A DNA stretch of 64,000 bases from Panopea generosa (lineage: Eukaryota; Mollusca; Bivalvia; Adapedonta; Hiatellidae): assembly GCA_029582155.1 (NCBI GenBank), contig CM055901.1:52023206-52087205 (forward strand), in the 5' to 3' direction. Shown piece by piece: positions 1-64,000 of the stretch (the stretch's first letter is position 1; each line of letters starts with the position of its first letter). The translations under genes were made by a program, and so were the position numbers. The notes beneath the pieces were generated by a model. That model was not told the origin of the DNA. It ran no database searches and was given only the letters and a program-made list of their open reading frames with translations.

Positions 1-1025
1 GTATTTCTTGATACTCATTTACATAAACCTGTAAATAACATTACTTGTTGTGTCCAGCATTAAGGTAATAGGTTCACATGTTATCAAACAGCTGTTCTGC
101 TATGTGCTGGTGTTATTTCATTTTGTGATGTTTCTCTTCGTGCCAGTTTAATGTCATCTCGTAAGTACTATGTGACATTAATCTCGGCAACCGCATAACT
201 AACTTTGCAGAGCCATTCACATACTAAACAGTATGCCAATGAGGCTACCTTTCCATGTGTATCATATCATATGTGTATTTGTCATGCATACATACAAAAT
301 ACTCAAAAATATAAAAACTAAAATATAAAACATCTAAATTAGCATCTGCATGGAATAGAATTAATTCTCATATAAATCATTTATACATAACTATAATATA
401 ACTGGTAAATAAATCCATATATAAGGTTCCTAAATGGATTAAACAATTCTGAAATAATATGAATCTCAAATTCAGCAATATAATAATTATGTCCTATATG
501 GAATGCCTACATTAAACCAGTAACATTGTATTTTTGTAACATGCCACAGCATGCCCCTCGATCTTTTTCAAATTGCAAAAATTGTTCTCAGCCATGCATT
601 TGATTTTGATGCAACTTGGTAGAAACTGGCACTGTAAAGTTCATTTGTGTCAGTTATATAAAATTATATTCTTCTCTAATAATTTTTATGTAGTGTTTTT
701 TAACCCGTATATTTATTTAAGATACAAAGGTTGTCCAGGACTTGTCCAAACCATTTATGCTATTCAAAGTGTCCGTATGAAATGTCTTGTTAATATTACC
801 CAAATACATACTTTGATATTATTGTTTTACCTATTTATTGTTTCTTTGCAAACTTAACCCTTGTCCAGAGGAAGCCTAAAAATGACTTACAAATTGCATC
901 CATCATTTTGGGGGGAGACATCAGTGTCTCTTTATAAAAACAGTAAAATATATTGATTAAGTATTCCTGACATAGTTATAGTATTGGGAATACAGAGAGA
1001 AATGTTGATGTTACTTTTTACTTTA
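1..1025. other. no gene seen; presumed intron or upstream part of the plus-strand gene
   Basis: AT-rich sequence with stop codons in all frames. No exon-like open stretch with splice sites, no repeat and no RNA gene was recognised. Confidence 0.5.
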
Positions 1026-1310
1026 TTTAGTAGTTTGATGTATTTTTACAGTCCTGCTAAGGAAAGGGTGTCACTAGTAATAATTTGATGTATTGTTACA
1101 GTCTGCGTAGGATAAGCAGAGACTATTGATAGTTTAATGTATTTTTACAATTCCTGCTAAGAATAGGGAGTGACTATTGATAGTTTGGTGTATTGTTGCA
1201 GTCCTGTTTAGGATAGGAAGTGACTATTGATAGTGTGATTTATTGTTCCATACTGATTGGGATAGGAAGTGACTATTGATAGTTTGATTTATAGTTGCAT
1301 TCCTGCTTAA

Positions 1311-1375
<65 letters not shown>

Positions 1376-2215
1376 TTGAGCATCATCAAGGGCTGACAGA
1401 TGATCAGTTAACCTAACCATTGTTACCTGGGATTAACCAGTACTCTAGCACGACCCATCTCCGCAAGTAACTGATAACTTTCCCACTTGAATCAGCAGTG
1501 AGAGGCTTAAAATAGGAAGTGACTATTGATAGTTTAATGTATTGTTACAGTCCTGCTTAGGATAGGGAGTGACTAATGATAGTAAAATGTATTGTTACAG
1601 TTCTGCTTGGAATAGGCTGTGAATATTGATAGTTTGATTTATTGTTTCAGTCCTGCTAAGAATAGGAAGTGACTATTGATAGTTTGATGTATTGTTAAAG
1701 TCCTGGTCTGGATAGGGAGTGACTATTGATAGTTTGATGTATTGTTACAGTCCTGCTTAGGATAGGAAGTGACTATTGATTTTTTTTATTTATTGTTGCT
1801 GTCCTTCTTAAGAAAGGAAGTGACTATAGATAGTTTAATGTATTGTTACAGTCCTGCTTAGGATAGGGAGTGACTAATGATAGTTAAATGTATTGTTATA
1901 GTTCTGCTTGGGATATGCAGTGACTATTGATAGTTTGATTTATTGTTTCAGTCCTGCCAAGAATAGGAAGTGACTATTGATAGTTTGATGTATTGTTACA
2001 GTCCTGGTCAGGATAGGGAGTGACTATTGATAGTTTGATGTATTGTTACAGTCCTGCTTAAGATGGGCAGTGACTATTGATAGTTTGATTTATTGTTGCA
2101 GTCCTGTTAGGATAGGAAGAGACTATTGATAGTTTAATTTATTGTTGCAGTACCTGCTTAGGATAGGCAGTGACTATTGATAGTTTGATGTAGTGTTGCA
2201 GTCCTAATAAGGACT
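1026..2215. repeat. 50-bp minisatellite, about 20 copies, split by a SINE
   Basis: The unit contains GATAGTTTGATGTATTGTTA and CAGTCCTGCTTAGGATAGGG, with period 50. Copies differ by scattered substitutions and small indels. The array is interrupted at 1311-1504 by a SINE fragment. Every unit holds a TTACAG, a splice-acceptor-like hexamer, in the gene's sense direction, ahead of the exon at 2528. Confidence 0.9.
1311..1504 (-). mobile_element. SINE (family A) fragment with (TCAA)n tail
   Basis: Minus-strand, 5'-truncated copy of the tRNA-headed SINE seen complete at 22409. Its tail is the TTGA-type tetranucleotide run at 1311-1371 (about 15 units). The hexamer GCTTAA flanks both sides (1305-1310 and 1505-1510), a target-site duplication inside the minisatellite. 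Confidence 0.8.
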
Positions 2216-2527
2216 TTTGATTGTTTTTGTGATGTGAATAATCATTTTGGACAACAGTGCCCTGATTTAAAAGAAACACTATTTGAAACTAACTTTATAA
2301 ACCTAACATACTAATGAACAAAACATTAACAATTTAATTAAAAATTATAAAAGTTATGTTTTAAGATTTAATTTAAAAAATTGAAAATTAAAATATTATA
2401 AACAGTTGTAAAGATTTCGTTGAATACCATACAATATCACTTTTTTATTCATCCCTCATAGTTATTTCACAACCAGACTGTCTATACATGTAGTAATTGT
2501 TGTTAAACTTCTTGTGCTTATTTTCAG

Positions 2528-2685
2528 TTGGACGAGGAAGGTATAGGCAGAGTTACTGTTCCTGATAATGCCCTTGATGAGCTGGATACCATCATGATTG
2601 GAGGGATACTCAACTCTCAGTTTGCTGAGATGCAAGACACCGCTGACTACTGTCAAGTTCTCAAACTTCACCGGATGTTTGTCTG
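2528..2685 (+). CDS. ectodomain exon of the plus-strand membrane-protein gene (tentative)
   Basis: The acceptor is TTTTCAG before 2528 and the donor is TG|GTAAAA after 2685. Only one frame is open, starting LDEEGIGRVTVPDNALDELD and ending HRMFVW. It ends in phase 2, whereas the next exon at 3174 needs phase 1; joining them directly makes TGA. Either a small exon of length 3n+2 lies between 2686 and 3173, or there is an indel, or this exon belongs to another transcript. The composition looks coding: few simple repeats and many Asp/Glu/Leu. Confidence 0.55.
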
Positions 2686-5600
2686 GTAAAATTATGTTTT
2701 ACATCCCATGGGGTTCCTTGGTAAACTTGAGTATTCCAGAGTCAATATTTTGATATATTGAAACCTATCTTAAACTGTCATCCATTCATACAGAAACATA
2801 AATATGGCAGCCGAAGATAGATGGCTGTTCTAAAGAATCAAATGGATTAAAGGGGTTATATTTGAAGGGTAAAAAGCTGTAACTATGTCTTGAAATGCAC
2901 CAAAAGCCACCTTTTCAAGAGTCCATGGCACCACATGGCACATGCCTACACATCCTAACTTAAGCCAGCTACTGCACCTGGTACATAAAGGATATTGTAG
3001 AATTTTTAATAGAAGTCAAGGGGATATAAAGAATATGTAAATGAGCTTAAGAAATACTAAAAAGATAATGAAAATAAATTGATTGAAGGATAAACTAGAA
3101 ATACACTAAAAAGTACATGTATGTGAGCCTTTCAGTTTTACAAAAAATCATATATATCCTTCCTCTTTTCCAGAAGTGACTTTTTATCCCAAAGGGGATC
3201 AACCATTTGCCTTACGTCCCCTGAAAGATTTGAGAGATGGTTTCAACTCTACAGGGTTCGCAACCACATTTGGGCCTGATATTGCTGGTTGTGTTACGCG
3301 GAATGATGACAATATTGTTAGTACCACTACCACCACACCAGTACCCACAATGGCACCAACAGATACCCCCTTGGTGAGTCAGTCAGTCGGTGAATTGGTG
3401 CATATATTACTATATAACCCACCTTTAAAATAGATAATTATGACTTCATAATTCATCACATTACTAAAAAACTATATAGAAGAATAATGTGTTTATTTAT
3501 TTATTTATACACATCATAATAAATAAAAATGACTCTTTAACTTCTTGTAGGTTGTGGCGTCTACTGATATCAACATCTACTGATATCAACGTAGAAAACT
3601 TATATTGTTATCAACATGATATTTTCATTAAATCAATAATGACGGTTAAATCAATAATGACAGGTATATGAGACACATGGAAACTTGGTATCTACTGACA
3701 TCAACATAAAAAACTTGAATTGTTATCAACATGATGTTTTCATTAAATAAATAATGACGGTATTTGAGACACATGGGAACTTGGTATCGACTGACATCAA
3801 CATAGAAAACATGTATTGTTATCAACATGATGTTTTCATTTAATCAATAATGACAGTTTTTGAGACACATGGGAACTTGGTTTCTACTGACATCAACATA
3901 GAAAACGTGTATCGTTATCAACATGATGTTTTCATTAAATCAAAAATACGTAATTTGAGACACATGAGAACTTGGTATAGCTAATAAAAATGTGTAAATA
4001 TGTATTTTGATATAGAAAGACAATATGAATTAAACTGTTCCAAGAAGATATGAAGTTTGAGAGGAATAAGTCTCTGTGCTGGATGGTCAATCAGTCTGTC
4101 CGTCATAAAATTTGTGATGCTGACTTAATTCCATGCAGAGTTATTGCCCTTGCACCTTATTTTTGTTTTTTTAACTGAGCATAAAATCTTTTTTTCACCC
4201 CCAGGTAACGTTTCCTCCGTGGAATCCAGGACCAGCGGAAACCATATATTTTGGTCCTGTTCCTACTGTTCCACACAACTCCACAACAACAGTACAAACT
4301 ATTATCCCAACATCCACAACCTCAGAAACAGCAAAGACATATTCAACTAGAGACAGAGGGAACCACGATGACAAAATAGTTCGTAAGTTATCACTTATAA
4401 CAGAAAACTAGTATGTAAAACATAAAATGTGCAAAAAAAGTTGATTTGTAATATTGAAGGATTTAGCACAAAGTATCCACACAATTGTTGATCAAGTATC
4501 AGCTATTCTGTATGACAGCAAACACAGTATGACACAACATGCCATGTACAAAAAATAAAGATAACTTGAAATAATTTCTGAGCATGTTGTATCAAAATGA
4601 CATGTAATCACATTTGTTGGTAAGTTTTCAGTTATTTTGAATGGCAGAAAAACACTGTTTGACACTTCATATATGAAAAAACCACTTAATTTGTCATAAG
4701 AATTAAGCACAACATATCCATATATATGTTTGGTGACAATAGTTTATAATTTGTCATTTGTTCTGAATGATAGAAAACACTCTTTGGCATGCCAGAAAGT
4801 TCGTAGACTTTTGCCTTAACTTTTTTATTTATCATTGTATTTTAATAATTCTCAGGGAGCATGTGTCGCTATATATTTGCATTACTTTTGCAAAAAAATT
4901 GATAATTTTTCATCATTAGTTTATATTCTATAGTAACTATGGAAACGTCGATTTACGTAGTCGGGGCAGTTTTTGCTTTTTTTTTTACCGCTACTATTCA
5001 AACAAGCGTAGCATTGCCAAATCGCATTTTAGTTTTAAATGAAAAATATCAATGTGTGCTATATTGTCTGCTTGTTTACATCTTTAAAAAAATGAAACCA
5101 ATTATGCGCATCTCAAAATGACGTCGGGGCACTTGAAAATGGATAAGCACGCGAAATATCGCAATTCTGTAAAGTTCTACTCCATGTTAGGTAATACACC
5201 TGCTCATATAGAGAAACGAAAGTATGTACAGTGAATCTAATGTTTCAAGGTCTCTAGTGTTTAAATGTCACAAAATTAATGTTTTTGAGATGGCCGGGAA
5301 TTAGTCAATAAAAAAGAGCAAATGGGAAGTCGATTTGAAGACATATTGGAATCAAAGCATGTTTATCAGAATTTTGTGTCCAGTATACCGTCTTCTGATT
5401 TTGTTAACATGTTCAATGTTGAATGATGTAAATGGTGGTAAAAACGTATAGCCCATGGAGGAGAGTATTTCGAGAAGAAGTGTCTCAGTAAATTTGATAC
5501 AGAAGCACCTGTTTAAAATATTGACATCGCTTTTTGTTGAATACGTCATCATTTTGCCCGTACATATCTAATCTGCTATGCAATGAATAGTGCCTTATTT

Positions 5601-8600
5601 TCTTAATAGTTGACGTATCATGCTAAAGTTTTCAAAATATATCCCATATATATTTAATTTCAAATACAATAACACTATTGTGCATTGTATAATTGACATA
5701 AATAAGTTATGGCAAATGTCTACGAACTTTCTGATCCCCCCTCGTATGTTGGAAAACAAACATGGATACCGTTATGCTAGACACCTTACATTTAAACTGT
5801 ACATCAAATATTTTACTCTAGACACCATGCATTGAAACCTATATGCTGGAAAACAAACATGGATACCATTACGCTAGACACCTTACATTTAAACTGTACT
5901 ATCAAATATTTTATTCCAGACACCATGCATTATAACCTACATATGGACAATGTGCATCTAAAGATTATTGCTAGTCTTCATACATGTTAACCTTTATGCT
6001 AGACATCATTATATTCAAGGAATTATATAGAGAAGGAAAGGACATTTGATTGAGATTTTGTAAACGCTTGCGAATTCACGCAAAATCTCACTATATCTCG
6101 TTTTCAGTTATCTGAACTGCTATTCATCTCATGAACACAGATCAAAATTCTTACACTGCTAGAATGAAATTGTCATTTAAAGGATACCATTCTTGGAAAT
6201 TTGTGTTTAAAATTGTTGAAGTACTTGTGATTACAAAATGTGTATACTGCAGCTATAATAACGATAATTTAAGATAATTTTTCTTTCAAACCTCAATATC
6301 TTTATTATCGAATTCAAGATCAATTTGCAGTGATTGAAACATGTTTAAACATCTCAGATTACATACATCTTGCAGTTTATGTACAATAAATCAGTTAGCC
6401 TGTGAATTATGAATGATTAATCTGCAAACTTATGAGTCCTTCTTGTGCTGTTTCATCAATATTTAGTCAGGAGATGCCAGTTTCCTATCATTCTATACAA
6501 GTCCTTGTTATATTGAAGCCAGTATTCCATGTTTGTATAATTATCAAGGAAGTACTTCCATTTTGTTTTATTTCTGTTAACAGTTATTGCATTATCACTT
6601 GTTGGGTTCCTGTTGATAATCGCCATTCTCGTGGCCGTTATTCTTGTGAGGCAGAGAAGGAAGCAGAAGAGAGAGAAAGAGGAGAAGAAGAAGAATGAAG
6701 ACATGATGGAGATGAAACAGCCTCTCAATGACATAGATGTGGTGGCGATCGAGGACAATCGTCAGAACCAGAACTATCTAGCAAGACTGGATGAGTTCAG
6801 TATGGTATCTGCTACACTAGGAGGTATGAACCTGACTTGTCATTTAGGGAACAGCTTGAATGGTGATGTATCGGTGTATAAATCATCATATTGAGGGAGA
6901 TAAGCATTTTTAAGTTGCAAATTAAAATGTTTTGCCTTTGAAATTTGTTGAGTTAATCATTTTTCAAGAATAAACCTAAGTTTAATAGTCTTAGTGCAGG
7001 CTCTCAATTAAACTGCCAATATAACATTTTAAGTTGGTTAGATATTGCATAATAGGTTCTGTCAGTGAAAAACTGTGCAATAAAACTGTCAGGATTTATT
7101 CACTAAGGGACCATATTCACAACATATTAAAACATTTTAAAATCAGTTGTTTATTTCATTGTTTAAATTTGGTCCTTTGGATCAGCTCACCAAAACACAT
7201 TCTTGTGACATTTTTAAGAATACTGATGAACTGATTTCCAAAATTAAAGAATTTTATATTTTCCAGTTAAAAGATTTCAAAAGATACAAAATTTATATTT
7301 TTATTCCAAACTATGTATATGAACACCCCCATCTCTGCAAGTAACTGAATCAGTGGTGAGAGACAAATGACAATGAGGCACAATGTTGTATATCAGTCCT
7401 CATGGAGACTGGCTGAGTGGGGATTGGAATTCTTGACCCCTGTATTGATAGTCAGACACGCTACTGACTGAGCCAACCGAATCCAGCTAGAAATAGTTGT
7501 ACTAACTAAAAACAGTTTGAAAAATAAAAAGTAAGTTAACAAATTATAGGATATAAAGCATGATCAATTTAGTTAGTGACCAGAGACCATTTTGTTTTTA
7601 CTTGATTCATGTCACTAAATATTACTTAAGAAATAAATTAGACTTTATATCTAAAATTAAAAAAGAAAATTTTACTAACTTTCAAGTTCTGTGTCTGTTT
7701 TACAGCCCGACCTGTGAAGACTGATGGCATGACAACATTTAAACCCCCACCCAGTGAATCTTCATGCGCCTACTCCAGTGTGGTATGTATAAGCAAGGAA
7801 TAATCTGAATAATAATATATTTAAATGATACATCAGTGCGGTATGTATATAAATAAGGAACTTATCTGAATCAAAATTATATTTAAAGATTCTCCATTGT
7901 AGGTATGTATAGATAAGGAACTTCTCTGAATAAATATCATATTTAAAGACTTAATTTCTTGGAAAATTGATTTTCTCTTTATTTATTTTTCAACTTTTTC
8001 AAACACTATAAGAAGTTTTGTTTCTGTACAAGGTATAATGGCATTTCTCAACATCAGAAATTGACCACAAGAAGAGTCTTGAAACAAGCAAAACGCTTCA
8101 TATCTACGCAGAGGACTGCTCTTCATTCCAATCAAAGGTCCACAACCTGACAGTTTTATTCTACCTTACTGGATTTAATATTTATATATTTTGGAGAGTG
8201 TTTCTGAATGCATCCTGGAAGTGACCTACATGAGAGGACCCTAAATTTGACCTGCACGGAGAGGATTCTTTCAATCAGAAAGCAATAGAGGTTAAGCCAG
8301 TGTTCAAGTTTTTAAAGCAGGATACATTATCTTACATTACCTTATTCTTGTACACAGACAGACAGACAGACAGATGACAAAAGAGATAATAAATAATTGT
8401 CGTTTGTATTTCTTTACATATATTCTTGTCTATCTTCACCGATAATGGCAAATATCAGTGTCTATCCACACATATCCCTATTTACGCATTACTTGATCTT
8501 TCTACAGGCCCAGGACTCGGAAGAAGATGGTATAACAACCAATGAACACAGATTTTATAATCGTAAGAAACAACGGCCAGCTTCATCTATATCAGAGGTA

Positions 8601-9583
8601 TTGGAAGAAATGGAGAGACAGAGGAATGTGAAAGGTAATCCATACTGAACCTAAAAAACTTTCACAAGGCTTGCGCTGTAAATCTTTGTTTTTAAATTGT
8701 TAATAAATCTAGTATGATACCAGCTATACCAAAGCTTTCAGAAGTAGCTCACTTTAAGGGTGTTTAACAAATGGTAAAAAAATTACATATTTTACCTTTA
8801 GTCTACTGTTTGTAATATCTGTAAATATGTGAATAAAAACTGAATACAATGGCAATGAAAAATATGTTTTTTAGTATTTACAATATGTTGGATCCAAACT
8901 GTAGCTGAATTACAAACAAGACGTCTATAAAGTGGTTGCAACAGCATCTATTTAATAGACATTCGTTTAGAAATTTATGTCAATAAAAATTTTATCTCAT
9001 AGATTTTATTGATTTGTTTTAAAAATTTATGTTTATTTAATTTGGTTTCTATTATAACGAGTACTAGTCGATGGTTTGCAGTTTTATGGAGAACATTGTT
9101 AAGTAAGATTTTACTGTTAATCTGAGAGAGAGCGAGATGGCATAACATTATGTAAGCCTTTCCCCCATTTTGAAGTATCCTTCATTTAGACATTGTTTAC
9201 ATATTGAATTACGTTTATCATCTATTCAGATATAGATCCAGAAGACCTGGAAACATTAGGAAATGGCCCCTTACAATCAATGCCTGTCGACACCACACCG
9301 CTTTCTTATGTAAGTAATATTGGAATCGGAAATTCACCCGCAGACAAAGGTTTACACAAGCTGTTTAGTTGCGTCATTTTGAATTTTTCAATTTCATCTG
9401 CTTATACAGCTGCTGTCTGTAAAACTTCAATAGTATTTATTGTCGTTTTCATTCATATAACACAATCACATGCTAAATAACATGTAGTCATACATACTTG
9501 AGAAAATAACAACTGGGTGATCATAGTAGTAAAGGGTTTTATCAATTTTATATCTTATCCTAGTTGAAAAATAGATATATCCC

Positions 9584-9617
<34 letters not shown>

Positions 9618-12600
9618 AGCAGTGAAACCACAGGCTTAAATGCTTAATATATATATATATATAAACTAACCAATAGACTAATAGATATCTCAGCCAAGTA
9701 AACAGTAAAACCTAAGTTACATGGTAAAAACTGATAGATAGCTCAGCCAAGTAAACAGTAAAACCTAAGTTACATGGTAAAAACTGATAGATATCTCGGC
9801 CAAGTAAACAGTAAAACCTAAGTAACATGGTAAAAACTGATAGATATCTCGGCCAAGTAAACAGTAAAACCTAAGTTACATGGTAAAAACTGATAGATAT
9901 CTCGGCCAAGTAAACAGTAAAACCTAAGTTACATGGTAAAAACTGATAGATATCTCGGCCAAGTAAACAGTAAAACCTAAGTTACATGGTAAAAACCGAT
10001 AGATATCTCGGCCAAGTAAAAAGCAAAACCTAAGTTACATGGTAAAATGTGATAGACATCTCGGCCAAGTAATGGTAAAACCTAAGTTACATGGTAAAAA
10101 CTGATAGATATCTCGGCCAAGTAAAAAGTAAAACTTAAGTTACATAGTAAAAACTGATAGATATCTCGGCCAAGTAAAAAGTAAAACCTAAGTTACATGG
10201 TAAAATGTGATAGACATCTCGGCCAAGTAATGGTAAAACCTAAGTTACATGGTAAAAACTGATAGATATCTCAGCCACATTAATCGTAGAATGTGATAGT
10301 ATCTCTCGCACCCAAGTTAACTGGATGATGTCTCGTCCAGTTTAAATGGCCAAACTGATAGATAACTTATACATAGCTCATTCCATTTATATAGATGAAA
10401 TAATAGATTTCTCTCTTTTCAAGTTATTTTCACCTTAGACTTAATTTTATTTGAAACTCCAAATTTACTATTAAAATACCATGATGCAAATGAATCAAAA
10501 TTGTGTCAATTTGAATCCTACAAGTGGTATAATATAAAATATTGTAAATTGACAAGGACATTTAGCAGATATTTGATGTGTATTTTTGATGCACAACAAG
10601 TGAAATAGTGAGGGTGTTAGTTACTCATGCCAGAAGTCATAGCTTCAATTTGAGACTGAACACATTGGCTTCAAAAACAACACCCCGTTCTGCATGGTTC
10701 TAGCCAGGAAATAGAATAGAGAGCAATTACCGGTAGTCTACTTTGCAATTGAGCTAGAATAAATTGGATTGAATAAAAAATAAAACAGACAGCAGTTGTA
10801 CATTGTACCAGAAACTGTATGAGCTTGTTGGAAGCTATGTTGTGTGTTCTTGATGTAATCCTGCAGACAGTGTAAGGTTTAGCCAAGTCATTCATTACCA
10901 TGGAAACAATCTAATGATTTAAACAAATGCAAACAAAACTTTGATGTCAACAAGGCTTTATTATTTTATTGATTATTTCTTGTACATAACCCTTTGTCTT
11001 TAATATTCATCAAGTTAAATATTTTATAGTGTTGTGGAACATCTTTAATAAAAAAAGTGTTTATGTTAAAGTGAATTTATCAGGATTTTTTAGAATTGGC
11101 TATAAACATTTTTTTTCAATATATCATGCCTATATATACTCACTCAACCCATATTGCCATAAGAATATGTATTCAAACATGCCAAAACAATATATTGAAA
11201 AGGGATTTCCTAACTTTGGCGTTAGACTAAAATAGATTTCCTGCTTAAAATTTCAACATATTTTGTGATGTGTTAAATGGATCACGTGATTTCATTTGAT
11301 TTCAATTTGATCTGTTTTACAGGTTTACTCATAATAAACAATGTTTCATCTTAGAAAAAGTCTGAATGACGACACAAATGGTCGTCAAACAGTATTTATG
11401 TGATTTCTATTTAAGGAATGGGGATTTCGTTTTAAGTTTACAAATCTACATTAAAATATCAATTTTGTCAAGTTTTAGGTGGGTTTGACATACCAAACAA
11501 TTGGGATTGTTTTTATTTATGATAATCAGAGGCATTTTTATCCATTTTAAAAATAATGTTATTTTTTTATACATTATAACTACTTTTCCTGATAAACTCC
11601 CTTTAAGAGAAACAGAAATTAATGGTAAAAAGAAATTATATGTGTGTTTACAAGATTCTATAAAATATATATCGTGCATGTGGTTTTGCAAATCAAATTT
11701 CCAAATTTTAAAGAATAAGCTTTTTTTTATCAAAAGCAAAAAGAAACTGTAGCACATAATACATGTACACATAATTATACAGATGACGAATACTTACACG
11801 TGTAGGATTGCATCTAGGGCAACTTGTTATATTTCATCTTTATAAGCTAGCAAATAACACTGTATGAAGCTTTCACATAATGAAGCTCGGAGGCTTCTGT
11901 ACATGTATATCAGTATTTTATGTATCCAAGCTTAAAACTAACTGTGATATTTATGGTGGTAGAAACAAAGAAAATGACCAGCTAATGGTCAAGACATCTG
12001 CTGCACAGCTGTTTCTACAAACTAACAAAATGTGTGTGCAGACTTAGATACTATACCATTACAATGACACAGATCAGTTTGATCTGTATTATAAGAAGCA
12101 GTCCTTTGTGCTTCTGTGGTTTAAAATGTCATCTCAAGGTTATTTACCTCTGATGCTGAGGTTGTGAGTTTGAGCTCAGCTCAGCGTTAAAATTAATGAT
12201 GGAAGTTTGCCATTTACTTGTGGAAGGGGGTCCTCCGTGACCGAGTGGTCTAAGGTGAGAAAGTTTCCAGTTACTTGCGGAAGGACGGTGGTTCTACTCA
12301 GTCTGAGGTCTTCCTCAACCAGTAAAACTGGATATACCATATATAACCTGAAATGTGTTGAAAATGGCATTACCGCATTAAAAAAAACAACAACAAAAAA
12401 ACTTGTGGAAGGACTGTGGTTCTACTCAGATTCATCCAAAGGTTTTTCCTCTTCCAATAAAACTGAATGCTATATATAGCCTGTAATGGGTTAAAAATAG
12501 TGTCATTCAGTAAGCCCCATTAGAAATATGTTTATGACATGATAGGCACAAAATCTGGGAAACATCTTGGTATTCAGGCTGTAAATTAGTCTGGTTTCCC

Positions 12601-15600
12601 AGATTATCCTATAAAATGATTTATATGAAATATTAGTTTTAGACTCAGACAATGACCAGAAAGAGTTAATGACAGCATTCACAGTAGCCAAAGTTCCCCC
12701 TGAATCATATAGACTTACAGAAACCAAAATGTGTACAAGCCAGTATTTGTTACTACCACCGCCATTGTCTGTAACTGACACAAGCTGAGATTTTTGCTGT
12801 TATGTATTGCACATCTTTCTATGCATGCACTTTATATTGAGGGATTTTTGTGACTTGTGTTTTGTGATTATGTTATCTCATTCATTTGTAGCCAAGAGAA
12901 GATTTTCGTCAAATGAATCCAATACAAGAGGTTAGTTTATTTTGATCTAGTAAAATTGTGATGAACAAAATTCCCGAAAGCACTTTACCTGAAATTATTA
13001 TCCTGCATATTTTATTTTCATGATTTTTAATGCTCAACCGCTGAAGTGGGACAAACATAATTATGGTGTTGTCTGTCCCATAATTATAAACATGGACAGT
13101 GAATTTTTTTTATTCCAATATCAATCAACAAACTAACTATACAACTTTCCAATCTTGCATATAGCAGCAGCATGTCAGTTAATCCAAGTGTTGGTTAATG
13201 ACCTTGACCCACTTTCACTATTTCTTGCAAATACATTATGACTTTCATTGAGAAGGCGGTGCATCAGTGTAAAATGTGCTTATCTTTCAGTAGCCATTTT
13301 GTACTTAATTTTCTATGTACATGTACTATATATACTATTTTGTTACCAAAAGTTTCTCAAAACAATCACAATTTGGTCTTGTTATTTTTTTTTTATTTTA
13401 AATGAGCGATAGTATTTAATTATATTCTTGTATCTATCTATTTTCATCTTTTCTGATATACCATACGGATAATCTAGTGGTAGTGCATCCTAACCTTGCA
13501 TGCTGGTGCTTGTGAGCTGGATTCCAGCTGAGTCATACCAAATACTTTAAAAGTAGGTAGAGGAAGATAGCTGTCTTATCTCTCAGCAAATATGGAACAA
13601 TAATCTAAGACTGGTAATATGTTACAATGATGTAACTGGGTGGGGTACAATAATAGCACTGCTAGTACCATCTTCAGCAGACACAGGCATCTTATGATTG
13701 TAGTATTGTAAACCTTCCATGAGGGAGATTGTGAATCAATTCCCTGGCAAAGTCAACCTCCCCTGTCTGAGATTGGAAGTTCATTCCCTGGCAGAGAAAA
13801 TTTTCCATGTGTGAGACTGAGTGTTCATTCCCTAGCAGAGCAAACCTTGCTTGTTGGAGATTGTGTGTTAATTCCCTGGCAGAGTAAACCTCCCATATCC
13901 GAGATTGGAAGTTCATTCCCTGGCAAAGTAAACCTTCCATGTGGGAGATATGAACTTCTCTGGCAGAGTAAACTTTGCTTGTTGGATATTGGATGTTAAC
14001 TCTCTGGCAGAGTAACCTCCAATATCTGAGATTGAAAGTTCATTCCCTGGCAGAGTAAACCATCCATGTGGGAGATTGGAAGTTAATTCCCTGGCAGAGT
14101 AAACCTCCCATGTGGGAGACTGGAGTTCGTTCCATTGCAAAGTAAACATCGCATGTGGGAGACTGGGAGTTCATTCCCTAATAGAGCAAACCGTCCATGT
14201 GGGAGACTGGGAGTTCATTCCCTGGCAGAGTAAACCTCCTATGTGAGACATTAGGAGTTCATTCCCTGGTAGAGTAAACCTTCCATGTGAGAGACTGGGA
14301 GTTATTTTCCTGGTAGAGTAAACCTTCCATGTGGGAGACTGGGAGTTCATTCCCTGGTAGAGTAAACCTCCCATGTGGAAGATTAGAAATCATTCCCTGG
14401 TAGAGTAAACCTTCAATGTGAGAGATTAGAAGTCATTCCCTGGCAGAGTAAACCTTCCATGTGGGAGACTGGGAGTTCATTCCCTGGTAGAGTAAACCTC
14501 CCATGTGGGAGACTGGGAGTTCATTCCCTGGTAAAGTAAACCTTTTTTGTGGGAGATTAGAAGACATTCCCTGGCAGAGTAAACCTTCCATGTGGGAGAC
14601 TGTGAGTTCATTCCCTGGTAAAGTAAACCTTACATGTGGGAGATTAGAAGACATTCCTTGGCAGATGGGAGACTGGGAGTTCATTCCCTGGTAAAGTAAA
14701 CCTTACATGTGAGAGATTAGAAGTCATTCCCTGGCAGAGTAAACCGTCCATGTGGGAGATTGGAAGTTCGTTCCCTGGCAGAGTAAATCTTCCATGTGGG
14801 AGATTGGGAGTTCATTCCCTAGCAGAGTAAACCTTACTTGTGGGAGATTGGGTGTTAACTCCCTAGCTGAGTAATCTTTGCTTGTGGGAGATTGGGAGTT
14901 TATCCTTTGCAAATTAAACCTCCCATGTGGGAGACTGGGAGTTCATTCCCTGGCAGAGTAAACTTTTCATGTGGGATGTTGGAAGCTCATTTTTTGGCAG
15001 AGTAAACCTCCCATGTGAGAGACTTTGAGTTCATTCCCTTTTAAAGTAAACTTCCCATATAGGAGACTAAGAGTTCATTCCCTGGCAGAGTAAACCTTGC
15101 TTGTAAGAGATTGGGAGTTCATTTCCTGGGAGAATAAACCTCCCATGTGAGAGACAGGGAGTTCATTCCCTTGTAGAGTAAACCTTCCATGTGGGAGATT
15201 GGAAGTTCATTCCCTGGCAGAGTTAACCTTCAATGTGGGAGATTGGGAGTTAATTCTTTGGTAGAGTAAACCTTCCATGTGAGAGATTGGAAGTTCATTC
15301 CCTGTCAGAGGAAACCTTCCATGTTGGAGACTGGGAGTTCATTCCCTTGCAAAGTAAACCTCCCATGTGGGAGATTGGAAGTTTATTCCCTGGCTGAGTA
15401 AATTCCCATGTGGGAGACTGGGAGTTCATTCCCTGGCATAGTAAACCTTCCATGTGAGAGATTGGAAGTTCATTCCCGGGCAGAGTAAACCTCCCATGTG
15501 GGAGATTGGGAGTTCATTCCCGGGCAGAGTAAACCTTCCATGTGGGAGACTGGGAGTTCATTCCCTGGCAAAGTAAACCTTCCATGTGAGAGACTGGGAG

Positions 15601-18600
15601 TTCATTCCCTGGCATAGTAAACCTCCCATGTGAGAGACTGGGAGTTCATTCCCAGGCAGAGTAAACCTCCCATGTTGGAGACTGGGAGTTCATTACCGGG
15701 CAGAGTAAACCTTCCATGTGAGAGATTGGGAGTTCATTCCCTGGCAGAGTAAACCATCCATGTGGGAGACTGGGAGTTCATTCCCTGGCAGATTAAACCT
15801 TCCATTGGGGAGACTGGGAGTTCATTCCCTGGCAGAGTAAATCTTCCATGTGGGGGATAAGAAGTCATTCCTTTGTAGAGTAAACCATCAATGTGGGAGA
15901 CTGGGAGTTCATTCCCTAGAAGAGTAAACCATCCATGTGGGAGACTGGGAGTTCATTCCCTGGCAGAGTAAACCTCCCATGTTGGAGACTGGGAGTTCAT
16001 TCCCGGGCAGAGTAAACCATCCATGTGGGAGACTGGGAGTTCATTCCCTGGCAGAGTAAACCTCCCATGTGGGAGACTGGGAGTTCATTCCCTGGCAGAG
16101 TAAACCTCCCATGTGGGAGATTGAGTGTTAATTAGATTTAGTTGAACTTAGAGGTCAGTGATTTTGAGAAAGAAACCACTTGGTCTGGAACACATGACAG
16201 TGTTAAACACTATACAATAATTATACTTTCTTTTTCTATAATACAGCTCTTGTTATGGTTTTTAGCCCATATTTTTGGAGAAATACCATACTCATTCTAA
16301 TGTGAAAAATCATGAATGCTGGAATTATATTTAATAGCGTGACATTATCTGTAACCTGCTATACTCTTGTTTACTTTTTAGTCTACTTCAATGTGTTATT
16401 ATTTCAAACTTTGTGAACTACATGTATTGTTATATTTTCACATTCTTCAAGTTTTCTGTTGTCTGACCCCTCTGTGATTCTGTTGGATTGATCGATATCA
16501 GTAATTTGAATTCTGAAACTTTTCAAAAATAAAACGAGATTGATCATGAGAATAATGTTGTAGTAAGAACAAGGTAAATAGTTAATGGGCGATTGACTTG
16601 AAACATGGCATACGTTACGAACATAAATTGTAGATGTGCAGGACGCACATAAATTGCAATGCTTACTTTATAATGCGGGGGTATTTATCATCTTCAGTGA
16701 TAGGTCTAGTTTTTAATTGTTTCTATTATTCAATTAATTGGATCGTATGAAATAATAAAAACTGTAAATAAATTATTTCAAAATTATTGCACCAATAATT
16801 ATTTTTATTAGTCATGAGACAGTAAGAAACTAAACACAGATGCCAAGATTAGCTAAATCTGTAATATTTTACCAAATATCAAAAATTGACCGATATTTTA
16901 TAATTATACAAACACACAATGCTAAATAAATACATAGACTTTGTCTATTATTGATAAAGTTATTGATATTGGAAATCATTATTTTACTCTCAATTAAATT
17001 GGACAGGAGCCATAACTCTTGTGATATTTGACCGTAATTGACAAATCTCAAAATAAACTTATATTCTATAATTATAGAGATACACAGACCATTTCAATAG
17101 TTTCATTTCAATAGTTTATTCACTCAATTCATGGTATACATGACAATATGAGAAATAACAAAAATACATACAATATACAGTAGAGGCTAATTACATATGA
17201 CCAGAACAGGAATACTGCAAAAATACTATAGTTATACTTTAAATGAATTTCCGATAATTTGTGTTGTGTTGTTCGGTGTTTTTTTTTGTTTTGCCATTGG
17301 GAGAGTACCCTACATTAAATGAAACTATATATAAAATGAAATAATCCAGACGTTACTTATATTATGTATCTGGTGTAATAATAAAATTCAACGACGTCAG
17401 TTATATGCCAGTTGTCGAAGTGATTGATTTAGAACCATTATTTTACCAAAAATAAGTTTAAAAAGGGACAATAATTCTTGTAAAATTTTACCAACAGACA
17501 AATATTGAACATTGGTGTGTATTTTATAATTAAACAGCAACTCAGCAACTATTAATTAAATACTCTGAATGGTGGGGTGCATAATAAATCTGGAATCACT
17601 TTTCCTTCTGTTCTTCAGCTATGTACACCTTCACTTGCTATATGTTCTATCTACGTATGTCTATGTTTCACTGTAGGACTTTATATACAATATGCTACCT
17701 CCACCCGAGGAGACGAAATTTACAGAGTTAAGCGAGGCCAGAGTTTCCTCAGACAGTCTCGCTGGTACAGAGGTTGGTAAACTATAGATTAGCTAGTAGG
17801 TCCATCAGTCGGAGATTCTAAGTCACAAAAGTTTTATATTCACCTCCACCACTCTGATCTTCTTCTTTCTCCGACTTCTGTAAATGTACTGCAACATTAG
17901 TTTAGATATTTTGATTTTACTTGCTCAGTGTCTGTATAAACCCTAATACGCTATTTTGAAACTATGTCATTTTATATTTAGATAGAACCTACTGTATTAG
18001 GGATGACAGCACATTTATCTGTTACATACATTATACAATACAATAGATTCAATATTAATGTGTTACCTGTATTGGACGAGTCTAACTATAAATAGAATGA
18101 TGTAGTTTCGCAATAGCGTATTTGGTTTATAATCTGCTTGCAGTGTATTGTACAATAAACTACTTTACCGTTGAACCATTAACATAATTATAGTGGTGTA
18201 TGATGTAACATAACATTTAGAGTAGTGTATCATATACTTTAACCTTTGAACCTATTAACATAATTATAGTGGTGTATGATGTAACATAACATTTAGAGTA
18301 GTGTATCATATACTTTAACCTTTGAACCATTAACATAATTATAGTGGTGTATGATGTAACATAACATTTAGAGTAGTGTATCATATACTTTTAACATTTT
18401 AAAATAGAATATCACAAAACTTGATATTAAGAATAGAAAATTATATATCTTAACATTTAGTTAACGTTTAAGCTTATATTCTTTCATTTTCAACCTACTT
18501 GACCCAGGACCTGGGGGGTCGTGGGTAAGATCCCACGCCAGGGTTACGTGTAGTGTCCTAGAATAAGACACTTTATTGGCATATGCTTAGTACTTATTCT

Positions 18601-19808
18601 GCACGGAGACTTTGTATAAGTTTTCGATCGATGTAAAACTAAATAAGTTCAAACAAACTATTTTATGCAATTGATTGTGTAAAGTAAGAAAGAGATCAAG
18701 TTATTTATTATAAAGAGGTCATAGCCATATCAATCAACTTTGATAAAAATACAAAGTTATGCAATTTAAGGGCTTTTTACTGTCCCTAACACAGTATAGT
18801 TTCCTCTTGCCCACATTTGAGTGCTGGTTTTGGATTTTATCTTCCAGTATGGCCATTGTTACTGATAAATGACTTCATAAATACAAATTAAATTCCATTT
18901 CTTTGTTAATACAACTCTCTTAAAGGAAGGGGGGGGTTTTAGCGGTCAGATAAAATGCAATATATATTAATGATGTTTATTGGTTGTCTCTGTTTCAACC
19001 TCGTTTTTTCGTCTTGCCCCATAATCCAGTATGGCAACCATTACATGCTAAAAATAAAATAATTTGAAATTATGAAATTTACCAGTTTATGGGTCAAACT
19101 TTCAGTGTAAAATATATTTTTTTTTTTTCATCTTAACATAGTTAACAAAAATTCTTACAAAGATATGTCCACAGACTTTTAACAATAATTTTCTAGCGGA
19201 AAAATGTATAAAATAAAAGATATTGTATAAATTATACCCCAAAAAAAACCATTTCATTCTCAATATATAGTTAACAGCCATAATTCCTTAAGAAAAAAAA
19301 AATTGTATAAACTTAAACTGATCAATTGTTTTTACAGAATCATGAGGACGATGCTTCAAATGATGCAGACAATGAATCAGATTCCCCCTCACCTCCCCCT
19401 CCCACTCACCACGTTAATGAATACAATGGGGACAGTGGCTACGAGGCAGAGTCTAAACCTGAGGAGGACGATGAAGAAAATGAAACTTTGATGAATAGAA
19501 GTTACCATGGTAATGGTAGTTATGAAGGGGAGAGTACTCCCCATTCACCAGACATTCATACGTACAATGCATATTCAGAGGGGACAACTCCGCCATCTCC
19601 AGAATCTAAAAATAGCTTCATGTCAGACAAAACTGATATTGTGTCTCCCACATTAAATTTGGACAAAGTTCCTCCAGAAAAAATGTCACCTACAACCCCA
19701 GACTCTAAAATAGTGACATACGGATTCCCTGCACCTGTGATAGATGATGGATCAGAGTTTCCTCCACACAAGTCCAGTATTATAACAAACATGGGAGACA
19801 ATACTTAG
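2528..19808 (+). CDS. 3' part of a gene for an unrecognised single-pass membrane protein (10 exons)
   Basis: I do not recognise the family. Exons read from splice sites: 2528-2685, 3174-3373, 4205-4382, 6584-6823, 7706-7782, 8508-8634, 9230-9309, 12892-12930, 17677-17772, 19338-19808 (stop TAG). From 3174 onward all phases join. The order is a short ectodomain remnant, a Thr/Pro-rich stalk (exons 2-3, with NST glycosylation sequons in FNSTGF and HNSTTT), one membrane helix (LIALSLVGFLLIIAILVAVI, exon 4), a stop-transfer run RQRRKQKREKEEKKK, then a cytoplasmic tail of about 300 residues rich in Asp/Glu, Ser and Pro with possible SH3-type motifs (PSPPPPTHH, NMLPPPEE). The topology is type I by the positive-inside rule. 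The 5' end is outside the window. The junction between the first two exons is out of phase, so a small exon may be missing or the first exon may be misassigned. It is the tail-to-tail neighbour of SPEF2. Confidence 0.7.
3548..3985. repeat. 96-bp tandem repeat, about 4.3 copies
   Basis: CTTGGTATCTACTGACATCA recurs at 3684, 3780, 3876 and 3971 (periods 96, 96, 95). Each unit also has TTATCAACATGATGTTTTCA. The first copy is diverged and internally duplicated. It lies in the intron between 3373 and 4205. Confidence 0.9.
4383..6583. other. intron of the plus-strand gene; one diverged 97-bp duplication
   Basis: No exon was recognised. GGAAAACAAACATGGATACC occurs at 5751 and 5848, marking a two-copy tandem duplication of about 97 bp. 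The rest is ordinary AT-rich intron. Confidence 0.6.
6584..6823 (+). CDS. transmembrane exon of the plus-strand gene
   Basis: The exon lies between TTAACAG and GAG|GTATGA, in phase with both neighbours (1 in, 1 out). It begins directly with about 22 hydrophobic residues, then a highly charged juxtamembrane stretch RQRRKQKREKEEKKKNED, then the proximal tail containing NQNYLARLDEFSMVSATLGG. Hydrophobic length and the flanking basic cluster give a confident single-pass helix with the C terminus in the cytoplasm. Confidence 0.8.
7324..7492 (-). mobile_element. SINE family A copy with tRNA-like head
   Basis: Minus-strand copy; the head at 7420-7492 reads in reverse as a tRNA-like sequence with B-box-like and A-box-like stretches (GACTGAGCCAACC on the plus strand is GGTTGGCTCAGTC reversed). 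It lacks the distal 3' part. Otherwise the intron 6824-7705 shows no feature. Confidence 0.75.
7783..9229. other. introns around exon 8508-8634
   Basis: Both introns (7783-8507, 8635-9229) are AT-rich. The first contains three diverged copies of a segment holding GTATGTATA and AAGGAACTT near the donor (7783-7935) and a short CAGA run at 8356-8374. Nothing else was recognised. Confidence 0.5.
9588..9662. repeat. CAGA and AT microsatellites
   Basis: A GACA/CAGA tetranucleotide run spans about 9588-9615 and a (TA)n run lies at 9645-9662, both in the intron after exon 9230-9309. Confidence 0.85.
9676..10285. repeat. 53-bp minisatellite, about 11 copies
   Basis: The unit includes GATAGATATCTCGGCCAAGT and AAACCTAAGTTACATGGTAA, with period 53. 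The first copies read CTCAGCC and later ones CTCGGCC. Two shorter variants carrying GATAGACATC and lacking about 6-8 bp recur at 10047 and 10207, suggesting duplication of a multi-unit block. Confidence 0.95.
10290..12120. other. intron without recognised genes
   Basis: AT-rich. About 10680-10765 resembles the 3' end of the SINE at 41985 (shares CTTTGCAATTGAGCTA). Open frames at 11029-11235 and 11446-11772 have intron-like composition and no splice context, so I do not call them genes. Confidence 0.5.
12225..12515 (+). mobile_element. SINE family B, one copy plus a partial second copy
   Basis: The head CTCCGTGACCGAGTGGTCTA is tRNA(Ser/Leu)-like (A box). The body has ACTGGATATACCATATATAA and TGTTGAAAATGGCATTA, then an A-rich tail to 12400. 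A second 5'-truncated copy follows at 12408-12515 (GGAAGGACTGTGGTTCTACT). Related copies lie at 22851-22945 and 36735-36990. Confidence 0.7.
13468..13665 (+). mobile_element. SINE family C, diverged copy
   Basis: The tRNA-like head (ACGGATAATCTAGTGGTAGT) is followed by GAGTCATACCAAATACTTTA, matching the better copy at 55666 (GGGTCATACCAAAGACTCTA). It directly precedes the 44-bp minisatellite. Confidence 0.6.
13710..16130. repeat. 44-bp minisatellite, about 55 copies
   Basis: The unit is GAGTTCATTCCCTGGCAGAG followed by TAAACCTTCCATGTGGGAGA and CTGG, period 44. Copies at the left are more diverged than those at 15400-16130, the usual sign of more recent amplification on one side. Open frames on both strands inside it are by-products of the repeat. 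It sits in the 4.7-kb intron between exons 12892-12930 and 17677-17772. Confidence 0.95.
17050..17200 (-). mobile_element. possible LINE 3' end
   Basis: Read on the minus strand this gives CATGAATTGAGTGAATAAAC, then a duplicated ACTATTGAAATGA, resembling a non-LTR retrotransposon 3' end with AATAAA and a short tandem tail. No coding part is attached. The remaining intron 16131-17676 shows nothing else. Confidence 0.3.
18160..18395. repeat. 75-bp tandem repeat, three copies
   Basis: TTGAACC occurs at 18171, 18246 and 18322; each unit has ATAATTATAGTGGTGTATGA and GTGTATCATATACTTT. The three copies are nearly identical, so the duplication is recent. It lies in the intron before the last exon. 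Confidence 0.9.
18505..18612 (+). mobile_element. tRNA-derived SINE fragment (family E)
   Basis: GTCGTGGGTAAGATCCCACG resembles a B-box region; AAGACACTTTATTGGCATAT then GCTTAGTACTTATTCTG matches 59515-59560. Family assignment is by these two copies only. Confidence 0.4.
19338..19808 (+). CDS. terminal coding exon, acidic Ser/Pro-rich tail
   Basis: This 471-bp exon follows TTTTTACAG and starts NHEDDASNDADNESDSPSPP. It is strongly acidic and rich in Ser-Pro and Thr-Pro pairs (ESTPHSPD, TTPPSPES, MSPTTPDS), which are candidate proline-directed phosphorylation sites, and ends ITNMGDNT then TAG. A polyA signal follows at 19942. Low complexity makes homology assignment hard; the tail is probably disordered. 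Confidence 0.8.
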   Translation, partial: NHEDDASNDADNESDSPSPPPPTHHVNEYNGDSGYEAESKPEEDDEENETLMNRSYHGNGSYEGESTPHSPDIHTYNAYSEGTTPPSPESKNSFMSDKTDIVSPTLNLDKVPPEKMSPTTPDSKIVTYGFPAPVIDDGSEFPPHKSSIITNMGDNT

Positions 19809-19941
19809 AGAAAGAATATACATGTACGACGGTGTGGCCCAGTTTGCAGTGTGCAGTACCAACATTGTAACGCAATAAGAGCAGTATCTGGTACTGCTAC
19901 TGGATTATTTTTAATTTTCTGCTGTTTGTAATGAAATATAA

Positions 19942-19947
19942 AATAAA
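19942..19947 (+). terminator. polyadenylation signal AATAAA of the plus-strand gene
   Basis: The hexamer lies 134 bp after the TAG stop at 19806-19808 and is followed by a T-rich stretch, as expected for a 3' end. The 3' UTR would be about 150-160 nt. Confidence 0.6.
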
Positions 19948-20221
19948 GATTTCTTTTTTAAATGAAAATCTGTTTTAAATAGGTTCATATTCATTGTCGT
20001 ATATGTTAGGTTTTATTTACCCTCGCACTTTGCTGTGTTCTATTTTGGCGAGCATGTTCATATTCATGACATTGTGTTGACTTTTGAAAGCTTCGAAAAA
20101 AATGAATATTCCTCATTAGAACAGTGATAATTTATATTTACTCAATACTGATAAATTTAGTTGAAGCAGTGACTAATCTAGTGGTTGTGCTCATTGACAA
20201 CTTGCCCTGGTGGATGGTGGA

Positions 20222-20668
20222 GCCACTGTGTGACACAGGTGCAGGGGAAGTAATCCATTACTACCCAGTGTGACACAGGTGCAGGGGAAGTAATCCATTA
20301 CTACCCAGTATGACATAGGTGCAGGGGAAGTTATCGACTACTCCCAGTGTGATACAAGTGCAGGGGAAGTAATCGATTGCTACCCAGTGTGACACAGGTG
20401 CAAGGGAAGTAATCCACTACTCCTCCATTGTGATACAAGTGCAGTGGAAGTAATCCATTACTACCCAGTGTGATACAAGTGCAGGGGAAGTAATCCATTA
20501 CTACCCAGTGTGATACAAGTGCAGGGGAAGTAATCCATTACTACCCAGTGTGATACAAGTGCAGGGGAAGTAATCCATGTATGATTACTACACAGTGTGA
20601 TACAAGTGCAGGGGAAGTAATCCATGTATGATTACTACACAGTGTGATACAGGGGAAGTAATCCATTA
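20222..20668. repeat. 40-bp minisatellite, about 11 copies
   Basis: The unit reads CTACCCAGTGTGATACAAGT then GCAGGGGAAGTAATCCATTA. It starts with GTGACACAGG variants and ends with GTGATACAAG variants; two copies near 20577 and 20625 carry an added GTATGATTA. It lies just past the plus-strand gene's 3' end. Confidence 0.95.
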
Positions 20669-20699
20669 CAAAAAAATGGTGCAATAAAGAAAATTATAC

Positions 20700-21305
20700 A
20701 ATTGAGACATTTGTAGTCATATTTCATTATGTAACTTATTTTTAACATTAATTTAATTTGCCAAATGTATGTAACTTTAAGAATTGTATAGATCTATCAA
20801 TACTTATTTTTATGCTTTTTTTCATAAAGTCACATATATTCGATATTAGGTCCCTAAATAGCCAAAAACATGCCTTGAATAATTTGTGCCAAAATCTACA
20901 AAATAAAAAAACATCTACCAAACATAATATGAATACTTGTAAACATGCTGTACCACGACTTATATTGTATTATTGAGACTTTTGGCATAATTATATAAGA
21001 TGTGAATTTCATTTGTTAAAAGTTCATGAGATATGAACTTAAATGCTTCATGTACAAAGAAAGTGAACCCACAACGGGTTCATGTAAGATTTGCATATTG
21101 CATATAGCTCTTACCCCATGAATATTCAACAGAATTATTAATGTATCCAGTCTGTACCATCATGTCCCATTATCAAGTATTCAGCATTTATTATCAGCAA
21201 GTTAATAATTGTGTCCGTATGTTTTAGTTTGTTAATGAAAGCAGCACTGTCACACCTACTTTGTACACCAGTCCTGTATTAATTACAGTTAAATTGATTG
21301 ATTAC
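20700..21305. other. intergenic, nothing recognised
   Basis: AT-rich, no exon, SINE head or tandem repeat seen. A 72-codon open frame at 20758 has no supporting signal. Confidence 0.5.
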
Positions 21306-21600
21306 AGTGGGAATGGGAACCAGATTCAATTGAATGATTAAAGTTAAAAATGGGTACCAGATTAAATTGAATGATTAAAGTTGAAATCGGGAACCAGATT
21401 TAATTGAATGATTAAAGTTAAAAACGGATACCAGATCCAAGTGAATGATTAAAGATGAAAACAGGTACCAGATTCAATTGAATGATTAAAGTTAAAAATG
21501 GGTACCAGATTCAGTTGAATGATTAAAGTTGAAAACAGGTACCAGATTCAATTGAATGATTAAAATTAAAAATGGGTACCAGATTCAATTAAATGATTAT
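21306..21600. repeat. 37-bp minisatellite, about 8 copies
   Basis: The unit is AATGATTAAAGTTAAAAATG then GGTACCAGATTCAATTG, period 37, with alternating TTAAAAATGG and TTGAAAACAG forms. Confidence 0.95.
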
Positions 21601-22408
21601 AATAGAAACAGATTCATTGTAACCTATCTTAATACCTCGGTAACACTGGTTTTATTGTAAAATGTATTCACAACTAAAAACAACTATTCACAGGAATGTG
21701 TAAGATTTGGGTATGAAAGATAATATTTTATATTCAATGAATGAGTCGTGTGACAAATGTTAATATTTAGACTTGTTTTTGGCTATTTATATGTATAATA
21801 TCAGAGACTGAATTTTTAACCTTGTAAAAATTGCATAATTTATTGACTATATAACATGTTTATAGACTAAGCTCATATTTGTGTTTACTGTTTTATGTAC
21901 AGATCTGCATGTCCCTGTATATAATCGTGATCTCATTGTCTGTTATTACATTTGAATATGATTATGTTAACAGAATCTCAAATAACTGTTTTTTATTAAA
22001 ACATTTAACGGTATAAAGTTTGAGTAAGTCATAGAATTGGCAACATTTTACATTAAAAACTGTTCACAACTGTGGTTATTTCAGTTTTTAATTCATTTAA
22101 TGAATGTTATAATGTAATGGGTCCAAATTTTGGATTAATGTCCGAAAATACTAATTTCACATGTTAAGAGGTGTGCATTTTTAATGCAGAAATCATAGTT
22201 GCATTTCATTTGTAATAGTAAAAGATTTTGCAACCTGAACATAATTGTATAAATTACCTGTAGCATGATGCTGAACTGTACCAATGACTTAATAATTGTT
22301 TATGTCTCTGACAGTATAGTGAAACCAAAGTAGAGAAATAGTCTATTGTTTTGAAGTTTTTGTACTTTCTGAAGGGCAATAATTAACCGACTCAATATAC
22401 AGCTATAA
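21601..22408. other. intergenic, nothing recognised
   Basis: AT-rich single-copy-looking sequence without open frames or repeat structure that I could identify. Confidence 0.5.
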
Positions 22409-22740
22409 CTGAGCCAGACTTGGTTAGCTCAGTCGTTAGCATGTCTGACTATCAATCCAGGGGTTGTGAATTTGAATTCCACCCAGCCAGTCTCTGTGAT
22501 GATTGATATACTACAATGCATCTCATTGCCCTGCCAGTCTCTGTGATGATTGATATACTACAATGCATCTCATTGCCATTCATCTCTCACTGATGATTCA
22601 AGTGAGAAAGTTATCAGTTATTCATATAGATGGGTGTTGGGGTCCATGATAATCTTCCAGTATCCCAGGTAAATGTTGATTACATTAACTGATCATCCTT
22701 TAGCCCTCGATTGAATAAAAATGACACTAAATATTCAAAC
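22409..22740 (+). mobile_element. SINE family A, full-length with internal duplication
   Basis: The tRNA-like head has an A box in TGGTTAGCTCAGTCGTTAGC and a B-box-like GGTTGTGAATTTGAATTCC. The body shares CATTCATCTCTCAC, CTTCCAGTATCCCAGGTAAA, ACTGATCATC and a TAAAAATGACACTAAATATT 3' end with seven other copies here. A segment of about 44 bp starting GCCAGTCTCTGTGATGATTG is repeated in tandem inside the body. Confidence 0.85.
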
Positions 22741-22850
22741 AAAACAGCTTTTACCCAGTCACCTTATATATTTGCACTGAAACGACCAACTTGTCACCAA
22801 CCAAATGTTGAATCATGTCATGTGATATCATGAACCACTTTTTTTACTTG

Positions 22851-22945
22851 TCTGACTCATTCTGAGGTCTTCCTCCACCAGTAAAACTGGATATGCCATA
22901 TATAACCTGAAATGTGTTGAAAATGGCATTAAACCCAATTCTAAA
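22851..22945 (+). mobile_element. SINE family B, 3' fragment
   Basis: TCTGAGGTCTTCCTCCACCA then AAAACTGGATATGCCATATA and the A-rich tail match 12300-12390 closely; the tRNA head is missing. Confidence 0.65.
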
Positions 22946-25490
22946 AAAAAAATGTTTTTTTATTTTTATATCTATTGAGTTATATACATTAGAACAAGGG
23001 AATTAACTAGTGTAATACTTATTTGTTAATAAGGGAGATAAATGACATGACACCTCTTGGTGCACAAACCCATTGAGAAATAAAAATGCATGAATACCGT
23101 AACGAAGATAATATTTAAATGTTTGTATTGAAATTAACAAAATGTGCCTTCTATGTCAATATATTGCAGAGAAGTCTTTGTTGTAATACTTAAATATCAG
23201 AATTTAAAGTAATATGTTGTTTGCTTTATACTTAATATAAAATTAGAAAAATAGTTTTTCTTTTATCAAAAATGCAGATTTTTATTTATGTATGTATTCC
23301 TTTTCTATTGATGATGTCCCTGGTGTTATCGGCCATTATGTTTGTCAATATGTCAAATTCTCGCAACCTGCCAGATAGGGTCTACCATATTTGGTATTGT
23401 CCACCTTAATTTGATATTTGTGATTTAAGGTTATGGGTGCAACATTTGATCTCTCAGAATATTTACCAAGTAAAGATGGGTCATTTATGGACTACCGGTA
23501 GTTCTATTTCTGTAGGCTCTTGAAGTATAATAGTATCATTATTTTTTTTAATTTTAACATTTTGAATGCCCCATCACATGCAACTATGATTTATTAGCAA
23601 GCGTTTTTAGTCAGTTGTACTGTAAATTCAAAATAATTGGTTGTTTACCACCTACATGCACCATGTTTGGTAAAATTCCTTTAAAAAAAGTACATTAATG
23701 AATATAAACAATCTTTGGGGACCTGAATAATGTTTTTCCTCCTAACCCATTACATAATATAATATCTTTACCTTTTTTAACAATGCATCATGGTATACCA
23801 GACCAGGTCTGCATTCAGCATGGTTAAAAACACAAACAGTGACCAAGTAACGAAACGTAAACAGAAATCAGACATCAGCGCTGTCCCTCAATTTCTAAAC
23901 AAGTGAACAGCTCTCAGAGGCATTTGCTGTGTTAGCCAATGTTGAAAGCAAACATGTCGTTCAGTTGACTTCTGTTTCCAAATGTTTGCAAACAAATTAA
24001 AAGTTTAAGCGAACTGAACACAGCCCAGAACATGGTGTATTTAAATAAACATTTGCAATATTATAGGTTATGTACAATCATTATTTTCCATTTCTGTATA
24101 TGTTTTGTTATATATGTATATGGTGTAGTTTTACTAATTTTTTAAATGTTGTGTTCATGTCTCTGTTTAAGCTGGATGCAAGTCAACGTTATTGTCTGAG
24201 ATTGTGTATTAGTACCATACTGGTTGTGGAACTGGTTTGCCCAGTCACACATTCATGTTCGCTCTATATCTTCCACATGTATGGACCAATTTTTAAATAA
24301 CTTTACAGAAGTGTTCAGCATATCATGATGATAAATTGTACGCAAAACTTGGTTGGCTATCTCAAAGGTCAAGATCAAATACAGTGCAATTTGATGGTTG
24401 GTATTTCCGTATACTGCATTGTTGGTTGTGTCTGGCCTGTTACTTCAGATGCACTGTCAAATATTCAAATAACTTCACAGAAATGTTCAGCATAACGTGA
24501 CGGTGTTGTATGCAACACCTGAGTGGCTACCTCAAAGGTCCCAGTTGTAAAAGATTCGCACATATGGAAGCTGCGTATTTCCACAGAAGTGTTCAGCAAC
24601 ATGTATCATAGCTATAGCGCAACTGTCTGGCTGATTTACCTGTCTACCATTATTTTCAAGTGACACATTTTGAACATTTTTAAGATATAAACAACTCAAA
24701 ATATCATTGGTAAAAGTTAAAAACCAAACCTACTTCAATTATTGTTGTCAACCAGAAGGGTACTTTGTTTTTAATGGTAATTTTCACTTAATTATTTTGA
24801 ACATTTCCATGCTTACCATACTTTACAGTCTCGTAACAAAATTCTTACGCTCTTTTAATTTTTCCAGGAGAAAGTTTGTAATTGGATACTTTAGTCATTA
24901 CTCTTGAAATTGTTTTTATTTTCTTTTATATCCGAGTTTAATAATTGTTAAACTCTTAGTTTCTTTCCAGAATTTCCTCAAGATTGGATTAAAATGTAAA
25001 CACTAACTTTTCTTCCTATGCTACTATTAAATTTCTACTATGAAAATACGGACAATATTTAGTTTAACTCATGCGGGAGGGTTCCGCCAGACCTTGTGAT
25101 CAAGAGTGTTTTAGGCGATATAAGGCAAAAAACTGTTTTACATACATTGGCATAGTGAATATATGACATAAATCTCAGGCAGTAACAAGTTGTGCGACAT
25201 GCCAGCTTGTCGGTAAGATCCAGGATGTTGTTCTTGTTGTTTTAAATAAATGTTGACATTTCATGATAATTAGATGCAAGTGTATGAGGTGAATGTCATG
25301 AATGTTTTTTTGTAATTGAACATTTGGCACTCCTTAATAAATAAAAACATTAAACTCTTGATTAACCCAGTTTTCCTTCAGTCTCTCATTTTCCCAATCA
25401 TAATGATGGTAGAGTTGTGGAGTCTGGACAGGAATTAAATATTAAAATTATAAAATATTCTTGAATTTGACATACATGGTTAAAACTACA
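22946..25490. other. intergenic; one degenerate repeat of about 180 bp
   Basis: No gene seen. At 24301-24600, TTCACAGAAGTGTTCAGCAT-like sequence recurs about three times and GGCTATCTCAAAGGTC / GGCTACCTCAAAGGTC twice, a degenerate tandem repeat. The rest is AT-rich and featureless. Confidence 0.5.
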
Positions 25491-25639
25491 ATTGGAAATT
25501 CATGACCTTAAAATACAGCGAGTATCAATTTTTCTTGTTATACATGTACTGTGCTTGCATTGTCATAATCAACCCCTGTGTAATTTACAAATATTTATAC
25601 GCTCAGACACAAAGTATATGTGGGATATATACATGTCGC

Positions 25640-27775
25640 ACTCGTCCATCTGTCAGTACGTCTGTCTGTGGACAATTTTTGTAAACACTATTTCTCAGCA
25701 ATCATTGGTTCAATCAAACTTCACATGGGTGACTGGTACCAAACCTAGTTGTGCATATCGTCTGCGTGTTGCACAAGAATAATTTTTAGCTCTATTGATC
25801 AAAGGCCAGAAGTGCTTATGCAATGGTGCGTTGTCTGTCGTCTGTCGTCTCCAAAGTGTGTTAGCAGCACTTTCTCTGAAACCACCAGGCCAATTAAACT
25901 GAAACTTCACATGGATGTTTCACTGTCAAATTTGGGAATTACAAAAATCGTTTTCTTAAGAACCGGTATGTCAGATTTGTTCATTTTTGGCATAAATTAT
26001 CCCTATGTGAAGGGGTTTCATTGCAGATAAAAATTTAGGGGCTAAAATTTATAGGAGCCTGTAAGGAACTTAGAATTTTACATAGTTATACTATGGGAAA
26101 ACAGAAAATTCCTATTTTTTTCATCTAGTCATAGGAAATAAGATTTGGCTCAATAAGGAGAATTGAATTTCCATAAGGGACCAGGGTGGGTCAAAAAAGG
26201 GTTAAAATAGAAAAAATTTAAAAATCTTCTTCTCAATAACTGGTCAGGCAAATTTGTTCATATTTGATATGGATTATCCCGATGACTATGGGTTTAAAGT
26301 TTGTACAAATCAAGGGTCTTGTATTTATAGGGCCCTGTAAGGGGACTTTGAGTTTTATATAGGAATACTATTGGAAAACGGAAAATTCTTTTTTATTTTT
26401 CATTTATGACTTTTTTTTCAGTTTGAGTTTTGAAGCAACTTTATTAGTTACCGGTATAACAGATATGATTTTGTTTGATATGAAGGATTTTTTGATTTTC
26501 TAAACAGGGCCAGGTGGGGTCACAAAATGATTAAAATATAACATTGTCATAAATCTTATTTTTAACAACTGGTCAGTCAAATTTGTTCATATTTGATATA
26601 AATTATCCCTATGAATAAGAAATCTTAGTTTGTTCAAATCAAGGGACACTGGGATATATAGAGGTCCTGTAAGGGTCTTTGAGTTTAACATAGGAATACT
26701 ATGGGAAAATGGAAAATTCTCATTTTTTTGTCCATTTGGGTAAATATGTTTTTTAATTTGAAATCTAAAGCATTGTTTAGTAACAATAAATTTGATTTTG
26801 TTCAATAAAGAGGATTGAATTTCCATAAGTGGCCAGGGGGCAAATGGGGCAATAAGGTTAAAATTCGGAATTTTAACAAATTTCCTCTCAATAACCTTTC
26901 AGTCAAACTAGTTCATATTTGATATAAATTATCCTTACATCAGCAAGGATTGAATATTCTGCATATTAAGGGGCTTGGATATATAATGGGACCATGTAAT
27001 GTGACTTACATAGGAATATTATAGGGAAAACTGATTTTTTTTCATTTTATAACATGTGTACAAAAAAAACTTCTTTTTAAAATTTGAATAATTTCTACTC
27101 ATAACAAATCGCTAAGAGTGGGTAATTGAAGTTCTGACAAATTAAGGGGCTGGGTTGAATAAAGTTTCTGTACAGGAGACTATATTTTTTTTAAAAAATG
27201 AATGGTATGGGAATTTAAAGTATTTCCTTTTCATAGCAATTAAGTTTTTGTTCAGTATGGGTGTGGTGGGGGTATTTATCCATATGTTGTTAAGACGACA
27301 CCCCCAAAGAGGGTAAATATTGTGGAATTTTCAAAAACAGCTATGGCCACTATGGGTCAGTAGAGCGTCCTCAGGCCCTCTTGGGTCTCTTGTTTAATGT
27401 GTTCTGGCCCTTTAAATTTTTTCATACATATTTTTCCGTACATGGACAATTTTTATGATCACTATTTCTAAGCATTGATTGGCTGGAATTCAATGAATTT
27501 TCACAAGAGTGACTGGTACCAAGTCTAGTTGTGCATATCGTCTGTGTGTTGCGCAAGAATAATTTTTGAATGTGTTCTGGCCCTTTGAATTTTTCATACA
27601 TATTTTTCCGTACGTGGACAATTTTTGTGATCACTATTTCTCAGCAACCATTGGCCAGAATTCAATGAAACTCCACATGGGTGACTGGTACCAAGCCTAG
27701 TTGTGCATGTTGTCGGCATGTTGCACAAGAGTAATTGTTTACTGAGTAATGGCCCTTTGGATTTTTCATACATAT
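25640..27775. repeat. complex repeat: about 325-bp units flanked by about 175-bp units
   Basis: GTCAGGCAAATTTGTTCATA-like sequence with ATTTGATATAAATTATCC recurs near 26246, 26572 and 26900, with CTATGGGAAAACAGAAAATT forms between; unit about 325 bp, three to four diverged copies (26030-27010). A second unit, with GTGACTGGTACCAAGCCTAG, GTTGTGCATATCGTC and CATACATATTTTTCCGTAC, occurs at 25660-25790, 27420-27595 and 27596-27770. This looks like an old composite transposable element without coding capacity. Confidence 0.7.
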
Positions 27776-27794
27776 TTTTTTTACTTAAAATGTA

Positions 27795-28005
27795 AGCCTG
27801 GCCACAGTCTCTGTGATGATATTGGACATTGCATCTTGTTTCCAACTACTGAATCAAGTGGAAAATTTTCCAGTTACTTGTGGAGATAGGTCAGTGCTCA
27901 AGGACTGGTTAACCTTCCAGGATCCCAGGGAAGAGTGGTTAGGTTTACTGATTATCTGTTAGCCTTAAATGGCATAAAAATGATGCTAAATATTCAAACT
28001 TACAA
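27795..28005 (+). mobile_element. SINE family A, head-less copy
   Basis: Shares CCACAGTCTCTGTGATGATA, TCCAGTTACTTGTGGAGATA, CTTCCAGGATCCCAG and the ATGATGCTAAATATTCAAAC 3' end with the copy at 22409. The 5' head is largely absent. Confidence 0.75.
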
Positions 28006-29642
28006 AAATAAAAAATTGTTTAACATTACCCAACTACCACATACCAACACAAGGTATGCAAACAAGATCTTTTGAGTGCAAACCATGGTTAGTTTGATAT
28101 GATTTAGTTTAGTAATATACTAACAGCATGTGCTAACTTTGTCACATGTCTAAAAACATTTTATAAATATATATTTAACTGAGTCTATTTTTAAATTATT
28201 TAGTATGGAAAAATGAAGAACTAAAATAAAATGTCCATATCATATTTTATTGAAATAATAATTCTATTTCCTTAATTTCCACATAAGAGGGCAGAGTAAT
28301 ATAAATATTTTGAAAATAAAAACAATTTCAACAGTTCATCTCTAATTGCCTCTAGATTTAAATTAATGGATAGCAGAATGAATAAAATGCATAATTATCA
28401 ATAGTCTCTGATATATAAAAATCTAATTTGTAATTTTCACACAAAGTCAATATATCACTCAAGTGTTATATATTACAGATTAAAATAAAAATTAGCACTT
28501 GCTAAATGTGCTACCATCTACCCAAACGTCAAATTACAGGCTGGTCCAGGATTGTGTCTATCTGACTGTCCTTGCGTATACAAGTCTTGTCTAGACATAA
28601 CAACAGTCCTTGGGTTCCAGCCTGTGTGAAATGCAGTGCGTTCTGGTATGTGCTGGCCATTGCCGAATCCTACCAACCCCACCCTCTGTGGGTCAAACAA
28701 AACCCCAACCCTCCTAAGAACTAAATATGTTGAAACATCAAATCTGCCTCAAGACGCTAAATTAACTGCTTGACCAAGTAAATCTACCAAAACAGTTTAT
28801 AAACATGCATAAATATGAACGATGATGTAAAATTTGATGATCCTTTTGACCATAAATGGAATTAAAACCATTGTCAATTTCATCCACTATATTGGCAGAC
28901 TCGTGCAATTAAATTTTGTTTCTAAAATACAAAATAAACTACAAATATTTGATGCCTATATCTCACAGAATGGTTATGCTAAAAGTGTCCATTTCTGCAT
29001 AAAACTATATCAGATAAATTATAAGAAAGATTCTCACATGTCAATGAAGGTCAAGGTCATAGTAAGACCACAATATTACGCTGATCTCGGCAGATTTGAT
29101 ATTTGTGATTTTGAGGCAGTTTTGGTATTACATACTTTGTTCCATTTTAATAATCACACAGTTAAATAATGTGCCACCTTCGGCATTATTAAAGTATCAC
29201 ATACAATGTTAAATATCACAGACTAAACATGTAAAATTAATATAAATGTAAAAAAAATCCAACAAGTAAAACAACTTAATAAAGATCAATAAGTCCTTAT
29301 AGGCATAACTTTAAATATACAAATACATGAAAAATTGGAAAATGAAAAGAATAACTAGTAATCTTTTTTTCTCCAAAAATTTAATAAAAAAACAAATAAA
29401 TACATGTATATAAAAACAAAGTAAGATGATGAGATGACAAAGAAATGTTTAAATTTAATGATAAAGGCAATTGTCCATGAACAGTGAACCTGTAAAAAAG
29501 TAAAAAAAGTTGGTTAAATAAAAACTTGAATTTTAAGTCCAATATAGCTTTATTAACAATTTTTGTATTATTTAAACAGTCTGACTTAATGAATATATAA
29601 TAAAACAATAATTGCACTTTGTTGTTTATATTTGAGTGTTGT
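28006..29642. other. intergenic, nothing recognised
   Basis: AT-rich. A 111-codon open frame at 28834-29169 (plus) has no start context, splice sites or recognisable motif; I leave it uncalled. Confidence 0.45.
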
Positions 29643-29648
29643 TTTATT
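29643..29648 (-). terminator. SPEF2: polyadenylation signal AATAAA of SPEF2
   Basis: AATAAA on the minus strand, 23 nt after the TAA stop (29672-29674). This implies a very short 3' UTR of roughly 40-50 nt; other AATAAA-like sites lie further left, so a longer UTR is possible. Confidence 0.45.
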
Positions 29649-29671
29649 TGGTCTATTGTCTTGTCAACACT

Positions 29672-32600
29672 TTAATCCATAGTTTTGGTGCTGTGTGCAT
29701 CCAGATTGTCTCCAGAAGAGAGAATATTCTTCAAATCCTGAAAATAAAACACAACATGTGTTAATTTAATCACTTGTATTGAGGAAATACACAAATATCA
29801 TAATATACAAAGAAATAAAAAGCCATATTTTACAATTAACATGTAATACGGGTAAACTGAAAAGTGAGCACAAAACAGAGCAGAAGAGCTGCGGATAAAG
29901 TCATAGTTGACCACTCATGCTAGAGGTTTTGGGTTCAAGTCTTAGCTCAACCTAATACTACTAAAAAAAACCCACTCCATACAGGTTCTACATAGGAAGG
30001 GGACTCGAAAGCAGGTCATAAGAGTGCTGAGTTTTCTTGGCAATAAATCTTAAATAAATTAGTTTTGAACTATGTACATCAACAAACATCTGCATGGAAC
30101 TATGTACATCAACAAATATTTGCATGGAACTATGTACATCAACAAATATTTGCACAGAACTATGTACATCAACAAATATTTGCACAGAACTATGTACATC
30201 AACAAACATCTGCATGGAACTATGTACATCAACAAATATTTGCATGGAACTATGTACATCAACAAATATTTGCACAGAACTATGTACATCAACAAATATC
30301 TGCATGGAACTATGTACATCAACAAAAATCTGCATGGAACTATGTACATCAACAATTATCTGCATGGAACTATGTACATCAACAAATATCTGCATGGTTA
30401 CTTCCAGGAAGAGCAACTGCAGAGAAAACAAGTTATTTCCAAATCCCTCGATGTATGACAAAGTTACAGAACAAACACAAGATAAGAGTACTTTTCATAT
30501 GTTAAGCCTCTAAGCGTGACCTTCACATTCAAGCTACTGATGAGTGTTACACGTGATGCACCATGTCATTGTGGTCCTTTATGAAATTTATAAATCCTTC
30601 CAATTGTAACGAAGTTATGGACAGAATAAAATTTCAGATAATCGCACAATATGCTGGGCCAACACTGCGGCTTCTATATGCCACCTTTTGGGGGAATAAT
30701 AAAAAGACCATTCACATATAAACTGTTCATATGAGCCACCAGGACTGGTTTGTAGCTAAAACAACAGGCATCTAAATAAATAATACTACAAAACTTACCA
30801 GGGCTTTGAAAGTCTGACATGCATGTACTATATCTTGTATGAGGGGGTGTTCTACAAGTATCTTAAATGGCACTGGGTCCAATGATTCATTGCCCAACTC
30901 CTGGTACACACTGGCAAGTCGCTCCTGAAATAGTGTACAACATGTTTATGAAACAATGTCCAAGCGTAAGATTGTATTAGAGAAAATAATTTACAATGCA
31001 TGATAAACATAGTATGAAATCCTTATGAATATGTAAAACTTTATCTTTAAACATAAATGGAAGTGCTTTTTAAATATTTAAGTGTTCTTGATACCTAATA
31101 ACTAGACATATTAGAAACAATAACTTCAAATTACTAAAAGATCATAATAAAATATAATGAAATACACTTTTACTGCATATTCAGACTAGAAATTTGTCCA
31201 TTGGATATGAATGCCGCCACTTAATTTACTAGTAAACTACCAAAAAATGAAAATGGAAAGGGTGCTCCTAGAAAATTGTCAAATATCAAACTGGACCAGT
31301 ATTTTAAAATTACACATGTACACACTAAACATGAGAGGTAGCATTTAATGTCCCTTCAACATTTCTTGGAATGGTGGGGGCATAAATAAGGTATAACATA
31401 CATGTCTATGACGGTCAAACCACTTGTTAAACTTCTTTGATTTAATGGCAAGACATTTGTAACAATTCTTGAGGAACATGGAATTTAATTCCTAGATGAA
31501 AAATAGAAACAATTAGTATGTGGTCTTTTGTTTTTGTAAAGAACCTCACCAACTTATTCTGAAAGATACAGAGCATATATACAAGCAGACAGACAGACAA
31601 ACATACTCTAGATGTAGCATCTTCAGGATCTGCAGTGACAGAGAATCTGTGACTGTCTCCCTTAGCACTCTCTCCATGGTGCAGGGTACGGTACAGGGCT
31701 TCCAGTGGAACTACAGCATCTATAGCCTCGGATGGGATGTCCTCTGGTGGTGGGGGTGGAGTAATGTCCTCTGGATCATCTGGGATGTCCGGGCTAAGGA
31801 AGCATGGAGAGAAAACACATGATATTAGATGTTTGTGTATCAGATGTTTGTGTATCAGATGTTTGTGTATCAGATGTTCGTGTACCAGCTGTTTGTGTAC
31901 CAGATGTTCATGGACCAGATTTTTGTGTACCAGATGTTCGTGTACCAGATGTTAATGTATCAGATGTTCATGTATCACAAGTTTATGTATCAGGTGTTCA
32001 GGTATCAGATGGTCATGTATCAGATGTTCATATATCAAATGTTCATGTATCAGATGTTCATGCAGATGTTCATGTATCAGATGTTCATGTACCAGATGTT
32101 CATGTATCAAATGTTTATGTATAAGATGTTCATTTACCAGATGTTCATCTACCAGATATTCATGTATCAGATGTTCGTGTACCAGATGTTCGTGTACCAG
32201 ATATTCATGTATCAGATGTTCTTGTATCAGATGTTCATGTACCAGATGTTTGTGTACCAGATGTTCATGAATCAGGTATCAGATGTTCATGTATCAGATG
32301 TTCATGTAACAGATATTCATGTATCAGATGTTCTATCATATCTATATTAATTATTTCACTACTTATTATCATGCACTACTTGGTGTTACAGATAGTACAA
32401 ATCTTAGTATTTCATGTAAATTTAAATTATTTCACACAATTTACCTGTTGATGACAGAGTCTGCTTTAGTTATGGGTTTCAGAAGTCTTGGCATATGTGT
32501 GCCTGATGCCACACTTAAAGCCCTCATGAAGCCCTCCTGTGCCTGCCCAGATGCACTGAAGTACAGCAGCTGTATAGAGAAAAAACAACTATTATACACG

Positions 32601-33140
32601 TTATTATATATTGGTTTAATCAAACGACTGGAAATGCATCTCCAAAAACTTACAATATAAATATACAGTTAAACATGTCTTAAGCAGCCAGTCAAGTAAA
32701 GGAGCAAAAGTGGTATTTTAAGACAGGTAGTTGCCTGATACAGGTTAATTTACTCTGAAAGCATAGAAATGGGAAAAAGAAAATATTGTTCCTTAAGACA
32801 GGTGGCTACTTAATAGAGGTGACTGCTTAAACAGGTTTGACTGTATGTACAACTAGCATAAAACCAGTGAGTGAGAAAAATACATTTAAAGTAACCAATT
32901 CATTCATCACTATAAATTGTATATACATAATCATCTTCGATTAGTTACATTTTTATTACATTTATAACTGTGTCCATCATTTCCAACATATGTAGATAAA
33001 ATACTTACCATTCCTATGTAATCCAGGACAGCTGGTGTTCTGTTGTGGTCAGCAAAAATATCAAACAGGGCTGCCTTCAGCATTGCAAGACGGTCAAATT
33101 TGAAACCTTCATTGTCAATTGTACTGAACCACAACTCCAT
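29672..33140 (-). CDS. SPEF2: SPEF2 final exons and stop
   Basis: Exons 33009-33140 (MELWFSTIDNEGFKFDRLAM, LDYIGM), 32445-32569 (LLYFSASGQAQEGFMRALSV), 31607-31793 (VVPLEALYRTLHHGESAKGD), 30799-30924 (ERLASVYQELGNESLDPVPF, EHPLIQDIVHACQTFKAL) and 29672-29737 (DLKNILSSGDNLDAHSTKTM, then D and TAA). These match the last part of SPEF2 (LLYFA, YRALSV, KHPFIQDL). An optional in-frame 90-bp exon at 31402-31491 may lie between the third and fourth of these. Confidence 0.9.
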
Positions 33141-36100
33141 CTGCAACAGAAAAACAAGGGAGTCTATAAACTTTGCCATTACACAACTCTCGGTACTCTG
33201 CGTTTGTAACTATTTTTTTTACACCATCTAAGGTACCAGAACACTTTTAACTTTATTAGTTTGCACCATAACACATTGTTAGGAGTGAAAATAAGAATTG
33301 ACTTAGAGCCAAAAATGTCAACCCAAATCTGGCTGAAAGCTACTCTCAGAATAACCTATTTGTTAATGTTGTCATTGAAGTGAAGCACAAGCTAGGTCTC
33401 GAAATACATGAAAACAAAACAAAACTGATTTAAAACAATTATACAAATTTCACTACAATATCTATCATAAAATTCGAAGTGATATTTTCATAAAATATAT
33501 ATATAAATTTCAAATTCAAATTGATCAGTTATTCAATAAATTAGGGCTGCTATTATATATATATCAACTGTTAACCAGAGAGACCCAGTCACCTACCCTG
33601 TCATAGAGATACCCAGTCCCCTACCTTGACATAGAGACCTAGTCATCTATCCTATCATAGAGAGACCCAGTCCCCTACCCTGTCATAGAGATACCCAGTC
33701 CCCTACCCTGTCATATAGATACCCAGTTCCCTACCTTATGACATAGAGCCCCAGTCACCTACCCTGTCATAGAAAAACCCAATCCCCTACCTCGACATAG
33801 AGACCTAGTCATCTATCCTATCATAGAGAGACCCAGGCACCTACCCTATCATAGAGGTACCCAGTCCCCTACCTCATGACATAAAAAACCAGTCACCTAC
33901 CCTGTCATAGAGATACCCAGTCCCCTACCCTATCATAGAGAGATCCAGTCCCCTACCCTATCATAGAGATACCCAGTCCCCTACCTCATGACATAGATAC
34001 CCAGTCATCTATCCTATCATAGAAAGACCCGGTCCCCTACCTCGACATAGAGACCTAGCCATCTATCCTATCATAGAGAGACCCAGGCACCTACCCTATC
34101 ATAGAGGTACCCAGTCCCCTACCTCATGACATAAAAACCCAGTCACCTACCCTGTCATAGAGATACCCAGTCCCCTACTCTATCATAGATAGACCCAGTC
34201 CCCTACCCTATCATAGAGATACCCAGTCCCCTACCTCATGACATAGAGACCCAGTCATCTATCCTATCATAGAGGTACCCAGTCCCCTACCTCATGACAT
34301 AAAAACCCAGTCACCTACCCTATCATAGAGGTACCCAGTCCCCTACCTCATGACATAAAAACCCAGTCACCTACCCTATCATAGAGGTACCCAGTCCCCT
34401 ACCTCATGACATAAAAACCCAGTCACTTACCCTATGACAGAGATACCCAGTCACCTACCATATGACAGAGATACCCAGTCACCTACCCTATGACAGAGAG
34501 ACCCAGTCATCTACCCTATGACAGAGAGACCCAGTCACCTACCCTATGACAGAGAAACCCAGTCACCTAACCTATGACAGAGAGACCCAGTCATGTACCC
34601 TATGACAGAGATTCCCAGTCACCTACCCTATGACAGATAAACCCAGTCACTTACCCTATGACAGAGAGACCCAGTCATCTACCCTATGACAGAGAGACCC
34701 AGTCACCTACCCTATGACAGAGAGACCAAGTCATCTACCCTATGACAGAGAGACCAAGTCATCTACCCTATGACAGAGAGACCCAGTCACCTACCCTATG
34801 ACAGAGAGACCCAGTCACCTACCCTAAGACAGAGAGATCCAGTTACCTACCCTATCATACTGTTCACGAGTGACAAATCCTGTAGTTTTCTGGTCCATCT
34901 CGCGGAACTTTGCCAGTGTCTCCAGAAGTTCAGTCTGTGTTGGCATGGGGATGGGATGTGCCAGGGTGATCAGGAAGCGACGCCAATCTACATACTCATT
35001 GTCGGACGATGCTCCCGTCGCTATATCTTGTATCTGTCAAGTACACAGATGGTGATCAGGTTTGTTTATATAATATAATCAAATATGGGCTAGAAGACAA
35101 TGCTATTTTCTGTTACTGTCTTTCCAAAAATATACAACCTATTTTAATAAAACAGTATATCAATATCTGAGGGAAAACTTGAATCATAATATAACAGGTT
35201 TGCTCTTAAAGATGGAATCTTGCACAAGGTATTATTTTATTTTGATTTTAATGATGCACTAGTGCTTCAGTGTTAACATGAGGTCATGACCTTTCTTTTT
35301 CATGATCGAACCTCACAAATCCTCTGACAATGATCAGCCTCTTTGGATATACTTATAATTGATTTATCAGAAATATCATAAAATGAAAAGTATTATTTTG
35401 TTAAGTTTTGGCCATAATTGATGTCAATATGTTAAACAGTTTTAAATAAAAGAGGTAAATTATATTTCCAAGACAGTCCCATCTGTATATACATTACATA
35501 TACATCAATTCTATTGATTTCTGTTTCGGACATTTGATCTTTATTCTCTTAAAAAAATTGAAAGAAATACAAATAGTTATAAAACCATTCTAAACACTTA
35601 ATGTCATTTATGGTGGAATATTAAATTGGTAGAGGTTGACCTCAGATATGTGGATTCCTCAGATATGTGGATCACCGCCTTTCCAAAATGAAACGGCAGA
35701 CATTCTCAAATGAACTCTGGGTAAGAACAACATTATCATAGTGGATCTACACATGGCAGGAGTAACCGAGTCACATGTTTGAATTATGAAATATACCTGC
35801 TGCTGGGAAATATTGAGCCAAATGTCGGGTAACTGTTCCATCCCATGGGTAACACCCACCATGTTCTCAAATGTCTCCACAAATGACTTGTTAGACATCA
35901 CTCCTGTTGGAGCGGTAGTTTTGAACTGAAATGTAACACAACAAAACAATGGAAAAATAATTTTAACACTAGGAAACAATGTTACATTTAAATGTAGCAA
36001 AAATTAATACTTGCTAAATATGTCAGCAAAATGGAGAAATGAATCTTTATAATCTGTTACTACTCAGGTGAAATATTGACTAAATATGTGTATAACAAGA

Positions 36101-39100
36101 TGAGTATGTCAAATAAAATCAACACAAACACTTCCATACACTATTTCTGCAGTATAAAGTAACATGTTCTCTACTCTAGCAAAAGATAATGAAGTGTTCA
36201 AATATAGACATACCTGATTATACAGGCTCATAAGCTGAGCAACCGTAAATATTTCTAACATTGGTACCTCCACCTCAGTGTGGACAGGGGGTGGGGACGG
36301 GGTCTTCAACACAGCCAAATCCTGCAATGTTACATAACATATATTAGTTAATCTGTCACAAAGAATTTGATATTTGTTGTTAAAACAGGAATATTTATTT
36401 TATTATCAAATTATTTCTTAAAGTGAAGTTTTTCATTCAATAACAAATACCGTAGCATGATACTCTATTACTGATAAAAGGATATATAGTTTTACTCATT
36501 TTAAAATGCTCTGATATTTTTTTGTATTTTCATTAACTGTATCAAGTTCTTTTTGAATCAATATTCATTTTGTACTTAATTGTTTTACATGGGTAACTCA
36601 GTTTACAATGTATTTGACAGGAATATCTGAAATAAAAACATGCAACAATATGGAATACCTGATCACTCAATGTCAAACATAAATCATTGGAAGTGGCATA
36701 AATTATCTCCAAAGTGAGAAATAACATTGGTCAATGTTTTACAGTTTATAACTGGGGTTTAATACCATTTTCAACATATTTCAGGTTATATATGGCATAT
36801 CCAGCTTTTATTGGTGAAGGAAGACCTCAAAATGAATCTGAGTAAATCCACCACCCTTTCCGCAAGTAATTGACAAACTTTCTCACATAAAGTTTTTGGA
36901 CCAAGCGGGACTCGAACCTATGACATCAGTGGTGAGAGGTTAATGATCTAGAGACGGTGCCTTAGACCACATGGCCACAGACGACCCTCAAAGGAGGTTA
37001 GCATAAGTGTACAGACAACATAACACACCAGTCATACCAATAAACTATCTCAGTTGTCAATCAATTTTAAATGTGTGTCATTCAAAAGGACACAACCAGA
37101 TTTGAGAACAACAAAGTGAGAAAGTGAGGAACATGCACAAACATAACATAGGTGAGGTAAGACTTTACAATTTTTCAACTGATAATAATAACTGATAACC
37201 AGTGACACCATACTAATCTTACATTGTCCAGATCTAAAACAAACTTGAAAATATATCAACAAAAATGTATTACTCTACTTGATAAGTCTTGATAATGGTA
37301 ATATTTAAATCATATAAAAAAGTAAGAAAGTCTTTATTTCAATTATAAGACTAGAAAGTTGTTATTGAACAAAAGTATATATCTTCCCCATCTTGTTAAT
37401 TCACCATTTCCATGTAAAAAATGCTTTAACTGTGGTAAAAATAATCCATTAAACATTCTGATGTGACATGTATGCATCTGTTCCTAGCATACTGAAGATG
37501 TGTATCAAGTTTCGTTGTAATCTCTTAACAAGAGTTGTCAGAAGACCAACAAAGCTCGCCTTTGGGTGTCTAACAGGACCATAACTGTGCCAAAATGCAA
37601 TCCAGAGTTATGGTTCTTGTCTCTGTGTGTTCCATTGATGATGGTTAGCACACATGCAAAGTTACATTCACATCCAATGAGTGGTTGCATAGATATCTTA
37701 AACTTTGACACAAAAGTTTAACCTGGGTGTCTACAGACGAAGCCAACGACGCTGAAGATGACACTGAGGTCATGACAACAGCTCTCCTTGGACTTCATCC
37801 CGGTGAGCTAAAAATTGTACAGGGGGCAAGACATAAAATGTAAAGCACAGACATACAGATGTTTTTTTTGGTTTAAGAGATTTTTGTAACAGATCGAACT
37901 GAAATCAGTTTTGAGACAATTATTCCTATTGTAACCCATGTCTTTAATCCCTTAATCGAATGCATGCAAGGAGAGATGAAATAAGCAACAACAATATGTC
38001 ATCAATATATTGGGGGATCATTTGGGAGGGGAGACAAAATACATGTAAGCGAATCACCAAAGGCAACTTTAACTTGTAAAAAAAATTGTCAATTTCCCTT
38101 CTATTTCAATACCAAACAAAAAAATGTACAGGTCTATAAACTTCATTTGAAATTAAATAAGGAATTTTTAATTAATTTCCAACACAATAGCCATACTACA
38201 TAGTTCTGAATAAATTAAAATTTACTCATTTACATTCAGGAAGTTTGTGTCGAAAATTATCTCATACCAATTTATATGAACTCAATTACAACTATTTCAT
38301 AACTCTACATAAGTTCCATAACGTAGATTTCAGAAGTGTGTTGTGCTTACTTTTTTACGTTTAACAATTTCATGATAATGTGTGACTTTGACATTGTAGA
38401 GAAAAGGATTAAAAATCTGTTTTTCATTACAAAATAAAACAAACAAGATCGATTAACAATCTATCAAACTGTAGAAGGCCTGCAGTCAACTGTAAATGGA
38501 TAGCAAACTAAGTTGATTTTTCCTTCCCTATTTCTGATGTACTCTAAACTGTGACAGTTACCTCATTCAGAAGGAAATCTTCCTGCACCAGCATCAGTTC
38601 CTCTTTTATCTTCTGTTTGTTCTCTATGGCATTACGTACAATCTCCGACATATGGTCAATACTGAAAAAAACAACACACAAGAAATTCAGCAACGTAAAT
38701 GAAATGTCTGACTATGCTGGGTAGTCCGAACAGTGTGTTAAAATATTTAAGGATTAAAGCCCTACATAAACAAAGTCTAACGCTTTTCATCACCAAATGA
38801 AAACTCAAAATTTGGCTTTTATCCATATATATTGTATTAACATTATATTTTCCAACTATATTAGATTGAACTATCATGTTATTTTTACCATTTTGATATT
38901 TAAAAAGTAAATTATATTAAATCGCAAATCCAATGCCATGAATGTAACAGTGACATTAACATACTGAATAAGTGCACGCATTTATATGGCAACGTATAGC
39001 AAATGTCACGTGAACATAATGGCAGCATGACAACGCACCAGCAAAACAAAATCGTACAACCAATGAAATGCAAACTGGTCCTTTTAAGCTCCTTCCAGCA

Positions 39101-40683
39101 GCAAATAATTTTCATTGGGAAATGAAATGCAGTTAATCATATAGTTCAGTTAGGCAGATTGCAGTAAAAGTGTAAATATTGTAGACAAAAATACTGCTCT
39201 TAATACAGTCAAACATGTTAAATTCCAGCAAGTATTTCTTAAATGTTTCTTGATCAACACTAACTATGTAATATTACCGTCAGTTTGCATTTAAAACTAG
39301 CCTGGCCCAGTACTGTCAGTCGGTAGAATGTATGATTATCAATCCAGTGTTCGCAAGTTTGAATTCCCATCCAGTCACAGTTTCCGTGATGACTGTTATA
39401 CCAAAGTGCAATTCATCGCCATTCATCTCTCACCCATTATTAAAGTTTGAAAGTTATCAATTACTTGCACAGATGGTGTGCTTGAGTTCTGGTTAACCTT
39501 CCAGGAAAGAATTGTTAGGTTAACTGATCATCTGTTAGCCCTCAATGACATAAAAATTATTCTAAATATACAAAGCACTTAAAACTAATTTAAATGTCTT
39601 GAAACTGCAAATGATTACATATTTATTAACTCAATGTCCATATATACCTCTCCATTTCCTTGAGATATCTGGCACCGAGCCAATCATTCATATCCTTGAA
39701 TGCATTATCTCCCTTGTTCTTCAGATCCTGTAGCACACCCATTGCGGTCGCCTTAATCAACTCCATCCTTGTCTTGGTGGCTTGCTCTATAATAGGAAAG
39801 TAAACATGGAGCTTTTATCTCACAATAGTTAACATTGCAATACTGCTAAAAGTGTTACATTAAATAAAAATGTTAGGCATTATGTTTGGATTGTTTGGTA
39901 TAACAGTCATGTGTTTGACAGTGCATGTTGGTACAAATTTATTTTTTACTTTTACATTACAACTTCTAGTAATCACACTTGAAGTATTCCTGGGTAGAAC
40001 AAATACTTAGCATATGGTCAAAGTGTGCCTTGCTGAAGTATGCAACACATGGTCCTGGGTGGAGGCAGGGGTGGGTCCTACCTTCTCACTGATTTTTTGG
40101 TATAATGCTCTGCCACCACACCATGTACTTACAACATGTTTCTGTGTGCAATGTCACAGTTTATCTGTGGTTATAGCTTGTGTATGATATGATCTAAATA
40201 TTACTGTAATATACAAATATTAAAAAATATGTATTTTACTAGAAATTAATGGCATAAATGTACATACTGCTTTCAAACAACCCTGTAATAGTGTTTAAAC
40301 CCATTATCATTTTTTATTATATATTTGAAGGTGTCATCATTTTTAATTATATATTTGAAAGTGTGGCGGAATATGTACCTTCTTAACACAGCCATAGCAA
40401 GTGTTACACCTGAGAAATGAGATCTTATTGGTAGAGCCTGTATGTCAAGTGTGGGTGGGAGGGTGAGGGAGGGGGTTGGTGAATTTTGAACAACAGAACA
40501 TTATGCTAAGAAACAATGTTTGTTTTTTCTTTTTTTTTCTTTTTTCAGGTTAATCTCTGTGCAATCACTGTACTTGATGCACAAGCCCTGAATATACTTT
40601 TGATTATATTCTTATTTTTTATGTATATTAAGCAATCAAATGTATTGTTTTACCATGAATTATCTTTTAAGCCAAAATAAATA

Positions 40684-40759
<76 letters not shown>

Positions 40760-43700
40760 ACAAATGTTATTGAGAAAGTAAATAAAAACCAATATCACCT
40801 ACCTTCTTCCTGTATTGAGAAGAAATACTCCTGCTTCATTCTGTCTCTCACATCTTTCTTCTGTTTGTCTTCCTCCGTCTCTGGTTCAGATGCTGAAATA
40901 TTGCACATATCAACCAATTAGCTCCCAGCTTCAATATCAACTTCTTTGCTACAAGTCTGATGTTACAACTTTCGTTTCTTTGCATATTTTATGAACAAAA
41001 TAGTATTCAAGTCATTTTTAACTATTTCCTAAAACATTTTCCCTGCAATTCAAATCAACTGCAAGCACAAATTTATGACAATTCTATTGTTTGGTAACAA
41101 TAATATGTAGATCGATAAATATATTTATTTACCGGTACTATAATTATGGAGACTTCTCATACACAATCATTTTCGGTGGTGCATTCGTGAACAGAAATCA
41201 AAACAGTGCATCCAAATAATGATCCACTTTCTTAAAACAAGAGTAAAACTACATCAAACAAACATACTGTCTATTGGATTACTCCATTTAAAAGATTGTG
41301 ATACATTTCATTAATACTATTTTTACTTTGTGCATGTAAATGTTTCAATAAGCAACGTAACTTACGAGGTTGAGGCGTGGAGACAGTTTCATCCTTTTTG
41401 CCTCCTTTCTTTGGGGAAGGACTCCTGCTCTTCTTGCCCTTGCCTTTTGGCTTGGCTTTGGTTGCCATGGCAGCAGCAGCCATCTCTTTCTGCTTCTCAG
41501 CTTCCTTCTGTCTGTCAGCTTCATCAGCAGCTTCCCGCGCAGCCTCCTCTTGTGACATCTGGTGGTGAGTAAAGGGAAATCACTCATAATTATTTAATCA
41601 TGACAATAAAAAGAGATCAGTGAAGAAATGATATTATCAATTACTGAAAAAAAAGTGTATTGTGAACAAGAAAATGTAACTTTTGACTATTTAAGAAACA
41701 AAATTTATCATGAAAAATGGGTACATATATTTTAGTGTGACGTTTCTGCCAACGATGTTTATCATACTATATATCTCTTCTTGGTTGGTTACCTTGTTAG
41801 AGACCAAGTTGCTTATCACTGTTCCATCCATACTTACCTTTGCATCAAAGTGCTGTATGTACAATCATGAATGTTTATGGAAGTTTATGTGAATTCTTAG
41901 TCCCATTGACTACTAGTTCAGTCCAAGACAAGAAGGACATAATTAACAACTTGTCAATTCTTACTGCCAATGTAGACCAATCGAAGCTGGGGTGGTAGTG
42001 TAGCAGATAGTGTTTGTCACTCAAGCTAGAGGTTGCAAGTTTGATCCCCAGCTGGACCTAATGACCTCTAAAAATATAACACTCAGTACTGGTTCTACCC
42101 TGGAAGAGGACTTGGGAACAGTTTATATAAGCTTTGATCTTTCTTTGCAATTGAGCTAATATAAGTTGGCATTAATTAATGTGGATGATTTATAGCATTT
42201 AGCCTTTATGGCTTAACATTAAAATGACATGGATTATAAATCCTTGTGAATCAATTAAACAATGTAACCCATTTTGTCCAAATCATGTTTGTAGGCTGGG
42301 TCAATTTATGTTATTCCCAAATAAGATACATAATTCACCATTCCTGCCTTGACTATTCAACAAATAACCATACATTAATAATAAAGTTTCAACGTTACAG
42401 CATACTGGAAGCACAGTGTCTTGTGGAGCAATTTGTAAAGCGTATAAACACTGTGGGAGGCAACATTTCTTAAAGATTCTTACCACAGCTGTGTTAAACA
42501 ATTGTTTAATACAAATAATATATTTGAACACACCTGGGACCTGTTTCACTAACCTTTGTAAGTCTTAAGAATTTCGGACAAACAAGTTGCAGCACCTAAG
42601 AATGTTTCATTTGCACAACATTCTTGCAAATCTTTTAAAAGAATACTATTTACAAGGCTAATAATTATGAAAGTTCATAAAATTTCCTGATTTTTTTCAT
42701 AACTTCAAATTTACACTAGGAAGTTTGTAAACTTAAGAATATTAGTGATACAGGTCCCTGTTGTGTTTGTGGGGTTTTATCCAATAAAAATATTTCTGTG
42801 AAATTACTTTAACTAACTTAAACCTGAATATCATATCATACAGTGTTTGTCATATTACAAATTATAGATATGTACACCATACAATAAATGTACATATATC
42901 ATACATGTGTATTGACGAAAAAACATTCATGGAAAAATACAAAATACAGGAACGTTATCAACAAAAGGAAGGTAATAATATAAGATGAATGTGCGTCTTT
43001 TGTTGGATGTATCACAATGTTTCAGATGTAACATATGTTACAGTGAGGGAACGATGTGCATGTAACTTACACTTGATAGTAAACACTTAATGTCTATATC
43101 TAAAAACAACTCTCTCTGAAAACATCAAACCAAATATCATAGTAATGGATAATGAAATAAAACTTTTTACGAATAATAAATTAAATTATTTTCAAAATTA
43201 TCATTCTATCATTACAAACAGTAGAAATTTAGTTACCTGTGAAATAATAAAGAGTTACAATATATCTGACAAACATTTGTGTAGTTTTCTACTAAATTAT
43301 CACAAGTTTTAAATATAAAAAAAAGACACAAGAAATAAGCCGGACTTAATTATCTTTTTAATATTGATTGCAACTGAAGTAATTAAAGTGGCATAAGCAG
43401 TATTTGAAGATATAATGTATTTCTTTTATGAAGGACAAACATTTTCATAAACTCGCATGGCCTTCAATGCATTAATAACAGCCGATACCACTCTTAAACT
43501 TGAATAAATAGTGTTTTAAACCTAAAAATTTAAATTTACTGGTCAGTAATTCTAATATACAAATAAGCTGTTCTGTTAAATTTCTGATTCAGTCTTATAT
43601 ACATGACTGATTCCATCATCCTTCAGTATTAGAAAGGTCACTTTATAAAATTAGTAAAATAAATGAATACATAATAATGTGTATAAATATTTTTGTCCTT

Positions 43701-46700
43701 TTTGTTGGAACATAATTTTTCGGATATAAAAAGCCGTTTATGGAGCACTTAGGAAAAATAGTGATGTTAATAGGGAATAATATATAGGGAAATTAACCAA
43801 AAAAAAATTGTGACTTGTTCCCAGATTTGAACCCAGATCATCCATTTCATAATCCACAGACAAGACCACTGCCACATGTAGGAATATTACAAGATGAGCC
43901 ATGATAATCCCAAGAAATTTTCAAACGTTTACAGATTATAGCTGAGATGATATATTAAATCATTTATGTTATTCCACAGATCATGTCTAATTCATAAACC
44001 AGCAATAATAGCAAGTTTAAATACATGTTTTTCAACAAAAAACAACAGTATTTTGAATCAGATATGATCCAGATAGCCGCAATTTATGCTAAATATTACA
44101 ATTCTACTGGTTATTAGGGTAGAAAATACTGGTTATGCCACTTTAAGTTGTTAGTGATACCATAACTCTAATGTTTCAGTTTATCAGAATCATACTTGAA
44201 TAAATAATTTGAAAATTTCACAAGTTTAAACTGTTATAAAACCAATCAGTACTTACAATGGTACCGATATTAGTGACACCAGACTGGAAAGCATCAAATA
44301 TGAGTTTCTCATCAGGATCTGTCGGTGGTACGGGACTTTCGTAGCCATCATCTTTCTTTTTCTTGTCCTTTGTCTTGGCAGCTGCAGCAGCCTTCTGATC
44401 TAGATCTGCTGATGTGGGTCGTCGAGGAACAAGGGGTATTCTGAGGGAAATACAATTTTTCCTTTATTAGTTTGTTAAATAATATATGCCAAGAGAATAC
44501 AGTGATAATATATGCCAAGAGAATACAGTGATAATATATGCCAAGAGAATACAGTGGTAATATATGCCGTGATAATATATGCCAAGATAATACATTGGTA
44601 ATATATGCTGAAAGAATACAGTGATAATATGCCAAGAGAATACAGTGATAATATATGCCAAGAGAATACAGTGATAATATATGCTGAAAGAATATAGTTA
44701 TAATATATGCCAAGAGAATACAGTGATAATATATGCCGAGAGAATACAGTGATTATATATATATGCCGAGAGAATACAGTGAAAATATATGCCGAGAGAA
44801 TACAGTGATTATATATATATGCCGAGAGAATACAGTGATAATATATGTCGAGAGAATACAGTGATTATATATATATATGCCGAGAGAATACAGTGATAAT
44901 ATATGCTGAGAGAATACATTGATAATATATGCCAAGAAAAATAAGTGATAATATATGCCGAGAGAATACAGTGATAATATTTATGCTGAGAGAATACAGT
45001 GATAATATATGCTGACTAAATACAGTGATAATATATGCAAAAAAAATACAGTGATAATATATGCTGAGAGAATACAGTGATAATATATATGCTGAGAGAA
45101 TACAGTGATAATATATGCCGAGAGAATACAGTGATAATATATATGCTGAGAGAATACAGTCATGATATATGCTGAGAGAATACAGTGATAATATATGCCA
45201 AGAGAATACAGTGATAATATATGCTGAGAGAATACAGTGATAATATATGCCAAGAGAATACAGTGATAATATATGCTGAGAGAATACAGTGATAATATAT
45301 GCTGAGAGAATACAGTGATAATATATGCCGAGAGAATACAGTGATAATAAATGTCGAGAGAATACAATGATAATATATGCCAAGAGAATACAGTGACAAT
45401 ATATGCTGAGCGATTACAGTGATAATATATGCTGAGAGAATACAGTGATAATCATATGCCAAGAGAATACAGTGATAATATATGCTGAGAAAATACAGTG
45501 ACAATATATATCACACAATTAAAGTGCCATAACTGTGCATAAAAAGCTCTTCCCACAGAGAAGCTAGCAAAAATATCTTAAAACAACCAACTTAAACATT
45601 ATTAAAATCCAACATTGTATTCAAAATGATAAATTTATGAAAATTATAAAAGTAAATGCATAAGATTGCCAAGTTGTGAATACTGTAATAACAGTAACAA
45701 CAATGGTGAAGAGTTAACAATCACCAAATGATGTTACAACAGTAACAACAATGGTGAAGAGTAAACAATCATAAAATGATGTAACAATAGTAACAACAAC
45801 TGTGAAGAGTAAACAATCATCAAATGTAACAACAGTAAAAACAACTGTGAAGAAAAACAATCAGCAAATGCCTCATATTGTCAGTCTTCTGTCTTTCCTT
45901 CTTCTCTTTATCATCGGATCTGAAACATACCCAAAAACAGGCTCTCCACATGTTCAACCATGTTATTTATCTTAGTACAGATTTTTGAGTGAACTGACTG
46001 ATGGCTGATGTAGATAAATGCCCCATGTCCATGTGTGACAAGCATCATAATGAACTGCATGTGGGTAATTTGTTGAGCTGGTGGGGTGGGGTGTGCGGGT
46101 TTCATTAAACACCTTGAGGCTGAGATTTTTCACAACTCACAAAACTTAAATTCGGTAAAATGATTTCTTGAACTCATTACATATCTTATGACCTTCCACA
46201 TTTGAGGTCGGAACAAATCCAAACTCATTGGTCAAAGATTACTGGTACATGCAAATTGAGTTAAAAATTTGAGTTGATGAAAATGTTTATCAAACTGGGT
46301 TAGATTGATTTATTGAATATTTAGCGTCATTTTTATGTTATTAAGGGCTAACAGATGACCAGTTAGCATAACCACTGTTTCCTTGGATCCTAAAAGGTTA
46401 AACAGTACTCAAGCACACCCCATCTCCGCAAGTAATTGATAACTTTCCTACCTGAATCAGCAGTGAGAGACGAATGATAATGAGACACAATGTCATATAT
46501 CAATCATCACGAAGATAGTTACAGGGCAGGGATTGGAACTTCCAACCCCTGGATTAATAGTCAAACATGTTACCGACTCATTACTGAGCTAATCAGGGCT
46601 CGGCAAACTGAGATAGAAGTAGAGACACTTTTACTTGCTAAATAATCTAAAATCATTGGAATTATCATATGGACATTTACCTTGAACTGTACTATAAATT

Positions 46701-49700
46701 TTCTACTTATATCACATATACTATGTAATAGTAAAAAGTAGTTAACAAATTTAAATCAGATATAAGGTTTTTTTTCAAAATATGAAAAAAATGTTTTGAA
46801 TTGAAACTGAAGGTTCTATATCATGTTTTAAAAATTTAAGACAGATTTATTACTTTTTTCCTGGTTCCAGATTGGCATTTTGTATTTCTGCTTGCTTGTC
46901 TTTGTCCTTGCTCTTGTCTCGCTTCCTTGCTGATGGTGTCCTTGATCTAGATTTACTTCCCTTGGGAGATTTTTCTCTTGGAGATTTGGCCCTACCCCCT
47001 TTAGGAGATCGTGGAGATTTAGACCTTGGTCTATCAGATTTACCGGTACCTGGTCTTTCCTCTGGGGTGGGGGTTTGTTGTCCCTCACTACCATTCTTCT
47101 CAGGGGAACCAGGTCGTTCTACGGGTAACTAAACAAGAACAACAACACAAATATAAATGGATGTCAGAAGAAGCCTATAGTAACCTTATCAAGAAACAAA
47201 ATTTAGGAAGATGGTAACAGACAAAAACTCTTTGATTTCAAGTTACTTTTTCAGTTGCTGACCCGAGTAAGGTTAATCCGCAGCATGTCTGAATATCAAT
47301 TAAGGGGTTGTGAGTTTGAAATCCCTGCTAGGCCACAGTCTCCATGATAATCAATATACAACATTGTGTCTTATTGTCATTCATCTCTCACCACTGGTGC
47401 AAGTGGTTAAATTATAAGTTACTTGTGGAGATAGGTAAGCTAAGTATTGGTTAACCTTCCAGGATCCCAGGTTAGGTTAATTGATCGTCTGCTAGCTCTC
47501 GATAGAATTTAAATTATTATGATATCCAAACAAAACTTTTCAGTCAAACAACCATTTTTTATTTTCTAGACTCATTTGCAATCAATACCATTATAGAATA
47601 GGAAAGTAAGTCAAGAATTTTATTGTATGTATTATATTGATTGACAAATTCAGATACATGTGATCTTTCCATTACCTGTACTTGAATAATAATCTTAACA
47701 TAACAAAAGCATGCTGACAGTTTTTTTCATCAGGCAATTCTCTCTCAAAGATAAAATTACAACCTTAATTACTCTCCTTCTATGACTTACCTCAATAAGT
47801 GGAAGTCTGACATAGTTAACATTTAGGTCATCGGGGATCTCCCCCTCCATACCGCGGTAATAATCCTTCATCATTCTCACAGTGTCCTGGAATCTGTCAA
47901 CTTCAGCTTGCATCAGTGTGATATAAAAGTTACTGAGAACGCCGAGTCTGTCAGTCAAGCCAACCGTCTGCCATCACAGTCTCACGTTCACTTTCAGCCT
48001 GTTCTTTACGTTCAGTCACAGATGTTCCAGAGACGCTCACGGAGGTCGTCAATACGCTGATGTAACTCCATTTTCGTCTCCTCGTCATCTCTCATGTCAT
48101 CAGGAACCTCATTGTAATCCTATAATATTAACTAGTAGTATAACTTAACTGTTTTAATCAATCAGTAAATTTTACCAACATACCTAAATCCATCGAAGTG
48201 TACGGTCTTAGATTCAACCTCAAAATCTCAGTATTTGCAGAAATTTATACATACAGAACTGTAGTTATGAAGAATTAATTTATTGTTACAGAACGTTTCT
48301 GTTATTATGTTGTACTTTAATTAAGAGTTAACAATTCATCAAGTGTTCCTACAGTGTGGACTCAAATCAAATCAGTTCTAAATAAAGTATGTACCATGTA
48401 CAATCACAGACAACTTGTTTTCATATACTGGAAAAGCAGATATTTTCAATGGGTCAAATACATGGCAAATTTTAAATTCTGACTATGTTCGCCATGTTTT
48501 ATATTCGCATAAGTGTTATAAAATAAAATGTTCCTAAAATCAGGATATTTTTTCAAAGGTAATTTGAGGTCTCACAGTACAATGGCATTTTTTACAGATA
48601 ATTGGAGGATGCTAAAACATCCATACAATTACATTTGTGTAAAATATATTAACCATTGATCTTTACGCTACAGCATAAATCAGTTAAATATCATACAAAT
48701 GTTCCTAATCATAATCTAGTAATATATTGTTCATTCCTAAATCAAATACTGCTATAGCAGTTACGGAAAAAACAAAACAAATTCATTGGTCTTAATATGG
48801 CCACTTCCTATTCAATTCGTTGAAGGTATTTTGTAATGTTACTAGATGTTCTTGATTTTGTGAAGAATTTATCCAAGAATTAATTTCCGCGAGGTGATTG
48901 AGTTGCAAATATGTGAAAATTAAACCTTCGCTAAAATTTCTACATTTACAGATAATCAATTAAAAAGTATATTTCTTATATTCTTTAGTTGAGAGATGTA
49001 ACCTAGATGAAGCATTAACTGTGTACATAATTGTACATTACCTTTTGGAACTGGCCTACAAACTCTTGCTTATGGTCTGGTCTACGGAGATACGCCAAGA
49101 AGTCTTTCCTGTAAATATATTATGAGACTGCCTGATTGTGAACACTGGATAAACAGTAAATGGAGGTCAATAAATATTACACATTCTTTTTCTTCTTTTT
49201 TCTTTTTTTTTTGTTGAAATTTGGATTAAAATTCCTCAAGTTAGAGCGGGTACAATATTGTACATTTTTAACAATACAAGAGTATAAATTCAGAGTTACT
49301 GGACCAAATGGCTAGTTGCCAAACTTGACCAAGACATTTTGTCAATAAACATTCTGACCAAGTTTCGTAAAGATTGAAATTAATTATTAAAGATTAAATT
49401 ACTTGATTACAGAATAGTGCTTCATTATTTCAGTGAAGTTTCTGAGTTATTGGAGCTATTGCCCAGTTATAGAACTTGGTAGAGATATCTTGCCAATATA
49501 ATTATGATCAAGTCTGACAGAGACCAGATTAAAATTAGCTTGAAAAACAGGACATGATAAATCTTGCAACTTTTTGCGCAATCCAAGAACCATATCTCCT
49601 GAGTTAGTAGGACTATTGGACTGGTTATTCAAACAACTTGGCCCAAAGCCATTCTGCTAATTAACATTCTGACTATGGTTGGTAAAGATTGAATTTATAT

Positions 49701-52700
49701 AGAGATGGAACATCATTGCTCAGAAGGACAGATGGAAATGCAAACCGAAAAGAAGGAGCATCATTAAATCTTTGTTTTAGGAAAAGTATGTTATCATCTG
49801 GATAGAAATAACACCTTTACCTGATTTGGAAGAAATATCTGTAGATATTTTCTCTCTCGCCCCTAATCTTCCTGAAGACAAACTTGCCATTCTTGATGAA
49901 TGTATTCTCCACAGCTTCCCAGTGATCTGCAAGAATCTTAGCCAGCTCCTGTACACATAGTTAAACAGTGTAAATGAAACATGAACATCAACAGTATGTC
50001 CATAAAATTACATACATATTACAAATAGGTTTTTTATATATAAAATATTTTGATTTTTTAACTTTGTTATAATTTCGTATGTAAAATAAGAGAAAATTTT
50101 ATTTTTCATATTATTTTATCTTATGTTGTACATTATAATTTATAATGTAAAGTTTTTTTACCATAACAGGGATAAATTGAAAACAGGTATAAGGGGGACA
50201 AGTCTGAATTAAATGCCACAATATTAAACATTGTTCAAAAATGCTGAAAGCTGTTAACATGCAATTTATATTGAACTTTCTGAGTTTTTTGGTCAGATAA
50301 AAACATTGGAAAACAACTATTTGGTTTATAATTGAATGACAAGTGAAACCTTCACTTGTGGTTGACAACTTACTTGTTCCAAGGCCTGATCCACAAACTC
50401 CCATTCTTCTGAGCCTGGCTGTGGAGGCGGAGGTCCGGCGGGCACTTCTGGTTCAGGTTCTGGCTCGGGCTCAGGGGTTTTACCCTTTTTACCAGATCCT
50501 TTCTTTGACTTTGGAGAGGCACCTGGTCGTAATGAAAACATGAGCTGATAAATTGGACATGATCAGTTTAATTTATAGTTATCTCACATACATGTGTATC
50601 TATATCAACAGTAGACAAACGATAAAAGACACAATACAGGTGACATTCAATCTTACAGGCTGGCGGGTACTTGACTTCTTCAAAAGTCACCATTATGATA
50701 TCAGAGTGAGAAGCAATGATGACTGCCTAACTTACTACTAAAAAATTTAAACAAAATTTGCATGAACTTTTGTTTTTCATGGATTATATTTCATGCCATC
50801 AATTTTTTGGAAAAATTTAAGAATGTGTAATTATACTGTTTTTCTATCTAAAGTCAAACCTGTGTGAGGCCAATATCAATTACTTGCTAGATTAGCATCC
50901 AAATTTTTCTTAAAAATGGGGAGGGCGTGAGAATTGTATTTTTTATTTTTATTTTTAAAATTTTTGATGTTTTTTTTAATAAAATTTTATTTTTAATGAA
51001 AATAAAAAGGGTTGCCGTGGCATGAAAATTAGGGGGCAGGCGGGATGATAATCTAGCAATTCATTTATTTTGGCCTAAGTGGTGACCACTATTAAGCAGC
51101 CACTTGTCTTAGGTCGCCACATTTGCTATTTCCCATTTCTATGCTTTCATAGCAAACTGACCTGTATTAAGCAACAACCTGTCTTATAATGTCACTCTTG
51201 CTCATTCCCTGGACTGGCTGCTAAAGACAGGTTTGACTGTATTTCAAATAAAACAACATGTCACTTACCTCTACTTCCCTTTTTGCCACTGCCAGCCTCT
51301 GATTTCTTGCCACTTGCCGCACGTTTAGGTGAGCCACTCTTGTCCCTTTTCTTATCTTTGGGGGACTTACTCCTAGATTCTTTAGATGAGGACCTGGATC
51401 CCTTCTTACCTGAACCTACAAAAAACAGGGCATACAGAATCATGTTTTTAAAACTTGTGTGCAGACGCTTTGTATATTTTCATTTATTAATCTAAATTTG
51501 AACAGTCATGGAAACTCATTGTGAAAGTTATAATATAATGTATACATCACACACATAGGGTGATGTTTGTTGTTATAAGATAATGTATACATCACACACA
51601 TAGGGTCATGTTTGTGGTTATAAGATAATGTATACATCACACACATAGGGTGATGTTTGTGGTTATAATATAATGTATACATCACACACATAGGGTCATG
51701 TTTGTGGTTATAAGATAATGTATACATCACACACATAGGGTGATGTTTGTGGTTATAATATAATGTATACATCACACACATAGGGTAATGTTTGTGGTTG
51801 TAAGATAATGTATACATCACACACATAGGGTGATGTTTGTGGTTATAATATAATGTATACATCACACACATAGGGTGATGTTTGTTGTTATAAGATAATG
51901 TATACATCACACACATAGGGTCATGTTTGTGGTTATAAGATAATGTATACATCACACACATAGGGTGATGTTTGTGGTTATAATATAATGTATACATCAC
52001 ACACATAGGGTAATGTTTGTGGTTGTAAGATAATGTATACATCACACACATAGGGTGATGTTTGTTGTTATAAGATAATGTATACATTAAACACATAGGG
52101 TCATGTTTGTTATTATAAGATAATGTATACATCACACACATAGGGTCATGTTTGTTATTATAAGATAATGTATACATCACACACATAGGGTCATGTTTGT
52201 GGTTATAAGATAATGTATACATCACACACATAGGGTGATGTTTGTGGTTATAATATAATGTATACATCACACACATAGGGTAATGTTTGTGGTGGAAAAA
52301 AATTGTATACGTCACACACATAGGGTGATGTTTGTTGTTATAAGATAATGTATACATCACACACATAGGGTGATGTTTGTTGTTATAAGATAATGTATAC
52401 ATCACACACATAGGGTGATGTTTGTTGTTATAAGATAATGCATACATCACACACATAGGGTAATGTTTGTGGTTATAAGATAAGGTATACATCACACACA
52501 TAGACTGACGTTTGTGGTAATAAGATAATGTATACATCATACACATAGGGTCATGTTTGTGGTTACAAGATAATGTATACATCACACACATAGGCTGACG
52601 TTTGTGGTAATAAAATAATGTATACACCATACACATAGGGTCATGTTTGTGGTTACAAGATAATGCTGTACATTATACACATAGGGTGATGCTTGTGATT

Positions 52701-55700
52701 AACATACATGAGGCATAGTGAGCCATGGCATGCACACCACTACCAAGGATAACACCAAATAGAGTCAAGTTCTCATTTCCATTGTGGTATTTTTATATGT
52801 GCAACTAGACCTCACACTGATCATTCCCAGCAAGTTTCAACAAAATCCAACCACAGACGTTTGAGAAGTTCTCCAGACAAGATTTTAAGACAAGGCGGAT
52901 GAACAGAAAGAACAAGAACAATATTTATACCAGTGAAGGGAGAGACAAAATTAAAATGGCATTGTTTAACATTATAAACACTTATATTGTCTATTAGGCA
53001 TATTTTACTACAGTTGAATCTAAAGAAAATTACAACAAAATTTTGTTTTTTGTGAAATTTTCAATTATATTTTAAATACCTCTTAACAGTATGGTTGCAT
53101 ACTGCAACTAGTGATAAACCTGATTTGGAAACGAAAGTAATCAAAGTGTGATCATTTTCACTCAATACATTTGTGTATACTTCCTTGAGAAATGAGACAC
53201 ATCCTGCATAAATGCATAATCGAAAATATTTGATTTGACTGTCATTGCTTCTAAATATACATGTAATAACAAATAATTTCTACTTCTCAGAAGATTGTCA
53301 TTTCTTTCCTGTCAGTAATGAATCTGTCAAAATCTTAAATTTTGTAATACTAAACTGATTTACATTATTATATCAAAATAATTGAAGTCAATACAATAAA
53401 TATTCTCTCAAAAAGTGATTAATTACTAAAATTGATTATTTTTATAATTTACTTTAAAACATACTTTTATCTGGAAAATGTTCTCTTTTATTATACGTTA
53501 TCAAATCCAAATATCTTCTAAAGTCAGATCAATATTTAGCAAATGAGTTTAAGTGCTTTGATCCTCTATCAAACATCCCTCCATTCCTCCCCAAACCATT
53601 AACCCTCAAATCCTGGGTCTGATGCCCTACCATACAATCTCCCAATCCTGTGTCTGATCTTCTACCAAACCATCCTCCAATCCTAGGTCAGATCCCCTAC
53701 CATACAATCCCCCAATCCTGTGTCTGATCCTCTACCATACAATCCCCCAATCCTGTGTCTGATCACCTACCAAACCATCCTCCAATCCTGGGTCAGATCC
53801 TCTACCATACAATCCCCCAATCCTGTGTCTGATCACCTACCAAACCATCCTCCAATCCTGGGTCAGATCCTCTACCATACAATCCCCCAATCTTGTGTCT
53901 GATCACCAACCAAACCATCCTCCAATCCTGGGTCAGATCCTCTACCATACAATCCCCCAATCCTGTGTCTGATCACCTACCAAACCATCCTCCAATCCTG
54001 GATCAGATCCCCTACCATACAATCCCCCAATCCTGTGTCTGATCACCTATCAAACCATCCTCCAATCCTGGGTCAGATCGTCTACCATACAATCCCCACC
54101 TACCATACAATCCCCCAATCCTGTGTCTGATCACCTACCATACAATCTCCCAATCCTGTGTCTGATCACCTACCATACAATCTCCCAATCCTGTGTCTGA
54201 TCACCTACCATACAATCTCCCAATCCTGTGTCTGATCACCTACCATACAATCTCCCAATCCTGTGTCTGATCACCTACCATACAATCTCCCAATCCTGTG
54301 TCTGTTCACCTACCATACAATCTCCCAATCCTGGGTCTGATCACCTACCAAACCATTCTCCAATCCTGGGTCATATTCTCTACCATACAATCCCCCAATC
54401 CGGTGCCTGATCACCAAACCATCCTCCAATCCTGGGTCAGATCCCCTACCCAACAATACCAAAATCAAAGTAATATCTCCTTTCCAGCAACCCTCCAATT
54501 CTGAATCTGAAAGCCTGACCAGCAACTCTCCAATTCTGAATCTGAAAGCCTGGCCAACAGCCCTCCAATCCTGGTCATGATCCACACCCAACAACCCTCA
54601 AATTCTGAATCTGAAAACCTACCCAACAAGCCACAAATCTTGGGTCTGATCCCCTACCCATCAACCCTCCAATCCTGGGTCTGATCCCTTACCCATCAAC
54701 CCTCCAATCCTGGGTCTGATCCCTTACCCATCAACCCTAGGTCTGATCCCCTACCCATCAACCCTCCAATCCTGGGTCTGATCCCTTACCCATCAACCCT
54801 CCAATCCTGGGTCTGATCCCATACCCATCAACCCTAGGCCTGATTCCCTTCCAAGCTACCCTCCAATCCTGGGTCTGATCCCTACAAAATGACCTCCCAA
54901 TCCTAGGCATGATCACCTCTGCAATCAAGGTTGTTAACCCCTATCCAACAACCCTCCAATTCTGGGTTTGAAGGTCCACCCAACAACTCTCCAATTGATC
55001 TCATAGATTATATCCTCAGCTTTCCTAGGAAGTGATAATAAGCTGAAAATGGTTTCAACCATTGATATTTTTTTAAAGAAGATAGTTGCATATAACTAAA
55101 ATATGATATTCACAAAATGTTGAGTTTCAGAAGAGACATCCAAGTTACCAGATGAAATAAGTAAACCATGCACTGCATTTTGAAAGTAGAAACGTGTCCA
55201 AAGGACATGGGTGACCCCGCTATATTATTTTACCGAAAAATAAGGTTAGAAAGAGGCCATAACTCCAGTAAAATTTTAATTACATTAGACCCATAAAAAG
55301 AAAAATTATTGGAAATAATTATTTCACCAAAATTAATTTGAAAAGGGGCCATAACTACTGTAACATTTGACAGACATTGACAAATACCAAACTTAACCTG
55401 TATTTTATAGTAATGCATCTATGCATGAAATATTTATTGAATACAAAAACAATTTCTGAAGTTATCGATCGGAATTCAATATTTTGTCTTGGACAGACAG
55501 ATGGTCGCACAAACAGAGACAATGCCAATTCACATTTTCATCTCCCAATAGTGGGGGCATAAAAAGAAGGAGATGATACCTCGATGCAAGGTAAAATGGA
55601 GATGACACAACATGAATACCAGATATGGATATTTACAGAATTATTATTTAACTCTACATTTAGAGACCGCAGCGTGGTCTAGTGGTAGAGTGTCAGCCTC

Positions 55701-58700
55701 GCGTGCGGAAGGCTGTGGGTCCGATCCCCAGCAGGGTCATACCAAAGACTCTAAAAACGATACTAGAAGCTTCCTTGCTTGACACTCAGCATTTAGAGGA
55801 AAGTTCTAGGTCTGGTCAGCCCAGTGTCAGTATAATGTGACGGGGAAGGGTATCATCTATGTGTCTGCTGCATAATACTCCAGTGTGACAGTGCTCAGAA
55901 TACTGTTTCAAGTAGACACCATTCCAATATGACTGAAAAATTGTTGAAAGCGATGCTAAACCCTATACAGCAACAACAACTCTACATTTATCCCATTGAC
56001 CAATTAATTAATTAATGATGTCCATATTTAACATTAATACTGGAATGTTACAACAAACAAGAGAGAAATAGTATGAAAATAGTATAAACAAAAGGCTCTC
56101 CTTTTTTAACTGTAAATTTCTGTTGAAAATATGTAAACAAAACAGTCGATGTAAAAGTTATAGAAAAAGAAGAAAGAAAAAGGAATGAAATTATAAAGAA
56201 AAAGATCTCTATAGCACAAAACACGCTGGCACTTCAATAATGAAATAAATCTTTCTGTAAAAAAAATATTCTCCCAACACCTTGTAAAACTAAATTGTTT
56301 GTATACACTCACTGTTGTCAACTTGCAGTAGATGTTCATCTACATGTATAAAGTATAGATTACAGACTTTATAATGAAAACTAACACTTTTATATAAAAA
56401 CATTTCCAGAAAAAAAAATGTGTACTACCATAATGTAATTCTGTTATGAACTAGAAAAAATAATTTTGTGATAATACAGAACAACTTAAAATTACATCAG
56501 CATTTTACTTTTTATATTATTGCAGGATTGAATGTGAAGTAGTCAAAAAGCTTTTTTTTCTTTTCAACATTATATTATATTGTTATATTTGTTATTTTAT
56601 AGTAACAAAAACTTAATACAGGACTGACTCTGTTTAAAACCTATTTTATTGCCATATAAACCAAATATTACAATAATATATTATGCATATAAATCAAATA
56701 CAATATGAAAAGCAGGTCCACCGCCAAAACTGTAATTTATTTGTTTAAGTATTATACAGAGACAGAGCAAATACTTATCACCCATTGGTCAATAATTGGA
56801 GAGTTACCAAGTTATTCCCATAATGTGATTTTATCATTTTTAAACTTAGCAATGATTCTGTATTTTTAAAAATGAAAATATGTACATGTATGAGTAAGTA
56901 AATATGATAGTCTTTTCAAATTAGTCATTATGGTGTTTACAAATGGAACAAATTGTTGTTGTTTTCGTATAACTGTCTATGGTCTTGATCTATCTAAAGC
57001 ATTTGAACTGGTTAGATCATAGTTTACTGCTTGAAGAACTAAATGTATACCATTTCCATAAAGATGTTCAAAATTGGTATGAATCCTACTTATGTGAACG
57101 CTAAAAAAAGTTTCAATGTCTGGTACACTTTCAGAAAGTAAATCAGTAATATATGGTGTACCTAAAGGATCTGTTTTAGACCCACTTCTTTTTATTATCT
57201 TTATCAATGATATACCTTTATGCACTCAGTATTAAAAAATAAACATGCTTGCTGATGACTCCTCTATCACTTTATCTGGTAATTCAATATCAGACATCAC
57301 CAAATCTCTTAATAATGATTTAATAAATGTCCAACAATGGTGTAATAATAACTTGATGACCATAAATACTTCAAAATCCAAAGCAATATTTATAGCCTCT
57401 CATCCATAAGCAACTGCTATTCAGATCAGCCAGCTGAGCACTTAAAAACAGGAGATGAGACTATTGAATTTACCAGTAGTGAAAAACTTCTGAAGGTAAC
57501 AATTGACAACACACTTACATGGACTCAACAAGTTGAAAACACCCTAAGAAATGCAATTCCTTATTAAACTTACAGTTACTTGGCAGAATAAAATACTATT
57601 TATCAATACCTATTAGGAAATTATTTTACAATTCTTACATACTTCCTCATGTAGACTATTGCTGCACAATATGGGGAAATCGCAACTCTGACCTATCTGA
57701 CAACATATTGAAATTTCAAAAACATGCTGCAAGACTTAGTCTTGAAAAAGACATTGATACACCATCTGAAACATTATTTAATGATCTAAAATGGATGAAA
57801 TTCCGTGAAAAAGTAGATTATAAAAAGGCTATTTAATGTTCAAGATCATCAACAACTTGGCCCAAGAGTATTTGCAAAATAGTTTTACCCATAAACCAAA
57901 TATACATTCTAAATATCTACGCTCACAATCAAATAATTCTCTATATGTACCGAAACAAAAGTTAAAAACATAATGCAAAACTCTTATATATTCTGGATCC
58001 AAAATCTTGAATTCCCTTCTTAACTATCACAAAAATGCTTCTTTGGTTCAAGAATTTAAGAGATATTATATAACATTTAAATATAAAAGTCCCCTGTCAA
58101 AACAAATATAAATTGTCATTGCCTTACAAAACATTAAACTTGTATCCTTCATTGCAGTCAGTTGATTCTTAAATCATTGAATGTAACATTGACTGTCTAA
58201 ATATATTCTGTAGTGAACTCATCATTTTCGAAGTGTAAATTTTACATTATAATACTATCATGCCTTTCCTTTGAAATATATTATTGAGTTAATTAAATAA
58301 ACAATATTAATTGTTAATTGAAAATATACATCACTAATTGAATATTTCAACAAAAATAATTCACTTTTTTGTTTATAAGTTTCCAAATTGTATCAATTCT
58401 GTTGTTTAATTTTGTTGTATATATTTTGTTATTACTTTGTTAACATGTTTATAATAGAGGACCACAGGGAAGATTGGAGAATGTTCCAACTGTGTTTCCT
58501 CTTTAAATAAAGAATTTATTATTATAATTATTATTATGTAAAAATTATGATATCAAGGTTTGAAACACTTCACATATTTGCTTTATGTCGCCTGTTTTGT
58601 CCAAGAATAGTCAAGTAGATCCTGTCAATGAGTTCACATGGAAATCAAAACAAACTAGACTCAGACTAAGGCTGAACATACTGAGGGGTAATGAGTGATT

Positions 58701-61700
58701 AATTTATTTTTTTAAACGGAAAAGTAAACAAACAATAAAAAAACAATACATCGAGAATTGAAAGAACAAGAAATGTCACTGTTAAGTGTCACATGCCCCC
58801 CAACATGTCATGATGTTATGTTGATCATTTGTAGCAAGTATCATTAAAATTCATCTATGCATGACAAAGTTACAGGCCAGAAACGAAATGTCACATAAAC
58901 TCAAAGTGTTGTCAAACAAACTCAAATGGTGACCTTGACCTTTGAGGTACGGCTGTGGGTTTTACTTGCGACATGTCGTCATGTTATGTTGATCATTTGT
59001 TGAAAATATCAACAAAATCCATCTATGCATAACAAAGTTACAGGCCGGAAATGAAATACCGAACGGAAGGACGGAAAGATGGATGGACGGACGCTGCGAT
59101 TACTATATGCCACCCAAAAATTTATTTGGGGGGGCATAAAAAACATTTTTTAATCATGAGGATCTGTTTCAACATGCACAATAGACTCTGCAAGACAAAA
59201 TGTGTGATTGGAAAACATCAATCAAAAATGCAGTTATAACAACATTGTATGTAATTAATTAAACCATGATCCAACGACGTCCAGGTCAGCAATATCATGT
59301 ACATGTCTTTGTTATTATTAGAACAGTGGAGCTTGAGGACAAATGGTACTGCAAAGCTTAAGACTTTAGATAAGCACATTTGACCTTACACTGAAGGGTC
59401 ATAGGTGTGATCCTTTCAAAGCACAGTATTTGGTTTTGAACATACATTATTCATTCAATTTTACATACATACAAATCATTTAAATTATAAGTATGGATTA
59501 GAACGGAAGATAAAATCTTATAAGACACAATATTTGCATATGCTTAGTATTGGTTCTTTGTAATACCCAGGATAACCACAAGTGTGATTAGCTATAACAA
59601 CTGGTGTCAAATTAATTTGATTTCTTTTTCTTAAATTAGCTTTTTAACAGTTCAGAAAACCACTCCCCTGTTTTAATCTAATGCCTATTATAGTAATAGT
59701 AAAATTCTATTAAAGACATTATGATGTAAGTATTGGTATTTTATAACAAAATAGTATAATTACACTGGTACACTTACCTTTCCTGGAACTGGGTCTGCTC
59801 GATTTCTCCTCTGGAGGAGGAGTCTTAGGGGGCTCTGCTGGGGGTGCTGGGGGCTGAAATAGGGAATAAAACAGTGTATGCATATTTTTTTTCGAAATTT
59901 TCTAAACGCATTCTTTCATTTCATTTTAGGGAATAAAGCAGACTTACTCCTTAATAGTTACATGGATTTTGTTTATATCTAATTATGACAATGGCATGAT
60001 TTGTTTAAATATTTAGCTTCATTTTCATGCCATCAGTTAACCTTACCCCTTTTTGCTGGGATCTTGGAAGGTTAACTGGTACTCAAGCACACCTCTCTTT
60101 GCAAGTAACTGGTAACTTAGCGATGGAAGTTGCAATGTTGTATATCAGTTATAACTGAGACTAGCTGTGGCCAGACAGGGATTTGAACTCTTGACCCTTT
60201 AATTGATTGCCAGATGTGTTACTGACTGAGCTAACCGGGCCTGGCATAAGAGGTTAAGAAATCTCAGACAAGATTCCAAATATAAATATTAATTACGAAT
60301 ATTATTTCAGGCAATGGAATTTCCTAGGCCAAATGCTTCAAACCAAGCCATGGAATTTCAATACAACTAAAGATGCAAATTTTAACAATCCTTCTGTAAA
60401 TTTGAGGGCCTCATGGAAGATTAATATGTAACTAAATGTGTAGCCCTCTGTAAATAAAGACTATCATTATTATTATTAAAATCTACCAACATAATAACAC
60501 AGTATTCACCAAACAACATGGTGGATAGGGGACTTATGTGTTCAGATAAAAAGTTACCTCCTCTTTCTTCTCCTCCACAGTTTCTGTCTGTTCAACAGGC
60601 TGCTGAGAACTCTCTACATCTTTTCCTTGTAACTATAAACACAAGAAGAAGTCAAATAAAAAATAAAATAGCAAAATAACTTTTTTCATATGTATCCTAA
60701 ATGAATGTTCTGAACCAATTTTTTACTGATTTGTTGTTGTTTTTTTTGGTGAGTGGAAGTAGGGGGCATTGTTGAACTTTTACTCTATTTTATTTGAATA
60801 ATTTTTCTAGAGTATTCAATAGTTCTAAACACCACTACTGAGTTATTAACAATGTGTACCAATATCAAATGTACTGAGAATAGTTGTTTATTAAGTTAAA
60901 AACAGTTCTAAAACTGCTTAGCCGTAACCCATCAACAGCGATAGTTTTGTATTAGGCGCAGACAGAATAACAGGCAGCCATACCCTGTTAAGAGTATCTT
61001 CCAGTAGTTTCTCCACCTCTAGTTGTACACTCCTCGCCTCCTGGGAACCATCTACCTTCTGCATGGTACCAAATTTAGAAAACCATTTATCAAGCTTTGG
61101 CCAGTTGTCCAGGAAACCTGTAATTCTAGAGACACAAACCAACACAATTAACAAGGAATGGAAGAAGCATCTTAAAGGTTAACAATGATATTGCACTAAT
61201 TTATTTAAGAGAGAAATATATTAAAAATTATAATACAAACAGAAGTAGCATGTTCAAATTTTTAAAAGTTATTGAAATCACCAAAAAAGAATAAGTTTTT
61301 ATCTTTGTAAATTCATCATATATAAAACAAGAAATGCAATACCGCTTAATAATGCATTTCGATTTCATCCTCAAACTAAGAGTAAATATTTAATTAGGTA
61401 TGTTTTTGCTTTAATTCGTATAAAACGTTTCTATAGGAAACCTAACTGTAACATCATGCAAGACAACACTGTATATATTATATTGTTTGAAAACACCTAA
61501 CATATGTATTTGTATATGTATGTAAATTGAATTTGTATCTGATGAGAAACTGTATAAGTTTATGTTCTGTTCTATAAATAATGAATTTGCTTGCTATCTC
61601 AAAAGCTTGCTGTGTCACATTTGTGATCGAAGTAAAACCACTTAAACAATATTTATTTTAAATATTATACAGTTTGTTAGCTATCACTTTTTTTTTTTTT

Positions 61701-64000
61701 AGTAAATTACTACAAATCATTACAATATTCCATGTTTAATTTTGTAATCATATCTAAAAGGACATAATGGCAAAAGTGTTGTAACTGATGTTTGGTGTAG
61801 TAAGGGCATGTACCTATGTTGTATTTGTTCCTGGTCATACGCCTGATCCTCCACAGGTACCACCTTCTCCTGGCGACCTACACCAGTAGCACTGCCCTCT
61901 GGTGGTGGGTTAAACTCAACCTGGTACTCCTGATCTGACTGTACAGTCTCTGTGGAAAAGAGAACCAGCAATATGACAAATGGCAAGGCAGTCAACTATT
62001 ACTTAGCTGGGATTTGTCATTGATAGAGTTTAACAATACTTATATCATATTTTACAAAAAAAATTGTATGGATTTGAATAAAAGCCCACATCTTAGAGTT
62101 CTTATACAGGGAGTGAAATTTGAAAAAATAAAATGGCAGACATAATCAACTACTACAGTAATATTACTGGTAGTTTATATAATCAACTACTACAGTAATA
62201 TTACTGGTAGTTTAGGCCATTATAAATTAATTGCTAGATTTTCATTCAATTTCTTCTTAAAAATGGGTAGGGCGGGAGGACTTATTTATTATTTTCATTT
62301 TTAAAATTTTTGATGTTTTTTTAATATTTTTTTTTTTTAAATTTTTTTTTTTATGAAAATAAAAAGGGTCGGGACAGCATAAATAATAAGGGGCTGGTGG
62401 GGATAATTAACTAGCAATTAATTTATTATGGCCTTATATAGTTTTAAAAACGAGCGAAAAAGTAAATGAAACAACAAAAGAAATATATTTTACAAAATGA
62501 TGTCATTATGACAACAATCAAAAGATTATGGATGACAAACTCACTTGTTCTACCAGCAGCTCTCCTTAACGACAACTCATCACTAACATCAAACAGTATG
62601 ACCACATCAATACCGCTGGCTGGGTCAGCAGGGGTCGGGGCTGGACGGGGATCAGGGGCTAATGTAGATTTGCGCTGCTTGCTCTTTTCAAGCTTGCCCT
62701 TACTATCTTTGGCAGCAACATCAAAGCCACTAAGCGCTTTCTCCATCATTTTTGCCTGATTATAGTTCATTGGGAATCCATCTAACACCCAACCAGTTCC
62801 TTCTTGTACACGCCTAATATAAACAAAATTAAAATACAAAATTTAAGGGCATGATACTTTTTCTTTTATTAGTATAAAAACTAATGACGGAACAAGTTGA
62901 TTTAAATAAATAGTCTATTCTAGGAATAAATCCCCTGGTAAGAAAATAAGAGGAAATTTAAAAAAAAAGGAGGGATTGTACATTTTAAGCAAATCTTGTA
63001 CTGAGTTTTTTTAACAATGTACATTATTTATGGTAAGGCAAGCACTAGCTTTGGTCATTATGATCATGTAATGAAAAGAAAGTGGACATGCAAATTCAAT
63101 ATTCAGGTATAGCATAAACAAGTTTGTTTCTTTCCAAAAACTCAATCCTGGGAGCTTTCAACTACCAAAAATGTGTTTCAACTGGCATTTTTTAATATTC
63201 AAATTAAGTTAATGACCATTAAAAATCAAGATTGCTAGTTAATGACTGCATAATCATTTAATAGGACTTGACATATGATACTTTTATGATATCTAAAGTT
63301 TCAATAAAGTTGATATTAAATGACTGTCATTTTGGTTTATGGTTATATATTGTTGCTAAGTAACAATTTTTCCAATTATTAACAACTTAAAGTTTCAAGT
63401 AAAAGTAAGCATGTAAAAAACATGGGGGAAAAAATTAAAACATATTCTGGTGTTTAATCAGAAATTAAGAAGTCACATATTATGTACAACAAAATGGCAA
63501 ACATTTTTTAATGAAAGTTTTTCTTGAACATAATAAGATCTTGCTCATACTAAAACTAATTATTGATGAACTTCAGTGTAAAATTAACAAATGATTAAAT
63601 GATATTTACATATCAAAAGATAACAAAAATAATTCCATAATGATCTCTGAAACAATTTGAGTAAATTTTTTTAAGATAATTTTTGAAATTGTTTATTTTT
63701 CTGTCTCATGTTAAATTAGCTCACATTTTGTGAGTGTGCCAGTATTAATTTTTTGCAACACTTGTTTCATTTTAAAATAAGAAAACCTACAATACTGAGG
63801 ATAAAGTTTTATGTGATGATGTTGGCACACACTGTGTCAAATAAAGTATTTTTATAATAAAGTAACCACATCTAACAAATGTATTTATAACTGAATCTGA
63901 AATGTTTATTCTATCATTACTTGGCATAATAAAAGTTTGTTCTAATAAACTTAACTTTCATTGAGATTACTTACCTTTCTTCCTTCAAATTAATGTAGTA
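29672..64000 (-). CDS. SPEF2: sperm flagellar protein 2 (SPEF2/KPL2, CPC1 orthologue), 3' portion, 26 exons
   Basis: SPEF2 is a central-pair (C1b projection) protein of motile cilia and sperm tails. The call rests on recalled similarity: an adenylate-kinase-like segment (GWVLDGFPMNYNQAK), the HWEAVENTFIKNGKFVF region, LRERLWNICD, LMQAEVDRFQDTVRMMKDYY, EYVDWRRFLITLAHPIP and FMRALSVASGTH. Exons, 5' to 3' on the minus strand: >64000-63975, 62813-62545, 61949-61814, 61125-60984, 60632-60558, 59853-59778, 51415-51269, 50522-50374, 49948-49821, 49108-49042, 48119-47791, 47128-46854, 45919-45872, 44440-44257, 41558-41366, 40892-40803, 39786-39648, 38661-38562, 36321-36214, 35925-35797, 35033-34851, 33140-33009, 32569-32445, 31793-31607, 30924-30799, 29737-29672. 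All phases join except for two +1 insertions in 47791-48119. About 1,208 residues; the N-terminal CH (DUF1042) part is off the right edge. Confidence 0.92.
29878..30010 (+). mobile_element. SINE family D fragment
   Basis: CACTCATGCTAGAGGTTTTG, GGTTCAAGTC and CTCCATACAGGTTCTACATA parallel the copy at 41985 (CACTCAAGCTAGAGGTTGCA). It is tRNA-derived by the B-box-like GGTTCAAGTC. Confidence 0.6.
30067..30397. repeat. 30-bp minisatellite, 11 copies
   Basis: The unit is AACTATGTACATCAACAAAT then ATTTGCATGG, period exactly 30. As 30 is divisible by 3 and the unit has few stops, four overlapping open frames result, none with gene signals. Variants TTTGCACAGA and CTGCATGG alternate in blocks. It lies in the last SPEF2 intron. 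Confidence 0.95.
30530..30725. mobile_element. bivalve-type interspersed repeat fragment
   Basis: Ends in TTCTATATGCCACCTTTTGG then GGGAATAATAAAAAG, comparable with 59100-59140 (ATTACTATATGCCACCC, GGGGGGGCATAAAAA). It is a non-coding repeat of unknown class. Confidence 0.4.
31402..31491 (-). CDS. SPEF2: possible 30-codon cassette exon of SPEF2
   Basis: Exactly 90 bp between TTCATCTAG and GACAT|GTATGT, open in phase 0 and fitting both neighbours in phase 0. It would insert a basic 30-residue segment (begins ELNSMFLKNCYKCLAIKSKK, ends WFDRHRH). I recall no counterpart in vertebrate SPEF2, and skipping it leaves a reading closer to the vertebrate protein. It could be a lineage-specific alternative exon or chance. 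Confidence 0.3.
31584..31600. repeat. short CAGA run next to a SPEF2 donor
   Basis: AGCAGACAGACAGACAAAC lies immediately 3' of the donor at 31606 on the minus strand. Minor. Confidence 0.7.
31826..32335. repeat. 15-bp minisatellite, about 34 copies
   Basis: The unit is CAGATGTTCATGTAT (variants GTGTAC, GTGTAT). It fills most of the 651-bp intron between SPEF2 exons 32445-32569 and 31607-31793, starting about 30 bp from the acceptor side. Long open frames on the plus strand (to 173 codons, MFVYQ repeats) are artefacts of the 15-bp period. Confidence 0.95.
32664..32845. mobile_element. MITE family 2, complete copy
   Basis: The terminal inverted repeats are TACAGTTAAACATGTCTTAA at the left and, at the right, GCTTAAACAGGTTTGACTGTA, which reversed begins TACAGTCAAACCTGTTTAAG. 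Length is about 180 bp with TA flanks. The same ends bound 50852-51241, and a lone end is at 39205. Confidence 0.75.
33585..34859. repeat. 28-29 bp minisatellite that includes a SPEF2 donor site
   Basis: The unit is GAGACCCAGTCACCTACCCT then ATGACAGA or ATCATAGA, about 45 copies; in the left half, CCTCATGACATAAAAACCCA variants form dimers of about 57 bp. The last unit (34830-34859) runs through the donor at 34850 into the final 9 bases of exon 34851-35033. Read on the minus strand each unit carries ATAGG|GTAGGT, the same donor. Confidence 0.95.
34851..36321 (-). CDS. SPEF2: SPEF2 C-terminal EF-hand-like region, exons 19-21
   Basis: Exons 36214-36321 (VPMLEIFTVAQLMSLYNQ), 35797-35925 (APTGVMSNKSFVETFENMVG) and 34851-35033 (DNEYVDWRRFLITLAHPIPM, LLETLAKFREMDQKTTGFVT). 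The order and motifs correspond to the conserved C terminus of vertebrate SPEF2 as I remember it (VDWRKFLL, LLETLQKF). All three end in phase 0. The last 9 bases of the 34851 exon and its donor are part of the adjacent tandem repeat. Confidence 0.9.
36735..36990 (-). mobile_element. SINE family B, full-length
   Basis: Minus-strand copy: tail side CCATTTTCAACATATTTCAG, then ATATGGCATATCCAGCTTTT, then a tRNA-like head whose reverse has a B box (GACTCGAACC on the plus strand) and ends at GGCCACAGACGACCCT. The B box and A-box order support a tRNA origin. Confidence 0.7.
36991..38561. other. SPEF2: SPEF2 intron; one non-coding repeat
   Basis: At about 37520-37830 there is a GC-richer stretch with CGACGCTGAAGATGACACTG, ATGACAACAGCTCTCCTTGG and GGTGAGCTAAAAATTG, resembling a dispersed mollusc repeat. 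No exon was recognised elsewhere. Confidence 0.4.
38562..41558 (-). CDS. SPEF2: SPEF2 coiled-coil-like exons
   Basis: Exons 41366-41558 (MSQEEAAREAADEADRQKEA, then a basic KAKPKGKGKKSRSPSPKKGG run), 40803-40892 (VRDRMKQEYFFSIQEE), 39648-39786 (TRMELIKATAMGVLQDLKNK, WLGARYLKEMER) and 38562-38661 (HMSEIVRNAIENKQKIKEEL). All phases match. They are helical and charged, and match the SPEF2 segment preceding its C-terminal EF-hand-like part. The 75-bp CTGT microsatellite lies 44 bp beyond the 40803 donor. Confidence 0.85.
39299..39580 (+). mobile_element. SINE family A, full-length
   Basis: The head GGCCCAGTACTGTCAGTCGG then GCAAGTTTGAATTCCC is tRNA-like; the body has CATTCATCTCTCACC, GTTAACCTTCCAGG, TTAGGTTAACTGATCATCTG and the 3' end CATAAAAATTATTCTAAATA. 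It is inserted in the SPEF2 intron upstream of exon 39648-39786 in antisense orientation. Confidence 0.8.
40684..40758. repeat. (CTGT)n microsatellite, about 18 units
   Basis: Uninterrupted CTGT run, 44 bp beyond the donor of SPEF2 exon 40803-40892. On the transcript it is (ACAG)n, so it adds many AG dinucleotides near a 5' splice site. Confidence 0.98.
41985..42235 (+). mobile_element. SINE family D, full-length
   Basis: The tRNA-like head has GGGGTGGTAGTGTAGCAGAT (A box) and GCAAGTTTGATCCCCAGC (B box). The body has CACTCAGTACTGGTTCTACC and CTTTGCAATTGAGCTAATAT. Related pieces are at 29878, 10680 and perhaps 12125-12200. Confidence 0.65.
42236..44256. other. SPEF2: SPEF2 intron; a tRNA-like SINE remnant on the minus strand
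   Basis: At 43800-43885 the minus strand reads GGCAGTGGTCTTGTCTGTGG then GATCTGGGTTCAAATCTGGG, A- and B-box-like, so a short SINE head. The rest is AT-rich without exons or tandem repeats. Confidence 0.45.
44257..44440 (-). CDS. SPEF2: SPEF2 exon PLVPRRPTSAD
   Basis: The exon lies between CCCTCAG and CATT|GTAAGT. It encodes IPLVPRRPTSADLDQKAAAA, a Lys run, then DPDEKLIFDAFQSGVTNIGT. The 26-bp minisatellite begins about 40 bp upstream of its acceptor (44478), so the array sits near the presumptive branch-point region. Confidence 0.85.
44478..45512. repeat. 26-bp minisatellite, about 39 copies
   Basis: The unit is GAGAATACAGTGATAATATA then TGCCAA or TGCTGA, period 26; three units make 78 bp, which keeps several minus-strand frames open for up to 172 codons. 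The left part (44750-44880) carries ATATATAT-expanded variants. It lies in the SPEF2 intron between exons 45872 and 44440. Confidence 0.95.
45665..45868. repeat. 48-bp tandem repeat, about 4 copies
   Basis: TAACAACAATGGTGAAGAGT then AAACAATCATCAAATGATGT recurs with period 46-51, the last copy ending about 4 bp from the proposed GC donor of exon 45872-45919. Confidence 0.85.
45872..45919 (-). CDS. SPEF2: SPEF2 48-bp exon with a probable GC donor
   Basis: The acceptor is GTTTCAG. The reading SDDKEKKERQKTDNMR continues into IPLVPRRPTSADLD of the next exon only if the donor is AG|GCATTT; no GT gives the required phase 2. GC-AG introns are a known minor class, but this donor matches the usual AG|GCAAGT poorly, so the 3' edge is the least certain in the gene. 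Confidence 0.6.
46303..46600 (-). mobile_element. SINE family A, full-length
   Basis: Minus-strand copy from the tail (TTGAATATTTAGCGTCATTT) through CATCTCCGCAAGTAATTGAT and GTGAGAGACGAATGATAATG to a tRNA-like head ending CTGAGCTAATCAGGGCTCGG. Confidence 0.85.
46854..47128 (-). CDS. SPEF2: SPEF2 SR-like linker exon
   Basis: The exon lies between TTGTTTAG and AAA|GTAATA. It encodes about 91 residues rich in Ser, Lys, Arg and Pro (RPRSKSPRSPKGGRAKSPRE, SKSRSRTPSARKRDKSKDKD). It ends phase 2 and joins the 45872-45919 exon as K|SDDKEKKERQKTDNMR. The composition resembles the linkers at 50374-51415 and 41366-41558 and is likely lineage-specific. Confidence 0.8.
47255..47535 (+). mobile_element. 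SINE family A, full-length
   Basis: The head TTGTGAGTTTGAAATCCCTG (B box) is followed by the family body (CATTCATCTCTCACCACTGG, GTTAACCTTCCAGGATCCCA, GGTTAATTGATCGTCTGCTA). It lies in the SPEF2 intron, antisense. Confidence 0.8.
47791..48119 (-). CDS. SPEF2: SPEF2 exon with two single-base insertions
   Basis: Both splice sites are good (TTATAG at the 5' side, GAG|GTAAGTC at the 3' side) and the encoded sequence is conserved: DYNEVPDDMRDDEETK, RIDDLRERLWNICD, RKEQAESERETVMADGWL, TDRLGVLSNFYITLMQAEVD. The reading frame shifts by +1 between NICD and RKEQ (about 48013-48018) and again between DGWL and TDRL (about 47955-47958). The net +2 leaves the exon in phase with both neighbours only if both extra bases are discounted. 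This is either sequencing/assembly error or a broken allele. Confidence 0.85.
48120..49041. other. SPEF2: SPEF2 intron, nothing recognised
   Basis: AT-rich, no repeat, RNA or exon recognised. Confidence 0.5.
49240..49790. repeat. degenerate repeat of about 155 bp, three copies
   Basis: AACATTCTGACCAAGTTTCG, then a diverged AATTATGATCAAGTCTGACA, then AACATTCTGACTATGGTTGG occur about 150-165 bp apart, each followed by a GATT/AGATT stretch. This resembles dispersed non-coding bivalve repeats. It lies in the SPEF2 intron. Confidence 0.5.
50374..51415 (-). CDS. SPEF2: SPEF2 Lys/Ser/Pro-rich linker exons
   Basis: Exons 51269-51415 and 50374-50522 encode a basic, low-complexity linker: GSGKKGSRSSSKESRSKSPK, then SPKSKKGSGKKGK and a Pro-Glu run (PEPEPEPEPEVPAGPPPPQP), ending EEWEFVDQALEQ before the conserved ELAKILADHWEAVENT exon. 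GSGKKG occurs three times across the two exons, suggesting internal duplication. It is intrinsically disordered in appearance. Confidence 0.85.
50852..51241. mobile_element. MITE family 2 copy, interrupted by MITE family 1
   Basis: The outer inverted ends are AGTCAAACCTGT (50852) and ACAGGTTTGACT (51227-51238); internal AAGCAGCCACTTGTCTTAGG parallels the intact copy at 32664. Family 1 is inserted at 50868. Confidence 0.75.
50868..51075. mobile_element. MITE family 1 copy, nested
   Basis: The left end GGCCAATATCAATTACTTGC and the right end, reversed, GGCCAAAATAAATGAATTGC form imperfect inverted repeats of about 29 bp. The centre (CTTAAAAATGGGGAGGGCG, TTTTAAAATTTTTGATGTTT, GAAAATAAAAAGGGT) matches 62215-62433. 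Length 208 bp, no coding capacity. Confidence 0.85.
51530..52690. repeat. 45-bp minisatellite, about 26 copies
   Basis: The unit is ATAATGTATACATCACACAC then ATAGGGTGATGTTTGTGGTT and ATAAG, period 45. Most copies differ at a few sites only (G/C/A before ATG; GG/TG/TA in the middle; AAGAT/AATAT). Because 45 is divisible by 3, the minus strand, which is SPEF2's sense strand, stays open for 376 codons with a 15-residue repeat (CVMYTLSYNHKHHPM). It is intronic and I do not call it a gene. Confidence 0.95.
52691..53589. other. SPEF2: SPEF2 intron, nothing recognised
   Basis: AT-rich; 52790-52920 (CCAGCAAGTTTCAACAAAAT) resembles the dispersed repeat at 58770-59140. No exon was found. Confidence 0.45.
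53590..54990. repeat. 35-bp minisatellite with 70-bp higher-order units, about 38 copies
   Basis: The unit is CTACCATACAATCCCCCAAT then CCTGTGTCTGATCAC. From about 53695 to 54080 it alternates with CTACCAAACCATCCTCCAAT CCTGGGTCAGATCCT as 70-bp dimers; from 54110 to 54320 only one monomer type is repeated; then it decays through CCCATCAACCCTCCAATCCT forms to 54990. Confidence 0.9.
54991..55665. other. SPEF2: SPEF2 intron with a dispersed non-coding repeat
   Basis: About 55190-55570 contains GAAAAATAAGGTTAGAAAGA, GGCCATAACTCCAGTAAAAT, a degenerate second copy and the end GACAGACAGATGGTCGCACA to GTGGGGGCATAAAAAG. This is a common-looking bivalve repeat of unknown class. Confidence 0.45.
55666..55985 (+). 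mobile_element. SINE family C, full-length, best tRNA-like head in the window
   Basis: The head has GCGTGGTCTAGTGGTAGAGT (A box) and GGGTCCGATCCCCAGCAGGG (B box), followed by a body of about 240 bp and a CAACAACAAC tail. No acceptor-stem pairing or mature tRNA length, so it is a SINE and not a tRNA gene. Confidence 0.8.
55986..56945. other. SPEF2: SPEF2 intron, nothing recognised
   Basis: Very AT-rich, no exon or repeat family recognised. Confidence 0.5.
56946..58540 (+). pseudogene. 5'-truncated, degenerate non-LTR retrotransposon (reverse transcriptase relic)
   Basis: Reverse transcriptase pieces lie in shifting plus-strand frames. LDLSKAFELV (about 56980) is the motif normally near SKAFDTV. 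GVPKGSVLDPLLFIIFINDI (57155-57214) is followed after stops by MLADDSSITLSG (57245), the catalytic box, where LADD replaces the usual F/YADD. Downstream are CCTIWGN, KFQKHAARL, WMKFREKVDYKKA and KIINNLAQEYLQN, the thumb/C-terminal part typical of the Jockey/CR1 group. Many stops and frameshifts make it dead. The 3' end has TAAATAAAGAATTTATTATT and a TTA-type tail at 58500-58540. It sits in the long SPEF2 intron, antisense to the gene. Confidence 0.85.
58541..59334. repeat. dispersed repeat with two tandem copies of about 168 bp
   Basis: GTTATGTTGATCATTTGTAG (58815) and GTTATGTTGATCATTTGTTG (58983), each followed by ATCTATGCAT and ACAAAGTTACAGGCC, end at the GGGGGGGCATAAAAAA stretch near 59140. 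It is non-coding and unclassified. Confidence 0.5.
59335..59590 (+). mobile_element. possible SINE family E copy
   Basis: CACTGAAGGGTCATAGGTGT then GATCC is B-box-like; AAGACACAATATTTGCATAT then GCTTAGTATTGGTTC matches 18560-18600. Diverged. Confidence 0.4.
60008..60245 (-). mobile_element. SINE family A
   Basis: Minus-strand copy: AATATTTAGCTTCATTTTCA tail side, TGGGATCTTGGAAGGTTAAC, CTCTTTGCAAGTAACTGGTA, then a tRNA-like head ending TGACTGAGCTAACCGGGCCT. Confidence 0.85.
60270..60478 (+). mobile_element. LINE 3' end fragment
   Basis: GAGGGCCTCATGGAAGATTA, then TGTAGCCCTCTGTAAATAAA, then ACTATCATTATTATTATTA: the same kind of AATAAA plus TTA tail as the relic ending at 58540, without coding sequence. 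Confidence 0.55.
61814..64000 (-). CDS. SPEF2: SPEF2 adenylate-kinase-like domain exons
   Basis: Three exons (63975 to beyond the edge, 62545-62813, 61814-61949) encode an ADK-fold segment. YYINLKEERRVQEGTGWVLD joins across the first intron. GWVLDGFPMNYNQAKMMEKA matches the ADK motif around DGFPR; the Arg that normally follows FP is Met here, as I recall for SPEF2 proteins. IDVVILFDVSDELSLRRAAG corresponds to the LID-proximal strand. A Lys/Ser-rich insertion (SKGKLEKSKQRKSTLAPDPR) splits the two halves. This lowers the likelihood of normal catalytic activity, but activity cannot be decided here. Confidence 0.85.
62135..62214. repeat. duplicated 36-bp palindrome
   Basis: AATCAACTACTACAGTAATA then TTACTGGTAGTTTA occurs twice in tandem (from about 62142 and 62180). 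Each copy is a near-perfect inverted repeat centred on AGTAATATTACT. The second copy abuts the MITE at 62215. Confidence 0.8.
62215..62433. mobile_element. MITE family 1, second copy
   Basis: The ends GGCCATTATAAATTAATTGC and, reversed, GGCCATAATAAATTAATTGC are inverted repeats; the centre matches 50868-51075. Flanked by TTA on both sides, a possible target-site duplication. 219 bp. Confidence 0.85.
62814..63974. other. SPEF2: SPEF2 intron, nothing recognised
   Basis: AT-rich intron between two adenylate-kinase-like exons; no repeat or extra exon was recognised. Confidence 0.5.

Follow-up and report, generated by a model that had tools for sequence, protein, structure and literature searches.

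A 28-bp minisatellite continuous with the exon 16 donor of SPEF2 in Panopea generosa carries many near-perfect copies of that donor

Introduction

How does an intron accommodate dozens of copies of its own splice donor, and where do such copies come from? This question is raised by the sperm-tail gene SPEF2 of the bivalve Panopea generosa, in which a tandem array begins inside an exon, runs through the donor of this exon and continues far into the following intron. We analysed a stretch of 64,000 nucleotides that contains this locus (contig CM055901.1, positions 52,023,206 to 52,087,205 of the forward strand), referred to as the window in the following, and all coordinates given below count from its first letter. 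A first-pass annotation had proposed that the array was built from the exon end and its donor, and that either the splice site was captured by tandem duplication and tolerated or the choice of the first copy is enforced. As detailed below, its description of the locus was good, with some overcounting, and its interpretation is partly supported. What is read from the DNA itself comprises the array and the way it overlaps exon and donor, the gene model, the scores of the decoy donors and the stop codon that follows the genuine donor.

Results

The gene lies on the minus strand, where our model runs from 62813 to 29672 and comprises 21 exons; the position at which exon 8 begins is provisional, and further exons may lie between exons 7 and 8 and before exon 1. 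The proposed identity of the gene as SPEF2 was confirmed, as the joined exon cores align with SPEF2 of PDB entry 9ijj (chain 4M) with an E value of 5.3e-110 and the Pfam domain SPEF2_C is recognized. Joining exons 9-21 gives one continuous frame of 648 residues, closed by a stop codon, in which SPEF2_C covers residues 322-508. The end of exon 16 corresponds to residue 437, i.e. it falls inside SPEF2_C, and thus truncation at this point would cut the domain.

Exon 16 (34851..35033, minus strand; gene model, alignment with 9ijj_4M and relatives) is 183 nt long, is entered and left in phase 0 and ends with ...TATGATAGG. It is followed by intron 16, which spans 1,710 nt from 34850 to 33141, and by exon 17 (33009..33140, minus strand), whose acceptor in the gene model is TTGCAG|ATGGAG. 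At the junction of the two exons SPEF2 of PDB entry 9ijj aligns across YDR|MELW without a gap (there EQYKQ|AGLWF). Moreover, in an alignment that includes eight of the nine relatives found, YDR|M is present at this position in the two closest ones, P0002 (Dreissena polymorpha, 72%) and P0003, the junction residues varying in the remaining aligned relatives. Based on the joining of the frames, the shared YDR|M and the gap-free alignment we regard 34851|34850 as a real donor and consider the exon bases that border the array to be old. The real donor, GTAGGTAAC, is itself a GTNNGT doublet with its two sites 4 nt apart.

In a TRF run over the whole window the array extends from 33577 to 34859 with a period of 28, 46.0 copies, 78% matches and 1% indels. 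It is continuous with the genuine donor of exon 16 (34850/34851) and its edge at 34859 lies nine bases inside the exon, exactly as the first-pass annotation had described. The exon-edge copy (34842..34859, minus strand) combines the last nine exon bases, TATGATAGG, with the genuine donor GTAGGT(AAC), and on the minus, i.e. transcript, strand it is followed in strict register by 45 downstream copies, which make up the intronic part of the minisatellite (33577..34850). The unit had been given as 28-29 bp; a length of 28 bp was found in 42 of the 45 downstream copies, whereas the remaining three measure 26 bp and none 29 bp.

The intronic part is composed of two blocks. The exon-proximal block (34424..34843, minus strand) contains 15 similar 28-bp copies with a mean pairwise difference of 2.42 of 28 positions and the majority unit ACTGGGTCTCTCTGTCATAGGGTAGGTG. 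The distal block (33590..34423, minus strand), composed of 27 28-mers and three 26-mers, is more diverged, its 28-mers having a mean pairwise difference of 5.74 of 28, and shows a two-copy alternation together with a higher-order period of nine copies, or about 250 bp (mean of 3.44 at lag 9). In total, 32 of the 45 downstream copies have distinct sequences. A 20-base pattern of the unit, allowing up to three mismatches, matches 38 times in the window where 0.00 matches are expected, and all of these lie within 33578-34851. As this pattern finds no copy elsewhere in the window, a dispersed satellite was rejected as source of the array. Likewise, 41-44 stop codons per frame downstream of the donor rule out that the array is coding sequence.

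Although the first-pass annotation had counted about 45 decoy donors, which is indeed the number of downstream copies, only about 39 of these keep a GT in register; five of the other six carry AT and one has a shifted GT. Its statement that nearly every unit repeats ATAGG|GTAGGT did not hold, since this sequence occurs exactly at just 10 places and the shorter 9-mer AGG|GTAGGT at 15, the real donor being included in both numbers. Thus, there are 14 exact copies of the real 9-mer, among them the first and second decoys (34822 and 34794). Outside exon 16 its final bases, TATGATAGG, are found at 12 further places, all of them in the distal block, which makes 13 occurrences with the exon included.

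We scored all donors with a matrix built from the gene's other 19 donors, by which the real donor reaches 6.8. The decoys do not fall far below this value, a check proposed beforehand by the first-pass annotation: the score of the real donor is equalled or exceeded by 25 of the 45 downstream copies and, among the 128 GTs in the array region, by 26 in addition to the real one. With an approximate human matrix, 27 of the 128 GTs besides the real donor reach its score or exceed it. Two AGG|GTAAGT copies, at 34654 and 34430, clearly outscore it by the gene matrix (10.7 vs 6.8). By contrast, the real donor ranks first of the 128 GTs in duplex energy with the U1 5' end, having -11.3 kcal/mol vs -10.8 kcal/mol for the four runners-up (two exact copies and two GTAAGT copies) and -10.5 kcal/mol for the other twelve exact 9-mer copies. 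This margin over the best rivals amounts to just 0.5-0.8 kcal/mol and, as regards the exact copies, stems from the two bases following the 9-mer. Sequence thus gives the real donor a slight edge at most and, if this donor is used exclusively, position must do most of the work.

An RNA structure that exposes the real donor alone was considered as well and is unsupported, the predicted local opening probability of the real donor being 0.008 vs a decoy median of 0.009 (rank 22 of 40). On the transcript strand two stretches of the distal array (33600-34450) are predicted to fold more tightly than shuffled sequences (z -5.2 and -3.5; antisense -2.7 and -0.1) and the exon-proximal block is not (z 0.7).

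To follow the outcome of decoy use each of the 128 GTs was spliced in silico to exon 17. Only the first, i.e. the real, donor yields the full-length product of 648 residues; the products of the remaining GTs comprise 445 residues in 125 cases, 446 in one and 464 in one, in line with the earlier prediction that use of any decoy would truncate the protein. Translation past the real donor gives VGNWISLS, and the TAG that had been noted after these eight codons is present. This codon lies just upstream of the first in-register decoy junction and is thus contained in every product of a downstream copy. Transcripts with such a premature stop codon are expected to undergo decay.

Special conservation of the decoy donors was rejected. 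In each of the three sets analysed the donor columns are no less variable than the remainder of the unit: mean entropies are 0.50 vs 0.43 bits in the 42 28-mers, where 22 of the 28 circular shifts have an entropy as low as that of the donor core or lower, 0.28 vs 0.17 bits in the proximal and 0.48 vs 0.44 bits in the distal copies.

The overlap with an exon edge has to be judged against the abundance of arrays in this gene. When the eight larger arrays in the SPEF2 part were placed at random, at least one overlapped an exon edge in 11% of 5,000 trials, and with all 15 arrays of period at least 10 this value rose to 19%. The overlap by itself is thus a modest surprise, and it is the number of near-perfect donors brought along with it that is unusual. 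Three arrays, starting at 31818, 33577 and 44479, are located at an exon edge or no more than 40 nt away from one (out of eight larger ones and 15 in all). For the eight larger arrays this is matched by 1.2-1.6% of random placements; the 40-nt cut-off was picked after seeing the data, however, and the set of eight left out seven smaller TRF arrays. Once all 15 arrays were counted 7.6% of placements matched, and the hint of a clustering of arrays at exon edges failed.

Beyond the donor, many units also contain an acceptor-like stretch, which the first-pass annotation had overlooked. With a matrix based on 20 sites GGTCTCTCTGTCATAG|G has an acceptor score of 7.7, the real acceptors of the gene ranging from 0.2 to 10.3 with a median of 5.6, and 22 of the 45 copies carry such a site at or above this median. 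Of 20,000 mononucleotide shuffles of the consensus unit, 6.0% reached its donor score and 5.7% its acceptor score, and only 0.45% reached the two together. AGGT occurs 32 times in the repeated register on the transcript strand, 31 of these sites lying beyond the first copy, where a potential acceptor directly abuts a potential donor (AG|GT) in the form of a ratchet point. Nine of the AGGT sites read GAG|GTAGGG, with acceptor scores of 1.9-5.7 and a donor score of 7.0.

Scanning 19 arrays of the window on both strands does not indicate that its arrays are donor-like in general. High densities of both donors and acceptors are confined to 33577-34850 on the minus strand. The array at 53609-54883 contains weak donors on this strand (9.4 per kb at a score of at least 5, none of at least 6.84), and the short array at 7771-7949 contains candidate donors and acceptors on the plus strand, each at 16.8 per kb, corresponding to about three each. 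The former is a 35-bp array in another SPEF2 intron, 2.2 kb away from the nearest exon of the model, and its transcript-strand unit also holds GGTAGGTGA.

Several other elements were observed in the window. A 15-bp array (31818-32333), separated by 24 nt from the exon 19 acceptor downstream of it, holds many copies of the branch-site-like motif CTRAY: 17 instances are found in 31793-32333, i.e. 31 per kb vs 3.3 per kb in the rest of the minus strand. Its exon-nearest copy, CTAAT, lies about 31 nt before exon 19 and is a plausible branch site, so a second splice signal may be arrayed in SPEF2. A 26-bp array (44479-45509) starts 38 nt upstream of the exon 10 acceptor. Judged by eye, ORF pieces at 57236-57833 (plus strand) resemble the remains of a reverse-transcriptase retroelement in a SPEF2 intron, and 22422-22600 looks like the head of a tRNA-derived SINE with a short direct repeat behind it. 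Neither one of the reverse-transcriptase-like pieces nor the ORF at 19317-19805 has a Pfam match at E 0.001, and ARAGORN finds no tRNA gene in the window.

Discussion

We consider it likely that the array is a neutral minisatellite that was born by duplication of the exon edge and is tolerated since the first donor normally wins. A segment across the 3' end of exon 16, made up of the last nine exon and the first 19 intron bases, would have been duplicated in tandem and would then have grown by slippage or unequal exchange into the 46-copy minisatellite of intron 16. Duplication toward the intron would leave the original exon and its donor intact as the first copy, and thus the mRNA would not reveal the change provided that the spliceosome chooses this copy, which is the earliest donor transcribed after exon 16. 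The downstream copies would act as decoys that remain mostly unused; use of one of them would add about 28n nt, run into the TAG after eight codons and yield a transcript bound for decay. Duplication from the exon, dominance of the first donor and neutrality are what we infer from the arrangement of the locus. An origin from the exon edge is supported by the 28-bp register running through the donor, by the phase 0 junction, by the 12 recurrences of the exon end in the array and by the lack of copies elsewhere in the window, and the exon is the likelier source as its end encodes YDR, just as in the two closest relatives. The variability of the donor columns, the top rank of the real donor in U1 duplex energy and its being the sole GT to yield the full protein also speak for this reading. 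On the other hand, scores alone scarcely explain why the first copy should win, the real donor does not stand out in predicted RNA folding and the 15 exon-adjacent copies lack the TATGATAGG of the exon. The lower divergence of these copies and the recurrence of the exon end in the distal block suggest that an old array has kept close to the sequence of the exon and that a variant next to the exon expanded more recently, but the weaker match of the exon-nearest copies can also count against an origin from the exon.

This weaker match is shared ground with a different history, in which a minisatellite that already existed expanded up to the exon edge, or converted it, without being derived from the exon. 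The window is rich in arrays (62 overlapping TRF rows), three of the eight larger arrays in the SPEF2 part come within 40 nt of an exon edge and the distal copies match the last nine exon bases better than the 15 copies next to the exon. Nevertheless, these nine bases match in phase, no copies were found elsewhere in the window and the YDR shared with the two closest relatives makes the exon bases look ancestral, and hence we regard a non-exonic source as rather improbable. An artefact of assembly or collapse at the repeat is extremely improbable, although the assembled copy number may contain an error: 32 of the 45 downstream copies are distinct, they are organized on two levels and the unique flanks join into an in-frame gene model. 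The decoys might, moreover, have a function. In a leaky or regulated array of alternative donors, as in human IFI6, the first few copies would be used at a real rate, their use would lower SPEF2 output via nonsense-mediated decay, and the number and identity of the copies would tune expression. Decoys 34822 and 34794 with the 9-mer of the real donor, the AGG|GTAAGT copies that the matrix rates stronger and the GTNNGT doublets, found at 12 or more decoys as well as at the real donor, are compatible with this scenario. Furthermore, two downstream repeat units of IFI6 act as donors, as stated in the excerpt of PMC4526556, and, according to the summary of PMC4267661, decay may be the route by which the majority of regulated GYNNGY tandem donors take effect. 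The donor core is not conserved relative to the rest of the unit, however, and regulation by leaky splicing is in our opinion unlikely, if the least unlikely of the alternatives to neutral duplication.

The acceptor-like stretches raise the question whether the copies might be spliced recursively, i.e. whether dual-specific AG|GT copies serve as acceptor and then as donor in a stepwise removal of the intron. Joining the real donor to such a copy would recreate a donor at the exact exon edge and would be silent in the final mRNA. The 31 AGGT sites beyond the first copy, nine GAG|GTAGGG sites with both kinds of score, the 22 copies whose acceptor-like site reaches the median of the real acceptors or exceeds it and the 0.45% of shuffles that match the consensus unit in both scores argue for such a scheme, and human introns spliced at AGGT dual sites are described as enriched in tandem-repeat genes (PMC10809524). 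Intron 16, on the other hand, is with its 1,710 nt not very long, unlike introns typical of recursive splicing; in flies, recursive sites have been reported in most very long introns (>40 kb; PMC6110457, as abstracted). Moreover, the acceptor matrix is based on 20 sites, the candidate branch site GTGAC in many units was judged by eye only and of the 92 AGs that the decoy part contains 61 are followed by something other than GT, so that their use from the real donor would presumably alter the mRNA. We thus hold recursive splicing to be very unlikely. A working splice ratchet, in which AG|GT copies would trim the array step by step and restore the donor at the true edge, the growing array would silence its own errors and copy number would set the speed and fidelity of splicing, is a speculation to which we give hardly any credence.

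Whatever its use, the array can be compared with systems known from other organisms. IFI6 (6-16, G1P3) reportedly contains a minisatellite that provides multiple splice donor sites, as the title of Turri, Cuin and Porter 1995 (Nucleic Acids Res 23:1854) puts it. As is characteristic of donor-bearing minisatellites of this kind, the SPEF2 units bear donors equal or close to the genuine one and form an array continuous with the donor of the exon, and the 46 copies of 28 bp lie inside the unit range of 10-100 bp. Unlike in IFI6, where the unit is 12 bp long and matches the donor consensus, the SPEF2 unit is 28 bp long, spans nine exon bases and often includes an acceptor-like stretch, and any downstream donor truncates the protein. 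By its anatomy the SPEF2 array would thus belong with the donor-bearing minisatellites of the IFI6 type.

Other parallels are more distant. Human segmental-duplication genes contain variable internal tandem repeats at exon-intron boundaries, with units of 30 bp on average and 27 intron modifications with new splicing patterns (PMC2812944). These share the location of the minisatellite at an exon-intron boundary with SPEF2, but they consist of about four units and create new introns from exon sequence, as opposed to about 45 intronic copies in SPEF2. UBC and VCX3A have tandem dual-specific splice sites with AGGT (PMC10809524), similar to the AGGT-bearing tandem copies in SPEF2 that are potentially donor or acceptor. 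The UBC repeat is coding and 228 nt long, a multiple of three, whereas the SPEF2 repeat of 28 nt is intronic and non-coding, is no multiple of three and does not keep the frame. Tandem duplication of a short AGGT-bearing segment is described to make new pairs of splice sites, e.g. from 24-bp AGGT repeats in fission yeast (PMC4974935). Although a short AGGT segment was presumably duplicated in tandem in SPEF2, too, the array lies within a single intron, which it lengthens with the frame kept, and the gene model shows no new intron inside a former exon. The minisatellite CeRep25B, found near alternative exons of C. elegans, is scattered across many genes and contains oligomers with a regulatory role (PMC4039745); like the SPEF2 array it is an intronic minisatellite tied to splicing signals, but the SPEF2 unit copies one donor and occupies a single place in the window. 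Finally, GYNNGY tandem donors come as pairs (PMC4267661, summary), and the real SPEF2 donor is such a doublet with sites 4 nt apart, the pair being, in contrast, repeated through the array. Use of the repeated units was demonstrated for IFI6, the segmental-duplication repeats have transcript support and UBC yields RT-PCR ladders of splicing products, whereas the SPEF2 copies are described here from DNA sequence. Among the matches listed in a search of open-licence literature (titles and beginnings of abstracts) there was no molluscan parallel. Taken together, the oddity of this locus is real, but it is of a kind already known from human genes.

As random placement alone gives exon-edge overlap in 11-19% of trials in SPEF2, the locus suggests that in array-rich genomes like this one minisatellites may capture splice signals fairly often. 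The array would be more interesting if RNA showed that its copies are used. In any case, with 14 exact copies of the 9-mer in series behind the genuine donor, which alone leads to the full protein, SPEF2 of P. generosa constitutes a natural test of donor choice, in which read counts per copy would measure how far position outweighs sequence.
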